Below, piece after piece: positions 1 through 64,000 of a DNA stretch of 64,000 nucleotides (position 1 is the first letter of the stretch; every line of letters starts with the position of its first letter). The notes under the pieces were generated by a model that did no database searches, was not told where the DNA came from, and worked only from the letters and a program-made list of their open reading frames with translations. The stretch lies in NCBI GenBank assembly GCA_035196065.1, contig CP136575.1, positions 649,001 through 713,000 on the forward strand. Direction: 5' to 3'. This DNA comes from Sphingobium sp. (GTDB lineage: Bacteria > Pseudomonadota > Alphaproteobacteria > Sphingomonadales > Sphingomonadaceae). The position numbers were made by a program, and so were the translations under genes.

Positions 1-65
1 ATATCATATTTATATCGTTTTTGGCGTCGGACAAGACGAATCGGAGCGATGCATGATTGGGAAAG

Positions 66-91
66 AAAAAGGGCGGGAAACCCGCCCTTTT
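66..91 (-). terminator. Rho-independent terminator after the M3 peptidase gene
   Basis: A 7-bp perfect GC stem (GGGCGGG / CCCGCCC, 3-nt loop, 71-87), extended by flanking A/T pairs, lies just past the peptidase stop codon. Read on the minus strand it is followed by TTTTTCTTT, the usual intrinsic terminator form. Confidence 0.85.
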
Positions 92-92
92 C

Positions 93-2225
93 TTATTCAG
101 CTGGAACCGGAAAGCCCCGCTTTTTCATGATGTATTTCACATCCGGGTCACGGCCGCGGAAGGCACGATAGGCCTCAATCCGATCGCTTTCATTGCCGGT
201 CGACAACAGCATCGAACGGAAGCGCTCTGCGGTCTCCTTGTCCCAGACATCACCCTTTTCGGTAAAGGCAGCCCAGGTATCGGCATCCATCGTTTCGGAC
301 CAGAGATAGCTGTAATAGCCGGCCGAATAGCCATCATCGGCGAACAGATGGTTGAACTGCGGCAGGCGGTGCCGCATCACCATTTCCTTGGGCATGCCAA
401 TCTCGCCCAATGCCGTCTTTTCAAAGGCGCGTGGATCGGTCACTGGATCAGTCCGGTTGTGGAGCATCATATCGAGGATTGCGCTCGACAGATATTCAAC
501 CGTCGCAAAGCCTTGATTGAACGTATCACTGGCGCGGATCTTGTCGACCAGCGCCTGCGGGATCGGTTCGCCCGTCTGGTAATGCTTGGCATAGGTGTTG
601 AGAATATAAGGCGTGAGCAACCAATTCTCATTCACCTGGCTGGGATATTCCACAAAATCGCGGGGGGTATTGCCAAGGCCGGGCCAGGTAATGTCATAAT
701 TGAGATAATGAATCGCGTGGCCAAATTCGTGAAACAGCGTTGATGCATCGTCAATGCTGATCAGCGTCGGTGTTCCGCCAGCGCCCTTCACAAAGTTATT
801 ATTGTTCGACGCAAGCGTGATGTCGCCATGTCCCGAAAGCTTGTTCTGGCTGCGATAGGTGGTCATCCACGCACCGGAACGTTTGCCCGCGCGGGCGAAG
901 TTATCAAGGTAGAATAGGCCGATCACCTCGCCGTCACGCTTGACCTCGAACGTACGGACGTCCTTTTCAAACACCGGAACCGTGCCGGTGTTTTCAGTGA
1001 AGCTCATACCGTAAAGCCGACCGGCCGCATCGAACATGGCGGCAACCATCTGATCAAGCTGGAAATAGGGTTTGATCTCATTCTGATCGAGATCATATTT
1101 CGCCTTGCGGACCTTTTCCGCATAATAGCGATAGTCCCAAGGCTCGATCGTGATCGCGGCATTTTCCTTGTCGGCGACGGACTGCATGTCGGCCACCTCT
1201 TCCTTGACGCGCGCAACGGCTGCCGGCCAGACCTTCATCATCAGATCCATCGCACGATCGGGTTCTTTCGCCATCGTATCTGCCATACGGAAATGCGCGT
1301 GCGTCTTGAAACCGAGCAGCTCGGCGCGCTGTTGGCGGATTTTCAAGATCTCGGCGATAGTCGCATTAGTATCATTCGCATCGCCATTGTCGCCGCGCAT
1401 AACGAAGGCGCGCCAGATTTTCTCACGCAGGTCACGGCGGGGCGAGTTTTCAAGGAAGGGCTGGATCGCCGAACGCGTGTTCGCCACTGCCCAGCCCTGC
1501 TTGCCTTTCGCTTCCGCGGCAGCCTTAAGTGAGGCAACAAAACTGTCGGGTAGACCCGCAACATCTGACGGGTCGGTCAGCAGGATATAACTTTCCTCGT
1601 CGGCCAGCACCTTGTTCTGGAACTGCGAAAATTTCTTCGCCAGCTCGGTTTCATAGCCGATCAGCTTTGCCTTTTGCTGGGCATCGAGCCTTGCGCCGTT
1701 GCGCACCAACCCTTCATAGGTACGTTCGAGCAAGCGCATCTGGGCCTTGTCCAGCCCGAGGCTGTCACGCTGCTGATACAGATATTGCACGCGCTGGAAC
1801 CAGCGGGCGTCGAGGTTCAGTTCGTTGAAAAAAGCGCTGAGTTTCGGTTCCCAGTCGGCCTGGATCTTACGGATTTCAGGGTTGGAAAGGTTGGATGAAT
1901 GAACCCCCCAAAGCGCAAACAGACGTTCCATATGCGCGCTCGAAAGCTCGCTCGCTTTGATCGTATTGTCGAAGGTAATCGGCGCCGGATTGGTAAGGAT
2001 AGCTTCGAATTCCGCCTTGGTGCGCTTCATTGCGACATTGAAGGTAGCCGGAAAGTCCGACGGCTTCACCTTATCCCAAGGCGGCACGCCATCATAAGGG
2101 CCGGTCCAGGGATCAAGCATCACAGAGCCGGCATCGGCAGCTGGTGCTGCAGCCGTACGTGCCTCAACAGCGACCGGCATGGCTGCCCCCGTCAGTAATG
2201 CAATTGCCAATGGCCATGACTTCAT
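93..2225 (-). CDS. dcp: Secreted M3 family peptidyl-dipeptidase (Dcp type)
   Basis: Zinc metallopeptidase of family M3, which removes dipeptides from the C-terminus of oligopeptides; here probably periplasmic. The zinc motif HEFGH lies near residues 498-502, inside TLFHEFGHAIHYL. The protein of 710 residues has the usual Dcp length. The reading frame is open for 75 more codons upstream, but the ATG at 2225 begins a clear Sec signal peptide (MKSWPLAIALLTGAAMPVAV, then an AEA-like cleavage region), so I chose it. The gene stands alone, divergent from a winged-helix regulator gene, and ends at a strong terminator. Oligopeptidase A (PrlC) is a related cytoplasmic alternative, but the signal peptide argues against it. 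Confidence 0.92.
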   Translation of the reverse strand: MKSWPLAIALLTGAAMPVAVEARTAAAPAADAGSVMLDPWTGPYDGVPPWDKVKPSDFPATFNVAMKRTKAEFEAILTNPAPITFDNTIKASELSSAHMERLFALWGVHSSNLSNPEIRKIQADWEPKLSAFFNELNLDARWFQRVQYLYQQRDSLGLDKAQMRLLERTYEGLVRNGARLDAQQKAKLIGYETELAKKFSQFQNKVLADEESYILLTDPSDVAGLPDSFVASLKAAAEAKGKQGWAVANTRSAIQPFLENSPRRDLREKIWRAFVMRGDNGDANDTNATIAEILKIRQQRAELLGFKTHAHFRMADTMAKEPDRAMDLMMKVWPAAVARVKEEVADMQSVADKENAAITIEPWDYRYYAEKVRKAKYDLDQNEIKPYFQLDQMVAAMFDAAGRLYGMSFTENTGTVPVFEKDVRTFEVKRDGEVIGLFYLDNFARAGKRSGAWMTTYRSQNKLSGHGDITLASNNNNFVKGAGGTPTLISIDDASTLFHEFGHAIHYLNYDITWPGLGNTPRDFVEYPSQVNENWLLTPYILNTYAKHYQTGEPIPQALVDKIRASDTFNQGFATVEYLSSAILDMMLHNRTDPVTDPRAFEKTALGEIGMPKEMVMRHRLPQFNHLFADDGYSAGYYSYLWSETMDADTWAAFTEKGDVWDKETAERFRSMLLSTGNESDRIEAYRAFRGRDPDVKYIMKKRGFPVPAE

Positions 2226-2438
2226 TCCTTTGCGCACAGTTTCTCTCCTGAAACAGGTACCGCAGCAGCCGGGGTACGGCCGTTGCCACCAATGTTCGAT
2301 ACTTAGCGCGGTGGCATGCAACTCGCAAAGCGGCAAATTGCGCTGGACAACCGGCTCCATAATGGAGAGATGTGGTGGCGGGTGGTGGTCCACAAGAGTC
2401 ATTATGGCTCTGACAATATTTTGAGGACCCACCTTTTC

Positions 2439-3341
2439 ATGTCCGATCATTTCAACGCCCGGCCACGCATGTCTGCTGCCGTTATCGCAACACCTGCGGC
2501 GCGCCTGCAGGAGCTGGAAACACTAGCGCGAGAATGCGGCTGCCTGCTGCGCCAGTTTGGCGAGGAATGTGATTTCCTTTTGGTCGCCCGATCATCCGAA
2601 ACGGAGCCGGATGTGCATGTATGGAGCGATATTGCCAATTATCTGGACATTCATGACACCGAGGCACTGGTATGGTCCGATCTTGACGCAATTGATGCTG
2701 CTTATGCTGCATTGCCGGCGGGCAGATGCCATTTCTTTATCGACACGGCAGACTGGCAAGCGGTGGCAATCTTGAGCGGGATCGGGCGGCGTTTGCAACG
2801 GTATAAGGTGCATGAAGGTGGCCAACAGGATGAAACTGTGGCGTTGCACCGGATCAGCAGCGAGCTTGCCGATTTTGCCCGCACTCTGGCGCGTATCGCC
2901 GAACAGGAGGAGGCAGGATCAAGCAGCGTGCGCGACAAGCCGGTCGGCTTTCGGCCAGCGCCACAAGGCTTGCTCGACAATATGGTCAAGGCCAAGGCGC
3001 GACCACGCAACATCCGAGCGATGATCAAGCTGCGCCGGATGCGTGACCGCTTTTTTGATCCCGCACTTTTCGCCGATCCGGGCTGGGACATATTGCTCGA
3101 TCTTTATGCAGCGCAGGATGAGGGCAAGGCGGTATCAGTTTCCAGCCTGTGCATCGCCGCCGCAGTGCCACCGACAACCGCGCTACGCTGGATCACCAAC
3201 ATGACAGAGGCCGGATTGCTGATTCGCGTCCAGGATCCGGGCGATGCGCGCAGGGTGTTTATCGAACTGTCACCCGATACGCGCCAGCAACTGGAAACTT
3301 ATTTCGAAGCCGCATCTGCGATGAGCGGAGTGGCGATTTGA
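2439..3341 (+). CDS. Winged-helix (MarR-like) transcriptional regulator with an unassigned N-terminal domain
   Basis: A protein of 300 residues. The C-terminal ~110 residues (about 190-290) look like a MarR-type winged helix: a helix-turn-helix around SVSSLCIAAAVPPTTALRWI, then a wing ending in DPGDARRVFIELS. The first ~150 residues alternate strands and helices with acidic residues and resemble a degenerate receiver or flavodoxin-like fold; I do not recognise the family. The ATG at 2439 is preceded by GAGGA at 11 nt, which favours it over the upstream ATGs. It is transcribed away from the peptidase gene across a 213-bp gap, so it may control that gene. Ligand and targets are unknown. Confidence 0.7.
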   Translation: MSDHFNARPRMSAAVIATPAARLQELETLARECGCLLRQFGEECDFLLVARSSETEPDVHVWSDIANYLDIHDTEALVWSDLDAIDAAYAALPAGRCHFFIDTADWQAVAILSGIGRRLQRYKVHEGGQQDETVALHRISSELADFARTLARIAEQEEAGSSSVRDKPVGFRPAPQGLLDNMVKAKARPRNIRAMIKLRRMRDRFFDPALFADPGWDILLDLYAAQDEGKAVSVSSLCIAAAVPPTTALRWITNMTEAGLLIRVQDPGDARRVFIELSPDTRQQLETYFEAASAMSGVAI

Positions 3342-3388
3342 CTTGCACGCAGGCACGGGCTTTGGCAAAGCGCCTGCCGGAACCTGAA

Positions 3389-3464
3389 GGGCGCTTAGCT
3401 CAGTTGGTAGAGCATCTCGTTTACACCGAGAGGGTCAGCGGTTCGAGCCCGTTAGCGCCCACCA
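3389..3464 (+). tRNA. tRNA-Val (anticodon TAC)
   Basis: A full cloverleaf can be drawn. The acceptor stem pairs GGGCGCT with AGCGCCC, followed by discriminator A and an encoded CCA. The D-arm is GCTC/GAGC, the anticodon stem TCTCG/CGAGA with loop TTTACAC gives anticodon TAC at 3422-3424, and the T-arm holds GGTTCGAGCCC. Total length is 76 nt. Confidence 0.97.
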
Positions 3465-3513
3465 GGTTTCCCGATCGCCGTTCATATGACGGTAAGGTTC
3501 AAAGAGGCAGATT

Positions 3514-3780
3514 ATGGGCATGGCAAACAGGGCCCGAATTGCAAATGGGATATTGGCAACTGCGCTGATCGCGGGCTTTTCCGTGCCCGCCGCTGCCACA
3601 CGCGGACCCACACAAACCGCCTCTGCTGAACCCTTCACCCTCGTCAAGGAAAAGGGCGACAAGGAAAGCACGGCTGACGCGAAGCTTCCGACGGGTTGCC
3701 GACCTATTGCAAAAAATCTGGGCGACACCCGACCCACGCGCAACACCAACTGTCTGAAACCGCGTCCGATTCTGATGTAG
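3514..3780 (+). CDS. Small secreted protein of unknown function
   Basis: Encodes 88 residues. The N-terminus has a short basic stretch, a hydrophobic core (ILATALIAGFSV) and a PAAA-T-like signal peptidase I site, so the mature protein is about 60 residues and exported. The mature part is hydrophilic, rich in Thr, Pro and Lys, with two cysteines near residues 62 and 80 that could form a disulfide. AAAGAGG lies 6 nt before the ATG, supporting the start. It sits between tRNA-Val and a convergent tlpA. I do not recognise a family. Confidence 0.65.
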   Translation: MGMANRARIANGILATALIAGFSVPAAATRGPTQTASAEPFTLVKEKGDKESTADAKLPTGCRPIAKNLGDTRPTRNTNCLKPRPILM

Positions 3781-3801
3781 TGTCCAGCCTAGGGGGGGGG
3801 A

Positions 3802-4401
3802 TCAAACCGCTTCGTCGAGCAGTTTCTTTACCTCTGCATCATCCCATTCGACACCGCCAATAATCCGCCACACTTCGCGACCCTTGCTGTCGTAGAGGAT
3901 CGTCAGCGGGAGCACCACCGCACCGCCCACCGCACCTGAAAGCCGGTTATCGGGATCGGTATAGGGCTCCAGATTGGCAACGCCCGTCGCATCGAAAAAG
4001 CTTTGAACAGGCTTCAGTCCCTGCAGATCCTGCGAAACGGCGATCACCGACATCTTGCCCTCTTCAAGTTTGGCAAGCGCATCAAGCGTCGGCATTTCTG
4101 CTTTACACGGCGCACACCAGGTCGCCCAGATATTCACCAGAAGCGGCTTACCGACAAATTCGGAAAGCGAAACCTCTCCCGCCTCTGCATCGGCGAAGAT
4201 CACGTCGGGTGCCGACCGCCCCGCAAATTCATAGCTGAGTTCAGCCTTCAGCCCGCTCTCACTGACCAGCCCGAACCCTTGTTTTGCAGCCTTTCCAGTG
4301 GCAGCGGGTTCCGCTTGCTCCTTCGGCGCGCTTTGCCTATCGCAAGCGCCAAGAAACAGCGGCAAAGCAATCAGAAGGGATCGGAAGATTACCCGCGACA
4401 C
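3802..4401 (-). CDS. tlpA: TlpA-like thioredoxin-fold lipoprotein
   Basis: A periplasm-facing thioredoxin-fold protein with active site WCAPC (Cys96, Cys99), as in TlpA/ResA proteins that reduce apocytochromes or copper-delivery proteins. A lipobox (FLGAC, Cys20) predicts lipidation. I place the start at GTG 4401 because GGAG lies 6 nt upstream and the resulting signal peptide is a compact lipoprotein leader. An ATG at 4419 is possible but lacks a good ribosome binding site. Length 199 residues. The 5' end overlaps the divergent argH frame. It could also be called thiol:disulfide interchange protein; the exact substrate is unknown. Confidence 0.88.
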
Positions 4402-5788
4402 AACAAACTCCAGTAGCATTTGGGGCGGACGGTTCGGTGCCGGCCCGGCAGATGTCATGCGCGAGATAAACGCGTCTATCCCGGTCGACAAGCGACTTTG
4501 GCAGCAGGATATTGCGGGCAGCATCGCCCATGCCGCAATGCTTGGCACACAAGGCATCATCACCGCCGAGGATTCGGCCGCAATCATCGCCGGCCTCAAA
4601 ACGATCCAGCAGGAATATGCAGCGCAGGGCGTTCCCGAGCATATCGAGCTTGAAGACATCCATATGCAGGTCGAAACCCGTTTGCGCGAACTGATCGGCG
4701 ATGCCGCCGGGCGCCTGCACACCGGACGTTCGCGCAATGATCAGGTTGCAACCGATTTCCGCCTTTGGGTACGGGAAGCCTGTCGCGAGATGGACCGCGC
4801 GCTCAAGGCGCTGCAAGTCGCCCTTGTCGATCGCGCAGACCAGAATGCCGACAGCATCATGCCCGGCTTTACCCATTTGCAGGTAGCCCAGCCGGTAACA
4901 CTCGGCCACCATCTGATGGCCTATTATGAAATGACCAAGCGTGATCGCAGCCGCTTTGCAGATTGTGCGCGCAGGCTGAACCGCTCGCCGCTCGGATCAG
5001 CAGCGCTGGCAGGCACGTCCTTCCCGATCGATCGCGAAGCCACTGCTTCTGCCCTTGGTTTTGACGGGCCGACCGCGAACAGCATGGATGGCGTATCCGA
5101 CCGCGATTTCGCAATCGAATATCTGGCCTGCGCAGCGCAGGCAGCGATTCATCTTTCGCGCCTGGCAGAGGAAATCATCCTTTGGGCGTCGCAACCCTTT
5201 GGGTTTATCAAGCTGCCCGACCAATGGTCGACTGGCAGTTCGATCATGCCGCAAAAGCGCAACCCCGATGCCGCTGAACTGGTTCGCGGGCATTGCGGGC
5301 GGATCATCGGTGCCTTTACCGGCCTGATGATCACGATGAAGGGTTTGCCGCTGACCTATTCAAAGGACATGCAGGACGACAAGGCACCTTTATTCGAGGC
5401 GCATGATCTGCTCGACCTCAGCCTTGCAGCGATAACCGGCATGATCGGAGAGGTCGTTTTCAACACTGACCGAATGCGCACTGTTGCCTCCACCGGATTT
5501 TCGACCGCAACCGATCTGGCGGACTGGCTGGTGCGCGAACATGGCGTTCCTTTCCGTGAAGCACACCACATAACCGGTGCAGCAGTGAAATTGTGCGAGG
5601 CGCGAGGCGGCGAACTGGAATTGCTGACAGCGGCCGATCTTGGCGGCATTGATCCCCGTCTGGCCAATGCCCAGCTGCCCGATCTTTCGGTCGCAGGGTC
5701 AGTAAACAGCCGAACCAGCGCTGGCGGCACTGCCCCGCTTCGGGTAAAGGAAGCGATCGCGGCCGCGCGGAAGGAATTGGGATCATGA
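4298..5788 (+). CDS. argH: Argininosuccinate lyase
   Basis: Last step of arginine synthesis: argininosuccinate to arginine plus fumarate, as a cytosolic homotetramer. The signature [12 protein letters not shown] and the N-terminal WGGRF...INASIP block are present, as is HTGRSRND. The start is uncertain. ArgH proteins normally begin about 10-15 residues before WGGRF, but the only standard start codon in frame is the ATG at 4298. That gives 496 residues with an odd 40-residue extension encoded antisense to the tlpA signal peptide. An ATT at 4388, with AGAAGGGA upstream, would give a normal 466 residues. The coordinates use the ATG. The stop overlaps the next gene by 4 bp (ATGA). Confidence 0.93.
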
Positions 5789-6096
5789 CTCGGACGAACA
5801 AGTTGCTGATTGCCTGCTGTGCCCTGGCTGCACTTGGCGGGTGCGGCAAGGTTGGCGAGTTGCAGCCAAAGGCAGGTCAGGCAATGCCAGACAAGGCCTA
5901 TGGCCAAAGTGAACCCGCCACCGCCGACACATTGACCACCCCTTCGGTTCAAGCGCGGCCTGGCCGCAGCGATGAATTGATGCGCAGGTCAGAACGCCGC
6001 CGTGACGATCCGTTTGATCTGCCACCGGGTGCGGACAACACAAAAGACGAAACACCGCCTGCAAATTCAGAACCTAAAGACAAGACACCGGACTGA
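5785..6096 (+). CDS. Small lipoprotein between argH and lysA (LptM-like)
   Basis: Encodes 103 residues with a lipoprotein signal peptide ending in the lipobox LGGC (Cys20). The residues after it, [11 protein letters not shown], resemble the short N-terminal motif of LptM/YifL, a small lipoprotein that helps mature the LPS translocon LptDE. The rest is Pro/Asp/Lys-rich and probably disordered. It starts in the argH stop (ATGA) and is followed 10 nt later by lysA, so it is co-expressed with both. A small lipoprotein near the lysine/diaminopimelate genes is a recurring arrangement (yifL-dapF in E. coli). The LptM assignment is inference. Confidence 0.72.
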
Positions 6097-6106
6097 CGCT
6101 TCTTCC

Positions 6107-7375
6107 ATGGATTATTTTCAGATTATTGATGGCGTGATGCACGTCGAAGACATGCCGCTGACCCGCATTGCGGAGGATGTGGGATCGCCAGTCTATGTAT
6201 ATTCGCAGGCAACGCTCATCCGCCATGCCCAGGTTTTTCGGGAAGCACTGACCAAGGCAGGCATCGCCAATCCCCATATCGCCTTTGCAATCAAGGCTAA
6301 TCCCAACCTTGCCGTACTGAAAGTATTGGCAGGCGAAGGCTATGGCGCCGACGTTGTGTCAGGCGGCGAAATGCGGCGGGCCCTAGCCGCCGGAATTCCG
6401 GCCAAGGACATCGTCTTTTCGGGCGTGGGCAAGGATGATGCGGAAATGGCTGCCGCGCTGAAGGCCGGCATTGGCCAATTCAACATCGAGTCCGAAGAAG
6501 AAGGCCGCGATCTTGCTGCCCTTGCCGAAACATTGGGCCTGCGCGCCGATGCGGTGCTGCGCGTCAACCCTGACGTCGATGCCCAGACCAACGCCAAGAT
6601 TTCGACGGGCAAGGCGGAGAACAAGTTCGGCATCGGACTGCACCAGACGCCTGCCATCTATGGTCGCCTTGCAGCCCTGCCAGGATTGAACATGCGCGGC
6701 GTGGCACTTCATATTGGGAGCCAGCTGCTCAACCTCGAACCGCTGGAAACCGCGTTCGGCAAGATCGGAAAGCTGATTACCAACCTGCGTAATGCCGGCC
6801 ATAGCATTAGCCATGTCGACCTCGGCGGCGGTCTAGGCGTGCGCTACAAGGAAGGCGACGTTCCGCCGCATCCGGATGAATATGGAGCGATGGTTGCCCG
6901 TGCGACCAAGGATTGGGGCGTACAACTGATGTTCGAACCGGGCCGTGTGATCTGCGGTAATGCCGGCGTGCTGGTGACCAAGGTGATCCGCGTAAAACCG
7001 GGTTCGGGGAACACACCCTTTGTCATCGTCGATGCGGCAATGAACGATCTTGCCCGCCCAGCGCTCTATGATGCTTGGCATGATTTCGAGGCGGTCTCGC
7101 CAACAGGCGACCGTTTCACCGCCAACATCGTTGGCCCTGTTTGCGAAACCGGTGATACTTTCGCGATGGGACGCGAGATCGACAAGGTAATCGCGGGTGA
7201 TCTTGCAATCTTTCGCACTGCCGGTGCCTATGGCGCGACGATGGCGAGCACCTATAACAGCCGCGGGTTGGTCCCCGAAGTATTGGTGAGCGGTGATCGT
7301 TATGCAGTCGTCGCCGAGCGGATCGAGCCGGCAACGATCCTTGCCGCCGAACATGTGCCCGACTGGCTTGCCTGA
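6107..7375 (+). CDS. lysA: Diaminopimelate decarboxylase
   Basis: PLP enzyme that decarboxylates meso-diaminopimelate to L-lysine. Fold-type III signatures are present: the PLP lysine in FAIKANPNLAVLK (about residue 64), the glycine loop DLGGGLGVRY, FEPGR for substrate and phosphate contact, and the catalytic-cysteine block GPVCETGDTFA. The ATG at 6107 gives 422 residues and the usual N-terminus MDYF; the upstream open frame has no homologous look and overlaps the lipoprotein gene. It follows argH and the lipoprotein in one rightward operon. Confidence 0.96.
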   Translation: MDYFQIIDGVMHVEDMPLTRIAEDVGSPVYVYSQATLIRHAQVFREALTKAGIANPHIAFAIKANPNLAVLKVLAGEGYGADVVSGGEMRRALAAGIPAKDIVFSGVGKDDAEMAAALKAGIGQFNIESEEEGRDLAALAETLGLRADAVLRVNPDVDAQTNAKISTGKAENKFGIGLHQTPAIYGRLAALPGLNMRGVALHIGSQLLNLEPLETAFGKIGKLITNLRNAGHSISHVDLGGGLGVRYKEGDVPPHPDEYGAMVARATKDWGVQLMFEPGRVICGNAGVLVTKVIRVKPGSGNTPFVIVDAAMNDLARPALYDAWHDFEAVSPTGDRFTANIVGPVCETGDTFAMGREIDKVIAGDLAIFRTAGAYGATMASTYNSRGLVPEVLVSGDRYAVVAERIEPATILAAEHVPDWLA

Positions 7376-7381
7376 CCCCCG

Positions 7382-8167
7382 ATGGACCAACTGCCGCTTT
7401 TCCTGAATGTCAGGGGCAAGCCCATTATCCTTGTGGGCGAAGGTGAAGCGGCCGATGCAAAACGGCGACTGATTGAACGTGCCGGCGGGCACTGCGTATG
7501 CGAAGAATCGCAAAATGCCCGCCTCGCCTTTGTTGCGATCGAGGATGAATTGCTGGCCAAAGCTGCCAGCACCCGTTTGAAAATGCGCGGCTTGCTGGTC
7601 AATGTCGTCGATCGGCCGAAACTGTGCGACTTTACCGTGCCTGCAATTGTCGACCGCGATCCCTTGCTCGTCGCAGTTGGAACCGGCGGGGCGTCAGCGG
7701 GGCTGGCAAAGATGGTGCGCCAGGCAATCGAACGGCTGTTGCCCGCACGTCTTGGCGAACTGGCCCTGCGCCTGAAAAGTGCCCGCGATGCCATGCGACT
7801 GCGCTGGAACGAAGGTGCAGAGCGACGGCGACGCCTCGATGCAGCACTGGTACCGGGCGGCTTACTCGATCCGCTCGACGATGATTCGGCCGATAGGGTC
7901 GATAGCTGGCTGGCATCGGACACCGTGCTGCACCCTTCACGTGTGGTGACAATTGATCTGCACTCCTCCGATCCAGACGATCTGACACTTAAGACCGCAA
8001 GGCTTTTGGGGCAGGCTGATCATTTGTTCGTCGATGGCGAGATAGGCGAAGCACTGGTCAACCGCGCGCGCGCCGATGCTGCACGCCATGAAGGCCCGCC
8101 CTCCGATCCACCGCCGCCGGGACTTGTCATCCATTTGCGGCTGCGCCACGATCCGCGACATGACTGA
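7382..8167 (+). CDS. cysG: Siroheme synthase N-terminal domain (precorrin-2 dehydrogenase/ferrochelatase) with a degenerate methyltransferase remnant
   Basis: Residues 1-150 match the Met8p-like part of CysG: a Rossmann fold with the NAD loop VGEGEAADAKRR, followed by the dimerisation helices. This part oxidises precorrin-2 and inserts iron to make siroheme for sulfite and nitrite reductases. In full CysG a SAM uroporphyrinogen methyltransferase domain of ~250 residues follows. Here only about 50 residues of it remain (about 187-237), where the usual GAGPGDPELLT glycine loop has become LHSSDPDDLT before a still recognisable LKTARLLGQADHLFVD helix-strand. It cannot bind SAM in the normal way, so a separate cobA is needed. 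It overlaps proC by 8 bp. Confidence 0.82.
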   Translation: MDQLPLFLNVRGKPIILVGEGEAADAKRRLIERAGGHCVCEESQNARLAFVAIEDELLAKAASTRLKMRGLLVNVVDRPKLCDFTVPAIVDRDPLLVAVGTGGASAGLAKMVRQAIERLLPARLGELALRLKSARDAMRLRWNEGAERRRRLDAALVPGGLLDPLDDDSADRVDSWLASDTVLHPSRVVTIDLHSSDPDDLTLKTARLLGQADHLFVDGEIGEALVNRARADAARHEGPPSDPPPPGLVIHLRLRHDPRHD

Positions 8168-8966
8168 TCTTTCGCCTGATAATCCTCTGCTTTTCTTTGG
8201 TTGCGGCAATATGGGCCGCGCGATGCTCGACGGTTGGCTGCGCAGCGACATCAACCCCGCTGCCTTCATCATCGTCGATCCGGCAGCGGCAGATTACCCC
8301 GCTGGCGTACAGCATTTCACCGATGCCGCTTTATATGCCGGACAGGTCAGCACAGCGGTGATCGCGGTGAAGCCGCAAATGTTCCCACAATTGGCACCGC
8401 GCCTTTCGGCCCTGTTGCACCCCGACGCCCGCGCGATTTCGGTGATGGCAGGTGTACGGCTCGACCAACTCGCCGATGCCCTCCCCGGACGGCAGATCAT
8501 TCGGCTGATGCCCAATCTTGCGGCAGCACTTGGCAAATCGCCATTGGGTTTATGCGCAGCGCAACAGGCAGCAGAAAGCCGGTTAGCCATAGAAGAGCTG
8601 GTGTCGCCTTTGGGTACGCCAGTGTGGATAGAGGATGAAGCGCTGATGGACGCCGTCACTGCGCTCGCAGGGTCGGGGCCGGCCTTTGTCTATCGCTTTA
8701 TCGAGGCACTTTCGCGCGCCGGCGAAGCGCTGGGTCTAGATCCCGACATTGCATCGAAGCTGGCAATGGCAATGGTCGATGGCGCGGTGGACCTTGCGGC
8801 TAACTCGGACCTCTCACCGCAGGAACTGGCGACACGCGTAACCAGCCCGGGTGGAACGACTGCAGCAGGACTGGCGGTTCTGGACGCAGACGAGGCACTG
8901 GCTGTGTTGGTCGGCGATACCTTGCGCGCGGCGCGGGATCGCGGTGTGGAACTGGCCAAATCCTAA
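8160..8966 (+). CDS. proC: Pyrroline-5-carboxylate reductase
   Basis: Reduces 1-pyrroline-5-carboxylate to L-proline with NAD(P)H. The N-terminus FFGCGNMGRAMLDGWL is the Rossmann nucleotide loop, and ALAGSGPAFVYRFIEAL with TSPGGTTAAGL in the C-terminal dimerisation domain is diagnostic. The ATG at 8160 lies in the tail of the siroheme gene and gives 268 residues, the family length. Last gene of the argH-to-proC rightward run, and followed by a hairpin terminator. Confidence 0.95.
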   Translation: MTDLSPDNPLLFFGCGNMGRAMLDGWLRSDINPAAFIIVDPAAADYPAGVQHFTDAALYAGQVSTAVIAVKPQMFPQLAPRLSALLHPDARAISVMAGVRLDQLADALPGRQIIRLMPNLAAALGKSPLGLCAAQQAAESRLAIEELVSPLGTPVWIEDEALMDAVTALAGSGPAFVYRFIEALSRAGEALGLDPDIASKLAMAMVDGAVDLAANSDLSPQELATRVTSPGGTTAAGLAVLDADEALAVLVGDTLRAARDRGVELAKS

Positions 8967-8973
8967 AGAAAAA

Positions 8974-9003
8974 GGGCCGCAACTTTGCAGCGCGGCCCTC
9001 TTA
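8974..9003. terminator. Hairpin terminator between convergent proC and sleB-like genes
   Basis: A 7-bp perfect stem GGGCCGC / GCGGCCC with an 11-nt loop (8974-8998). The minus-strand product is followed by TTTTTCTTT, so it mainly ends the leftward sleB-like transcript. The plus-strand side is followed by a weaker T-rich stretch (TCTTATCATT) and may also stop proC transcription. Confidence 0.8.
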
Positions 9004-9023
9004 TCATTCCGAAAATCGGCCAA

Positions 9024-9743
9024 TCAGCGGTAAAAAACATGATTGTCTACGGCGCCCATCCGCTTCAGGCGCCAGCCCGGTGAGACATGGCGGGCGTGAA
9101 AGAACAGCGCGCCTTCAACAGGGCTTTGCCAGCTGGCGTCGCGCGCGATCTTGCTGATCGCGACGGCATTGCGCCAGTGGCGGCTGTCCATGTTGATCGA
9201 TGGCATCCGTCCGCCACGAACAAATGAGAATTGGCTGGGCTGGTAAACCACGCCGCAGATCGTGCTCGGAAAACGGCCCGATTGGGTCCGCGCAATCACG
9301 ACACGGGCGACAGCAAGCTGGCCTTCAAGCGATTCGCCCTTTGATTCAAAATAAACCGCCGATGCCAGGCACTGTTCTTCCGAACCAAGATCTTCGGCTG
9401 CACCATGGGCCTCGACCAGGTCGGCAAGGCTGTCAGCATTGAGGATTTTTTCGCCTTCTTGCGCGGGTGCTTCGGCTTCAGCGTGAACTGAAGGCACACC
9501 GGTTCCAGGCGTAAAGATGATTTCGCTATTTTTGGGAAGCGATGCCGAGACCGGTTCGATGCTGGCTGCATCGCGCACCGCAGTGTCGGCTGCGAGGACA
9601 TTGGCATCGACGTGGATTGTTTCCGTCGTCAGAGCCTCGCTATTATTGGCGCCATAGGCAAAGCCGGCGTCCGAATAAGCCGCTCCGCCGATAAGCATGA
9701 GCGACAACACCGCAGCAGGTGCGGTTTTAAAAAGGATTTTCAT
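9024..9743 (-). CDS. Cell wall hydrolase, SleB/Hydrolase_2 family
   Basis: Encodes 239 residues with a signal peptide (MKILFKTAPAAVLSLMLIGG) and a low-complexity Ala/Glu linker. The C-terminal Hydrolase_2 domain (about 125-239) contains CLASAVYFESKGESLEGQ, the catalytic Glu region, and NHVFYR at the end. Family members cleave peptidoglycan glycan strands as lytic transglycosylase-like enzymes; here the role is presumably wall remodelling, since this is not a spore former. It stands alone at the end of the leftward cluster and is followed by a terminator. No strong ribosome binding site is visible at the chosen ATG. Confidence 0.88.
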   Translation of the reverse strand: MKILFKTAPAAVLSLMLIGGAAYSDAGFAYGANNSEALTTETIHVDANVLAADTAVRDAASIEPVSASLPKNSEIIFTPGTGVPSVHAEAEAPAQEGEKILNADSLADLVEAHGAAEDLGSEEQCLASAVYFESKGESLEGQLAVARVVIARTQSGRFPSTICGVVYQPSQFSFVRGGRMPSINMDSRHWRNAVAISKIARDASWQSPVEGALFFHARHVSPGWRLKRMGAVDNHVFYR

Positions 9744-9912
9744 TCATCTGGTTCGTTGTGCGGCTGTGGAGCCAAAGACGCGCTGTTGGTACTCGAATAT
9801 TATTGCGTCTAATCTTCCACGTCCGACTTGCGTGTTTACCCTGTTCCACCCCAGAACGTATGGGCAACCTTCGCTATTCGTGAGCCGCCTCTGATTGCGC
9901 GGCGGCGTAAAG

Positions 9913-10257
9913 TCAACTTATCGCTGCCAGAATGTCGGTGAAGCGTTGTGCAAACGGGACGTCCAGTTCGATAATCCATATATCGGGGTCCCGGCTAGCA
10001 AGGCGCTGGCAATATTTGGAAATATATTCATCAGAATCAATATCTTGATGCACAATTTCGCGCCATTCCCGGGTAGCGGATGAACCGGGAACAGGTTCGA
10101 AAATTGTCGGATTCTCGCCCTTTTCACGTCTTATGATCATCAGCGAACCCGCTTCTGGATCACCTTTGCGGATCACCATAGCAAAGCCGCCATGCGCTTC
10201 CGCCTGGCGTCGTAATGCCGACACCAGCATGTGCGCCGCCAGCCGTGGTTCGATCAT
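9913..10257 (-). CDS. DUF1491 family protein
   Basis: A cytosolic protein of 114 residues matching my memory of DUF1491: N-terminal LAAHMLVSALRRQAEAHGGFAMVIRKGDPEAGSL, central PVPGSSATREW, and C-terminal DPDIWIIELD. The family occurs in alphaproteobacteria and its function is unknown. It lies 21 nt downstream of ptsN and is probably co-transcribed with it. No signal peptide or membrane segment is visible. Confidence 0.82.
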   Translation of the reverse strand: MIEPRLAAHMLVSALRRQAEAHGGFAMVIRKGDPEAGSLMIIRREKGENPTIFEPVPGSSATREWREIVHQDIDSDEYISKYCQRLASRDPDIWIIELDVPFAQRFTDILAAIS

Positions 10258-10278
10258 TTCGTAAACAGCCAGACTTCG

Positions 10279-10746
10279 TCAGGCCGCATTGCGTTCCTCA
10301 ATGGGGGAAAGCAGCGCGAACAGCGCCGACGCGTCACTCGCGCCGCGCAATTGGGCGCAACTGGCTTCGTCGCGGAACATCCGCGAGACCTCGGCCAATG
10401 CCTTCAAATGTGCTGCCCCGTCATTGATTGGCGAAAACAACGCAAAGGCGAGATCGACAGGTTCGTCATCGACGGCGCCATAATCGATCGCACGCGCAAG
10501 GCGGACAAAAACGCCTGTCGGCGCCTCGAGACCTTCGACCTTGCAATGCGGGATAGCAGTACCACCGCCAAAACCTGTCGGCCCAAGACGTTCACGCTCT
10601 AACAGGCCTTCATGCGCCGTCGAAGAATCGACACCGTAATTCTGCGCCGCGAGAGCCGCCAATTGTTCCAATAGTCCATTTTTATCAGCACAATCGATGT
10701 CAGCGAGCACCGCGCCATCGACTAGCCGCGAAGAAATGCGAATCAT
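10279..10746 (-). CDS. ptsN: PTS IIA-like nitrogen regulatory protein PtsN (EIIA-Ntr)
   Basis: EIIA-Ntr component of the nitrogen phosphotransferase system. It accepts a phosphate on a histidine and modulates potassium, nitrogen and stress regulators. The phosphorylated residue is His67 in GGGTAIPHCKV, the family signature. At 155 residues it is full length. Typically found next to the ribosome hibernation factor gene, as here (hpf lies 90 bp upstream); rpoN, often on the other side, is not adjacent. DUF1491 follows closely. Confidence 0.93.
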   Translation of the reverse strand: MIRISSRLVDGAVLADIDCADKNGLLEQLAALAAQNYGVDSSTAHEGLLERERLGPTGFGGGTAIPHCKVEGLEAPTGVFVRLARAIDYGAVDDEPVDLAFALFSPINDGAAHLKALAEVSRMFRDEASCAQLRGASDASALFALLSPIEERNAA

Positions 10747-10836
10747 TATTTCACCCCATTGCTTCAGCGACCCCCCGCTGAGGCAATTTCTAAGCTATTG
10801 ATCCCTAATGTGAAACTTTATGAACTGGGTCGAATT

Positions 10837-11412
10837 CTAGGGTGTGGACTTCGGTTCAACCCAACCGATCGTGCCATCTTCGCGGCGGTAAACCATATTA
10901 TGCCGGCCAGTTCCAGCATTTTTGAAAAGAAGTGCCGGAGTGTTTCGCAGATCCATTAACATCACGGCATCAGAAACCGATGCTTCCGGAATGTCGACGC
11001 GCATTTCGGCAACGATCACAGGCGCCTCTGGAGGGGGCGCTTCGGCTTCGATGTCCCCGGCATCAAACACCGTATAGGCGGCCTCTTCCATCGCGAGTGC
11101 ATGCGCCGTCTGCGAATGGCGGTTTTGCAGCCGTCGCATATAGCGGCGCAGCTGCTTCTCAATCTTTTCAGCAGCACTATCAAAGGCAATACGCGCCTCG
11201 TTGGCCTCGCCCCGGCCCTTAAGGATCAGCCCTTGCATCACATGGGCAACAATATCGCAGGAAAACTTGTCGTGCGGTGCACGGCCGAATGTCGCTTGCG
11301 CGGAGATGGCCTTCGAAAAATATTTGTCGGCAATCGCCCCCAAGCGGGTTTCGACATGGGTTCGCAGTGCTTCGCCTGTTTCCAACTGGTGCCCCGAAAC
11401 CCTTATTTCCAT
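10837..11412 (-). CDS. hpf: Ribosome hibernation promoting factor, long form
   Basis: Binds the 30S decoding region in stationary phase and drives formation of inactive 100S ribosome dimers. The N-terminal S30AE domain (about 1-105) starts MEIRVSGHQLETGEALRTHV. After an acidic Pro/Ala linker, the C-terminal domain (about 140-190; VMLMDLRNTPALLFKN, ending in REDGTIGWVEPK) marks the long form that dimerises ribosomes by itself. The ATG at 11412 has GGAGAAG just upstream, so I prefer it to an earlier in-frame ATG. 191 residues. ptsN follows. Confidence 0.93.
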   Translation of the reverse strand: MEIRVSGHQLETGEALRTHVETRLGAIADKYFSKAISAQATFGRAPHDKFSCDIVAHVMQGLILKGRGEANEARIAFDSAAEKIEKQLRRYMRRLQNRHSQTAHALAMEEAAYTVFDAGDIEAEAPPPEAPVIVAEMRVDIPEASVSDAVMLMDLRNTPALLFKNAGTGRHNMVYRREDGTIGWVEPKSTP

Positions 11413-11456
11413 GGTTCTTCTCCTCATATGGGCACCGCGACAAACGGTGCGATCAA

Positions 11457-12176
11457 TCAACTGTGCGCTTTCTCCCGACGATTCTGGTCGGTCCAGATTG
11501 CGTCCTTTAAACTGTCAACAAAGGCTCGATGGCGTTCAAGCTCCTCTGGCAATGGCTGAAACAGCCGTGGTTGCCGAAAAGGACGGTCGCTTCGCACCAG
11601 CGAAACCCGCATGGTCTCGACCACCATCTCGCTGCCCGCATCATCGGCAAGGCCAAGGCCGATCTGGCGGCCACCGGTCAGTTCGATGTAAAGCTGGGCC
11701 AAAAGTTCGGCATCAAGCAGCGCGCCATGCTTGGTCCGGTGGCTGCGGTCTATGCCGTAGCGGCTGCATAGGGCATCAAGCGAGAGTTTCGCGCCGGGGT
11801 GCTTGCTGCGAGCCATGGCAATCGTATCGACCATGCGACCCATGTCGACAGGTGGGTGACCGCACCGGCCCAGTTCCATATTGAGGAAGCCGAAGTCGAA
11901 ACTGGCATTGTGCGCGACCAGCGGGCTATCGCCGATGAATTCCAGCAGTTCCTGCGCCTTGCTCGCAAAAAGCGGTTTATCGGACAGGAATTTGGTCGAA
12001 AGGCCATGCACAGCCTCTGCACCTGCAGGCATATCGCGTTCGGGATTATAGTAGCAGTGGAAGGTTGCACCGGTCATCACCCGGCCAACCATTTCGATGC
12101 ACCCAATCTCAACCATCCTGTCGCCGGAGAGTGGGTCGAAACCCGTGGTTTCGGTATCGAAAATGATTTCTCGCAT
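11457..12176 (-). CDS. dnaQ: DNA polymerase III epsilon subunit (3'-5' exonuclease)
   Basis: Proofreading exonuclease of the replicative polymerase. DEDDh motifs: FDTETTGFDP at the N-terminus (Exo I), HNASFDFGFLN (Exo II) and HGALLDAELLAQLY (Exo III with the His). The C-terminal ~50 residues include a basic, Pro-rich tail that probably meets the alpha subunit. 239 residues. It follows coaE by 19 nt in the leftward ppsR-maf-aroE-coaE-dnaQ run that adjoins the origin in many alphaproteobacteria. Confidence 0.95.
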   Translation of the reverse strand: MREIIFDTETTGFDPLSGDRMVEIGCIEMVGRVMTGATFHCYYNPERDMPAGAEAVHGLSTKFLSDKPLFASKAQELLEFIGDSPLVAHNASFDFGFLNMELGRCGHPPVDMGRMVDTIAMARSKHPGAKLSLDALCSRYGIDRSHRTKHGALLDAELLAQLYIELTGGRQIGLGLADDAGSEMVVETMRVSLVRSDRPFRQPRLFQPLPEELERHRAFVDSLKDAIWTDQNRREKAHS

Positions 12177-12195
12177 TCTAATAACTCATATCGGC

Positions 12196-12810
12196 TTATT
12201 CTTTTGAGTCTGCAAGGTCGTCGCGTAATTTTTTGATCAATGCACGCACCTGTTCGCGTGTTTCCGCAATCGAAACGCCGGTATCGATGACATAATCGGC
12301 GCGTTTGCGCTTTTCGGAATCGGGCATCTGCAGTGAGAGGATATGTTCGAATTTTTCGACCGTCATTCCTTCACGCGCCAAGGCGCGGCGGCGCTGCTGA
12401 TCAGCCGGAGCAGAGACAACGACGACCTTGTCTACACCTGCAGCACCACCTTTTTCAAAAAGCAGCGGAACATCGAACAGCACAATCGGTGCATCGCGGT
12501 GCTTCTCCAGAAATTGTGCGCGCATCACGCCAACAGCAGGATGAATGATTGATTCCAACCGGGCCAGTTTTTCACGGTTGCCCAACACAATCGGGCCGAG
12601 TTTCTGCCGGTCGACACCGGCCAGCCCAGTCGTCCCGGGAAAAGCTGCCTCAATCTCGGAAACGAGCGCACCGCCCGGCCCCTGCAACAGGTGTACCGCA
12701 GCATCAGCATCAAAATGGGGGATAGCTTCGTCAACAAAGATCTGCGCCACGGTCGATTTACCCATGGCAATCGAACCAGTGAGACCAAGAACCAATGGTT
12801 TCCCCGTCAT
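12196..12810 (-). CDS. coaE: Dephospho-CoA kinase
   Basis: Final step of coenzyme A synthesis: phosphorylates the 3'-hydroxyl of dephospho-CoA. The Walker A motif GLTGSIAMGKST is at residues ~9-20, then HFDADAAVHLL, and PLLFEKGG in the CoA-binding region. 204 residues, normal for the family. Its ATG overlaps the aroE stop by 4 bp, so translation is probably coupled. Confidence 0.95.
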   Translation of the reverse strand: MTGKPLVLGLTGSIAMGKSTVAQIFVDEAIPHFDADAAVHLLQGPGGALVSEIEAAFPGTTGLAGVDRQKLGPIVLGNREKLARLESIIHPAVGVMRAQFLEKHRDAPIVLFDVPLLFEKGGAAGVDKVVVVSAPADQQRRRALAREGMTVEKFEHILSLQMPDSEKRKRADYVIDTGVSIAETREQVRALIKKLRDDLADSKE

Positions 12811-13616
12811 TTGAGCAACAAATCGCGCAATTCATCCTCACAATCATCAGGTGGGGCCTGACCAAAGAAGAGTTCAAACGCCACCGCTGCCTGGCCGATC
12901 AACATATCAAGGCCGTCAATGGTTGCGAGGCCACGCTGGCGCGCCGCGGCAAGCAAGGGAGTTTCAATGGGGGTGTAAACAATATCATAGACCAGCGCAT
13001 CTTCAGGGAGTGGCGACAGATCCAGGTCGAGCGGCAGTTGCCCCACCATTCCCAAAGGACTGGAATTCACCAGTAGGTCAGCAGGCGGCAAGGGCTTATC
13101 CATCTGGAGCACCTGTCCCTTCAACCCGAAATGGCTGAGCAGTGCCGCCGCTTTCAACGGACTGCGCGCCATAATCGTCACCGTTCCGATGTCAGCCTGC
13201 GCAAGCGCAAACAAAATCGCACGCGCCGCACCGCCCGCCCCTACAACAATGGCATTGCGATGCGCCCAATCATCCTCGCTGATTGGCGCAAAAAAGCCCG
13301 CAGCATCCGTATTGGTGCAGAGCAGATCGCCATCACCCGATCGGAAAACGGTATTGGCAGCACCTATCGACTCTCGCACCCCACCCGGATCGGCTACGAA
13401 ATCGAGTGTTGCGACTTTGTGCGGTAGCGTGATGTTGCAACCACGCCATTGATCATCGCTGCGCCGCGTGTGAAAATAATCGCCTAACGCTTCTGCGGTC
13501 ACATGATGGGCGCGATATTCGGCTGCGACGCCTAGTTTTTTTAGCCAAAAGCCATGAATCAGCGGGGATTTGCTATGTTTAATCGGGTCGCCGATAACTT
13601 CGGCATATGGCGTCAT
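12807..13616 (-). CDS. aroE: Shikimate dehydrogenase
   Basis: NADPH-dependent reduction of 3-dehydroshikimate to shikimate in aromatic amino acid synthesis. Shikimate-site residues appear in GDPIKHSKSPLIHGFWL and in the NITLPHK block. The nucleotide loop is GAGGAARAI, and the C-terminal GLDMLIGQA is also typical. The ATG at 13616 has AAGGA 9 nt upstream and gives 269 residues; the open frame continues upstream inside maf but without homology. Overlaps both neighbours by 4 bp. Confidence 0.95.
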   Translation of the reverse strand: MTPYAEVIGDPIKHSKSPLIHGFWLKKLGVAAEYRAHHVTAEALGDYFHTRRSDDQWRGCNITLPHKVATLDFVADPGGVRESIGAANTVFRSGDGDLLCTNTDAAGFFAPISEDDWAHRNAIVVGAGGAARAILFALAQADIGTVTIMARSPLKAAALLSHFGLKGQVLQMDKPLPPADLLVNSSPLGMVGQLPLDLDLSPLPEDALVYDIVYTPIETPLLAAARQRGLATIDGLDMLIGQAAVAFELFFGQAPPDDCEDELRDLLLK

Positions 13617-14215
13617 GACAGCAATTCCTTTCGGTCGCGCAGGAAGGCAAGAAGGGGAAGAAGGGGAAGCCCGAGAATATCGAAATGGTCGCCTTCGATC
13701 CGGGTAAAGAGTTGCGCACCCTCTCCCTCGATCTGGTAACAACCGACGCAGTGGCGGATGCCATTCCAGTTCCGTTCAACATAGGAATCGATGAAAGCAT
13801 CGCTTAGTTTTCGGACATTGAGGCGCACAATCCCGACATGGCGCCAAACCGGTACGCCGGCAGCGGCAACAACAGCCGCACTGAAAAGGCGGTGCGACTT
13901 TCCCGACATTTCGGCCAATTGCGATTTCGCCATATCCGGACTTTGCGGCTTGTCGAAAAGCGGGCCATCATCAAGCGCCAGCATTTGGTCAGCACCGATG
14001 ACCAGTGTTGCGGGAAATTTGGTCGACATCTTAGTCGCCTTGGCTTCGGCAAGGGCATCCGCCATGTCACGCGGCGACAGGCCGTCGGCGGACAGAGCGT
14101 CTTTCAACGCCTCTTCATCGACCATTGGCGCCATGGCGTCAAAAACCAACCCCGCATTTTTGAGCATCGAAACGCGCGTAGCGCTGATCGATGCAAGAAT
14201 CAGAGGTGTCGTCAC
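13613..14215 (-). CDS. maf: Maf family nucleoside triphosphate pyrophosphatase
   Basis: Maf proteins hydrolyse non-canonical or excess nucleoside triphosphates (dTTP, UTP, modified pyrimidines) and are linked to septum control. The N-terminal signature reads LILASISATRVSMLKNAG, a variant of the usual LASxSPRRxxLL, and the conserved GADQMLALDD acidic block is intact. 200 residues. Overlaps aroE and ppsR by 4 bp each, making a tightly coupled ppsR-maf-aroE-coaE unit. Confidence 0.9.
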   Translation of the reverse strand: MTTPLILASISATRVSMLKNAGLVFDAMAPMVDEEALKDALSADGLSPRDMADALAEAKATKMSTKFPATLVIGADQMLALDDGPLFDKPQSPDMAKSQLAEMSGKSHRLFSAAVVAAAGVPVWRHVGIVRLNVRKLSDAFIDSYVERNWNGIRHCVGCYQIEGEGAQLFTRIEGDHFDILGLPLLPLLAFLRDRKELLS

Positions 14216-15045
14216 GGGATTTGCTCCAAGATCCGGCCCTGTCGTTCGTTGAACAGATTGATGATTGCAGCTGCGCTTTCTTCGATCGACCGCCGTGTCA
14301 CATCGATCACCGGCCAGCCATTGTCGGCAAAGATGCGCCGGGCATAGGAAATTTCAGCCTTCACCTTGTCTTCATCAACATAATCGGTGTCCGGCGCCTG
14401 ATTCAGTGACAGCAGCCGGTTGCGGCGCACCTGCACCAATCTGTCCGCACTTGTGACAAGCCCGACCACCATCGGACGTTTCAGCGTATAGAGCGCCGCA
14501 GGCGGGGGAGATTCCGGCACTAAAGGAATATTGGCGGTCTTATATCCGCGATTGGCGAGGTAAATGCTGGTCGGGGTCTTTGACGTGCGCGAAACGCCTG
14601 CCAGAAGGATGTCGGCCTGTTCCCAATCCTGATGATTCAGACCATCATCATGCGCGATAGTGAACTGAATCGCCTCAACCCGCGCAAAATAAGCGGCGTC
14701 AAGGGCATGTTGCCGGCCAGGGCGGGCCTTGGCCTGCTGACCCAAGACAGCGGAGAGGGCATCGGTAACGGCATCGAGCGCGGCAACAGTGGGCAATCCT
14801 AATGCCCGGCACCGGTCTTCCAGCTTCGTGCGCATCGTACCGCTGACCAGGGTGAACAATACAAGCCCAGGATTGGCCGCCACATCGACCAGGATGCGTT
14901 CAAGATGCGCTTCAGAGCGGACCATCGGCCAGAAATGCTTTACCGTTTCAACTTCATCGAACTGGGCCAGCGCCGCCTTGGCGATATTCTCCAGTGTTTC
15001 CCCGGTGGAGTCGGAAAGAAGGTGTAGATGGATACGGTTTTGCAA
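14212..15045 (-). CDS. ppsR: Pyruvate, phosphate/water dikinase regulatory protein (DUF299 kinase-pyrophosphorylase)
   Basis: Bifunctional ADP-dependent kinase and phosphate-dependent pyrophosphorylase that switches PEP synthase or PPDK off and on. The P-loop is GVSRTSKTP, preceded by the N-terminal LHLLSDSTGETLE typical of DUF299. 277 residues. It is the orthologue of the gene that faces hemE across the origin in Caulobacter and Rickettsia, and here too it diverges from hemE across the candidate origin. First gene of the leftward cluster. Confidence 0.93.
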   Translation of the reverse strand: MQNRIHLHLLSDSTGETLENIAKAALAQFDEVETVKHFWPMVRSEAHLERILVDVAANPGLVLFTLVSGTMRTKLEDRCRALGLPTVAALDAVTDALSAVLGQQAKARPGRQHALDAAYFARVEAIQFTIAHDDGLNHQDWEQADILLAGVSRTSKTPTSIYLANRGYKTANIPLVPESPPPAALYTLKRPMVVGLVTSADRLVQVRRNRLLSLNQAPDTDYVDEDKVKAEISYARRIFADNGWPVIDVTRRSIEESAAAIINLFNERQGRILEQIP

Positions 15046-15081
15046 ATCTCAGGTCCTTGCGGGACAGTCTTGTGGGGTAGC

Positions 15082-15090
15082 TGGGGATAA
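15082..15090 (-). promoter_or_regulatory. DnaA-box-like 9-mer
   Basis: Plus strand TGGGGATAA; reverse complement TTATCCCCA matches the DnaA box TTATCCACA at 8 of 9 positions. Lies at the ppsR-proximal side of the candidate origin. Confidence 0.5.
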
Positions 15091-15194
15091 ATCAAGGGAT
15101 GAAACGGTGGGCAGCTTTTCTACCCAGATCGTACCAGTTTCATCCTTCGATTCGGGCACAGACAATCCACAAGCGAAACCATCATTCCACAGCC

Positions 15195-15203
15195 TGTGAA
15201 TAA
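15195..15203 (-). promoter_or_regulatory. DnaA box (TTATTCACA)
   Basis: Plus strand TGTGAATAA; reverse complement TTATTCACA fits the relaxed DnaA consensus TTWTNCACA at all positions. Central in the candidate origin and the best single box. Confidence 0.65.
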
Positions 15204-15293
15204 CGGGGATGAATGTAATCGAATCGTGCCACTGCAAGCAACGGCAGGAGTCAATATGTTGGCAAAACAGGCATTCCCCCCTAAAGGCGCGAC

Positions 15294-15302
15294 TTACCCA
15301 CA
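15294..15302 (+). promoter_or_regulatory. DnaA-box-like 9-mer
   Basis: TTACCCACA matches TTATCCACA at 8 of 9 positions and lies 21 bp from the AT-rich tract, a usual spacing for a box that helps unwinding. Confidence 0.55.
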
Positions 15303-15323
15303 GACCATCATCTGTCATCATCC

Positions 15324-15350
15324 TTATATAAATATAGATATTATTGGATT
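15324..15350. other. AT-rich tract, candidate DNA unwinding element
   Basis: 27 bp with only three G residues and no C, directly before hemE, in an otherwise GC-rich genome. It is the strongest AT tract in the candidate origin and sits beside a DnaA-box-like site. It could instead or also serve the hemE promoter and leader. Confidence 0.5.
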
Positions 15351-15354
15351 CTCC

Positions 15355-16389
15355 ATGGCGACCGAAACTCCACAGCGCAAATTGCTCGCGACGCTGCGCG
15401 GTCAAAAATTCGATACGCCACCAATATGGTTGATGCGTCAAGCTGGGCGTTATCTGCCCGAATATCGTGAACTGCGCGCACAAAAAGGTGGGTTTCTGGA
15501 ACTTGCCTATGATAGCGATGCGGCCACAGAGATTACACTGCAACCCATTCGCCGTTTCGGTTTTGACGGAGCGATCTTGTTTTCGGACATTTTGGTCGTG
15601 CCGCATGCCATGGGACAAGATTTGTGGTTTGAAACGGGCGAGGGACCGCGGCTTGCGCCCAAGCTGGCCGATGCTGATTGGCAAGATTTCACGCCGATGC
15701 CGCAGCGGCTCGACCCGGTGATTGAAACCGTGCGTAAGGTTCGGGCGGCACTACCTGCGGAAACCACCTTTCTCGGCTTTGCAGGAAGCCCCTGGACAGT
15801 TGCAACCTATATGGTTGCAGGCCAGGGCAGCAAGGATCATGCAGAGGCAAGGGCGATGGCCTATGCCGATCCATCGCGTTTCGGTGCGTTGATCGATGCC
15901 ATTGTAGGTGTGACAATCGATTATCTCTCGCGGCAGATTGCGGCTGGGGTTGATGCTGTCCAGTTGTTTGACAGTTGGGCGGGATCATTATCGCCGGCTC
16001 AGTTCGAACGATGGGTGATTGCGCCAAATGCTGCGATTATCGCCGGATTGAAGGCGCGCCATCCCGATACGCCGATCATCGGCTTTCCAAAAGGTGCGGG
16101 TGGCAAATTGCCGGCATATGCGCGGGAAACCGGCGCTGATGCGATCGGGCTTGATGAAACGGTCGATCCGATTTGGGCAAATGCGTCACTGCCACAGGGA
16201 ATGCCTGTACAGGGCAATCTTGATCCATTGGCATTGGTTGCAGGCGGAGACGCGCTTGAAGCTGCAGTGAAGCAGATATTGACGGCATTCCCCGATCGAC
16301 CCCATGTCTTCAACCTCGGTCATGGAATTGTGCCGCACGCGCCCATTGCGCATGTCGAAAAATTGCTTAGCTTGGTGCGTGAGGGATAA
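15355..16389 (+). CDS. hemE: Uroporphyrinogen decarboxylase
   Basis: Decarboxylates uroporphyrinogen III to coproporphyrinogen III in heme synthesis. The signature WLMRQAGRYLPEYRE is at about residues 24-38, GFAGSPWTVATYM mid-protein, and NLGHGI near the C-terminus. 344 residues from the ATG at 15355. The frame is open upstream through the origin, but that part is not conserved. First gene of the rightward hemE-hemJ-rho run. Confidence 0.96.
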   Translation: MATETPQRKLLATLRGQKFDTPPIWLMRQAGRYLPEYRELRAQKGGFLELAYDSDAATEITLQPIRRFGFDGAILFSDILVVPHAMGQDLWFETGEGPRLAPKLADADWQDFTPMPQRLDPVIETVRKVRAALPAETTFLGFAGSPWTVATYMVAGQGSKDHAEARAMAYADPSRFGALIDAIVGVTIDYLSRQIAAGVDAVQLFDSWAGSLSPAQFERWVIAPNAAIIAGLKARHPDTPIIGFPKGAGGKLPAYARETGADAIGLDETVDPIWANASLPQGMPVQGNLDPLALVAGGDALEAAVKQILTAFPDRPHVFNLGHGIVPHAPIAHVEKLLSLVREG

Positions 16390-16412
16390 GTCTTTTCTCG
16401 GAAATCCCATAA

Positions 16413-16856
16413 ATGGCGGAAACAATTGCAGTGCTCTATTTTTGGCTGAAATCGGCGCATCTGATCTTCGTGATATTCTGGATGGCCGGCCTGTTTATGC
16501 TGCCCCGCTTTTTCGTCTATCATCAGGAAAGTGCGGAAGGGTCTGAAGAGGCGGCACGTTGGGTCGAGCGTGAAAGGCGTCTTCTCAAGATCATCCTCAA
16601 CCCGTCAATGGTAATTGTTTGGGTTCTTGGTTTGCTGCTCGCATGGCATATTTCGGCCTTTAGCGAAGGTTGGTTCCATGCGAAGTTGCTCGCGGTCCTG
16701 GGCCTTTCGGCCTATCATGGCTGGATGGCCGGTTATGCCCGGAAACTTTCAACTGGCGAACGTCCCTTGGCGGGAAAGACGCTGCGGATTTTGAATGAGG
16801 TACCGGGTATTGCGGCTGCGCTTATTGTGATCCTTGTAGTCATCAAACCTTTCTGA
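16413..16856 (+). CDS. hemJ: Protoporphyrinogen IX oxidase HemJ
   Basis: Integral membrane protein of 147 residues with about four transmembrane segments. HemJ oxidises protoporphyrinogen IX to protoporphyrin IX in many bacteria that lack HemG and HemY. The conserved histidine in FWLKSAHLIFVIFWMAGLF and the GWFHAKLLAVLGLSAYHGWM block with the key Lys and His are present. Located 23 nt after hemE, consistent with the heme role and the alphaproteobacterial hemE-hemJ-rho order. Confidence 0.92.
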   Translation: MAETIAVLYFWLKSAHLIFVIFWMAGLFMLPRFFVYHQESAEGSEEAARWVERERRLLKIILNPSMVIVWVLGLLLAWHISAFSEGWFHAKLLAVLGLSAYHGWMAGYARKLSTGERPLAGKTLRILNEVPGIAAALIVILVVIKPF

Positions 16857-16892
16857 CCTTGTCGGGATCATGGCGGGTTATGTCCGCGCGGT

Positions 16893-16898
16893 TTGACA
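16893..16898 (+). promoter_or_regulatory. Possible -35 element of the rho leader promoter
   Basis: TTGACA, a perfect -35 hexamer, sits 145 bp before rho in the 186-nt hemJ-rho gap. The -10 (TACCCA at 17-bp spacing) is weak. A promoter here would give rho its own leader. Confidence 0.3.
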
Positions 16899-17042
16899 AA
16901 ATTGCGAAACTACCCTACCCAGCGTTCCAAGCCCGTTCTGGGCGTGAGGCGCATTTCGATAACAACGCGCCACCAAACTTTTCCATAATGATCCGGTAGT
17001 TTTTGACGCCGGCAGTCTGTCCATTTGAGCGGAACATCGCAC

Positions 17043-18299
17043 ATGCATTTGAAAGAATTGAAGAACAAGAAGCCTGCTGAATTGGTTTCGATGGCCGAAG
17101 AGCTGGAAATCGAAGGTGCTTCGACGCTGCGCAAGCAGGATTTGATGTTCGCTATTCTGAAAGAATTGGCCGAAGATGGCGAGCAGATCATGGGCGTCGG
17201 CACAATCGAAGTGCTGCCAGACAGTTTTGGTTTTCTTCGTAGTCCCGAGGCTAATTATCTCGCCGGTCCTGACGATATCTATGTCTCCCCCAACATGGTG
17301 CGCCAATTTGGCCTGCGGACGGGGGATACAGTTGAAGGCGAAATCCGTGCGCCCAAGGATGGCGAGCGCTATTTTGCGCTGACCAAGGTTTTAAAGGTCA
17401 ATTTTGATGATCCCGATGCTGTGCGGCACCGGGTCAATTTCGATAATCTCACCCCGCTCTATCCCGACCAGAAACTGACACTCGATGCCACCGACCCGAC
17501 GATCAAGGACAAGTCGGCACGCGTAATCGATATCATATCGCCGCAGGGCAAAGGACAGCGCGCATTGATTGTGGCGCCGCCACGTACCGGTAAGACCGTG
17601 TTGCTGCAGAATATCGCGAAAGCGATTACAGACAACCATCCAGAGGTTTTCCTGATTGTCTTGCTGATCGACGAGCGCCCCGAGGAAGTCACCGATATGC
17701 AACGCAGCGTGAAGGGAGAGGTCGTGTCCTCAACCTTTGACGAGCCTGCAACCCGCCACGTTCAGGTCGCCGAAATGGTGATCGAAAAGGCAAAGCGCCT
17801 TGTGGAACACAAGCATGATGTTGTGATCCTGCTCGACTCGATCACGCGTCTTGGTCGCGCCTACAACACTGTCGTTCCGTCATCGGGTAAGGTGTTGACC
17901 GGCGGTGTCGACGCCAACGCATTGCAGCGCCCCAAGCGTTTCTTCGGTGCTGCCCGTAATATCGAAGAAGGCGGTTCACTTTCCATCATTGCGACTGCGC
18001 TGATTGATACCGGCAGCCGTATGGATGAAGTGATCTTTGAAGAATTCAAGGGCACAGGCAATTCTGAAATCGTTCTCGACCGCAAGGTCGCGGATAAGCG
18101 CATTTTCCCTGCTTTGGACGTCGGTAAATCGGGTACGCGCAAGGAAGAGTTGCTGGTCGAGAAGGACAAGCTCACCAAGATGTGGGTGCTGCGCCGCATT
18201 CTCATGCAAATGGGTACAGTCGACGCGATGGAATTCCTCCTCGACAAGATGAAGGATTCCAAAACCAACGAGGATTTCTTCGACTCGATGAACCAGTAA
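17043..18299 (+). CDS. rho: Transcription termination factor Rho
   Basis: RNA-dependent ATPase that forms a hexamer and ends transcription. N-terminal helix bundle ([19 protein letters not shown]), RNA-binding cold-shock-like domain with [11 protein letters not shown], Walker [12 protein letters not shown] near residues 179-189, Walker [17 protein letters not shown], and the Q/R-loop region. 418 residues. An ATG 18 nt upstream is possible, but orthologues begin MHLKEL. A 186-nt leader separates it from hemJ; rho leaders are often sites of autoregulation, and a TTGACA motif is present at 16893. Confidence 0.97.
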
Positions 18300-18448
18300 G
18301 TGGTTCCTATCGCGGCGGAGTGTTGAGTGGGCGGCAAAGCCGATGCACCGACGATAATCTCGTTGGGCGCGCGGAACAATTGCATCCCAAACTTGCTTCC
18401 CCAGAACGATAATCCTATGCCCACGCTGTAAATTTCGGGGAAACAATA

Positions 18449-19192
18449 GTGCTTGATGTGATATTCGCGACGGCTGCGGCTGTGCCGTCCTTGGGTGGTC
18501 CCGCCGACATATGGGCTGCGATCGTCAAAGATTTTTCTAACATCACCAGCCCGTCGGCTTTCACCGCATTTTTGCAGGTGTTGATGATCGACATCGTGTT
18601 GGCCGGCGACAATGCCATCGTCGTGGGCGCATTGGCCGCAGGTCTGCCTGCGGACCAGCGGCGCAAGGTGATCATGATTGGTGTGCTCGCGGCTCTGGTG
18701 CTGCGCGTCGCTTTTGCCCTGATGGTAACATGGTTGCTTGGGTTGATCGGGCTGATTTTCGCAGGTGGCATTCTGCTGCTGTGGGTAGCCTGGAAAATGT
18801 ATCGTGAAATCGGCGCGAGCCATTCCGATGATTCACCTGGTTCACCCGAAATCGAAGGTGATGAGAATTCGGGCATAAAGTCTGCCAAGAGCTTCTGGGG
18901 CGCCGCCTGGGCCGTCGCCCTCGCCGACGTGTCGATGAGCCTCGACAATGTTCTTGCGGTTGCAGGTGCGGCCAAGGACCATCCGGGCATCATGATCGTT
19001 GGTCTGGTCTTTGCTGTCGCGCTCATGGGTGTCGCTGCGAATATCATCGCCAAATATATTGAGCGCTATCGCTGGATTGCTTGGTTCGGCCTTATCGTGA
19101 TTGTCTATGTTGCTATCAAAATGATCTACGAAGGCTGGATCGACCCGAATCTAGGTGTCGGTCGCTATGTCTATGCGATGATCGGCGGATAG
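18449..19192 (+). CDS. TerC/YjbE family integral membrane protein
   Basis: Encodes 247 residues with about seven transmembrane helices. Duplicated acidic motifs, FLQVLMIDIVLAGDNAIVVG and ALADVSMSLDNVLAVAG, are the TerC-family hallmark; the aspartates and asparagines probably bind divalent metal. Relatives export manganese or load metal onto secreted enzymes; others are tied to tellurium resistance. The start is GTG at 18449 with a weak CGGGG upstream. No Mn riboswitch was recognised in the 150-nt leader. A GNAT gene follows after 10 nt. Confidence 0.88.
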   Translation: MLDVIFATAAAVPSLGGPADIWAAIVKDFSNITSPSAFTAFLQVLMIDIVLAGDNAIVVGALAAGLPADQRRKVIMIGVLAALVLRVAFALMVTWLLGLIGLIFAGGILLLWVAWKMYREIGASHSDDSPGSPEIEGDENSGIKSAKSFWGAAWAVALADVSMSLDNVLAVAGAAKDHPGIMIVGLVFAVALMGVAANIIAKYIERYRWIAWFGLIVIVYVAIKMIYEGWIDPNLGVGRYVYAMIGG

Positions 19193-19202
19193 GGCCGGTC
19201 AG

Positions 19203-19796
19203 ATGGCAGGCCCTTGGACCGACCAGCCGGTTTTGGAGGGTCGCCATATATTGCTGCGGCCCATGGTTCGCAGTGATGGACCTGCGATCGTTGATGCTGC
19301 TAGCGACGGTAAATTGTGGGAGTTGTTCTACACCGTTGTACCTGGGCCAGAGTCGATAAATGCTTATTTGGATCGGGCCGAACGCGAGCAAGGCTGGGGC
19401 CGGATCATGCCTTTTGCTGTGATCGAAAAGGCCTCTGGTAATCTTGTTGGTGCCACGCGCTATATGCGGATGAATGCGCCGCATCGCCGTTTAGAAATCG
19501 GCACGACCTTTTATGCGAGCCGGGTTCAGCGTTCGCCAATCAATAGTGAGGCAAAGCTGCTTCTGCTTACGCACGCCTTTGAATCGATGAATTGCGTTTG
19601 CGTGCAATTTCGCACTGACCATTTCAATTTCGCTTCGCAACGCGCGATCGAACGGCTGGGTGCCAAGCGCGACGGCTTGATCCGTAACCATCAGATTATT
19701 GACGGCCGCGTCCGTGACACACTGCTTTATTCGATCCTCGCCAATGAATGGGAGGGCGTGAAGCGTAATCTGCAGATGAGGTTGTCGCGCGGCTGA
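19203..19796 (+). CDS. GNAT family N-acetyltransferase (RimJ/RimL type)
   Basis: Encodes 197 residues with the RimJ/L-like layout: N-terminal LEGRHILLRPMVRSDGPAIVDAA, then the core with GATRYMRMNAPHRRLEIGTTF and the late NFASQRAIERLGAKRDGLIRNH acetyl-CoA helix with its asparagine. Such enzymes transfer acetyl groups to N-termini or small amines; the substrate here is unknown. It closely follows the TerC-like gene and converges with the dienelactone hydrolase gene, only 3 nt apart. Confidence 0.85.
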   Translation: MAGPWTDQPVLEGRHILLRPMVRSDGPAIVDAASDGKLWELFYTVVPGPESINAYLDRAEREQGWGRIMPFAVIEKASGNLVGATRYMRMNAPHRRLEIGTTFYASRVQRSPINSEAKLLLLTHAFESMNCVCVQFRTDHFNFASQRAIERLGAKRDGLIRNHQIIDGRVRDTLLYSILANEWEGVKRNLQMRLSRG

Positions 19797-19799
19797 AGC

Positions 19800-20510
19800 C
19801 TAGCCCAGATGCTCCGCGAAAAATGCAACCGTGCGCGAATCTGCGAGCTGCGCGCCAGATTCATCACGGCGGTTGCCCATTTCAGCGGCAAAGCCGTGAT
19901 CTAGTCCCTTATAGTCGTGTAAGACGACTTTAGGATGTGTGTCCAGACCAGCATGGATCGCTGCCTGCGCTTCGGGACCAACAAAATGATCGGCTGTCGG
20001 AATATGCAGCATCAGTGGATTGGCAATCGCATGGGATTCGTCGAGCATAGTGTCGATCATGACGCCATAATAGCCGACCGATGCGTCGATATCGGTGCGC
20101 GCCGCAGCCATATAGGCGAGGCGACCACCTAGGCAGTAACCGACGCAACCTACCTTTTGCACCGCAGGCGCACCGAGCTCTCCACGACGGATGGCGTGGA
20201 TGGCCGCTTCGATATCTTTGACCCCGTCATTGGGTTCATATTGCCCGAAATAACCGAATGCTTCCTGCAACTGCGTCTCTACGTCGGGATCAAGTTCAAC
20301 ACCGGGGGCAAAACGCCAGAAAATGTCAATGGCGACAGCAAGATAGCCCGCGCCCGCCCATTTGTCGCATTTCTGCCTTATGCCTTCATTTACACCGAAA
20401 ATTTCAGGGATAACAATCATTGCGGCTTTGGTTTTGCCTGTCGGTTTCGCAATATAGGCGTTGAACAATGCGTCTTCATCAAATGCGCGGATCTTGATCA
20501 TTTCACCCAT
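19800..20510 (-). CDS. Dienelactone hydrolase family protein
   Basis: Alpha/beta hydrolase of 236 residues. The nucleophile is cysteine in VGCVGYCLGGRLAYMAAA (G-x-C-x-G-G), with an Asp around IPTADHFVGP and the His near YKGLDHGFA, matching the Cys-His-Asp triad of dienelactone hydrolases. These hydrolyse dienelactone in chloroaromatic breakdown, but many paralogues have other ester substrates, so the role is open. AGGAG lies 9 nt before the ATG. No aromatic degradation genes are nearby. Confidence 0.88.
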   Translation of the reverse strand: MGEMIKIRAFDEDALFNAYIAKPTGKTKAAMIVIPEIFGVNEGIRQKCDKWAGAGYLAVAIDIFWRFAPGVELDPDVETQLQEAFGYFGQYEPNDGVKDIEAAIHAIRRGELGAPAVQKVGCVGYCLGGRLAYMAAARTDIDASVGYYGVMIDTMLDESHAIANPLMLHIPTADHFVGPEAQAAIHAGLDTHPKVVLHDYKGLDHGFAAEMGNRRDESGAQLADSRTVAFFAEHLG

Positions 20511-20619
20511 GATTGTGCACTCCTGCTATCAAAAAATTGCCGACCGCGCTTATGGCACTATAGTGCCTTCTACAATCGGGTTATTTGGCTCCTAAGCCAG
20601 CAAATTGGGAAGAGGCGAT

Positions 20620-20871
20620 ATGAAATTCAACATCGAAGTCGATACGACCCCAGAGGAAGTTCGCCGCCTGGTAGGCTTGCCGGATCTTTCCGAAGTCCAT
20701 GACGTCTATTTGGAAAAGATGAAGGCGGTTGCCGACAAGGGGCTGACACCTGAAATGGTGCAGGGGATGATCCGCAACTGGGTACCAATGGGTGATCAGA
20801 GCATGGATTTCATCAAGGGACTGATGGGCGGACTTGCCGGCGGCGGTCTCGGCGCGAAAGACAAGAAATAA
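20620..20871 (+). CDS. Small conserved protein (DUF6489-like)
   Basis: Encodes 83 residues: MKFNIEVDTTPEEVRRLVGLPDL, a central helix, then a Gly/Lys-rich tail. AAGAGG lies 5 nt before the ATG. It resembles the sphingomonad family I recall as DUF6489, but the name needs a search. It sits 9 nt before mnmE and is probably co-transcribed. No signal peptide; the C-terminal half contains an amphipathic stretch (MDFIKGLMGGLAGG) that might touch the membrane. Function unknown. Confidence 0.75.
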   Translation: MKFNIEVDTTPEEVRRLVGLPDLSEVHDVYLEKMKAVADKGLTPEMVQGMIRNWVPMGDQSMDFIKGLMGGLAGGGLGAKDKK

Positions 20872-20880
20872 CCGCATTTC

Positions 20881-22176
20881 ATGGGGCTTGGCGAAACGAT
20901 CTTTGCGCTGTCCAGTGGCGCGCCCCCTGCGGCCATAGCGATCATCCGGATCAGTGGTTCGGCAGCAGTTGCCGCCGCGGAATCGCTTATGGGAAAATTG
21001 CCGTCCCCGCGAAAGGCGGGGTTGCGTCGTCTGATCGATCCGCTTGATGGCAGCCTGCTTGATGAGGCGCTGGTTCTGCTATTTCCCGGGCCCGATACGG
21101 CCACTGGCGAGGATCTGGTTGAACTGCATCTGCATGGCGGTCGAGCCGTAGTGCGCGGCGTTGAAGCTGCTCTTGGCCGCATAGCTGGATTGCGGATGGC
21201 TGAGGCTGGGGAGTTTACCCGCCGCGCCTTTGCCAATGGCAGGATCGACCTTAACGAAGCCGAGGGTCTCGCTGATTTGCTGACGGCTGAAACCGAATGG
21301 CAACGTCGCGCCGCTGCGGCTATGGCAGGCGGCACATTTACCCGGCTGGTGGAACAATGGCGGGAGAGCTTGTTGCAGCTGTGCGCGCGTGTTGAAGCGC
21401 TGATCGACTTTTCCGATGAAGATGATGTTGGAGTTGAAGATTATTTATCAATAACAAATAGTTGTGAACAATTACGTGGTGCCATAGGTGCGCATTTATC
21501 TGCGCCAGTTGCAGAAAAACTGCGCGATGGATTGCGGGTGGTGCTCGCCGGCCCACCCAATAGCGGCAAGTCAACGCTGCTCAACGCACTGGTGGCGCGT
21601 GAAGCTGCCATCGTTTCAGACATTGCCGGCACCACGCGTGATGTGATCGAGGTGCCCGCTGCATTTGAAGGCATTCCTTTCATCTTTGCCGACACCGCCG
21701 GTCTGCGATCGGATAGCGGGGATGCCATTGAGGTGATCGGAATTGACCGCGCGAGAAGGATGATCGCTGAGGCCGACATCTTGTTGTGGCTCGGCGCCGA
21801 GGGTGAGGCGCCCGCACATTCCCATTGTATCGAAATTGAAGGACGCATCGATGATCCTGCCCATGTGGTGAAATCCGCCACCGCCCGCAGATTGTCTGCC
21901 TTAACAGGCGAGGGAGTTGCGGCGCTGATTGGGGATATTGTTGCGCTGGGTCGGTCGCTATTGCCACCGCCCGATATGTTTGCGCTCAATGAACGTCAAC
22001 ATCATGCCTTGCAGTCTGTTACGTTGTTTCTGGATCATGCTTCTCGCGCAAGGGATTTACTGATTGTCGCTGAAGAACTGCGCCAGGCAAGGCTGGCATT
22101 TGATGTGTTGACGGGGCGGGCGGGGACCGAGGATATGCTCGACGCGTTGTTCGGGCGCTTTTGTATCGGTAAGTAA
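20881..22176 (+). CDS. mnmE: tRNA uridine-5-carboxymethylaminomethyl GTPase MnmE
   Basis: With MnmG it modifies U34 of certain tRNAs (cmnm5U). N-terminal folate-binding domain (ETIFALSSGAPPAAIAIIRISG), helical domain interrupted by a G domain with G1 GPPNSGKST at about residue 223, then G2/G3 IAGTTRD and DTAG, and the C-terminal CIGK motif needed for modification. 431 residues. Start ATG is 9 nt after the DUF6489-like gene. A parS site lies 3 bp past the stop codon. Confidence 0.96.
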   Translation: MGLGETIFALSSGAPPAAIAIIRISGSAAVAAAESLMGKLPSPRKAGLRRLIDPLDGSLLDEALVLLFPGPDTATGEDLVELHLHGGRAVVRGVEAALGRIAGLRMAEAGEFTRRAFANGRIDLNEAEGLADLLTAETEWQRRAAAAMAGGTFTRLVEQWRESLLQLCARVEALIDFSDEDDVGVEDYLSITNSCEQLRGAIGAHLSAPVAEKLRDGLRVVLAGPPNSGKSTLLNALVAREAAIVSDIAGTTRDVIEVPAAFEGIPFIFADTAGLRSDSGDAIEVIGIDRARRMIAEADILLWLGAEGEAPAHSHCIEIEGRIDDPAHVVKSATARRLSALTGEGVAALIGDIVALGRSLLPPPDMFALNERQHHALQSVTLFLDHASRARDLLIVAEELRQARLAFDVLTGRAGTEDMLDALFGRFCIGK

Positions 22177-22179
22177 AGA

Positions 22180-22195
22180 TGTTCCACGTGGAACA
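22180..22195. promoter_or_regulatory. parS site 1 (variant, intergenic)
   Basis: TGTTCCACGTGGAACA is a perfect 16-bp palindrome. It differs from the parS consensus TGTTTCACGTGAAACA at one symmetric position pair. It lies between mnmE and mnmG, 6.8 kb from the candidate origin and upstream of parAB, and is a likely ParB loading site. Confidence 0.85.
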
Positions 22196-22244
22196 GATCG
22201 ACAGCTTTTGACGCCTCACGCCGCATAGGCTATGCGGACCCATA

Positions 22245-24134
22245 ATGTACTGCACTGCAAAGCCCGATTTTGATGTTCTTGTAGTTGGTGGCGGCCATGC
22301 CGGTGTTGAGGCAGCGGCTGTGGCTGCGCGCATGGGCGCGCGTGTCGCCTTGGTGAGTTTCGTGCGTGACACAATTGGTGCCATGTCGTGCAATCCAGCG
22401 ATCGGTGGCTTGGGCAAAGGCCATCTCGTTCGCGAAGTCGATGCATTTGACGGATTGATCGCCCGCGCGGCTGACGAGGCGGCGATCCATTATCGAATGC
22501 TCAATGCTTCAAAGGGCGCAGCGGTCCAAGGACCGCGAATCCAAGCCGACCGGAAATTGTTCCGACAGTCGATCCATCGGCAGCTAGCCGGAACACCTGA
22601 TTTGGAGATTGTTGAGGGCGAGGTGGCCGCGTTGCGTTTTGCACCCGGCAGTGATCGCAGCATTGCTGGACTGGTCTTGTCTGATGGTTCCGAAATTTCG
22701 GCCTATGCAGTGATATTGTGCACGGGCACATTTCTGGGCGGAACATTATTTCGCGGAGAAGAGCGGCTCACCGGTGGCCGTATTGGCGAAGCCTCTGCCT
22801 TGAAGTTGGCTGAGCAGATTCGCGGCAGTCAGTTGCCCATGGCGCGATTGAAAACTGGGACGCCGCCGCGACTCGATGGTCGAACGATTGACTGGGCGCA
22901 ACTGGAAGAACAGCCATCCGATGACGACGGCTGGACAATGTCTGCGATGACGGCGCGGCGTATGGTTCCGCAATTATATTGTGCAATCACGCGAACGAAT
23001 AACCAAACGCACGACATCATCCGCAGCGGCCTTGATCGATCACCGCTTTTCGGAGGTGCAATCCAAGGGCAGGGACCGCGTTATTGCCCTTCGATCGAGG
23101 ACAAGATTTTCCGCTTTGGCGATCGCGAAGGGCATCAGGTTTTCCTTGAGCCGGAGGGACTGCAATCGCACCTCATCTATCCCAACGGGATATCGACCTC
23201 ATTGCCCACCGATGTACAGCTGGCAATGTTGCGATCGATGGCTGGACTGCAACAGGTCGAAATGGCCGTTCCGGGCTATGCAGTTGAATATGACCATATA
23301 GACCCGCGCGCCTTAGATCGTCGGCTCGCGGTCCGGGGATTTGAAGGCTTGTATTGCGCCGGCCAGATCAATGGCACGACTGGATATGAAGAGGCTGCGG
23401 CCCAAGGCTTGGTTGCAGGGATAGGCGCCGCTTGCCAGGTTTTGAATCGAGACTTTCCTGCGCTTGATCGTTCCAACAGCTATATTGCGGTGATGGTCGA
23501 TGATCTTGTGCTGCATGGTGTGACGGAGCCTTACCGCATGCTGACCGCGCGTGCTGAGTACCGCTTGCGGCTACGGGCTGACAATGCGGGCACACGACTG
23601 ACGCCGCTTGCTATTGCCGCTGGAGCTGCTGGGGAAGGTCGTCTGCGGGCCTTTACAGAGCGTGAGGAACGCAAAAACCAGCTTCGTGAAGCTTTGTGCG
23701 AAGATGCGAGTGCGGATCAACTGATCGCAATTGGCATTCCGGTGAAGCGCGATTCAGGAAAAATGCCCTTGTTTGACTGGTTGCGCTTTCCCGACGTGGC
23801 GCTTTCGTCCCTATTGGATGTTTCACGTGAAACAGCTTGTCATGGGGATGATGCGATCATTGGCGAGTTGGAACAGGACGGTCGTTACGCACCCTATGTG
23901 GACCGGCAGGCGGCCGAATTGCGCGATCTTGCCGCCAATGAGCAGATGCGTATTCCGGACGAAATCGACTATGGTTCGATGGCTGGTCTTTCAAACGAGA
24001 TGGTTGAACGGTTGACAGTGGCCAGACCCGAAACTTTGGCAGCGGCCAGTCGTATTCGTGGAATTACGCCGGCCGCACTCGCCGCGATCTTGGTGCACGC
24101 TCGCCGTGCGGCGCAGGCAAAGCAAGCGGCATGA
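22245..24134 (+). CDS. mnmG: tRNA uridine-5-carboxymethylaminomethyl modification enzyme MnmG (GidA)
   Basis: FAD-dependent partner of MnmE in U34 modification. The FAD loop [12 protein letters not shown] is near the N-terminus; GidA signatures are [12 protein letters not shown] and [16 protein letters not shown]. 629 residues, family length. A perfect parS is embedded in the frame (23819-23834) and encodes VSRET at residues 526-530, so coding and segregation functions share these bases. Overlaps rsmG by 4 bp. Confidence 0.96.
23819..23834. promoter_or_regulatory. parS site 2 (inside mnmG)
   Basis: TGTTTCACGTGAAACA, an exact match to the 16-bp bacterial parS consensus. It is inside the mnmG coding sequence and read in frame as D-V-S-R-E-T with the preceding base pairs. 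A ParB binding and loading site by established consensus. Confidence 0.95.
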
Positions 24135-24784
24135 CGGAAGATGAAGCGCGTCTATGGTTGTCGGCCAATCTTGATGTTTCACGTGAAACAGAGGAAAAGC
24201 TGGGAGCATTTGTCGCTTTCCTAATCGAAGAGGCCAAGCTGCAAAATTTGATATCTGCCGCGACTCTCAACCATATCTGGGCGCGTCACATCGTCGACAG
24301 TGCCCAATTGCTGCGCTTTGCCGAAAAGACGGGAAGCTGGATTGACCTAGGGTCAGGCGCGGGCTTTCCTGGTCTCGTCATTGCCTTGCTCAGCGATCAT
24401 CGCGTTACTTTGGTCGAATCGCGGGCTCGTCGTATTGACTATCTTTCGCGGGCAGTTGATTTTCTCGGATTAAAAGATCGGGTATGCATCGCAGGTTCGT
24501 CGATCGAACGCGTAGAAACTGCCCCATTTTCGGTCATTTCGGCACGCGCCTTTGCGCCTTTGCCCCGGTTGCTTGACCTTGCCGTCCGATTTTCCACAGT
24601 AAAGACCTTATGGTTGTTACCAAAGGGCAAAAATGCCGGTAAGGAATTGCATGAGGCGCACGGACGATGGAATCTCGACTTCAACGTCGAAACCAGCATT
24701 ACCGATAGCGAAGCGGGAATATTGGTTGGTCATGTTTTGGGTGAGCGCCCGAGGGCCAGCATGAAAGGACGGCGGAAACGATGA
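24131..24784 (+). CDS. rsmG: 16S rRNA (guanine-527-N7)-methyltransferase RsmG (GidB)
   Basis: SAM-dependent methylation of G527 in 16S rRNA; loss gives low-level streptomycin resistance. SAM motif [17 protein letters not shown] is near residues 74-90, with [22 protein letters not shown] before it. 217 residues. The N-terminal DVSRET (residues 15-20) is encoded by a perfect parS. Overlaps mnmG and parA by 4 bp each. Confidence 0.96.
24175..24190. promoter_or_regulatory. parS site 3 (inside rsmG)
   Basis: TGTTTCACGTGAAACA, an exact consensus parS, 341 bp from site 2 and about 0.6 kb before parA. It is in the same reading phase as site 2, so both encode V-S-R-E-T. Confidence 0.95.
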
Positions 24785-25563
24785 TCCGGATCGCCATAGC
24801 GAACCAGAAGGGTGGCGTGGGAAAGACCACGACCGCAATCAACCTCGCTACCGCGCTTGCGGCTTGTGGTCGGCGCTGTCTGCTGATCGACCTCGACCCC
24901 CAGGGCAATGCGTCGACGGGGCTTGGCGTTAACGCATCGGACCGCAAATATAGCAGCTATGATCTGCTGATGGGCGAGGCGACGCTGGCTGAGGCTGTTG
25001 TAAAAACGATGATTCCCGGGCTTGATCTGCTGCCTGCAACGGTGGATCTTTCGGGCACCGAAGTTGAACTGGTCGACCATGCCGACCGGGCGCACAAATT
25101 GCAAAAAGCATTGGCGGAGGATGAGGCGCGCTGGGATGTCTGTCTGATTGATTGTCCGCCTTCACTCGGCATGTTGACGATTAATGCGCTGGTTGCGGCC
25201 GATTCGATCCTTGTTCCGCTGCAGTGCGAATTTTTCGCATTGGAAGGGCTCAGCCAACTGTTGCAAACGGTTGAGCGCATCCAGAATCGCTTCAATTCCT
25301 CGCTTTCGATCCTTGGCATTGCGTTGACCATGTTCGACCGTCGCAACCGCCTGACTGATCAGGTTGCTGAAGATGTTCGAAACTGCCTCGGCGGATTGGT
25401 GTTTGACACGGTAATACCGCGCAATGTCCGTCTGTCAGAGGCGCCCAGTCACGGTTTGCCGGCGCTGATCTATGATCATCGCTGTTCGGGATCGGAAGCC
25501 TATATGGGTTTGGCGCGAGAGCTGATCGGCCGCCTACCCGCCTCGAAGGAATTGGCTGCGTGA
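24781..25563 (+). CDS. parA: Chromosome partitioning ATPase ParA
   Basis: Walker-type ATPase that binds DNA as an ATP dimer and moves ParB-parS complexes toward the pole. The deviant Walker A KGGVGKTTTAINLA is at residues 10-23, Walker A' LLIDLDPQGNASTG, and Walker B DVCLIDCPPSLG. 260 residues, a short chromosomal (Soj-type) ParA without an N-terminal HTH. Overlaps rsmG and parB by 4 bp, so the three are translationally coupled. Three parS sites lie just upstream. Confidence 0.97.
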   Translation: MIRIAIANQKGGVGKTTTAINLATALAACGRRCLLIDLDPQGNASTGLGVNASDRKYSSYDLLMGEATLAEAVVKTMIPGLDLLPATVDLSGTEVELVDHADRAHKLQKALAEDEARWDVCLIDCPPSLGMLTINALVAADSILVPLQCEFFALEGLSQLLQTVERIQNRFNSSLSILGIALTMFDRRNRLTDQVAEDVRNCLGGLVFDTVIPRNVRLSEAPSHGLPALIYDHRCSGSEAYMGLARELIGRLPASKELAA

Positions 25564-26504
25564 GCGACACTGAAAAGCCATTGCGCAAGAAGATGGGTCT
25601 TGGGCGGGGACTTGATGCCCTTTTGGGCGAGGTCTCACTCGATCGAACGGCCGATCGTGTTGCGGGCGGTGGCTCAACAGAGAGGCCCGTTGGTCCGCCT
25701 CCGACCAATACAGAAGGCGTCAGCACTATTGCGATTGCCGATATCCACCCGAATCCGGCACAGCCGCGCCGCCATTTCAGCGAGGAATCGCTGCAGGAAC
25801 TGGCGGCGAGCCTGAAACGGCACGGTTTGATCCAGCCGATTCTCGTTCGTCCGCATGGTGCGGGATACCAGATTGTTGCCGGCGAACGGCGTTGGCGTGC
25901 GGCGCAGCGAGCGCAACTGCACAATGTCAAAGCGATCGTGCGGGAGCTTTCGGACGAAGAGACGCTCGAAATTGCGCTCATCGAAAACATTCAGCGCCAG
26001 GATCTGAACCCTATTGAAGAAGCAGAGGCCTATCGCAAACTCTGCCAGGATTTCGGTCATAGCCAGAGCGAGCTTGCCGCGATCGTCGAAAAATCGCGTA
26101 GCCATGTGGCAAATATGATGCGCCTTCTCGACCTGCCGGTGCTTGTCCGCGAACTGGTGGTTGAGGGCAAAATCAGCATGGGTCATGCGCGTGCGCTTCT
26201 CGGGTCGGATGATAGCGCCCGTCTGGCGGCGATTGTTGTGAAGCAGGGACTTTCGGTCCGGCAGACCGAGGCGCTCGTGCGCAAGTCCCGCGTTGAAGAA
26301 GGCAAGGTAGCCAAGCCGCGAATCGATGCGGGCGGCGGCGATGCCGATATTCGCGCCGTGGAGCAGCATTTGGGCGACCTTCTCGGTCTTAAGGTACGAA
26401 TCGTCCATGATGGTTCGGGTGGAGCTGGTGCGGTGACTTTTGAATATCGCAGCCTTGATCAGCTCGACATGCTGTGCCAGCGGCTCACAGGCGAGCAATT
26501 CTGA
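25560..26504 (+). CDS. parB: Chromosome partitioning protein ParB
   Basis: CTP-dependent DNA clamp that loads at parS and spreads. N-terminal KKMGLGRGLDALLGE, CTP-binding motifs NPAQPRRHF and GERRWRA, ENIQRQDLNP, the helix-turn-helix around SQSELAAIVEKSRSHVANMM, and a C-terminal dimerisation domain. 314 residues. Start is GTG at 25560 overlapping the parA stop. Last gene of the mnmE-mnmG-rsmG-parA-parB run; a hairpin follows the stop codon. Confidence 0.97.
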   Translation: MSDTEKPLRKKMGLGRGLDALLGEVSLDRTADRVAGGGSTERPVGPPPTNTEGVSTIAIADIHPNPAQPRRHFSEESLQELAASLKRHGLIQPILVRPHGAGYQIVAGERRWRAAQRAQLHNVKAIVRELSDEETLEIALIENIQRQDLNPIEEAEAYRKLCQDFGHSQSELAAIVEKSRSHVANMMRLLDLPVLVRELVVEGKISMGHARALLGSDDSARLAAIVVKQGLSVRQTEALVRKSRVEEGKVAKPRIDAGGGDADIRAVEQHLGDLLGLKVRIVHDGSGGAGAVTFEYRSLDQLDMLCQRLTGEQF

Positions 26505-26512
26505 TCTAAATG

Positions 26513-26540
26513 GCTGTAAATCTGGCGCTAGATTCACAGC
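26513..26540. other. Inverted repeat/hairpin after parB
   Basis: GCTGTAAATCT / AGATTCACAGC, an 11-bp stem with one G-T wobble and a 6-nt loop, beginning 8 bp after the parB stop. No T-run follows, so it is not a standard intrinsic terminator. It may stabilise the mRNA 3' end, assist Rho-dependent ending, or bind a protein. Confidence 0.6.
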
Positions 26541-26696
26541 GTTAACCAACCAAGATACTGTTTCTAAATCAAAATCTGAAAAACTCCTCTTTTGGCGTTA
26601 ACCATAAGCTGAAGCGTGCTTTTATGGTTTGCCTGCCAAAAGCGATGATGAATGCAGTGGGGCATTCCGAATTTTCGTTCGTCGCAAAAGGACCAG

Positions 26697-27200
26697 ATGA
26701 TGATCAAAAAGATGAAGCTCGCAGTTGCGGGCGCAGTACTTGCCGCAAGCATGGCATCCAACGCCGCTTATGCCGCCACCGAACAGGCCGATGCTACTGT
26801 GCAGGTGCTTGCAGCCGTGCAGCTGTCGGCTGTCAGTGACCTTAACTTTGGCATTGTTGCCGCTTCGGCTGCAGGCGGCACCGTTACGCTGGCACCGACC
26901 GCTGCGGCAGTTCCCGTCGGTTCGGGCGTTATCCCTATCAGCGGTGGTTCGTCCGCCAGTTTTCGCGTAACCCAGGCTACCAACGGAGAGACGATCGCGC
27001 TGAGCGTCGGCAACCCGACGCCTTTGACTTCGGGTGCCAACTCGATTCCGCTGTCGGGCCTGACGCTTTCGAACAGCAGCATTCTTTTCAACTCGTCTTC
27101 GTTGCAGACTGTTTACGTTGGCGGCACGATTTCGCTTGGTGCCAACCAGGCTGCGGGCACCTATGTCGGTTCGTTTGATGTAACCGCTGAATATCAATAA
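26697..27200 (+). CDS. DUF4402 domain pilin-like secreted protein
   Basis: Encodes 167 residues. After MMIKKMKL comes a signal peptide (LAVAGAVLAASMASNAAYA, cut before ATEQ). The mature chain is an Ala/Gly/Ser/Thr-rich beta protein of the DUF4402 type: LSAVSDLNFGIVAAS at the start, PISGGSSASFRV in the middle and a C-terminal strand ending GSFDVTAEYQ. Alternating hydrophobic residues near the end suit donor-strand binding by a chaperone. AAAAGGA precedes the ATG pair (26697 or 26700). A strong terminator follows, then chaperone and usher genes, so it is probably the major fimbrial subunit. Confidence 0.8.
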   Translation: MMIKKMKLAVAGAVLAASMASNAAYAATEQADATVQVLAAVQLSAVSDLNFGIVAASAAGGTVTLAPTAAAVPVGSGVIPISGGSSASFRVTQATNGETIALSVGNPTPLTSGANSIPLSGLTLSNSSILFNSSSLQTVYVGGTISLGANQAAGTYVGSFDVTAEYQ

Positions 27201-27240
27201 GATATGCCGGGCGGGATTGCCGCCTGATCAATCATTCCAG

Positions 27241-27272
27241 ACCCCGGTTGCCTTGTGCAGCCGGGGTTTTTC
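27241..27272 (+). terminator. Intrinsic terminator after the DUF4402 gene
   Basis: ACCCCGG / CCGGGGT stem with a 13-nt loop (27241-27267), with a T-run overlapping and following it. Placed between the pilin-like gene and its chaperone, it would let the subunit be made in excess over chaperone and usher, as is common in pilus operons. Confidence 0.88.
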
Positions 27273-27383
27273 TTTGCCTGCCGGGCAGCGTTAGCAGCTT
27301 GGTAACCATGTCCTGATAATCCGAAATGGATCAGAAAACCGGCAGACCAGGCCGGAACGGACCAGATCGGGCATGAAACCATT

Positions 27384-28211
27384 ATGACTATTTTGCGCAA
27401 AGCTTTCGCGTGGGCGCTTGGCGGCCTTGCCGTCCTTATGACATCTGCGTCACCAGTCCATGCATCGGGCGATCTCCTTGTCGCCCCCACCCGCGTCATT
27501 CTTGATGGAAAACGCGGAACCCAGGTCATCCTGAACAATGTCGGCAGCGAAGAAACCACCTACCGGATTACTTTAGAGATAAAGCGGATGTCCGAAATGG
27601 GGGAGCTGGTCGACATCGACACAGCTTCAACCAGTGAAGCAGAAAAAGCTGCGCTTGGCCTCGTCCGCTATGCGCCGCGTCGGGTGACCCTGCTTCCCAA
27701 CCAGCCGCAATCGATACGTATCGGGCTGAATGCGGCCGAAGGCCTGCCAGACGGGGAATATCGCGTGCACATGTTGTTTCGCGCCGTCCCAAAGACCAAT
27801 GCCGTGACTGAAGAAACGGCAACGAACGAGGTGAAGATCCAGCTCATTCCTCTCTATGGTATCGCAATTCCTGTTATCATTCGTAAGGGTGAATTGAGCG
27901 TGACAGCAGCACTCGCCAATGCCCGCCTTGATCAGGGGGAGGATGGCCCGCTGTTGGCCTTTGATGCCACCCGAAAGGGCAACCGCTCGGTCTATGGTGA
28001 GTTTCGCGTCACCAAACCGGGTCAGGCCGAACCGTTATTGGTGCAAAAGGGCATTGCGATTTATCCCGAGATAGAACGCCGCAAGGTGGAACTGCAGCTT
28101 AGTCCCGAAGAAGCATCGGCGATCCGTGGCGGTGAAGTTGTGATTTCCTATCACGACACGCCCGAAAATGGTGGCGGCATGATTGCCCAGCTTCGTACGG
28201 TGGTGCGCTAA
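27384..28211 (+). CDS. PapD-like periplasmic pilus chaperone
   Basis: Encodes 275 residues with a signal peptide (LGGLAVLMTSASPVHA). The first immunoglobulin-like domain has the chaperone pattern GDLLVAPTRVILDGKRGTQ, NVGSEETTYRI and the motif YAPRRVTLLPNQPQSIRI, in which the arginines and the following alternating hydrophobics correspond to the subunit-binding region. The second domain follows with SVYGEFRVTKPG. It would hold the DUF4402 subunit in the periplasm until delivery to the usher downstream. 33 nt separate it from that gene. Divergent from classical FimC; nearer to alternative or archaic types, which is inference. Confidence 0.82.
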   Translation: MTILRKAFAWALGGLAVLMTSASPVHASGDLLVAPTRVILDGKRGTQVILNNVGSEETTYRITLEIKRMSEMGELVDIDTASTSEAEKAALGLVRYAPRRVTLLPNQPQSIRIGLNAAEGLPDGEYRVHMLFRAVPKTNAVTEETATNEVKIQLIPLYGIAIPVIIRKGELSVTAALANARLDQGEDGPLLAFDATRKGNRSVYGEFRVTKPGQAEPLLVQKGIAIYPEIERRKVELQLSPEEASAIRGGEVVISYHDTPENGGGMIAQLRTVVR

Positions 28212-28244
28212 CTCCTCGGCACCCGCCGACTGGCAGCAATCCTC

Positions 28245-30941
28245 ATGTGGCGCTTCCTGCCCATATTTTGGCGAGGTCTATTGGCCATCGCACTTGCCAC
28301 CGGCACCTTTGCGGTACCGGTGGCTTCAGCGCGTGCAGCCGATGGGGCGGTACGCTGGACTGCCAATGACGATGACCAGCTTTTGCTTGATGTCCGCGTC
28401 GGGCGGTTTCGCGTCGGTGATGGCGTGCGCGGCTATCAGACCGATAATGGAATATGTGTAGATTTTGCGGACATCATCATTGCGTTCGACCTTCCGGTGC
28501 GCCTCGATAAAAAGTCGCGCCGCGCAACTGGCTGGTTATTTGAGGAAAGCCGCACTTTCACCCTCGACCGCGACAGTGGAAGAGTACAAATCATGAACAA
28601 ATCTGCATCTTTGGGTGCAGCCGACATTCGTGACACGCCGGAAGGCTGGTGCGTCGATACGCGTGCGCTGGGCCGCTGGCTCGATGTGACGTTGACCCCG
28701 GCGCTGAATGACGCACTGTTGGTGGTTGCTGCCGATCGCAAATTGCCATTCGAACTTGCAGAAGAACGGAAAGATCGGGCCGCACGGGTGCGCCCCACCG
28801 CCACATTCGACCTGCGTAGCCTGCCCCAGGCCAAGGATCCTTATCGTTTTTGGCGAACGCCGTCGGTCGACTTCGTGGCGTCAGCGGGAGTTCAGCGGGA
28901 AAAGGGACGCCCGACCGCGCTTAACGGCCGCTATGATATCTTTGTTGCAGGTGAAATCGCCCGTGCGGCGTTTGATGCACGATTGTCGTCAAATGATCAG
29001 GGAACACCTGAAAGCTTTCGGGTTCGCGCTTATCGCACCAGCGCCGAGGGTGGACTGCTCGGGCCGCTCAACGCCACACATTTCGGGGTGGGCGACGTTT
29101 CGTTGCCCAGTTCGTTCATCGGCAGCCGATCAACCCCCGGGCGCGGGCTGTATGTCACCAACCGCCCGCTGACCCGCCCCGACAATTTCGACCGAACCAG
29201 CTTTCGCGGCGAATTGCCCGATGGTTGGGAGGCCGAGCTTTACCGCAATGATCAGCTGATCGGCTATTTCCAGAGCCGCGGTGACGGTCGCTACGAATTT
29301 CTCGATGTGCCGCTGTTGTACGGCCAGAATCGCCTTGAAGTCGTTCTTTACGGCCCACAAGGGCAGATCAAACGGGATGTGCGGATGATTCCGGTCGGCC
29401 CCAATTCGATCCCGCCACGCGAAACCTATTACTGGGCCGGTATCCAGGATGCCGGCCGCGACCTCGTCAACCTCGGATCGAGCGATGCGCAGCCCTTTAA
29501 TGGTTGGCGTGCCGGGTTCGGATTCGAACGGGGTATTGATGCCCGCATGTCGGTCGGGTTGTCGGCACTAACTTCGGTCTATGAAGGCCGGCGCGACAGC
29601 TATGCCGAGGCCATGATGCGGCGCGCCATTGGCCCTTCGCTGGTCGAGATAGCGGCGGCAGCTGATATTCGCGGCGGTAGCGCGCTGCGTGGCCAGATGC
29701 TGGCGCAAATCGGCCCAGCGATGATTGGCGCGCAATCCATCTGGCTGTTTGGCGGTTTCCGCAGTGAGCAGTATCTGCCCGGGCTGCGCGCCGAACATAT
29801 GGCATCTTTCGATCACACTATTAAAATTGGTTCTAGATCAATACCTTATGGATTTGACGCTACCTATCGACAATCGCACAATGGCAATAGTTCGATTGAA
29901 GCCAAGGCGCGCACGTCTTTCAACATTGGTGGCATGACGGCAACGACCGATGTGATCTGGGAACAGATGAAATTTGCCTTTGGCAGTGATCCGCCGTCGC
30001 GCCTCGATGTCGCACTCCGCCTGAGCGGTCGTGCGGGCGGCTTGCGCCTGCGCGGCGAAGCGCGTTTTGGCGTGATGGGTGCTGCCGGCTTCAAGGAATC
30101 GCGGCTCACGGCCGAATGGCGTTCGGACGATAAGGCCAATTGGCGGGCTGAACTGGGTTATGAAGCGCTGAACCGCCGCGGGCGGCTCGGCTTTGGCTAT
30201 ACGCGCCAGTTCGAGAAGTTTGCGCTGACCGGGCAGCTTACTGCTGCGACCGATGGATCGGTTGCGGCACAAATGAGTCTTGCGTTCAGCCTGGGGCCGA
30301 ATCCCAATGGCGGCGGTTTTCATATGTCGTCTGAAAAGCTGGCTTCCAGCGGGCAGGCAGCCGTACTGGTTTATCAGGATCTGAATGCCGATGGCCACCG
30401 ACAATCGGATGAACCTTTTGAAAAGTCAGTAGAAATTACCACGGGCATAAATGGCCGCGGGCGACCGACCGATGAATCGGGGCAAACCCTGATCGGCGGT
30501 CTTGAACCCTATGTTCCCATTCTTGTCGGGATCGACGCGGATAGCCTGCCCGATCCTTATGTCCAACCGGCGTCGAGCGGTGTTGTAGTTACCCCGCGCC
30601 CTGGTGTTGCGATTGTCGTTGAACTGCCGCTTGTGGCCGCAGGGGAGGTTAGCGGCTATCTGGTGCGTGAAGGTGGCAAGATCATGGGCGGCCTTGATGT
30701 GGAATTGCTCGATGCTGCAGGGCGTATGATTCGATCAACCCGCAGCGAATATGACGGTTTCTTCCTCTTTGAACGTGTGCCCTATGGGCAATATCGTCTG
30801 CGTGTCGGGGCAATGGCGGCAAATATCGTTGGCGTTCAGTCGGAAATTGCCGTTCCGGTGCGGCTCGACCGGGCCAAGCCGACCGTCGATATGGGAACGG
30901 TTCAGCTAAAGCCGGCGACGCGAATTGCTGCTAGCGAATAA
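28245..30941 (+). CDS. Usher-like outer-membrane protein with C-terminal carboxypeptidase-regulatory-like domain
   Basis: Encodes 898 residues with a signal peptide ending near residue 31 (VASARA). The central part contains FRGELPDGWEAELYRNDQLIGYFQ and DVPLLYGQNRLEVVLYGPQGQIKRDV, which resemble usher plug/barrel segments, followed by many amphipathic beta strands suitable for a barrel. The last ~90 residues (AGEVSGYLVREGGKIMGGLD and DGFFLFERVPYGQYRLRVG) look like a carboxypeptidase-regulatory or SdrD-B-like beta domain. With the chaperone and DUF4402 subunit it forms a three-gene secretion/assembly unit. No adhesin gene is adjacent. The family assignment is moderate. Confidence 0.72.
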   Translation: MWRFLPIFWRGLLAIALATGTFAVPVASARAADGAVRWTANDDDQLLLDVRVGRFRVGDGVRGYQTDNGICVDFADIIIAFDLPVRLDKKSRRATGWLFEESRTFTLDRDSGRVQIMNKSASLGAADIRDTPEGWCVDTRALGRWLDVTLTPALNDALLVVAADRKLPFELAEERKDRAARVRPTATFDLRSLPQAKDPYRFWRTPSVDFVASAGVQREKGRPTALNGRYDIFVAGEIARAAFDARLSSNDQGTPESFRVRAYRTSAEGGLLGPLNATHFGVGDVSLPSSFIGSRSTPGRGLYVTNRPLTRPDNFDRTSFRGELPDGWEAELYRNDQLIGYFQSRGDGRYEFLDVPLLYGQNRLEVVLYGPQGQIKRDVRMIPVGPNSIPPRETYYWAGIQDAGRDLVNLGSSDAQPFNGWRAGFGFERGIDARMSVGLSALTSVYEGRRDSYAEAMMRRAIGPSLVEIAAAADIRGGSALRGQMLAQIGPAMIGAQSIWLFGGFRSEQYLPGLRAEHMASFDHTIKIGSRSIPYGFDATYRQSHNGNSSIEAKARTSFNIGGMTATTDVIWEQMKFAFGSDPPSRLDVALRLSGRAGGLRLRGEARFGVMGAAGFKESRLTAEWRSDDKANWRAELGYEALNRRGRLGFGYTRQFEKFALTGQLTAATDGSVAAQMSLAFSLGPNPNGGGFHMSSEKLASSGQAAVLVYQDLNADGHRQSDEPFEKSVEITTGINGRGRPTDESGQTLIGGLEPYVPILVGIDADSLPDPYVQPASSGVVVTPRPGVAIVVELPLVAAGEVSGYLVREGGKIMGGLDVELLDAAGRMIRSTRSEYDGFFLFERVPYGQYRLRVGAMAANIVGVQSEIAVPVRLDRAKPTVDMGTVQLKPATRIAASE

Positions 30942-30986
30942 GCGCATCGCTTGACCTTTGAAGTAGAAGCCGCTTTGGCAGCAACC

Positions 30987-31829
30987 ATGAGCATTGAAAC
31001 ATTATCCACCAACCGCGCCTTCAGTGGCGTCCAAGGCGTTTATCGCCACGCTTCTTCGGAAACCGGAACCGACATGACTTTCTCGGTTTTTGTTCCCGAT
31101 CATGCACCGGGCGCAAAACTTCCGGTGGTTTGGTATCTTTCCGGCTTGACCTGTACCCATGCTAATGTGACCGAAAAGGGCGAGTTTCGCCGTGCTTGCG
31201 CTGAACTGGGTCTGATTTTTGTCGCGCCTGATACCAGCCCCCGGGGCGAGGACGTGCCCGACGATGCAGAGGGCGCCTATGATTTCGGGCTTGGCGCCGG
31301 CTTTTATGTCGATGCCACCGCTGCGCCGTTCGACCGGCATTACCGGATGCGCAGCTATATCGAGCATGAACTGCCCCGGCTGGTCGCGGAGCATTTTCCG
31401 GTCGATATGGACCGGCAGGGCATTATGGGCCATTCGATGGGCGGGCATGGCGCGCTCACAATTGCGCTCCGCAATCCCGGACGTTTCCGCGCAACCTCGG
31501 CATTTGCTCCGATTGTTGCACCAAGCCAGGTCCCCTGGGGTCAAAAGGCGCTGGGCGGTTATCTGGGATCCGATTCTACCGGATGGGCGGATTATGATGC
31601 CTGCGCGCTGATTGAATCGGGTGCGCGGCTTCCCGACCTGTTGGTCGATCAGGGCGAAGCCGACAATTTCCTTGCCGAACAGCTGAAAACCCATTTGCTC
31701 GAGGAGGTTTGCTCAGCCGCAGGACAAAAGGCGACGATCCGGATGCAGCCCGGCTATGATCACAGCTATTATTTCATATCGACTTTCATGGCCGAGCATC
31801 TGGCTTGGCATGCCCAACGGCTTGCATGA
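30987..31829 (+). CDS. fghA: S-formylglutathione hydrolase
   Basis: Esterase D-type serine hydrolase that releases formate and glutathione from S-formylglutathione in formaldehyde detoxification. Nucleophile motif GHSMGGHGA, oxyanion region YLSGLTCTHANVTEKGEFRR, and the final YDHSYYFISTF with the catalytic His. 280 residues from the ATG at 30987. A matching glutathione-dependent formaldehyde dehydrogenase gene (adhC) is not in the window. mobA overlaps its stop by 4 bp. Confidence 0.94.
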   Translation: MSIETLSTNRAFSGVQGVYRHASSETGTDMTFSVFVPDHAPGAKLPVVWYLSGLTCTHANVTEKGEFRRACAELGLIFVAPDTSPRGEDVPDDAEGAYDFGLGAGFYVDATAAPFDRHYRMRSYIEHELPRLVAEHFPVDMDRQGIMGHSMGGHGALTIALRNPGRFRATSAFAPIVAPSQVPWGQKALGGYLGSDSTGWADYDACALIESGARLPDLLVDQGEADNFLAEQLKTHLLEEVCSAAGQKATIRMQPGYDHSYYFISTFMAEHLAWHAQRLA

Positions 31830-32335
31830 AGATATTGGGCGCGATTCTTGCCGGCGGGCAATCGCGCCGTTTTGGATCGGACAAAGCGCTCGCAGAATAT
31901 GAAGGGCGCAGGCTGATCGACCATGTCGCTTCTGCGCTGCTCCCACAGGTTGACGGGTTGGTTGTCGCGGGGCGCGATTGGCCCGATATGGAAACAGTTG
32001 CCGATCTTCCCCGGCCGGGCATGGGGCCGCTCGCCGGTCTGGCAGGCGCGCTCGATTATGCCAGGCGCTATGGCTATGATGCCGTTCTCAGCAGCGGATG
32101 CGACATTCTCGGTCTTCCGGTCGATCTGGGACCGCAATTGGGTGCTGCGCCTGCAATTGTCGAGGATTTGCCGCTCGTCGGCATCTGGCCCACAGCCATG
32201 GCCGACCAATTGCTGCACTGGCTTGACAGCAGTCACCGCCATTCGGTTTACGCCTTCGTCGACTATTGCGGCGCGCGGCGGATTCGGTTGCAGCTTCCGC
32301 TGCGCAACATCAACCAGCCCTCCGATCTGGTTTAG
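31826..32335 (+). CDS. mobA: Molybdenum cofactor guanylyltransferase
   Basis: Attaches GMP to molybdopterin to make the guanine dinucleotide cofactor. The NTP-transferase loop LAGGQSRRFGSDKAL is at residues 7-21, then GLAGALDYARRYGYDAVLSSGCD with the metal Asp. 169 residues, rather short but within the family range. Start ATG overlaps the fghA stop, suggesting joint expression; formate released by FghA would feed a molybdenum formate dehydrogenase, a possible link that is inference only. Confidence 0.88.
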   Translation: MKILGAILAGGQSRRFGSDKALAEYEGRRLIDHVASALLPQVDGLVVAGRDWPDMETVADLPRPGMGPLAGLAGALDYARRYGYDAVLSSGCDILGLPVDLGPQLGAAPAIVEDLPLVGIWPTAMADQLLHWLDSSHRHSVYAFVDYCGARRIRLQLPLRNINQPSDLV

Positions 32336-32381
32336 GATATTGGCACTGCGCACAGAGTCGGCTTAAGAGGCGTTGCGAATC

Positions 32382-32455
32382 GCGGGTGTAGCTCAATGGT
32401 AGAGCAGCAGCTTCCCAAGCTGACGACGGGGGTTCGATTCCCCTCACCCGCTCCA
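32382..32455 (+). tRNA. tRNA-Gly (anticodon CCC)
   Basis: Acceptor stem GCGGGTG / CACCCGC, discriminator T, encoded CCA. The D-arm is GCTC/GAGC, the anticodon stem GCAGC/GCTGA (one end mismatch) with loop TTCCCAA gives anticodon CCC at 32414-32416, and the T-arm carries GGTTCGATTCC. 74 nt. Confidence 0.97.
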
Positions 32456-32497
32456 CGCCGCTTTCCCTTGTACAGCATAACGTTATAGCGAGACACG

Positions 32498-34267
32498 ATG
32501 ATCGATCCCGCGACGCCTTTTGTCCTGCTCGACGATGCCCGCGTTGCGGATGCCTCTCCGGCGCGGCTGTACAGCGATCCTTTTGAGATTCTGTGCGCCC
32601 GCCGGCCCGAAGATGTTGATTCCGTGCTCGCCGCCGCTCGCGCAGCGCAGCGTGCCGGGCACCATGTTGCAGGCTATCTCGCTTATGAAGCGGGCTTTGC
32701 ACTGGAACCTAAACTTACCGCTCATTTGCAGGCAAGGCCGCCACATACACCCTTGATCTGGTTTGGTGTTTTTGAACGATACCATGAAATAGACAGCGCG
32801 GCGGTGGCCGGGCTGTTCCCGGATCCTGCCGGGGCGTGGTTGGGCCCTGTGCAGCCAAAGGTGACACGCGGCGATTATGAATCGGCCTTTGATGCGGTCG
32901 AAAATTACATCGCGGCGGGTGATATCTATCAGGCCAACCTCACCTTCCGGGCCGAAGCATGCTATGCTGGCGATCCGCTGGCGTTATATGCCGCCATCCG
33001 GCCCCGTGCGGCAGCGGGTTATGGCGGTATTGTCTGGACGGGCGAAGATTGGTTCCTTTCCTTTTCGCCCGAACTGTTTTTTGCGCTGCAGCACGGCCGG
33101 GTGACAGCCAAGCCGATGAAGGGTACCGCCAAGCGCGGGCGCAATGCCACGGCGGATGAGCGTCTCGCTCTTGAATTGCGTGAAGACCCAAAGCAGCGCG
33201 CCGAAAATTTGATGATTGTTGATCTGCTGCGCAACGATCTTTCGCGCGTGGCGCGACCGGCCTCGGTCTCTGTGCCTAATCTGTTTGCGATCGAAAGCTA
33301 TCCGACCGTGCACCAGATGATCTCGACCGTTACAGCTGATCTTGATGCCGACAAGGACGCGATCGATCTCCTCAGCGCCATTTATCCGTGCGGTTCGATT
33401 ACCGGTGCGCCGAAAATCCGTGCCATGGAGATTATTTCAGAGGTCGAAACTGCCCCGCGCGGTATTTATTGTGGTTCAATCGGGCGGATGGATCCATCGG
33501 GCGACGCTGCGTTCAACGTGGCAATACGCACTTTTCACTTGAACGAGGATCGCAAGCGGGCTTCTCTCGGGCTTGGGTCAGGCATCGTTGCAGATTCCGC
33601 TATGGCTGCGGAATGGGCGGAGTGTCTGGCCAAGGGGGAATTTGCACGGGTGCAACGGCGGGACTTCGATCTTATCGAAACCATGCGCTTCGAACCGGCC
33701 AAGGGTTTGCTGCGGCTTGAACTGCATCTGGAACGGATGAAGGAAAGTGCGCGGGCGCTTGGTTTTGAATTTGACCGGCACGAAGCCCGCAATCGGCTGC
33801 ACGCGGCGGTTTTCCATCTCGACGCCGATGCCAAGGTGCGCCTGCTTGCCTCACGCAACGGCACGCTGGCCATCGCTATAACCGCTGCCCCAGTGACATC
33901 TGAAACGGCTCTGCGTGTGGTGGTGGTGCCGCTGCCGGTCGACCAAGGTGATTTCCGTTTGCGGCACAAGACGACCGATCGGGCTTTTTACGATGAAGCG
34001 CGGTTAGCATCAGGTGCTGATGAAGTTGTTTTTGCCGATCTCAAGGGACAGCTCACCGAAGGCAGCTTCACAGCTGTGTTTGTGGAACGGGATGGTAAGT
34101 TGCTCACCCCGCCGCTTTCTAACGGTCTGCTGCCTTCGGTGTTGCGGCGTGCCTTGATCGAATCAGGCGAGGCAATTGAGGCGGAACTTTCGGTGACCGA
34201 TCTGACGGCCGGTTTCTTCGTCGGAAACAGCCTGCGCGGCCTGCTTCCGGCCAAACGGGTTGCGTAA
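32498..34267 (+). CDS. pabB: Aminodeoxychorismate synthase component I fused to 4-amino-4-deoxychorismate lyase
   Basis: A PabB-PabC fusion for p-aminobenzoate, hence folate, synthesis. Residues ~1-385 form the chorismate-binding enzyme: PMKGTAKRG, ENLMIVDLLRNDLSRVA and PCGSITGAPKIRAMEII. Residues ~390-589 form the PLP class IV lyase: DLIETMRFEPAKGLLRLELH, then RHKTTDRAFYDEAR with the PLP lysine, EVVFADLKGQLTEGS, and GFFVGNSLRGLLPA. No pabA glutaminase lies nearby, so either TrpG or ammonia must serve. It follows tRNA-Gly and precedes an aminotransferase gene. Confidence 0.94.
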   Translation: MIDPATPFVLLDDARVADASPARLYSDPFEILCARRPEDVDSVLAAARAAQRAGHHVAGYLAYEAGFALEPKLTAHLQARPPHTPLIWFGVFERYHEIDSAAVAGLFPDPAGAWLGPVQPKVTRGDYESAFDAVENYIAAGDIYQANLTFRAEACYAGDPLALYAAIRPRAAAGYGGIVWTGEDWFLSFSPELFFALQHGRVTAKPMKGTAKRGRNATADERLALELREDPKQRAENLMIVDLLRNDLSRVARPASVSVPNLFAIESYPTVHQMISTVTADLDADKDAIDLLSAIYPCGSITGAPKIRAMEIISEVETAPRGIYCGSIGRMDPSGDAAFNVAIRTFHLNEDRKRASLGLGSGIVADSAMAAEWAECLAKGEFARVQRRDFDLIETMRFEPAKGLLRLELHLERMKESARALGFEFDRHEARNRLHAAVFHLDADAKVRLLASRNGTLAIAITAAPVTSETALRVVVVPLPVDQGDFRLRHKTTDRAFYDEARLASGADEVVFADLKGQLTEGSFTAVFVERDGKLLTPPLSNGLLPSVLRRALIESGEAIEAELSVTDLTAGFFVGNSLRGLLPAKRVA

Positions 34268-34285
34268 TTTTCGAACGCGCGATAG

Positions 34286-35539
<1,254 letters not shown>

Positions 35540-35556
35540 TCGCAAATTAACGGCTG

Positions 35557-35572
35557 TTAATCAGTGTTTAAC
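35557..35572. promoter_or_regulatory. CtrA-binding motif (TTAA-N7-TTAAC)
   Basis: TTAATCAGTGTTTAAC is an exact fit to the alphaproteobacterial CtrA consensus TTAA-N7-TTAAC. An extra TTAA occurs 6 bp upstream. It lies 75 bp before the start of a small membrane protein gene, in the range expected for a CtrA-regulated promoter. Binding is inferred. Confidence 0.7.
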
Positions 35573-35647
35573 CGTCGCCATGTTGAGGTTGGTTCAGGGT
35601 CGCTGTAGCGGCGATCTTGTAAAATGACTCTAGATAAGAGCCCTTCG

Positions 35648-35818
35648 ATGACGCGCATCCTTGCATTTTTCCGGTCCGACCTTTTCCTCAGCCTGTTTGG
35701 TGGATTTGCGCTTGGTATTGCCGGCATCGCCCTTGTGCGTCCGGCCAGTGCCGAGACTCAGGGCCATGAAAGCAAGGCGGTGGTGATCGAAGCCCCGCTA
35801 GTGGCAATCGCACCCTAA
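35648..35818 (+). CDS. Small membrane or secreted protein behind a CtrA motif
   Basis: Encodes 56 residues: MTRILAFFRSDLFLSLFGGF, then a hydrophobic stretch ALGIAGIALV and RPASAETQ, which could be a membrane anchor or a signal peptide cut after SASA-like residues. The remaining ~25 residues are polar then hydrophobic. AAGAG lies 7 nt before this ATG; an ATG 24 nt earlier lacks such a site. Family unknown to me. The perfect CtrA motif upstream suggests cell-cycle or flagellar/pilus timing. Confidence 0.65.
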   Translation: MTRILAFFRSDLFLSLFGGFALGIAGIALVRPASAETQGHESKAVVIEAPLVAIAP

Positions 35819-35825
35819 GCGTCGA

Positions 35826-36452
35826 TCATCCCTTATAGGCCGGAATGGCCAACCCCTTGTAAATTGCTGCCGCACGCAAGCCGAACCCGGCTACTGCACT
35901 GATCACTGCGGCCATTAAAAACGGCATGTCGAGCGAGAAGAGCAGGACAAACAGACCTGCTGACAGGGCCGAAGCCGTCACATAGATTTCCGGTCGCAGT
36001 ATGATTGAGGGGATGCCTGCCAGCATGTCGCGGATAACGCCGCCGACACAGGCCGTGATCACACCCATCATCATCGCCGGTAACGGACCTACGCCAAGAC
36101 TCAATGATTTCCACGCGCCAAACACCGAATAGACGGCAAGGCCCACCGCGTCGAACCAGTCGAGCGCACGTGGGCTCCAGAGCCGTGCCGGTGTCATCCA
36201 CACGAGCAATGCGGCGCCAAGGCAGGTTGCCGGAAAGTGCCAATCCTGAACCCAGAATACCGGCGCGCCAATCAACAGGTCGCGCACTGTTCCGCCGCCA
36301 ACACCTGTCAACAATGCGAAAAAGGCAAAAGTAACAAGCGTCTGTCGTTGCTGTGCCGCGGCCAGTGCGCCCGATGCAGCGAACAGCGCGATGCCAAACA
36401 GGTCTAGCGCGGAAATCAGCGCCGGGGCTATTTGGACGACGCCTTCGTTCAC
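35826..36452 (-). CDS. Trimeric intracellular cation (TRIC) channel family membrane protein
   Basis: Encodes 208 residues with about seven transmembrane helices in two repeats, each with the glycine-rich kink: ALLTGVGGGTVRDLLIG and VITACVGGVIRDMLAG. This GGxxRD pair is the UPF0126/YadS/TRIC signature. Prokaryotic TRIC proteins conduct potassium or sodium, possibly for potassium homeostasis. Gap of only 4 nt to the upstream lpdA, so it may be the last gene of the leftward dehydrogenase operon. Confidence 0.92.
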   Translation of the reverse strand: MNEGVVQIAPALISALDLFGIALFAASGALAAAQQRQTLVTFAFFALLTGVGGGTVRDLLIGAPVFWVQDWHFPATCLGAALLVWMTPARLWSPRALDWFDAVGLAVYSVFGAWKSLSLGVGPLPAMMMGVITACVGGVIRDMLAGIPSIILRPEIYVTASALSAGLFVLLFSLDMPFLMAAVISAVAGFGLRAAAIYKGLAIPAYKG

Positions 36453-36456
36453 CGGA

Positions 36457-37848
36457 TCACATGTGGATCGGTTTGCCCTGCACGGCCATGGCCGCTTCCT
36501 TCAGCGCTTCCGAATGGGTCGGATGCGCATGACAGGTATAGGCTATATCTTCCGAGGTTGCGCCAAACTCCATTGCCTGCGCCGCCTGTGCGATCATCGT
36601 GCCGGCAACGCTAGCGATGCACCAGACGCCAAGCACGCGATCGGTTGCTGCGTCGGCAATGATCTTCACAAAACCGTCCGGTTCATGGTTGGTCTTGGCG
36701 CGGCTGTTGGCCAGCATCGGGAATTTCCCGACCTTCACCTCGCCTTTGGCCTTGGCGGCTTCTTCGGTCAGGCCGACACCGGCGATTTCGGGCCAAGTAT
36801 AGACGACCGACGGGATTACATCATGGTTGATGATCCCGGTCAGACCGGCGATGTTTTCGGCGCAGGCAATGCCCTCATCTTCGGCCTTGTGCGCAAGCAT
36901 CGGGCCGGGAACGACATCGCCGACAGCCCAGATGCCCGGAACGGCTGTGCGGAATTCATGGTCGATTTCGATCTGACCGCGCGCATTGACCGAAAGACCC
37001 GCCTTGTCGAGTGCCAGCCCATCCGTGTTTGGACGGCGGCCGATAGAAACGAGTACGCAATCAGCTTCGATCGTTTCGCTGGTGCCGCCTGCGGCAGGCT
37101 CGACGGTCAGAAGGGCGACTTTGCCCTTCACTTCGACGCCGGTCACCTTGGTCGAAAGCTTGAAGACAATGCCCTGCTTCTTGAAGATCTTGTTCGCTTC
37201 CTTGCGGACATCACCATCCATGCCGGGAAGAATTTGATCGAGATATTCGACCACCGTCACCTTTGCACCCAGGCGCCGCCAGACAGAACCAAGCTCAAGC
37301 CCAATCACGCCGCCGCCGATGACCACCATATGGTTAGGTACCTTGGGCAGTTCGAGCGCACCGGTCGAATCGACAATGATCGCCTTGTCATTATCGACGG
37401 TAACGCCAGGCAATGGCGTAACCGACGAACCCGTCGCGATGATGAAATTGTCTGCCGTATAGCTTTGCCCGGCCACCTCGATGCTGTTGGCAGAGGTGAA
37501 GGCGGCGCGGCCCTTGATCCAGCTGACCTTGTTCTTCTTGAACAGGAATTCGATGCCGCCAGTCAGGCTTTTCACTGCGTCGCGGCGCTGGCCATGCATG
37601 ACTTCTAGGTCGAGCTCCGGCTTCACATTGACGCCCATTGCCGCCATCGATCCATTGGCTGCCGCATCGAAATATTCGGATGCATGCAGCATCGCCTTGG
37701 ACGGGATGCAACCGACATTGAGGCAGGTGCCTCCAAGCGTTTCGCGCGATTCGACACAGGCGGTCTTCAGGCCGAGCTGTGCCGCCCGGATTGCGGCCAC
37801 ATAGCCACCGGGGCCGGATCCGATAACGATGAGATCAAAATCAGCCAT
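36457..37848 (-). CDS. lpdA: Dihydrolipoyl dehydrogenase (E3)
   Basis: FAD enzyme that reoxidises dihydrolipoamide on E2 subunits, passing electrons to NAD. FAD loop VIGSGPGGYVAAIRAAQLG at the N-terminus, redox disulfide GGTCLNVGCIPSK, NAD loop VVIGGGVIGLELGSVW, and the C-terminal HAHPTHSE with the catalytic His-Glu pair. 463 residues. AAGGAG precedes the ATG. Last catalytic gene of sucA-odhB-lpdA, so it is dedicated at least in part to 2-oxoglutarate dehydrogenase. Confidence 0.97.
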   Translation of the reverse strand: MADFDLIVIGSGPGGYVAAIRAAQLGLKTACVESRETLGGTCLNVGCIPSKAMLHASEYFDAAANGSMAAMGVNVKPELDLEVMHGQRRDAVKSLTGGIEFLFKKNKVSWIKGRAAFTSANSIEVAGQSYTADNFIIATGSSVTPLPGVTVDNDKAIIVDSTGALELPKVPNHMVVIGGGVIGLELGSVWRRLGAKVTVVEYLDQILPGMDGDVRKEANKIFKKQGIVFKLSTKVTGVEVKGKVALLTVEPAAGGTSETIEADCVLVSIGRRPNTDGLALDKAGLSVNARGQIEIDHEFRTAVPGIWAVGDVVPGPMLAHKAEDEGIACAENIAGLTGIINHDVIPSVVYTWPEIAGVGLTEEAAKAKGEVKVGKFPMLANSRAKTNHEPDGFVKIIADAATDRVLGVWCIASVAGTMIAQAAQAMEFGATSEDIAYTCHAHPTHSEALKEAAMAVQGKPIHM

Positions 37849-37860
37849 GGTTTCGGCTCC

Positions 37861-39090
37861 TTAAAGGTCGATCAGCAGGCGTGTGGGGTCTTCAATTGCT
37901 TCCTTGATGATTTTCAGGAAGGTCACAGCTTCACGGCCGTCGATTAGGCGATGATCATAGCTGAGTGCCAGATACATCATCGGGCGTGCCACAATCTGTC
38001 CGTCGCGAACTACCGGGCGTTCCTCGATCCGGTGTAGACCCAGCACGGCGGACTGCGGCGGGTTGATGATCGGGGTCGACATCAGTGAACCGAACACACC
38101 GCCGTTGGAAATGGTGAAGGTACCGCCGGTCATGTCGTTCATGGTCAGCGTTCCATCCTTGGCGCGCTTGCCGAAATCACCGATCGACTTTTCGATCTCG
38201 GCAAAGCTCATTGTTTCGGCATTGCGGATGACGGGGACGACAAGGCCATTAGGCGCGGATACCGCGACCGACACGTCGAAATAATTATGATAGACGATCT
38301 CGTCGCCTTCGATCCGCGCGTTGACCGCCGGAATGTCCTTTGCGGCTAGCGCTGCGGCCTTGGTGAAGAAGCCCATAAAGCCGAGGCGCACGCCATGCTT
38401 CTTTTCGAACATGTCCTTGTAACGGTTCCGTGCGTCGATCACCGCCGACATGTCGACATCGTTGAAGGTGGTGAGCAGCGCCGCAGTGTCTTGCGCGTCC
38501 TTCAGGCGGCGGGCGACTGTCTGGCGCAGACGCGTCATCTTGATGCGTTCTTCCTGACGGCCGGCACCTGCCGCTGCAACAGGCGCAGCGGTCGGCTGGG
38601 CCGCTGCCGGCGCGGTGGGTGAACTACCCTTGGCGGCCGCAAGCACATCTTCCTTGGTCAGTCGGCCATCCTTGCCGCTTCCCTTGACCTTGGTCGGATC
38701 AATGCCGAGTTCGAGCACCAAGCGGCGTACGGCCGGCGACAGCGTCAGGTCGGCGCTGGCGGCGGGTGCGGTGTCCTGTGTCAGCTTCTGCTCGTCGACC
38801 GACTTTGCTGTTTCGGTTCGCGGCGCGTCCGGAACATTGCCTGCAGCCGAAGCCGAATCGCCGATCAGTGCGATGACTGCGTCGACATTCACAGTGTCGC
38901 CTTCCTTCACCAGTTGGTCGGTCAGAATGCCTGCCACCGGGCTTGCAACCTCGATTGCGACCTTGTCGGTTTCAAGGCTTGCGATCGGTTCGTCGAGCTT
39001 TACTATTTCGCCGGGCTTTTTCAGCCACTGGCCAAGCGTTGCTTCGGTGATCGATTCACCCAGTGTCGGGACTTTGACTTCGGTGCTCAT
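37861..39090 (-). CDS. odhB: Dihydrolipoyllysine-residue succinyltransferase (E2 of 2-oxoglutarate dehydrogenase)
   Basis: Core of the 2-oxoglutarate dehydrogenase complex. One lipoyl domain (residues 1-77) with the lipoylated lysine in [12 protein letters not shown], an E1/E3-binding domain ([21 protein letters not shown]), an Ala/Pro linker, and the catalytic domain ending with [16 protein letters not shown], which has the active His and Asp. 409 residues. AAGGAG lies before the ATG. It lies 36 nt after sucA. Confidence 0.96.
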
Positions 39091-39126
39091 ATCTTTGCTC
39101 CTTGGGGCTGCTTCCCCCTTGGGTCG

Positions 39127-41955
39127 TTATTTCTTCTTCGGGTTGCGTTGGCGGCGGATTTCATCGCGCACGCCATGGCCGAGGGCATGGGCAACCAAGG
39201 CAGCCTGTTCCGCTTGGTGGCGCTTCATAAGTCCGGTTGCTGGCGATGCGGCGGCCTTGCGACCGGCATAACGTGCCCTGGCGGGGCCAACGCCTGCATC
39301 GGCAAGGCATTGTTCGATCAACGGTTCGACAAAGAACCAGCTGCCATTATTCTGCGGTTCTTCCTGCGCCCAGACGATGTCTTCCAGATTGGGCATGCGC
39401 TTCAACCGCACCGTTAGCGGTTCGCCGGGAAAGGGGTATAGTTGTTCGATGCGGACGATAGCGGTGTTGGTGTCGCCGCTCGCGTTACGCGCCTCCATCA
39501 GATCATAGGCGACCTTGCCCGAACAGAGCACCAGCCGCTTCACATCCTTGTCCGCCGGAGCCCAGGGATCTGAAAGAATCCGCATGAAATGGCTTTCGCC
39601 CTGGAAATCCTCGGCCTTCGATACTGCCAGTTTGTGCCGCAGCAGCGACTTTGGCGTCATGACGATCAATGGCTTACGGAATGACCGGTGCATCTGCCGC
39701 CGTAACAGGTGGAAGAAGTTGGCGGGCGTGGTGCAGTTTGCGACCTGAATATTATCTTCAGCGCAAAGCTGCAGGAAACGTTCCAGACGAGCGGAGCTAT
39801 GTTCGGGGCCCTGGCCTTCAAACCCGTGCGGCAACAGCATGACGAGGCCGTTGGCACGAAGCCATTTCGATTCGCCGGATGCAATGAACTGGTCGATCAT
39901 GGTCTGCGCGCCGTTGACGAAATCGCCAAACTGCGCCTCCCACATCACCAGCGTTTTGGGATCTGCACCGGCAAAACCATATTCATAACCCAGCACACCA
40001 AATTCTGAGAGAGGGCTATCATGCACTTCGAAACGGCCATGTGGCAGTGTCGAGAGGGGGATATATTTGGTTTCGTTATTCTGGTCGACCCAGACAGCAT
40101 GACGATGGCTGAACGTGCCGCGGCCTGAATCTTGACCCGACAGTCGAACGCCATAGCCTTCGGACAGCAAAGAGCCAAAAGCGAGCGCTTCGCCTGTCGC
40201 CCAGTCGAAATTTTCGCCGGTTGCGAACATTGCCTTTTTGGCTTCGAGAACGCGGCCAAGCGTCGGGTGGATGATATGCCCTTCGGGAACGGTGGTCAGC
40301 GTGCGACCTAGCCCGTCCATTAGCTTCTTCGCGATGCCGGTGGGTACATTGCGGCGCGCGGTTTCGGGGTCGGCGGGTTTGTTGAACCCGGCCCAACGAC
40401 CACCAAACCAGTCGGCTTCATTGGCTTTGTAGTTTTTGCCGGCTTCGAATTCCTGTTCAAGGATCTGCGTGAAGCGCATCGCATGTTCGCTCGCCCAATT
40501 GGCGTCGATCACATCTTCGGACACAAGGCGGGACGCGTAAACTTCGCTCACCCCGGGCTTGCCCTTGATCACCTTGTACATCAGCGGTTGGGTGAAACCG
40601 GGCTCATCGCCTTCATTATGGCCGAAGCGGCGATAGCACCACATGTCGATCACAATGTCGCGCTTGAAGCGCTGGCGGAATTCGATCGCCATCTTGCAGG
40701 CAAAAGTTACTGCCTCGGGATCATCGCCATTGACGTGGAAGATCGGTGCCTGAACGCCCTTGGCAACGTCGCTCGGATAGGGCGATGAACGGGCAAATTG
40801 CGGGCTAGTGGTAAATCCAACCTGGTTGTTGACGATGAAATGGATGCAACCACCGGTATTGTAGCCGCGGATGCCTGAAAAGCCGAGGCACTCCCAAACA
40901 ATGCCTTGGCCAGCAAAGGCGGCATCGCCGTGCAACAGGACCGGCAATACCTGTTCGTGCTTTTCCTTGCCGATATCGTCGCGGATCGTCTGGTTGGCGC
41001 GGACCTTGCCCAGCACCACCGGATTGACAGCTTCAAGGTGTGACGGATTGGGTACCAGCGACATATGTACCTTGATTCCGTCAAATTCCCGGTCGGTTGA
41101 GGTGCCGAGGTGATATTTCACATCGCCCGAGCCGCCGACATCTTCGGGGTTGGCAGAGCCACCGGAAAATTCGTGGAATATGATCCGATAGGGTTTCGCC
41201 ATCACATTTGCGAGCACGTTGAGACGGCCGCGATGCGGCATGCCATAGACTATCTCGCGAATGCCAAGCTGGCCGCCATATTTGATGATCGCTTCAAGCG
41301 CCGGGATCATCGCCTCGCCGCCATCCAGCCCGAAACGCTTTGTGCCGACATATTTCTTGGCGAGGAATTTCTCGTACTGCTCGGCTTCGATCACCTTGCC
41401 AAGGATCGCCTTCTTTCCTTCCGCTGTGAACGAAATGGCGGCGTCCCGGCCTTCCATCCGTTCCTGCAGAAAGCGGCGTTCCTCGACGTCGGCGATGTGC
41501 ATATATTCAAGGCCCACGGGCCCGCAATAATTGGCGCGCAGGGTGGCTACGAGCTCCCGAACGCTGACCCAGTCAAAACCCAGCGTTCCACCGACATAGA
41601 CCTTGCGATCCAGATCGGCGTCGGTGAATCCATGATAGGCCGGGTCCAAGTCAGCCGGAACTTCCTGTTTTGAAAGCCCTAGCGGATCGAGATTGGCCGC
41701 AAGGTGGCCGCGCACGCGATAGGTGCGCACCAGCATCATTGCACGGATTGAATCGCCCGCTGCGGCAACTGCGTCGCCATCGCTTAGCGGTTTGCCGGCA
41801 GCCTTGGCCGCAGTCTTGATCTCGACCACCATTTGCATGGGGTCAAGTGCGCCTGTCAGATCGTCGGTATCGCCGATTCGCCAGTTTGGCCGCTGCCAGC
41901 TGGGGCCGCGTTCCGGTTCATTGGCGGATTCGAATTCGTGGTTTTCGTAACCCAT
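39127..41955 (-). CDS. sucA: 2-oxoglutarate dehydrogenase E1 component
   Basis: Thiamine-diphosphate enzyme that decarboxylates 2-oxoglutarate and succinylates the lipoyl group of OdhB. Recognisable blocks are GMPHRGRLNVLANV, GDAAFAGQGIVWE, the ThDP motif region DMWCYRRFGHNEGDEPGFTQP, and the C-terminal LVLCSGKVAYDLMEA. Orthologues start close to the MGYENHEF seen here; AGGAAG lies 5 nt before that ATG (41955), so I reject the 46-residue upstream extension, which runs into the repeat element. 942 residues. Confidence 0.96.
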   Translation of the reverse strand: MGYENHEFESANEPERGPSWQRPNWRIGDTDDLTGALDPMQMVVEIKTAAKAAGKPLSDGDAVAAAGDSIRAMMLVRTYRVRGHLAANLDPLGLSKQEVPADLDPAYHGFTDADLDRKVYVGGTLGFDWVSVRELVATLRANYCGPVGLEYMHIADVEERRFLQERMEGRDAAISFTAEGKKAILGKVIEAEQYEKFLAKKYVGTKRFGLDGGEAMIPALEAIIKYGGQLGIREIVYGMPHRGRLNVLANVMAKPYRIIFHEFSGGSANPEDVGGSGDVKYHLGTSTDREFDGIKVHMSLVPNPSHLEAVNPVVLGKVRANQTIRDDIGKEKHEQVLPVLLHGDAAFAGQGIVWECLGFSGIRGYNTGGCIHFIVNNQVGFTTSPQFARSSPYPSDVAKGVQAPIFHVNGDDPEAVTFACKMAIEFRQRFKRDIVIDMWCYRRFGHNEGDEPGFTQPLMYKVIKGKPGVSEVYASRLVSEDVIDANWASEHAMRFTQILEQEFEAGKNYKANEADWFGGRWAGFNKPADPETARRNVPTGIAKKLMDGLGRTLTTVPEGHIIHPTLGRVLEAKKAMFATGENFDWATGEALAFGSLLSEGYGVRLSGQDSGRGTFSHRHAVWVDQNNETKYIPLSTLPHGRFEVHDSPLSEFGVLGYEYGFAGADPKTLVMWEAQFGDFVNGAQTMIDQFIASGESKWLRANGLVMLLPHGFEGQGPEHSSARLERFLQLCAEDNIQVANCTTPANFFHLLRRQMHRSFRKPLIVMTPKSLLRHKLAVSKAEDFQGESHFMRILSDPWAPADKDVKRLVLCSGKVAYDLMEARNASGDTNTAIVRIEQLYPFPGEPLTVRLKRMPNLEDIVWAQEEPQNNGSWFFVEPLIEQCLADAGVGPARARYAGRKAAASPATGLMKRHQAEQAALVAHALGHGVRDEIRRQRNPKKK

Positions 41956-41960
41956 CTCAC

Positions 41961-42118
41961 TTCCTTTCCCCTCTCCCGTCGGGAGAGGGTTGCGCAGACT
42001 TGGCGTGATGTCGCCAAGTCGAAGCTGGGTGAAGGGATCTGCTCTATCGAGCGCGTAAAGCCCCTCACCAACTGCGCCTAGGCCAGCGGCCAAGGCTTCC
42101 TATCCTCTCCTTTGGGGA
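41961..42118. repeat. REP/MITE-like palindromic intergenic element
   Basis: About 158 bp between sucD and sucA made of nested inverted repeats. CCCTCTCCC-GTC-GGGAGAGGG (41969-41989) is a perfect 9-bp stem. ACTTGGCG / CGCCAAGT (41998-42019) is a perfect 8-bp stem. The ends carry CTTTCCCC and GGGGAAAG in inverted orientation (around 41964 and 42113). This structure resembles dispersed intergenic elements of sphingomonads; copy number cannot be judged from one copy here. Confidence 0.6.
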
Positions 42119-42126
42119 AAGGAGTT

Positions 42127-43011
42127 TCACCCCTTCAATACGCTCATCAAGGTTGTTCCCAGTTCGCTCGGGCTGGCAGCAACCCGGATTCCGGCGGCTT
42201 CCATCGCTGCGATCTTGGATTCAGCGTCGCCCTTGCCACCGGACACGATCGCGCCGGCGTGGCCCATACGACGGCCCGGAGGCGCAGTCCGTCCTGCAAT
42301 GAAGCCAGCCATCGGCTTTTTACGGCCGCGCTTGGCTTCGTCGATCAGGAACTGGGCAGCCTGTTCTTCGGCATCGCCGCCGATTTCACCGATCATGATG
42401 ATGCTCTCGGTGGCGTCGTCCGCCAGGAAGAGTTCGAGCACGTCGATGAAGTTGGTGCCGTTGACCGGATCGCCGCCAATGCCGACAGCCGTGGTTTGGC
42501 CAAGGCCTTCATTGGTCGTCTGGAACACAGCTTCATAAGTCAGTGTGCCCGAACGCGATACAACGCCGACCGAACCTTTGGAAAAAATGTTCCCCGGCAT
42601 GATGCCGATCTTGCATTCACCCGGCGTCAGCACGCCCGGGCAGTTCGGGCCGATAAGGCGCGATTTCGAACCCGAAAGTGCGCGCTTCACGCGCACCATG
42701 TCGAGCACCGGAATGCCTTCGGTGATGCAGACAATCAATGGAACTTCGGCATCAATCGCTTCCAGAATCGAATCAGCTGCAAATGGCGGTGGCACATAGA
42801 CGACCGAGGCATCGGCGCCCGTCATCTGCACAGCTTCGGCGACGGTATCGAACACCGGCAGGCCGATATGCGTGCTGCCGCCCTTGCCGGGTGTCACGCC
42901 GCCGACCATCTGCGTGCCATAAGCAAGCGCCGCCTGGGTATGGAATGTGCCGGTTTCACCAGTCATCCCCTGCGTGATGACCTTCGTATTCTTGTGGACC
43001 AAAATGCTCAT
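42127..43011 (-). CDS. sucD: Succinate-CoA ligase (ADP/GDP-forming) subunit alpha
   Basis: Alpha subunit carrying the CoA site and the phosphorylated histidine; makes ATP/GTP from succinyl-CoA. N-terminal [13 protein letters not shown], the [20 protein letters not shown] block, and the phospho-His in [14 protein letters not shown] near residue 245. 294 residues. GGAGAGG precedes the ATG. The beta-subunit gene sucC, usually adjacent upstream, is not here; mdh is instead. Confidence 0.96.
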
Positions 43012-43047
43012 GAACGCCTCTCCGAGATATGTGTCGTGCCAGCCTGC

Positions 43048-44061
<1,014 letters not shown>

Positions 44062-44260
44062 TTAAGGGAATTGCGGTCCCGTTAAGCGGAAACACTCCCT
44101 ACGGCAACCCCTATAAAGGCCGAAGGTAAAGGCTTTTTCTGATATCAGTTCGCAATAGCATTAGTGACGAAGATTTCGTCGTTCTGAAACCCGTTCAAGG
44201 TCTATTTGTAGCCCAATCTTTATCCCGAAATGCATTCTGACGCACGCTTTGGGCTAGAGA

Positions 44261-45649
44261 TTAACCCGCAACGCGCTTCAGCATTTCCATCCATATCGGT
44301 ATCTGGCCATGAAAACCGTCGGCATTGACCCGTTCATCAAGCCCGTGCGCGCCTTCGCGTTCGCCAACGATACTCCACAGCCCGCCAAAGCCGTAAACTG
44401 GAATGCCATTAGCGCGCAAAAAGGCCCCGTCAGTGGCGCCTGCCGACTGATAGGGAACGACGGGCGCATCTTTGAACCGCGTCGCCACCGCTGCCTTATA
44501 GGCATCGAGTATATCCTGCCGGATCGCCGTAGGCGCGGTTTCGGGGGTTTGCGAACCCTCAACAGCAGTTACCGTAACATCCGGACCTGCCAGTGTCTGA
44601 AGCTGCTGGCGCACATCCTCTACCTTCACGCCCGGAAAGATACGGCAGTTGACATTGGCCTCCGCCTTTTGGGGCAGGGCATTGGGAGCATGGCCGCCTG
44701 AAAGCATGGTTGCAACGCATCGGGTGCGCGTACTTCCCGGATCATTGGCTTCTACGAGATCTGCCGTTTCCCGGTCGTTCGGATCAGCCAGAAAACGCTT
44801 GATCAATTCGCCATACTGCCCGCCATCCTTCGCGGCGAGCAAAGCAAATCCTGCCCGTGTCGCATCATTCACCATTGCCGGAAATCGGTGGGCTTCAAGT
44901 GCAGTCAGTGCATTAGACAGCGCATAGATGGCATTGTCCGGCCGTGGGGCGCTGCTATGCCCGCCGCGATTGGTGGCCGTCAGCTTGAAATCGGCATAGG
45001 TTTTTTCGGCGATTTGCATCGCGAACAGTTCCGGTCGCCCATCCTTATACACCGATCCGCCACCTGCATCACTGTTGAGGCCATATTCGGCGTCGATCAA
45101 TGAACGCCATTCGGTTGCTGCGCGGCGCGCACCATTGCCGGTAGTTTCCTCGTCGCCGGTAAACAGCACGATCAGGTCGCGTGTCGGCTGAAAGCCCGCG
45201 GCTTTTAGATATTGCAGCGCAATCAATATGCCGGTCAGTCCTGCCTTGTTGTCATTGGCCCCCCGGCCGAGATACCAGCCGTCTTCCTCACGGAACTTGA
45301 ATGGTGGATTCTTCCAGTCACTTTCCTTGGCTTCGACGACATCCATATGCGCCATCAGCAGGATTGGTTTCTTCCCGCTGGGTTTGACCGCAGGCCAGCG
45401 CGCGATCAGTGTCTGAGTGCCATCATGATCCTTGACGATGACGTTTGTAATCCCCGCTTTCCGGAATTCGGCTGTCAGCAATTCGGTCAGCTTGCCAAAC
45501 TCAGCTGTTCGCCCTTCGACGGTCGGGATCTCCACAATCTTTGCAAACAACTCGCGCTCTGCCTGCCGCTTCGGGGCTTCCGCAGCAAAGGCCTGGCTGG
45601 TAGCGAAGGCCAGCAGGGCTGCCATTGTCGCTGATACGGCTTTCTTCAT
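44261..45649 (-). CDS. Secreted M20 family metallopeptidase
   Basis: Zinc peptidase or deacylase of 462 residues with a signal peptide (MKKAVSATMAALLAFATSQA, cut near AFA-AEAP). Metal ligands sit in LLMAHMDVVEAKE, GRGANDNKAGL (bridging Asp), GDEETTGNGA (catalytic Glu and ligand) and GAHGLDERV. The ATG at 45649 has GGGAGAG just upstream; an open frame of 48 codons before it lacks a signal sequence. Family members cleave dipeptides or N-acyl amino acids; the substrate is unknown. It follows zapE by 22 nt. Confidence 0.9.
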   Translation of the reverse strand: MKKAVSATMAALLAFATSQAFAAEAPKRQAERELFAKIVEIPTVEGRTAEFGKLTELLTAEFRKAGITNVIVKDHDGTQTLIARWPAVKPSGKKPILLMAHMDVVEAKESDWKNPPFKFREEDGWYLGRGANDNKAGLTGILIALQYLKAAGFQPTRDLIVLFTGDEETTGNGARRAATEWRSLIDAEYGLNSDAGGGSVYKDGRPELFAMQIAEKTYADFKLTATNRGGHSSAPRPDNAIYALSNALTALEAHRFPAMVNDATRAGFALLAAKDGGQYGELIKRFLADPNDRETADLVEANDPGSTRTRCVATMLSGGHAPNALPQKAEANVNCRIFPGVKVEDVRQQLQTLAGPDVTVTAVEGSQTPETAPTAIRQDILDAYKAAVATRFKDAPVVPYQSAGATDGAFLRANGIPVYGFGGLWSIVGEREGAHGLDERVNADGFHGQIPIWMEMLKRVAG

Positions 45650-45671
45650 GAAACTCTCCCTTGTAGGCAAA

Positions 45672-46787
45672 CTACCGCGGACCGTGGCCCTCTGCCAGAT
45701 AGTCTTCGCTTTGCATTTCAAGCAGACGCGACACCGTCCGTTCAAATTCGAATTTGCCATCGCCTTCGGGATAAAGATCATCAGGCGCGGCATCGGCTGC
45801 GGCGATCAGCTTAACGCGATATTCGTAAAGCGCATCAATCAGCGTGACAAAACGTGCGGCCTCGTTGCGATTATGCGGGCCAAGCACCGGAATGCCAACG
45901 ATGATGACGCTATGGTAACGCCGCGCCACCGCCAGATAATCAGCGGCACCCCGCGCCTCTGCGCAAAGCCGCTTGAATGAGAATACGCCAACGCCTTTGA
46001 GCGATTTCGGAACATGCAGAGTCCGTCCCGCACCCACGTCAATGTCCGCGCTGGGCACATGGGCCCGATCCTCCGGTGGATAATCGGTCAGCTTGAAAAA
46101 GGTTTCCGAAAGTGAGGCGGTCGCCACCGGCCCGTTTGGTACCAGCCAGGTGGCCGCATTGCCCAGCCGATCACGGCGGTAATCTGTCGGTCCATCCAGT
46201 GCCATGACGTCAAGCCGTTCCTTCACCGTTGCGATAAAGGGAAGGAACAGCTGGCGATTGAGGCCATCCTTGTAAAGGTCGTCGGGATGCCGGTTCGACG
46301 TGGTGACGACGGTAACGCCTGCATCAAACAGACCAGCAAACAGCCGCGACATGATCGCAGCGTCGGCCATATTGTTCACCACCATCTCGTCAAAACATAG
46401 CAGCCGGGCTTCATTCGCGAGCGCCGCAACCACAGGTGGTATGGGATCGCCTTTTTCCTTTTCACGCTCAACCTTCAGCCGAGCATGGATGTCGAGCATG
46501 AATTCATGGAAATGTGCGCGCCGCTTCCGATCAATCTGCACCGCATCGAAAAACAAATCCATCAGCATCGATTTGCCGCGGCCAACTCCGCCCCAGAGAT
46601 AAAGCCCGCGAACCGCTTCTGTCCTGCGGCCGATCAACCGCCACAATGCGCCTGGGCGGGCAGAGGTGGTTTCCAGCTGTTCCTGAATTTCGGTTAGTTT
46701 GGCCGCGGCAACGGCCTGATCGGGATCGCGCTTGAGTTCCCCTGCAGCGACCAGTTCCAGGTACCGCGTCTGAACGGTCGCGCTCAT
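45672..46787 (-). CDS. zapE: Cell division protein ZapE (AFG1-like ATPase)
   Basis: AAA+ ATPase related to mitochondrial AFG1; in bacteria ZapE acts at the Z-ring late in division. Walker A LWGGVGRGKSMLMDLFF is near residue 65, Walker B LLCFDEMVV, and sensor TTSNRHPDDLYKDGL. 371 residues. Start overlaps the thioesterase stop (ATGA), placing it in the sdhB-thioesterase-zapE operon. Confidence 0.93.
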   Translation of the reverse strand: MSATVQTRYLELVAAGELKRDPDQAVAAAKLTEIQEQLETTSARPGALWRLIGRRTEAVRGLYLWGGVGRGKSMLMDLFFDAVQIDRKRRAHFHEFMLDIHARLKVEREKEKGDPIPPVVAALANEARLLCFDEMVVNNMADAAIMSRLFAGLFDAGVTVVTTSNRHPDDLYKDGLNRQLFLPFIATVKERLDVMALDGPTDYRRDRLGNAATWLVPNGPVATASLSETFFKLTDYPPEDRAHVPSADIDVGAGRTLHVPKSLKGVGVFSFKRLCAEARGAADYLAVARRYHSVIIVGIPVLGPHNRNEAARFVTLIDALYEYRVKLIAAADAAPDDLYPEGDGKFEFERTVSRLLEMQSEDYLAEGHGPR

Positions 46788-47281
46788 CTTTTGTCTTGCG
46801 ACGCCTTGCGGATCGTGCCGGAGAAAGAGGCAACGATATGTTCGTCATTCGGGCCTTGCACCACCATACCGCGCAGGAAAATCAGCCGCCCGGTTGCGCG
46901 CACCTGTTCGACAACGGCGTCCAAAGGCTCGTCAATCTGGCCGCCACCGATGAATTGCGTGCCCAGATCGAGCGTGACTGAAAAACCGGCATTGAGTGAA
47001 CCAAATTGGTGCGATGCCGCGAATAGCGAAACATCGATCAGTGCGAGTGTGACTGCACCATGGACATTGTCGCCCAGATTACTGTGCTTTCGCGTCGGAT
47101 GCATGCGCAAACGGGCCCGAGGCCTGCCATCGGGCAGGGGGTCTTCGAGACGTACGAACAGTGGCTCGATAAATGCGTTGAAGCGGCTTTTGTCGTTAAG
47201 GTTCCAGCTTAGCCAGCCGTCGCCTTGGGCCTCGGCATCAAAATATTCAGCGCGCCGGGGCTCCTCAATGCCGTCGTTCAA
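46784..47281 (-). CDS. PaaI family (hotdog-fold) thioesterase
   Basis: Encodes 165 residues of the hotdog fold: [21 protein letters not shown] contains the helix with the catalytic Asp, and [37 protein letters not shown] forms the sheet. Likely hydrolyses an acyl-CoA. The start is TTG at 47281, overlapping the sdhB stop (TTGA), with GGAG upstream; no ATG exists near the N-terminus. Co-expression with sdhB and zapE is clear, but the functional link is unknown. Confidence 0.85.
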
Positions 47282-48057
47282 ATCTGCCGCTCCACGAGCA
47301 GCTTTTTGGTCTCGGCAATCGCCTTGGCCGGGTTCAGGCCCTTCGGGCAGGCATTGGCGCAGTTCATGATCGTATGGCAGCGATAGAGGCGGAAGGGATC
47401 TTCCAGATCGTCCAGCCGTTCACCCGTCATCTCGTCGCGGCTGTCAGCCAGCCAGCGATAGGCTTGCAGCAGGATGGCCGGACCAAGAAATTTGTCACTA
47501 TTCCACCAGTAAGACGGGCAGCTTGTCGAACAGCAGGCGCACAGGATGCACTCGTAAAGACCGTCCAGTTTGGCGCGGTCTTCGGGGCTCTGCAGCCGCT
47601 CCTTGCCCGAAGGCGTGGGCGTTACCGTCTGCAGCCAAGGTTTGACCGATGCATATTGCGCATAGAAATGCGTCATGTCTGGGACGAGGTCCTTGATCAC
47701 TTCCATATGCGGAAGCGGTGTCAGCGTGACGTCGCCCTTGCAGTCTTCGATTGCTGTCGTGCAGGCAAGGCCGTTCTTGCCATTGATGTTCATCGAACAG
47801 GATCCGCAAATACCTTCACGGCACGAACGGCGGAAGGTCAATGAAGGGTCTTGATCGCTCTTCATCTTGATCAGCGCGTCGAGCACCATCGGACCGCAAT
47901 TTTCGGTATCGACCTCGAACGTGTCATAACGGGGATTATCCCCGCTATCCGGATCGTAGCGATAGACCTTGAACTTGCGCGATTTGCCTCCGCCCTGTGC
48001 GGAGTGTGTGGTTCCGGTGCGGACCTTGCTATTCTTGGGCAAAGTGAATTCGGCCAT
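47278..48057 (-). CDS. sdhB: Succinate dehydrogenase iron-sulfur subunit
   Basis: Carries the 2Fe-2S, 4Fe-4S and 3Fe-4S clusters of complex II. 2Fe-2S ligands in [21 protein letters not shown]; the other clusters use [17 protein letters not shown] and [17 protein letters not shown]. 259 residues. Unlike most operons, sdhC, sdhD and sdhA are not adjacent; instead an ATP-grasp gene lies upstream and a thioesterase gene overlaps downstream. Confidence 0.97.
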
Positions 48058-48147
48058 GTCTTTATCCCGTTACGACTTTGTACGATGCCCTAACCAAGCG
48101 GCACCGCCCAAGCAATTGCAATTTTCATCGCGCGATTAAAGCTGAAA

Positions 48148-49152
48148 TCACGCTTTCGGCATCAACCCACGCCGAATCAGGCTTTCGGCAACGATAGTCT
48201 CGATCAGGTCTTCCTGGCTCCAGCCCATCAATACCGCCGACCGGCCATAGACCTTTTGTGACCATAGGTTGCACTGCAAATTGACCTCAAGCAGGTTGAT
48301 CTCCCCGCTTTCCTCGTTGAAGCGGAATTCGAAGCGACCGAAATCGAACGGACGGAAAATCTCGGCGAGGGTCAGCGTCATTGCCTTGATCTTGTCCCAG
48401 GCGGCATCTGCCTCAAACGGAACCAGCGTATATTTATTCTCACGTTCGACCAGGTCACGCTTTTCCGCATGGGTACGCAGATGTGAAGGGTCATTCTGCT
48501 TGAACAGCATGGGTGGCATTACAAAGGGTGCGCCGTCCTTGAAGATAACGGGTACTTCGACATCGCTACCGTTCATGAAAGGCTCGACGATCGCATCATG
48601 CCCTTCGGCGTGGATGCGCAATATGGCCGCCTTTACGCCTTCCCAGTCATTGGCATCGCCGATACCCCAGCTGGCAGAGCTGTTATTGGGCTTGATGACA
48701 AAGCGGCTGCCCTTGGGGCAACGGGCTTCTTCTACCGGTGCGCCGGCGCGATAGACCGCCCAGTCACAGGTTGGCACACCGCGGGCAACGCCTTCCAGTT
48801 TTGTCAGATGCTTGTCGTCTGCAAGGCCGCGCAAAATGGGGTTGGCGCCCAGATAGGGAACGCCCAGCCTTTCGCATAAAAGCGGGCACAGCATTTCCGA
48901 ATTGAAAAAGCCGCCACGGTTCAGCATCGGCCAAACGAAATCTACGCCTGGGTCGGTGAACAGCGCGTCATAGGCATTGGCAACACTTAGATTCTCGAAC
49001 AATCCGGACAGGATCGTCTTCATCTCATAATGATAGGGCGAATGGTTGCCGTCAGTTCCATGCAGGCTTCCGTCGCCAAGTGCATGCTTGGCAATGAAAA
49101 GGATGCGCAGATTTTTGCGGATGTCAGCGGAAAGGCGTGTCGGTTCGGTCAT
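48148..49152 (-). CDS. D-alanine-D-alanine ligase-like ATP-grasp protein
   Basis: Encodes 334 residues. It has a Ddl-like N-terminal part (KNLRILFIAKHALGDGSLHGTDGNHSPYHYEM), then the ATP-grasp lysine in GSRFVIKPNNSSASWGIG, and the Mg-binding RFEFRFNEESGEINLLEVNLQCN with conserved Glu and Asn. It is too different from Ddl to assume cell-wall work; ATP-grasp ligases join a carboxylate to an amine. It faces a PLP-enzyme gene across a 138-bp divergent region, suggesting a shared pathway. No murein genes are nearby. Confidence 0.78.
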   Translation of the reverse strand: MTEPTRLSADIRKNLRILFIAKHALGDGSLHGTDGNHSPYHYEMKTILSGLFENLSVANAYDALFTDPGVDFVWPMLNRGGFFNSEMLCPLLCERLGVPYLGANPILRGLADDKHLTKLEGVARGVPTCDWAVYRAGAPVEEARCPKGSRFVIKPNNSSASWGIGDANDWEGVKAAILRIHAEGHDAIVEPFMNGSDVEVPVIFKDGAPFVMPPMLFKQNDPSHLRTHAEKRDLVERENKYTLVPFEADAAWDKIKAMTLTLAEIFRPFDFGRFEFRFNEESGEINLLEVNLQCNLWSQKVYGRSAVLMGWSQEDLIETIVAESLIRRGLMPKA

Positions 49153-49218
49153 TTTTCCAGTCCTGTCGGGGCAGGAACCCCCTGAATGCCGCCGCTCTTA
49201 GACGCTTCACCGATTTTC

Positions 49219-49234
49219 GCAATTTCCTAATTGC
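49219..49234. promoter_or_regulatory. Dyad between the divergent ATP-grasp and PLP-enzyme genes
   Basis: GCAATT-TCCT-AATTGC, 6-bp arms around a 4-bp centre, lies in the middle of the 138-bp divergent region. A second, longer-range inverted repeat TAGACGC (49199-49205) / GCGTCTA (49241-49247) surrounds it. The form suits a dimeric repressor or activator controlling both genes. Inference from symmetry only. Confidence 0.45.
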
Positions 49235-49290
49235 AATGCGGCGTCTATAGGCTGCCCCACTTGAGGGAAACACGGGCCGGTTTAGCGCTT

Positions 49291-50748
49291 ATGAACATTT
49301 CCGAATTGGCCCGCTGGATGACCTGCGGGGGCGATGCGCGCATCGTCTTGGATCCAGCGTCCGGCCTTAACCGCTACCACAGCGCACCCTATTCGCGCGA
49401 CGTGCTGGCTTTTGCCTCTTCGACCGCAAACGATCTTTCGGCCGATGCTATGACCTTCCTTGAAAGCGAAGTTGGCGATGCAGCGGAAGGGCTTGGTTCG
49501 GGGGCGGCTTATCGGGCCTATCTCGATACGCTGCGCGGCCGCATCGCCAGCGCCTATCGCCTGCCTGAAGGCACCGACATTTTCTTTGCACCGTCGGGAA
49601 CCGATCTAGAATATGTCGCCTTGCTGGCTGTGGCGCAGCGCAAGGCCAATGGCATCGCCAATCTTTTGCTCGGCGCGGATGAGGTTGGCTCCGGCTGTAT
49701 TCACAGCGCTGCTGGCCGCTATTTCGCGCATGAAACCGCGCTGGTTGCCAATGTCTGTCCCGGACAGGATGTCGAGGGGCTGCCGCCGATTATCATGGGA
49801 GACTTTCCGGTCCGCAATCAAGAGGGCGAGGCCTTTGACAGCGCAACGCTGGCAAGCCAGATGGAAAGCGCGATTGCCAGCGCGCTTGGCAATGGATGTT
49901 TCCCGCTGGTGCATGTCGTCCATGGGTCAAAGACCGGGCTGGTGCTGCCGCATCTTGACGATATCGACCGTCTACAAAGCCGTTTCGGCGACGACGTCGC
50001 GTTTGTGGTTGATGCCTGCCAGGCGCGGATTACGACCCGTGCGATCCATGATTATCTGGCGCGTGGGATTATTGTTTTTCTCACCGGATCGAAATTCATG
50101 GGTGGCCCGCCGTTCAGTGGCTTTGCCTTGCTCCCACAGGGGCTGGTCGCCCAGGCGGCTCCGCTGGCGCAGGGTATGGCAACGATCTTTCGTCGTGCCG
50201 AGATTCCAGCCGGATGGGCCGGACGTGACCTTTTGGACGATGACGGCAATTGTGGCCTTGCGCTCCGGCTTTCAGCCTCGCTTTTCGAGCTTAATCGGTT
50301 CCAGTCGCTCGCCTTTGACCGGGTCAAGCGGGTAGTCACCGCATTCAACGCATCAGCCAGCCGGCTCGCTGAAACGCTAGCGGCCCGCAAGGTTGCTGCT
50401 GCGCCCGTCGAAGATGCCGATGAAGAAGCCGGGCACCCGATCGAGATGCAGACGCTGGTCACGCTCGATCTGTGCCATGATGGCCAGGGAGCGGTCAGCC
50501 GCATGCTCGATTTTGATGCCGCTGTCGCTATCCATAAGGCAATGATCGCCGATGGCGTGCGGCTGGGGCAGCCGGTGCGCTGTGTGAAGCTGGCCGATGG
50601 CCGCTGGGGGGCAACATTGCGCGTCGGGCTTTCAATGCCTCAGGTCGTAATGCTGGATCAGCAGGACGATACCGCGCTTGAAAGCTGGCTCGATGCGGCG
50701 ATGGACCGGATTGCAGCGTCGCTTTTGCCGAGACTTGCTTCTGCCTGA
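49291..50748 (+). CDS. Fold-type I PLP-dependent enzyme (aminotransferase/desulfurase-like)
   Basis: Encodes 485 residues. PLP signatures: FAPSGTDLEYVALL for the phosphate loop, VVDACQAR with Asp241 contacting the pyridine nitrogen, and TGSKFMGGPPFSGF with Lys268 as the probable Schiff-base lysine. The C-terminal small domain ends in a weakly acidic helix. It resembles class V aminotransferases and cysteine desulfurases, but the substrate is unknown. I use ATG 49291; no good ribosome binding site is visible and an in-frame TTG lies 60 nt upstream. Divergent partner of the ATP-grasp gene. Confidence 0.78.
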   Translation: MNISELARWMTCGGDARIVLDPASGLNRYHSAPYSRDVLAFASSTANDLSADAMTFLESEVGDAAEGLGSGAAYRAYLDTLRGRIASAYRLPEGTDIFFAPSGTDLEYVALLAVAQRKANGIANLLLGADEVGSGCIHSAAGRYFAHETALVANVCPGQDVEGLPPIIMGDFPVRNQEGEAFDSATLASQMESAIASALGNGCFPLVHVVHGSKTGLVLPHLDDIDRLQSRFGDDVAFVVDACQARITTRAIHDYLARGIIVFLTGSKFMGGPPFSGFALLPQGLVAQAAPLAQGMATIFRRAEIPAGWAGRDLLDDDGNCGLALRLSASLFELNRFQSLAFDRVKRVVTAFNASASRLAETLAARKVAAAPVEDADEEAGHPIEMQTLVTLDLCHDGQGAVSRMLDFDAAVAIHKAMIADGVRLGQPVRCVKLADGRWGATLRVGLSMPQVVMLDQQDDTALESWLDAAMDRIAASLLPRLASA

Positions 50749-50766
50749 GCCCGAGCTAGACGCGCG

Positions 50767-51672
50767 TCATGGCCGCGGGGCTTTGGTAAAGGCAATGATA
50801 TCGTCGATCACCGGTGCTTTCCCCCGGAACGGACGGGCGATTGCCATTACGATGCCGCTATGGGTGATCCCTTCATAAAATCGGACAAGCGCGGGGCCGC
50901 CTTTTTCCGTGATCGTCTTGGCGAGTACGCGGCTATTGCGGGGCTTCACCGTCGTATCGGCATCACCGCTTAACAAGAGTAAAGGCGGTGCGTCCCCGCG
51001 TGCATAATGGATTGGCTGGGTTTCATGCGGCTCTGGCCATTGGCCGAGGGCAGCCCGCGCAGCATCGCTGGTAAAGGGGTAGAAGTCATAGGGGCCGGCC
51101 AGTCCGATGACACCTGCCACCACGGCGGAATCCAGTTTTTGCGCAGCCAGCCATTTGGGGTCGAGTACGGCGAGCATTGCGATATGCGCGCCGGCGCTAT
51201 GCCCTGAAACGTACAGCCGCTGCGGATCGGCACATGGCGGAAGATGGCGATGAACATATGCGATTGCGGCCGCCGCATCTTCGACAAAGGCGGGGAACCG
51301 CGCGCCAGGCATTTTTCGATAGTCAGCTACGACGACATGAAAACCCCGTTCGGCAAAGGCGCGGCCGACAAAGCCATAACTCGCCCGATCGCCATCGCGC
51401 CATGACCCGCCATGGAAAAAGATCAGCGTCGGATAGCTGCCCGCCGTGCAGTCGCGCGCAAAACCTGCAGGGCTGTAAAGGTCATAGCGCTGGGCAGGGT
51501 CGGCTTTTGCATAAGTGATGCCGCGTTCGACGGTGATGGTGGCGCGCTTTCCGGGCCAGTAATTATCGGCAAGATCCAGTTGGCGCGGCCCTGCTAGGCG
51601 TAGCAGCGCAAAAGCGGCTAGCCCCAGAATTGCGATCGTGGCGACGATAAGCATGATTCTCCCCATGCGCAT
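50767..51672 (-). CDS. Membrane-anchored alpha/beta hydrolase (BD-FAE/esterase-like)
   Basis: Encodes 301 residues. An N-terminal hydrophobic helix (IMLIVATIAILGLAAFALL) anchors or exports it. The hydrolase has an HGG oxyanion motif (FFHGGSWRDGD), nucleophile GHSAGAH, an Asp in SGDADTTVKP and His in GITHSG. This pattern fits hormone-sensitive-lipase-like and kynurenine-formamidase-like esterases. It converges with the PLP-enzyme gene and lies past the ribosomal operon terminator, so it has its own promoter. Confidence 0.87.
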   Translation of the reverse strand: MRMGRIMLIVATIAILGLAAFALLRLAGPRQLDLADNYWPGKRATITVERGITYAKADPAQRYDLYSPAGFARDCTAGSYPTLIFFHGGSWRDGDRASYGFVGRAFAERGFHVVVADYRKMPGARFPAFVEDAAAAIAYVHRHLPPCADPQRLYVSGHSAGAHIAMLAVLDPKWLAAQKLDSAVVAGVIGLAGPYDFYPFTSDAARAALGQWPEPHETQPIHYARGDAPPLLLLSGDADTTVKPRNSRVLAKTITEKGGPALVRFYEGITHSGIVMAIARPFRGKAPVIDDIIAFTKAPRP

Positions 51673-51700
51673 TGACTAACCCCTGATTGCCAAAAGAAAA

Positions 51701-51724
51701 GGGCGACCCGCAGGCCGCCCTTTC
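51701..51724 (-). terminator. Terminator of the rplM-rpsI operon
   Basis: GGGCG...CGCCC hairpin (51701-51720, inner GGCCTGCGGGTC-type pairing) lying 27 bp past the rpsI stop. On the minus strand it is followed by TTTTCTTTT, giving a normal intrinsic terminator. Confidence 0.85.
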
Positions 51725-51747
51725 GAATTTTGATATTTCGGAAGCGA

Positions 51748-52233
51748 TTAACGCTTCGAGAACTGGAAGCTACGGCGGGCCTTGGCCTTACCATATTTCT
51801 TACGCTCGACGGTGCGGCTGTCGCGCGTCAGGAAGCCTTCGGCCTTAACTGCGCCGCGAAGCGCGGGTTCGAACTTGGAAAGTGCCTGTGCAATGCCATG
51901 CTTCACGGCACCGGCCTGACCCGAAAGACCGCCGCCCTTGACGGTGGCAATCACGTCATACTGGCCAACACGCTCGGTCACGCCGAACGGCTGGTTGATG
52001 ACGAGGCGCAGCGAAGGACGTGCGAAATACACTTCCTGATCGCGGCCGTTGACAATGATCTTGCCTGTGCCGGGCTTCAGCCAGACGCGTGCAACGGCGT
52101 CTTTACGGCGGCCGGTAGCATAGCTGCGGCCCTGGGCGTCGACTTCCTTTTCACGCAGCGGCGCGGCCGGTGCAGCCGGTGCATCGGTGCCAAGCGTCTG
52201 AAGATCAGCGAGCGATTCTACGGTGTCGGACAT
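51748..52233 (-). CDS. rpsI: 30S ribosomal protein S9
   Basis: Small-subunit protein whose C-terminal tail reaches the P site. Family block [18 protein letters not shown], then [19 protein letters not shown], and the basic tail [19 protein letters not shown]. 161 residues because of an Ala-rich N-terminal extension (~35 residues) typical of alphaproteobacteria. The ATG overlaps the rplM stop by one base (TAATG). Confidence 0.97.
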
Positions 52234-52712
52234 TATGCACCCACCTTGTTCTTGCGATTCATGGAAGCGATATCGAGCACCTGCGGCTTCTGGCCGTCGT
52301 GCGGATGCTCGGTACCATTGTAGAGGTGAAGGGCGCGCATCTGCTGACGACCCAGCGGGCCGCGCGGAACCATACGCTCGACAGCCTTTTCGAGGACGCG
52401 CTCTGGAAAGCGGCCTTCGAGGACCTTGGCGGCGGTGACGCCCTTGATGCCGCCGGCATAGCCGGTGTGGCGATAATAAACCTTGTCGCCCAGCTTCTTG
52501 CCGGTGAACTTCACCTTGTCGGCGTTGATGACGATCACATGATCGCCGCAATCGACGTGCGGGGTGAAGCTCGGCTTGTGCTTGCCGCGCAGGATATTGG
52601 CGATGATCGAGGCCACGCGACCGACGACCAGACCGTCGGCATCAATGATGTGCCAGGCCTTTTCGACGTCCTGCGGGCGGATCGATTTCGTGACTTTGGA
52701 CAGCGTCTTCAT
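52233..52712 (-). CDS. rplM: 50S ribosomal protein L13
   Basis: Early-assembling large-subunit protein. Signature [38 protein letters not shown], and the family motif [18 protein letters not shown]. 159 residues from the ATG at 52712; GGAGG lies about 14 nt upstream, rather far. First gene of the rplM-rpsI operon. Confidence 0.97.
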
Positions 52713-52781
52713 GGCTGCTGGTCGAACCTCCGAATGGAAAAACATGCCGGGCGAGAATCGAATCTCTCCGGCGGATGGGCG

Positions 52782-52810
52782 CTAGTGACGGCAAATGCCA
52801 CAGCAGTCAA
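52782..52810 (-). promoter_or_regulatory. Possible rplM-rpsI promoter
   Basis: On the minus strand, TTGACT (52805-52810) is followed after 17 bp by CACTAG (52782-52787). The -35 is good and preceded by C, as often in alphaproteobacteria; the -10 is poor. It sits 70-98 bp upstream of rplM. Confidence 0.3.
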
Positions 52811-52857
52811 GCAAATGCAGGCCTTTTCGGACGGGTAAAATAATACCACACCCTCGA

Positions 52858-53919
52858 TTAGGCGCGATCCGCCGATCGACCGAGCAAATGGATTCCCCAT
52901 ATGGTTGATGCGACAACCAGCGCGCCCACGGCCTGATGCAGCACCGCCATGACGATGTTCATATTGGTCATGACTGTGGCGATACCGAGCAGGATCTGCG
53001 TTCCGAATGCCGCATGGATGGCGATTGACGCCGGCCTGGCACCCGCTTTCTTCGCGCGGCGGGCGAGCAGCACCAGTGCCGCGACCGTTACCCAAGCCCA
53101 CCAGCGGTGGATGAAGTGCGTCAGATACGGATCATGGGTCAGCGCAAACCAGGCTCCGCGGCTCCAGTCTATACCATCAGGGTAGAAACGGTCGTTCATC
53201 AACGGCCAGCTGTTCGATACATAGCCGGCATTGAGCCCTGCGACCCAAGCGCCGAACAAGAGCTGCAGGAAAAGGATGACGATGACAGTGGAGCTAAAGC
53301 CGGTCAGTCGCGCCGTGCGTGCCGTACTGCTGCGTGCCAGCTGTCTCAGGTCAAGTGCGGTCCAGATCAGCCCGCCCATGATAAACAATGCGGTCAGCAG
53401 ATGAACGGCAAGCCGGTAATGGCTGACATCAGTACGCTCACTAAGTCCCGACGATACCATCCACCAGCCGATTGCGCCCTGCAGGCCGCCCAGCGCCAGC
53501 AACGCAAAAAGCCGGGCATGATAGCCAGCCGGAATCCTCCGGCGGATCCAGAAAATTGCAAAGGGCACGGCAAAGGCAAGGCCGATCACACGGCCGAGCA
53601 GACGGTGTACCCATTCCCAGAAATAAATGAATTTGAACTCAGCAAGGGTCATCCCGGCCGGGCCGTTAATCTCCAGATATTCGGGGATCTGTTTGTATTT
53701 TTCGAATTCCGAAAGCCATTGCGCTTCGTTGAGTGGCGGCAGGGCTCCGGTCACCGGTTTCCACTCGGTGATCGACAGGCCCGATTCTGTCAGCCGGGTA
53801 ATCCCGCCGACAATGACCATGATGAAGACAAGGAAGGCGACGGAATAGAGCCAATTGGCAATGATGGCCGGATTGGCGCGGCTTTTGACGTCGGAAGACG
53901 GAAGCGTCTGGGTGCTCAT
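52858..53919 (-). CDS. ctaA: Heme A synthase (COX15/CtaA)
   Basis: Converts heme O to heme A for aa3-type cytochrome oxidase. About eight transmembrane helices with heme-ligand histidines in WEWVHRLLGRVIG, SHYRLAVHLLTA, THFIHRWWAWV and VLHQAVGALV. GGITRLTESGLSITEWKPVTG is the conserved first-helix exit. 353 residues; the ATG at 53919 has AGGA 8 nt upstream. The ctaB and oxidase subunit genes are not here. Confidence 0.95.
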   Translation of the reverse strand: MSTQTLPSSDVKSRANPAIIANWLYSVAFLVFIMVIVGGITRLTESGLSITEWKPVTGALPPLNEAQWLSEFEKYKQIPEYLEINGPAGMTLAEFKFIYFWEWVHRLLGRVIGLAFAVPFAIFWIRRRIPAGYHARLFALLALGGLQGAIGWWMVSSGLSERTDVSHYRLAVHLLTALFIMGGLIWTALDLRQLARSSTARTARLTGFSSTVIVILFLQLLFGAWVAGLNAGYVSNSWPLMNDRFYPDGIDWSRGAWFALTHDPYLTHFIHRWWAWVTVAALVLLARRAKKAGARPASIAIHAAFGTQILLGIATVMTNMNIVMAVLHQAVGALVVASTIWGIHLLGRSADRA

Positions 53920-54015
53920 GCGAAAGATCCTATGCGCGGCGGTGCAGGGCGCTGCAAGTGCAGAAAGATACACTGTTCATGCGTGTTTTTTTGCCTTTCT
54001 GCATCAAGATGCTGC

Positions 54016-56067
54016 TCACTTTCCCACGGTTTCGGCGATGATTGCCGGCGTTAATATCTGCGGCAATTCTACCGCTGTGCCCCGTGCCGGATAATATAGG
54101 TAAAGCGGCACGCCCGAACGGCCATGGGCAGCAAGAAAGCGCGCGATCGCGGGATCGCGGCGGGTAAAATCGCCGATCATGACCACAATGCCCTTTTCGC
54201 GGAACAGCTGCTCGGTCTCGGCCCGGTTAATCGCAGCCGCTTCGTTGACCTTGCAGGTGACGCACCAGTCTGCGGTGAAATAGAGAAAGATTGGGCGGCC
54301 TTCAGCGCGCAATGCGGCAAGCCGCGCTTCGTCAAAGGCTGCGCCGCCCAACTGCCGGGCCGAATCTGCCTCCACTGTGTTGGGCACCATTCGCGCCGCA
54401 CCGGCAAACAGGATCAGGGCCGACACGGCCAAAATTGTTGCCGCAAAGCGCACCCGTGTGGCACCTACACGGTATATTGCGAACAGCAGGATCAGCGCCG
54501 CTGATGCCAGCAGGCCGATCCAAAGCCCCTCACTCCCCGATTGCCGCCATAGCAGCCAGCCGAGCGCAATTGCGGTGAGCGCCATCGGCACTGCCATCGC
54601 CAGACGGAACCGACCGAGCCAAGGGCCCGGTCTGGGCAACATTTGCCGCAGCCGTGGCACATAGGCGATCAGGATGAATGGCAAGGCTATGCCAAAACCC
54701 AGCGCCGCAAAGAGCAGCAGGGCTTCAATCGCAGGTAGCAACAATGCCGCCCCCAGCGCCGCTGCCATGAATGGCCCGGTGCAGGGCGTTGCAACGAGCG
54801 CGGCGAGCACGCCTGTCCAGAATGACCCCGCCGTGCCGCCTTGCCGCGCAAGGCTGTCGCCGACGCCGAAACCGCGCAGTTCGAACAGGCCGACAAGATT
54901 TGCCGTCACGGCGACCATCAATAAGAGCAGGAAGAGAACGAAAGCAGGTTCCTGCAGCTGGAAAGCCCAGCCTATCTCTTCCCCGCCTGCGCGCAGAGCT
55001 AGCATCAGTCCGCCCAATGCCGCGCAGCTCAGTATGACGCCCGCGCTATAGGCCAGTGCATCTCGCCTTGCCTGTTTCTCGCTGCCGCCCGCTTTGGCGA
55101 GCGCCAAAGCCTTAAGGCCAAGGATAGGGAAAACACACGGCATCAGGTTGAGCAGCAAACCGCCGGCAATCGCGGCCAAGAGCAGCCATACAAGCCCGGT
55201 GGGTGCTGCATCCGCTTCTCCATTCCCTTTGCCGGACGGAATCAGCACTTCAACGGCGTCGCCGCCTTTTGGAATATCGCCCGCAACCGCCTCGACCAGA
55301 ATTCCCTGATCCTTTCCGAACCGTAAAAGCCCCCGAATTGGCTTGGCATTGGGCAGGGCTTCGGTTTCGATAATCAGCCAATTGCCAGAACGCCGGGCCG
55401 TTTGCGGCGCGGCGTGCCGGATGCTTTCATTGGTCAGTGCGAAGAAATAGGGCTGATCCAGCGGTGCCGTAGCCGGAAAAGGAATCGCTATCCGGTAGCG
55501 CCCGTCGCGCGTTTCATAACGTGCCGGCTGATCCAGCGGCACGGGAAGCGCGGTCCGCCAGCGATCGAATGTAGCCCTTTTTGTCGCCGCAATCCTCCCG
55601 TCGCCGATCCGCAGTTCCAGCTGAAAATCCCCCTGTTGGGGAACGCAAATGGTATCGGTACAACCCAACCAGTTGCCCCGCACCCGGATCGGAAGTGTCT
55701 TCCCCGCCGGCAGATTGTCCGGCAGTTCCAAATCCACAAGGATTGCATGCGGGGCTTCATAAACATGGTTCATCAGGCCGCTGATCAGCAGCGGCTTGGG
55801 TACCGGATATTGCAACGCGCCTGCGCGCACGCCATCGGGCAGGCTCCATTCCAGCTGCAGACCAAGGCCCGCATCCCCTGGATTTTCCCAATAGCCATGC
55901 CACCCCGCCTTGGGTTCAAATACAAAGGCCAGACTGACGCGGCTACCCGCCTGGGGTGCCAGTGTTTCGGCATCCAGCCGGCCCGGCACATTGTTTTGCT
56001 GGGCGAGGGCAGCCTGCGCGGCAAAGGCGGCAAAGCACCAAAATAAGAGGCGATGGATCAGGCGCAT
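54016..56067 (-). CDS. DsbD/ScsB-like protein-disulfide reductase
   Basis: Carries reducing power from cytoplasmic thioredoxin to the periplasm. Signal peptide (LLFWCFAAFAAQAALA), N-terminal immunoglobulin-like domain with a Cys pair (Cys136 and Cys141, GCTDTIC), about eight transmembrane helices with NLMPCVFPILG and VATPCTGPFMAAA holding the membrane cysteines, and a C-terminal thioredoxin domain with DWCVTC (Cys about 600/603). 683 residues. The ATG at 56067 overlaps the divK stop (TGATG). The longer N-terminal domain is closer to ScsB than to E. coli DsbD. Confidence 0.9.
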   Translation of the reverse strand: MRLIHRLLFWCFAAFAAQAALAQQNNVPGRLDAETLAPQAGSRVSLAFVFEPKAGWHGYWENPGDAGLGLQLEWSLPDGVRAGALQYPVPKPLLISGLMNHVYEAPHAILVDLELPDNLPAGKTLPIRVRGNWLGCTDTICVPQQGDFQLELRIGDGRIAATKRATFDRWRTALPVPLDQPARYETRDGRYRIAIPFPATAPLDQPYFFALTNESIRHAAPQTARRSGNWLIIETEALPNAKPIRGLLRFGKDQGILVEAVAGDIPKGGDAVEVLIPSGKGNGEADAAPTGLVWLLLAAIAGGLLLNLMPCVFPILGLKALALAKAGGSEKQARRDALAYSAGVILSCAALGGLMLALRAGGEEIGWAFQLQEPAFVLFLLLLMVAVTANLVGLFELRGFGVGDSLARQGGTAGSFWTGVLAALVATPCTGPFMAAALGAALLLPAIEALLLFAALGFGIALPFILIAYVPRLRQMLPRPGPWLGRFRLAMAVPMALTAIALGWLLWRQSGSEGLWIGLLASAALILLFAIYRVGATRVRFAATILAVSALILFAGAARMVPNTVEADSARQLGGAAFDEARLAALRAEGRPIFLYFTADWCVTCKVNEAAAINRAETEQLFREKGIVVMIGDFTRRDPAIARFLAAHGRSGVPLYLYYPARGTAVELPQILTPAIIAETVGK

Positions 56068-56432
56068 CAACTGATGATTCCGCGCACCGTTTCAAGAAAA
56101 GCTACCATGCCCACCGGTTTGGAGAGATAGCCGCGCGCACCGGCGCCCAATATGCGTTCTTCATCGCCCTTGCCCGCATAGGCCGTGACTGCCAGCACGG
56201 GGACCGCGCGCAGATCGGCTTCGGCCTGCATCGCCTCGATCAGATCGAGCCCGCTGATATGTGGCATCTGGATATCCATGATCACAAGGTCCGGCGCAAA
56301 GTCGCGAATCCGTGCCAATGCATCGCGTCCGTCACGCAGCCCCTCAACCTCGAACTGGTGCGCGCGCAGCAGTTCGGTGAATAATTTGAGGTTCAGTTCA
56401 TTGTCCTCGACGATCAGAACCTTCTTGGTCAC
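56067..56432 (-). CDS. divK: Single-domain response regulator DivK
   Basis: CheY-like regulator of cell polarity that, when phosphorylated, lowers CtrA activity through DivL-CckA. From the GTG at 56432 (VTKKVLIVEDNELNLKLF) the phosphorylated Asp is residue 53 (VIMDIQMPHISG), the same number as in Caulobacter DivK, which supports this start; GGGA lies 6 nt upstream. Conserved TAYAGKGDEERI and Lys105 (LSKPVG) follow. 121 residues. ATGs at 56438 and 56444 are alternatives. pleD, often next to divK, is absent; DUF3572 diverges from it. Confidence 0.88.
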   Translation of the reverse strand: MTKKVLIVEDNELNLKLFTELLRAHQFEVEGLRDGRDALARIRDFAPDLVIMDIQMPHISGLDLIEAMQAEADLRAVPVLAVTAYAGKGDEERILGAGARGYLSKPVGMVAFLETVRGIIS

Positions 56433-56457
56433 GCACATTCCCACAATTCAGTCCAAT

Positions 56458-56473
56458 TGCTGCCTAGGCAGCA
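56458..56473. promoter_or_regulatory. Perfect 16-bp palindrome between divK and the DUF3572 gene
   Basis: TGCTGCCTAGGCAGCA reads the same on both strands and is placed 26 bp from the divK start and 27 bp from the DUF3572 start, i.e. centred in the divergent region. It is a candidate operator for a dimeric regulator of both genes. It could also form a cruciform or part of overlapping promoters. Confidence 0.55.
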
Positions 56474-56499
56474 TCGCGGCTTTCGCTTAAGCCAAAGCA

Positions 56500-56787
56500 A
56501 TGATCGAAACAAATGCGAAAAGCGTTCGGCAGATTCAACCCGAACCCGATATGCTCGCTCTTGAAGCGCTTGGCTGGATACTGGCTGACGGTGATCGTGC
56601 CGCGCGGATGCTCAATCTGACAGGATTGACCCCCGATATATTGCGGAACGTCGTAACCGAAACTGCAACCCAAGCGGCAATTCTCGGCTTTTTGGAGGCG
56701 CATGAACCGGATCTGGTCGCGGCGGCCGATCATATTGGCGTGCGTCCCGAAGCACTCGTCCGCGCCCGGCAGGAGCTCGAAGCATGA
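56500..56787 (+). CDS. DUF3572 family protein
   Basis: A cytosolic, mostly helical protein of 95 residues with the DUF3572 core EALGWILADGDRAARMLNLTGLTPDILR and FLEAHEPDLVAAAD. The family is alphaproteobacterial, often beside divK, as here. Function unknown, though the association suggests a cell-cycle role. The stop overlaps the HAD gene (ATGA). Confidence 0.85.
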   Translation: MIETNAKSVRQIQPEPDMLALEALGWILADGDRAARMLNLTGLTPDILRNVVTETATQAAILGFLEAHEPDLVAAADHIGVRPEALVRARQELEA

Positions 56788-57434
56788 GCGGCCGGCCTCT
56801 CCTCATTTCGGATTGTGATGAAGTGCTGTTGCACATGATCGTGCCATTCCGCGACTGGCTTGATGAAGTGCACCACATTCATTTCGACCTTGTCCATGGC
56901 GATTGGGGTGAAGCGCTGCGCCACAAGCATGACGGCACGCAGGTTGAGCGCGGTCATGTTTGGAACCTGCTCAACGGCTTTTTCAAGACTGAGATGCACC
57001 GGCAGCAGGCGATTGACGGCGCGGTGGCAGCGATCAACCAGATTGCCGAAATTGCCGATGTCGTCATCCTGACCAATTTGATGGACGAACATAATCAGAG
57101 CCGGGGCGTGCAGTTGCGCGATGTCGGCATCGACGCGCCCGTCTATACCAACCAGGGCGGCAAGGGTGACGCCCTGCGCCGCATCGTCGAGCGCTATCAG
57201 CCGAGCGTTACCGTTTTCGTCGACGATCTGGCGCACCAGCATGAATCGGTTGGCGAAACACTTCCCGATGTCTGGCGTTTGCAGTTTGTCGGTGAACCCA
57301 TTTTATGGCCGCGCGTGAAGACGTCGCCGGCTGCCCATGCGCGCATTGATCGCTGGAGCGAGGCACAGTCGTGGATCAGCAACGCTTTGCTTGCCGGGGT
57401 CGGCGCCCCGATCATTGAAAAGGAAAATATATGA
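56784..57434 (+). CDS. HAD family hydrolase
   Basis: Encodes 216 residues. HAD motif I is ISDCDEVLL at the N-terminus (Asp nucleophile), motif II is VVILTNL, and motif IV is VTVFVDDLAHQ. The cap is small and helical. Substrate unknown; HAD enzymes of this size are phosphatases. Overlaps both DUF3572 and RidA genes by 4 bp, so it is co-translated with them. Confidence 0.85.
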   Translation: MSGRPLLISDCDEVLLHMIVPFRDWLDEVHHIHFDLVHGDWGEALRHKHDGTQVERGHVWNLLNGFFKTEMHRQQAIDGAVAAINQIAEIADVVILTNLMDEHNQSRGVQLRDVGIDAPVYTNQGGKGDALRRIVERYQPSVTVFVDDLAHQHESVGETLPDVWRLQFVGEPILWPRVKTSPAAHARIDRWSEAQSWISNALLAGVGAPIIEKENI

Positions 57435-57901
57435 CCTCCCATGTTGCGCCCGAAGACCGGCTGGTCGAATTGGGCATTACCCTTCCCGAACCCGCCGCGC
57501 CTGTGGCGTCCTATGTTCCCACGGTTGAGGTGGGCGGCATGCTTTTCATTTCGGGCCAAGTCTCCTTTGTCGATGGCGCGTTGATGACTGGCAAGGTCGG
57601 CGATACGCGCGATGAAACCGATGCGATCCTCGCCGCCCAAGGATGTGGTTTGATGTTGATCGCTCAGATGAAAAAGGCGCTAGGTTCGCTCGACCGGGTC
57701 GAACGGATCGTCAAACTCGGCGCATTTGTCGCCTCAACGCCTGATTTTACCGGCCAACCGCGCGTTGCCAATGGTGCGTCCGACCTGATGGAAGCGGTGT
57801 TCGGCGATGCCGGCAAGCATGCGCGCAGCGCCGTTGGCGTACCCGTTCTGCCGCTTGACGCCACGGTTGAGATTGACGCAATTGTGAAGGTCAAGGGCTA
57901 G
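57431..57901 (+). CDS. RidA family protein (enamine/imine deaminase type)
   Basis: Trimeric YjgF/RidA fold of 156 residues: N-terminal RLVELGITLPEPAAPVASYVP, then LFISGQVSFVDG, and C-terminal ARSAVGVPVLPLDATVEIDAIV with the conserved arginine and glutamate region. The N-terminal PEPAAPVASYVP pattern is the YjgH/TdcF-like subgroup. RidA removes reactive enamines made by PLP enzymes. Linked to the HAD gene by ATGA overlap and 17 nt ahead of the DUF482 gene. Confidence 0.92.
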   Translation: MTSHVAPEDRLVELGITLPEPAAPVASYVPTVEVGGMLFISGQVSFVDGALMTGKVGDTRDETDAILAAQGCGLMLIAQMKKALGSLDRVERIVKLGAFVASTPDFTGQPRVANGASDLMEAVFGDAGKHARSAVGVPVLPLDATVEIDAIVKVKG

Positions 57902-57918
57902 CTGTCCGTGCGCTGCAG

Positions 57919-59049
57919 ATGACTGATGTTATCGCTGAAATCGCAACCGGCGTTTGCGCCCTTGATGCAGCGCAGTGGGACAGGCTGAACGTATCGGGCA
58001 ACCCCTTTGTCGGTCATCCCTTTCTATGCGCGCTTGAACAGTCGGGAAGTATCGGGCCGGGCACAGGCTGGTCTGCGGCACCGATAGCGATACGCGATGA
58101 TGCTGGCGCGCTTGCCGGTGCGTTGCCTGCCTATCTGAAGACGCACAGCCAAGGCGAATATGTCTTCGATCATGGCTGGGCCGATGCCTATGAACGGGCG
58201 GGCGGGCGCTATTATCCTAAATTGCAGATTGCTTCGCCTTTCTCGCCGGTTCCGGGTCCGCGCATTTTGGCGCTGGATGAGAGGACTGCCGGGCAATTGT
58301 TGCAAGCTGCCCAAAGCGTCGTGCTCGAAAATGGTCTGTCTTCGGCCCATGCAACTTTCGTTGATGAAGCGCAGTTGCCGTTGTTTCAGGACGCGGGCTG
58401 GCTGATCCGTTCGGGCACTCAGTTTCACTGGACCAATGCCGACTATGCCGATTTTGATGCCTTCATGGCGACGCTCGCTTCGCGCAAGCGGCGCGCAATT
58501 CGCAAGGAGCGGGCGGCCGCGCAGGCTGCGGTTGAAATCGAGATATTGCGTGGCGGCCAGATCAAGCCGCACCATATGGATGCCTTTTGGCTTTTCTATC
58601 AGGATACCGGCATGCGCAAATGGGGGCGGCCCTATCTGACGCGTGCCTTTTTTGATCTTGTTGCGGAAAGCCTGCGCGATTCGATCGTGCTGTTTCTGGC
58701 GCATCGTAATGGCCATCCGGTGGCCGGCGCGCTCAACCTCTTGGGGCCCGACTGCCTCTATGGCCGTTACTGGGGTTGCACAGAGGATATTCCGTTCCTC
58801 CATTTCGAGCTTTGCTATTATCAGGCAATCGACTTTGCGATTGCGCATGGCTTGGCTCGGGTCGAGGCTGGCGCACAGGGCGAGCATAAGCTGGCGCGCG
58901 GCTACCTTCCCACAACAACTTGGTCGGCCCATTATATCGCCGACCCCGGATTTCGCGCAGCGGTTGCCGATTTCCTCGAACGCGAACGGCGCGCGGTTGA
59001 GCGCGAGCAATCTTTTTTGGAGGAATTGGGGCCGTTCAAGCGGGGTTAG
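57919..59049 (+). CDS. DUF482 (COG3146) GNAT/FemAB-like acyltransferase
   Basis: Encodes 376 residues. Features of the DUF482 family are NPFVGHPFLCALEQSGS at the N-terminus, FDHGWADAYERAGGRYYPKLQIASPFSPVPG, and RYWGCTEDIPFLHFELCYYQAIDFAI in the C-terminal half, with the GNAT-like core duplicated as in FemAB. Named as a predicted peptidoglycan biosynthesis acyltransferase in databases, but unproven. Last gene of the DUF3572-HAD-RidA-DUF482 operon. Confidence 0.88.
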   Translation: MTDVIAEIATGVCALDAAQWDRLNVSGNPFVGHPFLCALEQSGSIGPGTGWSAAPIAIRDDAGALAGALPAYLKTHSQGEYVFDHGWADAYERAGGRYYPKLQIASPFSPVPGPRILALDERTAGQLLQAAQSVVLENGLSSAHATFVDEAQLPLFQDAGWLIRSGTQFHWTNADYADFDAFMATLASRKRRAIRKERAAAQAAVEIEILRGGQIKPHHMDAFWLFYQDTGMRKWGRPYLTRAFFDLVAESLRDSIVLFLAHRNGHPVAGALNLLGPDCLYGRYWGCTEDIPFLHFELCYYQAIDFAIAHGLARVEAGAQGEHKLARGYLPTTTWSAHYIADPGFRAAVADFLERERRAVEREQSFLEELGPFKRG

Positions 59050-59061
59050 ACCGCAGCCTGA

Positions 59062-60348
59062 TCAGCGCACGATGGCGCCACCCTTCATTACATGGTCGAC
59101 CGTTTCCAGCAGGCGGATATTGTCTATCGGATCGCCGCTCACAGCAACCAGATCGGCAAAGCGCCCCGGTGCGATGCTGCCCAGATCCGCTTCGCGCCCC
59201 AAAAGCTCGGCCGCTCTAATGGTGGACGACTGGATCGACTGCATTGGCGTCATTCCGTACCGGACCATATAGGCAAATTGGCGGGCATTGAGGCCGTGCG
59301 GATAGACCCCGCTGTCGGTGCCATAGGCAATTTTGACGCCCATTTTGACCGCCTTGGCAAAGCCTGCGCGCTGGACGTCCGTAGTCTCACGATTCTTGCG
59401 GAGATATTCTTCGGGCCAGCCCTCTTTGGTGCCGACCTCGTCGATATAATCGCCATTGTAGATGTCCATGACCAGCCAGACGCCGCTGTCTTTTGCCAGT
59501 TGTAGCGCCTCATCGTCGATCAGGCTGGCATGTTCGATCGACCGGGCACCTGCGCGGATTGCCGCCTTGATGCCCTCTGCACCATGGGCATGGGCGGTGG
59601 CATAGCTGCCCTGCGCCCGCGCTATAGCAATCGCCGCGCGCATTTCCGCTTCTGACAGTTCGGGTGCTCCGGGTTCGGTACCGATGGCGAGCACTGCGCC
59701 TGTGGCGAGAAGTTTCAGGAAATCGGCGCCATTATCGAACAGGAAAGTCGCTTTTTCAGCTGCGGCTTCGGGCCCACGCATTACGCCTAGCCGCATGTCT
59801 GCGGGCAGCTGGTCATTCGGCACAACGCCGTTCAATTCGCCACCGCCGCCGGGATGGGTAAGATAGGCCCCCGCCACGAACATGCGCGGGCCGGGGACGA
59901 GCCCCTGATTGATTGCATCGCGCAATGCGACATCGGTCAGCCCGCGATAGGTGCCGACATCGCGCACCGTCGTAAAGCCGGCGCGCAGCGTGAGCAGCGC
60001 ATTATGCGCGCCATGCAGGGCGGTCAGCTGTGGTGAGGTCTTGATCGGTGCGGCCAGATCCGCGCTTTGACCTGCATCGGCAAGGTGGGTGTGCAGATCG
60101 ATTAGCCCAGGCAACACGGTATAGGCGGACCAGTCGATCCGTTGGGCTCCGGCAGGTGTGGGGCCGCATGGGGCAACCGCGACGATCCGTTCCCCACGCA
60201 CCTCGATGCACTGTCCCTCGGTCGTCGTGCCGGCAATGCTGTCGATCAGCCGGCCGGCTTCGATATATTGGCGGTTGGCAGCGTCAGCAGCGGCAAGCGG
60301 CGCTGCCATCAGCATGGCAAGCAGTGCCGCCAGGCGCGCGATCCGCAT
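59062..60348 (-). CDS. Secreted amidohydrolase family protein (imidazolonepropionase/prolidase-like)
   Basis: Metal-dependent hydrolase of 428 residues with a signal peptide (LAALLAMLMAAPLAAADA). Metal ligands in DLHTHLADAG, the carbamylated-lysine region FLKLLATGAV, AHAHGAEGI, SIEHASLID, and the metal Asp in YGTDSGVYPHG. Homologues are annotated as Xaa-Pro dipeptidases or carboxypeptidases hydrolysing peptides in the periplasm; the substrate here is unknown. Overlaps the popZ stop by one base (TGATG). Confidence 0.88.
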   Translation of the reverse strand: MRIARLAALLAMLMAAPLAAADAANRQYIEAGRLIDSIAGTTTEGQCIEVRGERIVAVAPCGPTPAGAQRIDWSAYTVLPGLIDLHTHLADAGQSADLAAPIKTSPQLTALHGAHNALLTLRAGFTTVRDVGTYRGLTDVALRDAINQGLVPGPRMFVAGAYLTHPGGGGELNGVVPNDQLPADMRLGVMRGPEAAAEKATFLFDNGADFLKLLATGAVLAIGTEPGAPELSEAEMRAAIAIARAQGSYATAHAHGAEGIKAAIRAGARSIEHASLIDDEALQLAKDSGVWLVMDIYNGDYIDEVGTKEGWPEEYLRKNRETTDVQRAGFAKAVKMGVKIAYGTDSGVYPHGLNARQFAYMVRYGMTPMQSIQSSTIRAAELLGREADLGSIAPGRFADLVAVSGDPIDNIRLLETVDHVMKGGAIVR

Positions 60349-60764
60349 CAGCCTTTTTTGGTGATGCGCTCAATCTCGCGCGCGACCATGGCCTCTACTA
60401 TTCCCGGCAGATTGGTGTCGAGCCATTCCTTGAGCATCGGCTTCATCAGTTCGCGCGTCAGCCCCTCCAGCGAGGTTTCGCCCGAGCGTACGATCTGCGG
60501 CGCAACGCCGGGTTCAGAAAGGGTCTGCAAGACCGAAAAGCTCTGGCGCAGGCTTCGCGCTTTTCCGGTGTCGAGCAGTTCTTCTTCACGGTCGTCGCCA
60601 GCTGCTTCGGTCAGTTCGAGGACGTCCTCGTCATGTTCGGAACGGCGCACGTCGCGGGTGGGCTTGCGCGAATTGATCGCGCGCGACCGATCCTCGTCAG
60701 CGATGATCTTCTTGATCGATGAAAGAATGGCTTCCATCGATGGTTCGCTGCGATCATTGGCCAT
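60348..60764 (-). CDS. popZ: Polar organizing protein PopZ (DUF2497)
   Basis: Intrinsically disordered polar hub that in Caulobacter anchors ParB-parS and recruits cell-cycle kinases at the pole. The N-terminal helix EPSMEAILSSIKKIIADEDRS (residues 7-27) and C-terminal oligomerisation helices LTRELMKPMLKEWLDTNLPG / VEAMVAREIERI (about 102-135) are the PopZ signatures; between them lies an acidic linker. At 138 residues it is shorter than Caulobacter PopZ (177), mainly in the linker. It lies 38 nt after tolC in the leftward run. Confidence 0.88.
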   Translation of the reverse strand: MANDRSEPSMEAILSSIKKIIADEDRSRAINSRKPTRDVRRSEHDEDVLELTEAAGDDREEELLDTGKARSLRQSFSVLQTLSEPGVAPQIVRSGETSLEGLTRELMKPMLKEWLDTNLPGIVEAMVAREIERITKKG

Positions 60765-60802
60765 ATTTCGTCTGCCCTGCGTAAGTCTCTCTGATTCCCT
60801 CG

Positions 60803-62266
60803 CTATTGGGGAAGCGGCTCTATTTCTGCCTTTTGCGCGGGTGTGTCAACTGTCCGGCTGGCTTTGACCTGCGGGTCAGCCTGCGATGACCAGTCGTTCC
60901 AAGCATCTTCCACCTTCTGGAAGTCCGCGACCGGATCGTAAAGCGTGCCGCCTTCCAGTCCCAGATCGCGCGCCTCGGCACGACCCATGGCGGCGAGCAG
61001 CGAAAAGCCTGCGACATAGGCGTTGCGCCGCGCTGTCACCAATTGCACCTTGCTTTGCAGCAGCTCCTGCTCGGCATTCAAAATGTCGAGGATTGTGCGG
61101 TTGCCCACGCTGTTCTCGGCGCGAGTGCCTTCAAGCGAGAGTTCGTTTGCAGCCACCGCACGTTCGGATGATGTGATCACGTCAAGCGATGCCCGCCAGC
61201 TGGCATAGGATGCGCGGGTCTGGGCAATGGCTTCACGCTCGGCGGCGATTTCCAGTTCCTGCGCCTGTCCCAGCCGGGCCTGCGCCTGACGAACCTGCGC
61301 CGCCGGCTGACCACCTTGATACAGGGGGATCGTCGCGCGTACGCCGGCCTGCCCGTTCAGCGCGCTATTGTCGGCCTGGAAGCCGGGGATGTTCGACGAC
61401 ACTGAATTGAGCGCGTTGCTATAGCTGCCCTGCGTGAATACGCTGACCGTCGGCAAGCGCGCAGCATTGGCGGCTCGGCGATCATAGCCGGCTGCTTCGC
61501 GGGTTTCACGTGCGGCGATCACATCAGGATTATTGTCGAGTGCAACTTTTACCGCGCTGTCAGGCGTTTCGGGAAGGTTGGGCAATGGCGGCGGAGCTTC
61601 CAGATTTTCGGGGGGCCGGCCGACCAGCTGGATGTAGATTTCCTTTGAGCGGATAAGGTTCGCCCGCGCAGCTTCCATATTGCTGACAGCGAGCGCAAGC
61701 CGCGCTTCTGACTGGGCAACGTCGGTTCGCGTCAGATCGCCAATCTCGAAACGGTCGCGCGTCGCTTCAAGGTTGACCTGCAAAACGCCCACCTGCGCAC
61801 GATTGAGATCGACAATCGCTTCGTCGCGGATCACATCCATATAAGCGCCGACAACAGCAGAGAAAATCGCGCTTTCCGCGCCGCGCAGATTGGCAAAGCC
61901 TGCCTCGACACGGTTTTCCGCTGCACGCACTGCATTCTTGATTCCGCCGCCTGCATACAGCGGCGCGGCGACCGAGGCGTTCACATTAAAGCCGCGTGCC
62001 TGAACGACAGAAGCGCCGCTATCTTGCAGGACATTTTCAAAATAGGTCGGCTGTGCGACCACATCGGGTCGCCCATTGGCCTTTGCCAGCGGAACGCCCT
62101 CGTTGATCGCCTTTTGGCCTTCGCGTGCAGCCGTCAGATTCGGGTTGCTTTGATATGCTGCCAGCAACGCATCGCGCAGCGTTTCTGCCATTGCCGGTGA
62201 TGCTATCACCGCCGATGCGGCGAGCAGCAGGGCAACGGATTTCACCTTTGCGGGTGCGTTCTTCAA
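60803..62266 (-). CDS. tolC: TolC family outer membrane efflux protein
   Basis: Outer membrane channel-tunnel protein of type I secretion and efflux. Signal peptide (VALLLAASAVIASPAMA), duplicated OEP halves with coiled coils: ETLRDALLAAYQSNPNLTAAREGQ, then YKxxx repeats such as GDLTRTDVAQSEARLALAVSN and SVGNRTILDILNAEQELLQSK. 487 residues. Start is TTG at 62266 overlapping the upstream methyltransferase stop (TTGA), with AAGGA 9 nt before it. popZ follows. Confidence 0.94.
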   Translation of the reverse strand: MKNAPAKVKSVALLLAASAVIASPAMAETLRDALLAAYQSNPNLTAAREGQKAINEGVPLAKANGRPDVVAQPTYFENVLQDSGASVVQARGFNVNASVAAPLYAGGGIKNAVRAAENRVEAGFANLRGAESAIFSAVVGAYMDVIRDEAIVDLNRAQVGVLQVNLEATRDRFEIGDLTRTDVAQSEARLALAVSNMEAARANLIRSKEIYIQLVGRPPENLEAPPPLPNLPETPDSAVKVALDNNPDVIAARETREAAGYDRRAANAARLPTVSVFTQGSYSNALNSVSSNIPGFQADNSALNGQAGVRATIPLYQGGQPAAQVRQAQARLGQAQELEIAAEREAIAQTRASYASWRASLDVITSSERAVAANELSLEGTRAENSVGNRTILDILNAEQELLQSKVQLVTARRNAYVAGFSLLAAMGRAEARDLGLEGGTLYDPVADFQKVEDAWNDWSSQADPQVKASRTVDTPAQKAEIEPLPQ

Positions 62267-62907
62267 AATACAAATTCCTTCGCGCGTTCAAAACCCGGCA
62301 GGGCCGCAACTTCAAGATCCGCAAGATTGCGCAGCGCGACATGCCCACCCAGCTTCACGCCGGTAGCGAGCCGGGTGACGGCTCCTTCAATGAGGCCCGT
62401 CACTATGCGTCCGCCCTCGCCCAGTTGGTCCAGCAAGGCAGCCGGCAATTGTTCAACCGCGCCGTCGATGAGGATCAGGCTGTAAGGGCCGTGATCGGGC
62501 GCACCGGCTTGCATCGGGCCTTCAACAAGAGTGATGCCGGGGACATTCGTACGGGCTTGCGCCGCCAATTGCGCGTCATCTTCTACAGCGACAAGTTCGC
62601 TTCCTTGCCCATTCAAAAGGGCGGCAAGATAGCCGGGGCCGGTGCCGACCAACAAAATGCTGTCGGTTGGGGTGATGTCGGCTGCCTGCAACATTTGCCC
62701 GTTGGCGAGCGGCGGATTGAGCATCCGATTGCCGGTCAGCGGTACCGAACGATCCATATAGGCAATGGCGGCTTTTTCGTCCGGGAGGAATTTTTCGCGC
62801 TCGGTCGCCCCCATTGCGGCGATGATCCATGGTTCGATCACGCCATTGGTGCGCAACTGGCTGTCCACCATATTCTGGCGCATTTGGGCAAACTGCGTTG
62901 AATTCAT
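62263..62907 (-). CDS. pcm: Protein-L-isoaspartate O-methyltransferase family protein
   Basis: SAM-dependent methyltransferase of 214 residues. N-terminal MRQNMVDSQLRTNGVIEPWII, SAM loop SILLVGTGPGYLAALLNGQG, acidic motif LVAVEDD, and LILIDGAVEQLPAALLDQL. The family repairs isoaspartate, though the short tolC-linked form in alphaproteobacteria has not been tied firmly to that role. Overlaps tolC by 4 bp. Confidence 0.9.
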   Translation of the reverse strand: MNSTQFAQMRQNMVDSQLRTNGVIEPWIIAAMGATEREKFLPDEKAAIAYMDRSVPLTGNRMLNPPLANGQMLQAADITPTDSILLVGTGPGYLAALLNGQGSELVAVEDDAQLAAQARTNVPGITLVEGPMQAGAPDHGPYSLILIDGAVEQLPAALLDQLGEGGRIVTGLIEGAVTRLATGVKLGGHVALRNLADLEVAALPGFERAKEFVF

Positions 62908-63145
62908 CTACTTTTCCGACTTTTAAGCGCTTGGGTTGCTTGATCGCATCACTGTATTGCGCAGGCAATACAGGAAATCGACTCTTCTTCTAGTCCGGCG
63001 CGGCTGAAAGGCCAAGCCGGTTTCAGACGAAAACCTGTTTTCACTCCGCAAAAGGCAACATTCCGTTCAAAAGCCGATTGCATAAGCCCCCTCCAGCCGC
63101 TAGGGCGCTCGCCTTACCACCGGCGGCAAGATCGCCGCCGCGCGA

Positions 63146-63219
63146 GGCCCGATGGCGGAGTGGTTACGCAGAGGACTGCAAATCCTTGCACGCCGGTTCG
63201 ATTCCGGCTCGGGCCTCCA
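63146..63219 (+). tRNA. tRNA-Cys (anticodon GCA)
   Basis: Acceptor stem GGCCCGA / TCGGGCC, discriminator T, encoded CCA. The anticodon stem GAGGA/TCCTT with loop CTGCAAA gives anticodon GCA at 63178-63180; the T-arm holds GGTTCGATTCC. 74 nt. Confidence 0.96.
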
Positions 63220-63257
63220 CTTCACCTCCCAAAAGATACTATACCCTACGCTGCCGG

Positions 63258-64000
63258 TCAGTTGGCCCAGTAGACATATTCCTGATCCTTGCGCCAAGGC
63301 GCGTTGAGCGGAACGTCGACGCGGATCGGTGCTTCCAGCAGTCCGGGCCATAATGGTTTGGGCAGGCCGGCATTTTGTTCCTCGATCATTCGGCGCATCA
63401 TGGCTACGCGTTCGGGTTCCTGCGCAGCCAGGTTCCTCTGTTCGGTGGGGTCGATCGCCAGATTGTAGAGCCAGACCTTGTTGGGCCGCTTGGCGACCTG
63501 CAGCTTCCAGTCGCCAGCGCGTACAACGCGATAGTCGCCCGATCGCCAGAAGGTGATCTCGCGCCGCTCTTTGGGATTGAACAGGTTATAGCTGTCCATC
63601 TTGCGGTCGCTCGGCACCTCCGCCCCCGCGGCCGCAGCGATTGTCGCGAACATGTCGAGATGCTGGGCGACGTCGGGGCGGGTTGTGCCAGCTGGGATCG
63701 TCGCTGGCCAACGCATCAGCAACGGCACGCGAATGCCACCTTCAAAAAAGGTGCCCTTATATCCCCGATAAGGCTTATTATGGTCGGCAATCCCTGTGTA
63801 CCAAGCGCCGCCATTGTCGCTGGTAAAGATCACCAGCGTATTTTGGTCGAGCCCCGTGGCCTTCAGTTTCGCCAATATGTCACCGATCCGACGATCGAGC
63901 TGGCGGACCATTGCGCCATAGACGCGCTGGGTGTGATCCTTGATCTGCGGCAGCGCGTCATAGTCCGATTTCAGCGCCTGCAGCGGTGTGTGCGGCGCAT
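63258..64000 (-). CDS. Sulfatase (C-terminal part, cut by the window edge)
   Basis: The frame is open from the right edge, so this is the C-terminal 247 residues of an arylsulfatase-type enzyme. Recognisable blocks are APHTPLQALKSDYDAL, RQLDRRIGDILAKLKATGLDQNT, FTSDNGGAWYTG with a metal Asp-Asn pair, and YRGYKGTFFEGGIRVPLLMRWP. The formylglycine Cys or Ser site lies off the window, so activity and class cannot be stated. It converges with tRNA-Cys. Confidence 0.88.
   Translation of the reverse strand, partial: APHTPLQALKSDYDALPQIKDHTQRVYGAMVRQLDRRIGDILAKLKATGLDQNTLVIFTSDNGGAWYTGIADHNKPYRGYKGTFFEGGIRVPLLMRWPATIPAGTTRPDVAQHLDMFATIAAAAGAEVPSDRKMDSYNLFNPKERREITFWRSGDYRVVRAGDWKLQVAKRPNKVWLYNLAIDPTEQRNLAAQEPERVAMMRRMIEEQNAGLPKPLWPGLLEAPIRVDVPLNAPWRKDQEYVYWAN

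What the first reader, a model, noticed from the sequence alone, without database searches (positions are those of the whole stretch)
15046..15354. Candidate replication origin between ppsR and hemE
Seen: the only gene-free stretch over 300 bp, three 9-mers within one mismatch of the DnaA box, an AT-rich 27-bp tract, three GANTC sites, and a switch from leftward to rightward genes exactly here. Known: in Caulobacter and Rickettsia the origin lies between hemE and the ppsR orthologue. Unlike Caulobacter, no full CtrA motif was seen, so control of initiation may differ.
Basis: partly seen in the sequence, partly recalled or inferred. Interest (0 to 1): 0.75.

Follow-up and report, generated by a model that had tools for sequence, protein, structure and literature searches.

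The report
Sphingomonad chromosome origin beside hemE
The 309 bases between ppsR and hemE are very probably where this sphingomonad starts copying its chromosome; this is the usual place in its bacterial class, and the only unusual part is a short three-base repeat next to the melting site that differs from the textbook form.

Summary
The candidate holds up as the chromosomal origin (oriC), of a known type. The genome is one 3,022,649-bp contig; dnaA lies 1.2 Mb away with no skew switch. The only two parS sites (up to one mismatch) lie 8.5-8.8 kb from hemE. GC skew switches in this region but cannot pin it: bootstrap 424-698 kb, best fit 606-616 kb. Comparison is the strongest evidence: 123 of 126 genomes of the order with both genes keep ppsR/hemE divergent, 305-991 bp apart; the other three seem to lie at contig ends. 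In the genus, 29 of 29 regions align, with 2.97 DnaA boxes each against 0.08 shuffled and no CtrA motif. The block survives ppsR loss (11 of 11 genomes of one genus, 3 more loci) and, with weak boxes, hemE loss in one MAG. Sphingopyxis oriC at hemE is in print (PMC4741004). Less ordinary: between the last DnaA box and the AT-rich element lie short runs of CAA/CAT triplets rather than the canonical CTA DnaA-trio.

The parts
15046..15354 (.). Chromosomal replication origin (oriC), whole intergenic region
   Evidence: skew region, parS proximity, genus- and order-wide conservation, box cluster
15082..15090 (-). DnaA box TTATCCCCA (1 mismatch), ppsR side
   Evidence: conserved in the genus alignment
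15083..15099 (.). Conserved block GGGGATAAATCAAGGGA; function unknown (box flank, or promoter of the leftward operon)
   Evidence: Near-invariant in the 29 genus regions; its 16-mer 15084-15099 has no other site in the genome with fewer than 3 mismatches
15163..15171 (+). Weak DnaA box CAATCCACA (2 mismatches); several relatives carry CTATCCACA here
15195..15203 (-). DnaA box TTATTCACA (1 mismatch), central; many relatives carry TGTGGATAA
15149..15153 (.). GANTC (CcrM-type) site, invariant in the genus alignment
15221..15225 (.). GANTC site
15248..15252 (.). GANTC site
15347..15351 (.). GANTC site
15250..15267 (+). Conserved block GTCAATATGTTGGCAAAA; possible -35 region (TTGGCA) of the rightward operon, or origin element
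   Evidence: only perfect match to GTCAANNTGTTGGCAA in the genome, two more with one mismatch; its TGTTGGCA core persists in genomes without ppsR
15294..15302 (+). DnaA box TTACCCACA (1 mismatch), next to the melting region
15306..15323 (+). Triplet tract CATCATCTGTCATCATCC, candidate DnaA-trio region (published trio rule met, spacer 11 bp after the box)
15324..15350 (.). AT-rich duplex unwinding element, 24 of 27 A/T
14212..15045 (-). ppsR (PEP synthase / PPDK regulator), left flank
   Evidence: NF003742
15355..16389 (+). hemE (uroporphyrinogen decarboxylase), right flank
   Evidence: TIGR01464
23820..23833 (.). parS site, perfect; one of only two in the genome
24176..24189 (.). parS site, perfect
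24781..26504 (+). parA and parB
   Evidence: ParA-family hits below their cut-offs; TIGR00180 parB_part 204 bits, over cut-off

Best explanation
This is the single chromosomal replication origin of a Sphingorhabdus-type sphingomonad, of the hemE-linked alphaproteobacterial type. DnaA binds three to four imperfect boxes spread over about 220 bp; the box at 15294, pointing at the AT-rich tract, probably anchors a DnaA filament over the CATCATC triplet tract that opens the duplex at 15324-15350. GANTC methylation may modulate it; CtrA does not act through its usual full motif here. ParABS about 9 kb away probably segregates the new origins. Shown: sequence features, conservation, skew region, synteny. 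Inferred: DnaA binding, melting site, methylation effect, ParB action.
For: Two-arc GC-skew fit on 80 stretches of 12 kb puts the switch between 648 and 686 kb (686-724 kb fits almost as well) and the terminus near 2.12 Mb, about half a genome away. A second species (G005) gives ori 251-373 kb with hemE at 344 kb. Only two parS sites in the genome (up to one mismatch), 8.5-8.8 kb from the start of hemE; in the 37 genus genomes of a cut-off listing, 57 of 75 parS sites share a contig with hemE and all 57 lie 5.5-9.7 kb from it, the other 18 being on other contigs. DnaA boxes 2.97 per region against 0.08 shuffled (29 genus regions; 23 have three or more) and 2.29 against 0.05 (75 order regions; 34 have three or more, at least one has none); GANTC 3.3 against 1.2 and 4.5 against 1.2 (the two sets overlap). 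123 of 126 order genomes with both genes keep the divergent pair with a gap of 305-991 bp. The block persists without ppsR in 11 of 11 genomes of genus g12, 1.7 boxes against 0.05 shuffled, and in L162, L194, L204; it persists in weaker form without hemE in L261. Hyphomonas marker frequency peaks near hemE, with parAB about 7 kb away (passages of PMC6650430).
Against: No experiment on this organism was available. With finer data the best skew break is 606-616 kb, not 664 kb, and the 618-kb local minimum is deeper than the one near 662 kb. In species G004 the sampled skew fit gives ori 2.46-2.63 Mb with hemE at 2.69 Mb. The boxes here are all imperfect, whereas a cluster at genome 1447019 has two perfect ones. 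L162 and L261 have no box within one mismatch.
Confidence: 0.93

Rival explanations
1. The region is only the divergent promoter of ppsR and hemE, and its conservation reflects transcription signals.
For: It lies between two divergent operons; the block at 15250 holds a TTGGCA that could be a -35 element, with CTAAAG after a 16-bp spacer. The leftward genes (maf, aroE, coaE, dnaQ) and the rightward ones remain in at least some of the genomes that lost ppsR or hemE, so promoter roles for some blocks are not excluded.
Against: The block persists in genomes that lost ppsR and in one locus that lost hemE (L261). A DnaA-box cluster, excess GANTC and a triplet tract with an AT-rich element are not promoter features. 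parS and skew point to this region independently.
Confidence: 0.04
2. The origin lies elsewhere within the region the skew allows (for example near 618 kb), and hemE/ppsR synteny is a relic.
For: Two-arc fit marginally prefers 606-618 kb (sum of squares 47153 at 618 kb against 45781 at 664 kb, GC and TA skew together); GC bootstrap interval 424-698 kb on a grid of 400-1000 kb; local minimum at 618149.
Against: Positive skew at 618-642 kb may be a local insertion: a gene with a weak DnaA-family hit, probably of an insertion sequence, sits at 632406 (insertion itself not tested). In 610-649 kb no place has three DnaA boxes within 300 bp. parS and the conserved region are at 664-673 kb.
Confidence: 0.02
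3. The origin is next to dnaA (genome 1,879,360) or at the DnaA-box cluster at 1,447,019.
For: Many bacteria have oriC beside dnaA (established knowledge); the 1,447,019 cluster has two perfect boxes.
Against: Both lie within the positive-skew arc and have no parS. The fumC cluster is present in only 6 of 30 genus loci examined. dnaA is reported not to be near ori in Sphingomonadales (PMC8116508), although PMC4059872 mentions a dnaA gene near the predicted hemE origin of Novosphingobium PP1Y.
Confidence: 0.01

Closest known systems
hemE-linked oriC of Sphingopyxis (S. granuli TFA and relatives; DoriC entries for most Sphingomonadaceae)
   Same: Intergenic region at hemE, conserved gene order, several DnaA boxes and an AT-rich DUE (passages of PMC4741004)
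   Different: Different genus; here a genus- and order-wide base-level footprint, loss-of-neighbour tests and the triplet tract are added
Caulobacter crescentus Cori / Rickettsia origin (conserved gene cluster, Brassinga et al. 2001; paper not held, known here through the citation in PMC4741004)
   Same: Origin flanked by hemE (PMC6650430 passage); parAB near by and GANTC control in Caulobacter are recalled
   Different: No CtrA motif in the 309 bp; none in 29 genus regions, 1 in 75 order regions
Basal unwinding system (BUS) with DnaA-trios, Bacillus subtilis
   Same: DnaA box, short spacer and triplets leading into an AT-rich element; the published search rule is met in 29 of 29 genus regions
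   Different: The triplet is mostly 5'-CAT/CAA-3' (3'-GTA/GTT-5') instead of 5'-CTA-3' (3'-GAT-5'), in short runs with phase breaks; across the order only 19 of 75 regions meet the rule

Membership tests
Alphaproteobacterial hemE-linked oriC | Lies between hemE and the ppsR orthologue | tested here: met
Alphaproteobacterial hemE-linked oriC | Cluster of DnaA boxes beyond chance | tested here: met
Alphaproteobacterial hemE-linked oriC | AT-rich unwinding element | tested here: met
   most AT-rich 27-mer of the window (sequence only; melting not tested)
Alphaproteobacterial hemE-linked oriC | GC-skew switch at the site | tested here: inconclusive
   Region fits; bootstrap 424-698 kb, best fit 606-616 kb
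Alphaproteobacterial hemE-linked oriC | parABS within about 10-12 kb | tested here: met
Alphaproteobacterial hemE-linked oriC | Replication starts here in living cells (marker frequency, autonomous replication) | not testable with these tools
   Needs reads from growing cells or a plasmid assay
Caulobacter Cori (CtrA-controlled subtype) | CtrA sites TTAA-N7-TTAA overlapping the origin (motif recalled) | tested here: not met
BUS / DnaA-trio unwinding module | DnaA box (up to 2 mismatches), spacer 0-16 bp, at least 3 triplets with central A on the trio strand | tested here: met
   29 of 29 in the genus (about 10% shuffled); the six rows printed have spacer 11 bp and 5 triplets. Order: 19 of 75 (3% shuffled). 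Rule from PMC8287927 (passages)
BUS / DnaA-trio unwinding module | Preferred trio 3'-GAT-5' (5'-CTA-3' on the box strand) | tested here: not met
   Tract here is CATCATC; CTA tracts appear in some other genomes, e.g. L273, L279, L322
BUS / DnaA-trio unwinding module | DnaA side chains of the base pocket (Asn187, Arg202, Glu228 in B. subtilis) | tested here: not met
   Own DnaA: Met and Lys at the first two, Glu kept; Asn at 187 in 1 of 30 DnaAs of the order. PMC10721633 says these residues are not universally conserved, so this is weak against membership
BUS / DnaA-trio unwinding module | DnaA opens the tract in vitro | not testable with these tools
   Needs strand-separation assay

The most novel reading that the evidence does not exclude
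Sphingomonadales origins carry a deviant DnaA-trio tract: short runs of C-led triplets that read mostly CAA/CAT (3'-GTT/GTA-5' on the captured strand) in most Sphingomonadaceae seen and CTA in some deeper lineages. If the tract is bound as trios, base capture by DnaA does not need the central amino-bearing base that B. subtilis DnaA needs, and the code has drifted within one order.
Probability: 0.2. Interest if true: 0.6.

Novelty: new member of a known kind. Interest (0 to 1): 0.3.

Why it matters
It fixes the origin, and so the replichores and strand frame, of this genus. It also supplies a family of aligned origins in which single elements can be tested. The neighbour-loss cases show that the block is kept without ppsR, and in one case without hemE. 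The CAA/CAT tract is a natural test of a stated open point, whether DnaA-trios without a central adenine exist (suggested in PMC8287927).

Tried and rejected
DnaA pocket co-variation: I asked whether the residue aligned to B. subtilis Asn187 tracks the triplet. It does not. Of 30 DnaAs, the 20 of the own family have Met 4, Val 9, Phe 4, Tyr 1, Ile 1, Asn 1 and the 10 of other families have Tyr 5, Phe 5 (counted by eye). CTA tracts occur with Phe, Tyr and Val (G051, G070, G090), CAA/CAT tracts with Met, Val and Phe.

Canonical BUS for the whole order: only 19 of 75 regions and 3 of 11 in g12 met the published rule; of the 5 of 9 hits in the 'far' set (8 of other families, 1 deep member of the own family) only L273 lies clearly in the expected place.

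Simple counting of CWW triplets: in the genus CAW 112 against 33 shuffled and CTW 56 against 57; in the order 145 against 87 and 109 against 80; in g12 and the far set both are only modestly above shuffles. The lag test was preferred. It does not show a continuous triplet array: lag 3 is enriched, but lag 6 only weakly (308 against 283) and lag 9 not (225 against 235), while lags 7 and 10 are (334 against 267, 280 against 221). Rows are related, so z-scores are not probabilities.

Fine skew mapping to the 309 bp failed. The two conserved blocks (15083-15099, 15250-15267) could not be assigned to a protein; an IHF site was considered by eye and not supported.

Full report
WHAT WAS CHECKED. The window is 649001-713000 of a single-contig genome of 3,022,649 bp, completeness 100. 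Named relatives closest by HemE include Sphingorhabdus and other Sphingomonadales. The candidate is genome 664046-664354. The three DnaA-like 9-mers, the AT-rich tract, the gene names and the divergent arrangement are as stated; GANTC occurs four times rather than three, and the 'only gene-free stretch over 300 bp' claim is not upheld by a crude ORF tiling.

GENOME-SCALE EVIDENCE. On 80 evenly spaced 12-kb stretches the best two-arc split puts the skew switch between 648 and 686 kb, with 686-724 kb almost as good, and the opposite switch near 2.12 Mb. Adding contiguous data around the candidate shows the limit of this: the cumulative skew has a deeper local minimum at 618 kb, the least-squares optimum is 606-616 kb, and the GC bootstrap interval is 424-698 kb on a search grid of 400-1000 kb. 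So skew supports the region, speaks against dnaA (1,879,360) and does not choose the 309 bp. In two other species of the genus, sampled with 20 stretches each, the fit brackets hemE in G005 and misses it by about 60 kb in G004, where skew is weak. parS (up to one mismatch) occurs twice in the whole genome, at window 23820 and 24176, beside parAB. In the 37 genus genomes of a listing that was cut off, 57 of 75 perfect parS sites share a contig with hemE, and all 57 lie 5.5-9.7 kb from it; the other 18 are on other contigs. Three of 45 genus genomes had no perfect site, each 63-88% complete.

COMPARATIVE EVIDENCE. Of 44 HemE places in the genus, 30 loci were fetched and 29 include ppsR (in L090 the contig ends first). 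The 302-334 bp between the matched parts align throughout, with blocks far more conserved than the stretches between them. Boxes within one mismatch average 2.97 (0.08 shuffled), GANTC 3.3 (1.2 shuffled), full CtrA motifs 0 of 29. Of 80 named loci from the order, 75 show the divergent pair with a similar gap; one ends at a contig edge and four lack ppsR in the flank. In an even draw of 137 genomes of the order (at least 95% complete), 137 have HemE and 126 ppsR; 123 of the 126 are divergent neighbours 305-991 bp apart. The other three look like contig-end cases: in G180 and G062 ppsR starts at base 157 and 60 with hemE at the far end of the same contig (whose length was not printed), and in G079 each gene lies near the start of its own contig. 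The 11 without ppsR all belong to one genus, g12.

NEIGHBOUR-LOSS TESTS. In all 11 g12 genomes the 420 bp upstream of the HemE match still have at least one box within one mismatch, 3-9 GANTC sites and the TGTTGGCA core; a triplet-like tract and an AT-rich stretch are seen by eye. L194 and L204, whose genomes gave no ppsR match, show the same; L162, also without a match, keeps the layout but has no box within one mismatch. Conversely L261, from the MAG of L159, has ppsR, the block, then a relative (by eye) of the window's UPF0093 gene (PF03653) and rho, with hemE gone from there; its boxes have two mismatches. The hemE of that MAG lies behind another gene, with no box within one mismatch in the 600 bp upstream. 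The block thus depends on neither neighbour, though the hemE-loss case is a single MAG. Promoter roles for the genes that remain are not excluded.

MECHANISM. The hemE-side module is the best clue: box, short spacer, triplets, AT-rich element. In the genus it meets the published BUS search rule in 29 of 29 regions (about 10% of shuffles); the six rows printed show an 11-bp spacer and five triplets. Across 96 distinct windows from 109 regions of the order (7 regions gave no window), C is followed by C three bases on 415 times (330 expected, sd 11) and is depleted at lags 2 and 5; control windows chosen in the same spirit elsewhere in the regions show nothing at lag 3. But lag 6 is only weakly enriched, lag 9 is not, and lags 7 and 10 are, so these are short triplet runs with phase breaks and a 10-bp spacing, not one continuous array. 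Rows are related, so the z-scores are not probabilities. The letters differ by lineage: CTACTACTAC or CTACCACTACTACTT in L273 and L279, CATCATC in this genus, CAACA-type in many Sphingomonadaceae. B. subtilis DnaA reads the central base through Asn187 and tolerates cytosine but poorly guanine or thymine (passages of PMC10721633). Own DnaA has Met there and Lys at Arg202, but residue 187 does not track the tract across 30 DnaAs, so the simple co-evolution story is not supported.

LITERATURE. oriC at hemE with conserved boxes and DUE is in print for Sphingopyxis (PMC4741004, passages), is predicted near hemE (and a dnaA gene) in Novosphingobium PP1Y (PMC4059872, passages), and marker frequency peaks near hemE in Hyphomonas (PMC6650430, passages). 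ctrA is reported as dispensable in Sphingomonas melonis, and dnaA as not conserved near ori in the order (PMC8116508, passages). I did not find a description of the Sphingomonadales triplet tract in searches (listings, open-licence papers only); supplements could not be read.

VERDICT. An origin of a known kind, well supported; new member rather than new type. The open and testable part is the triplet tract.

Noticed in passing
genome 1447019-1447056 (L045:11261-11298; L325): Directly behind a fumarase-like gene (fumC, named by eye) lies a 38-bp triple DnaA-box cluster, two perfect boxes in the same direction with a one-mismatch box inverted between them, about 783 kb from the origin. Within 160 bp behind the gene it is present in 6 of 30 genus loci examined (L325, L326, L330, L334, L343, L351) and no box was found in the other 24; a possible DnaA-titrating or reactivating site.
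   Followed up: partly
genome 205743, 632406, 1090570, 2492192: Four genes with the same weak DnaA-family score (32.7 bits), probably the ATPase of one insertion sequence (a guess); one lies in the 618-642 kb stretch of locally positive skew.
   Followed up: no
genus g12 of the order (G118, G121, G125, G131, G151, G161, G162, G163, G174, G175, G179): No ppsR match in any of the 11 sampled genomes of one small-genome sphingomonad genus, while the origin block stays.
   Followed up: partly
L159 and L261: In one Sphingomonas MAG hemE is absent from the origin while ppsR, the UPF0093 gene and rho remain in place.
   Followed up: partly
window 63258-63911: Sulfatase-like ORF matches only the C-terminal part of PF00884 although the frame starts inside the window; possibly a broken or frameshifted gene near the window edge.
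   Followed up: no
DnaA of the own genus (L002, L302, L304, L306): Four DnaA AAA+ domains of the own genus score 182-194 bits against PF00308, compared with 227-242 for ten genomes of other families of the order, so DnaA seems to have diverged in this lineage.
   Followed up: partly
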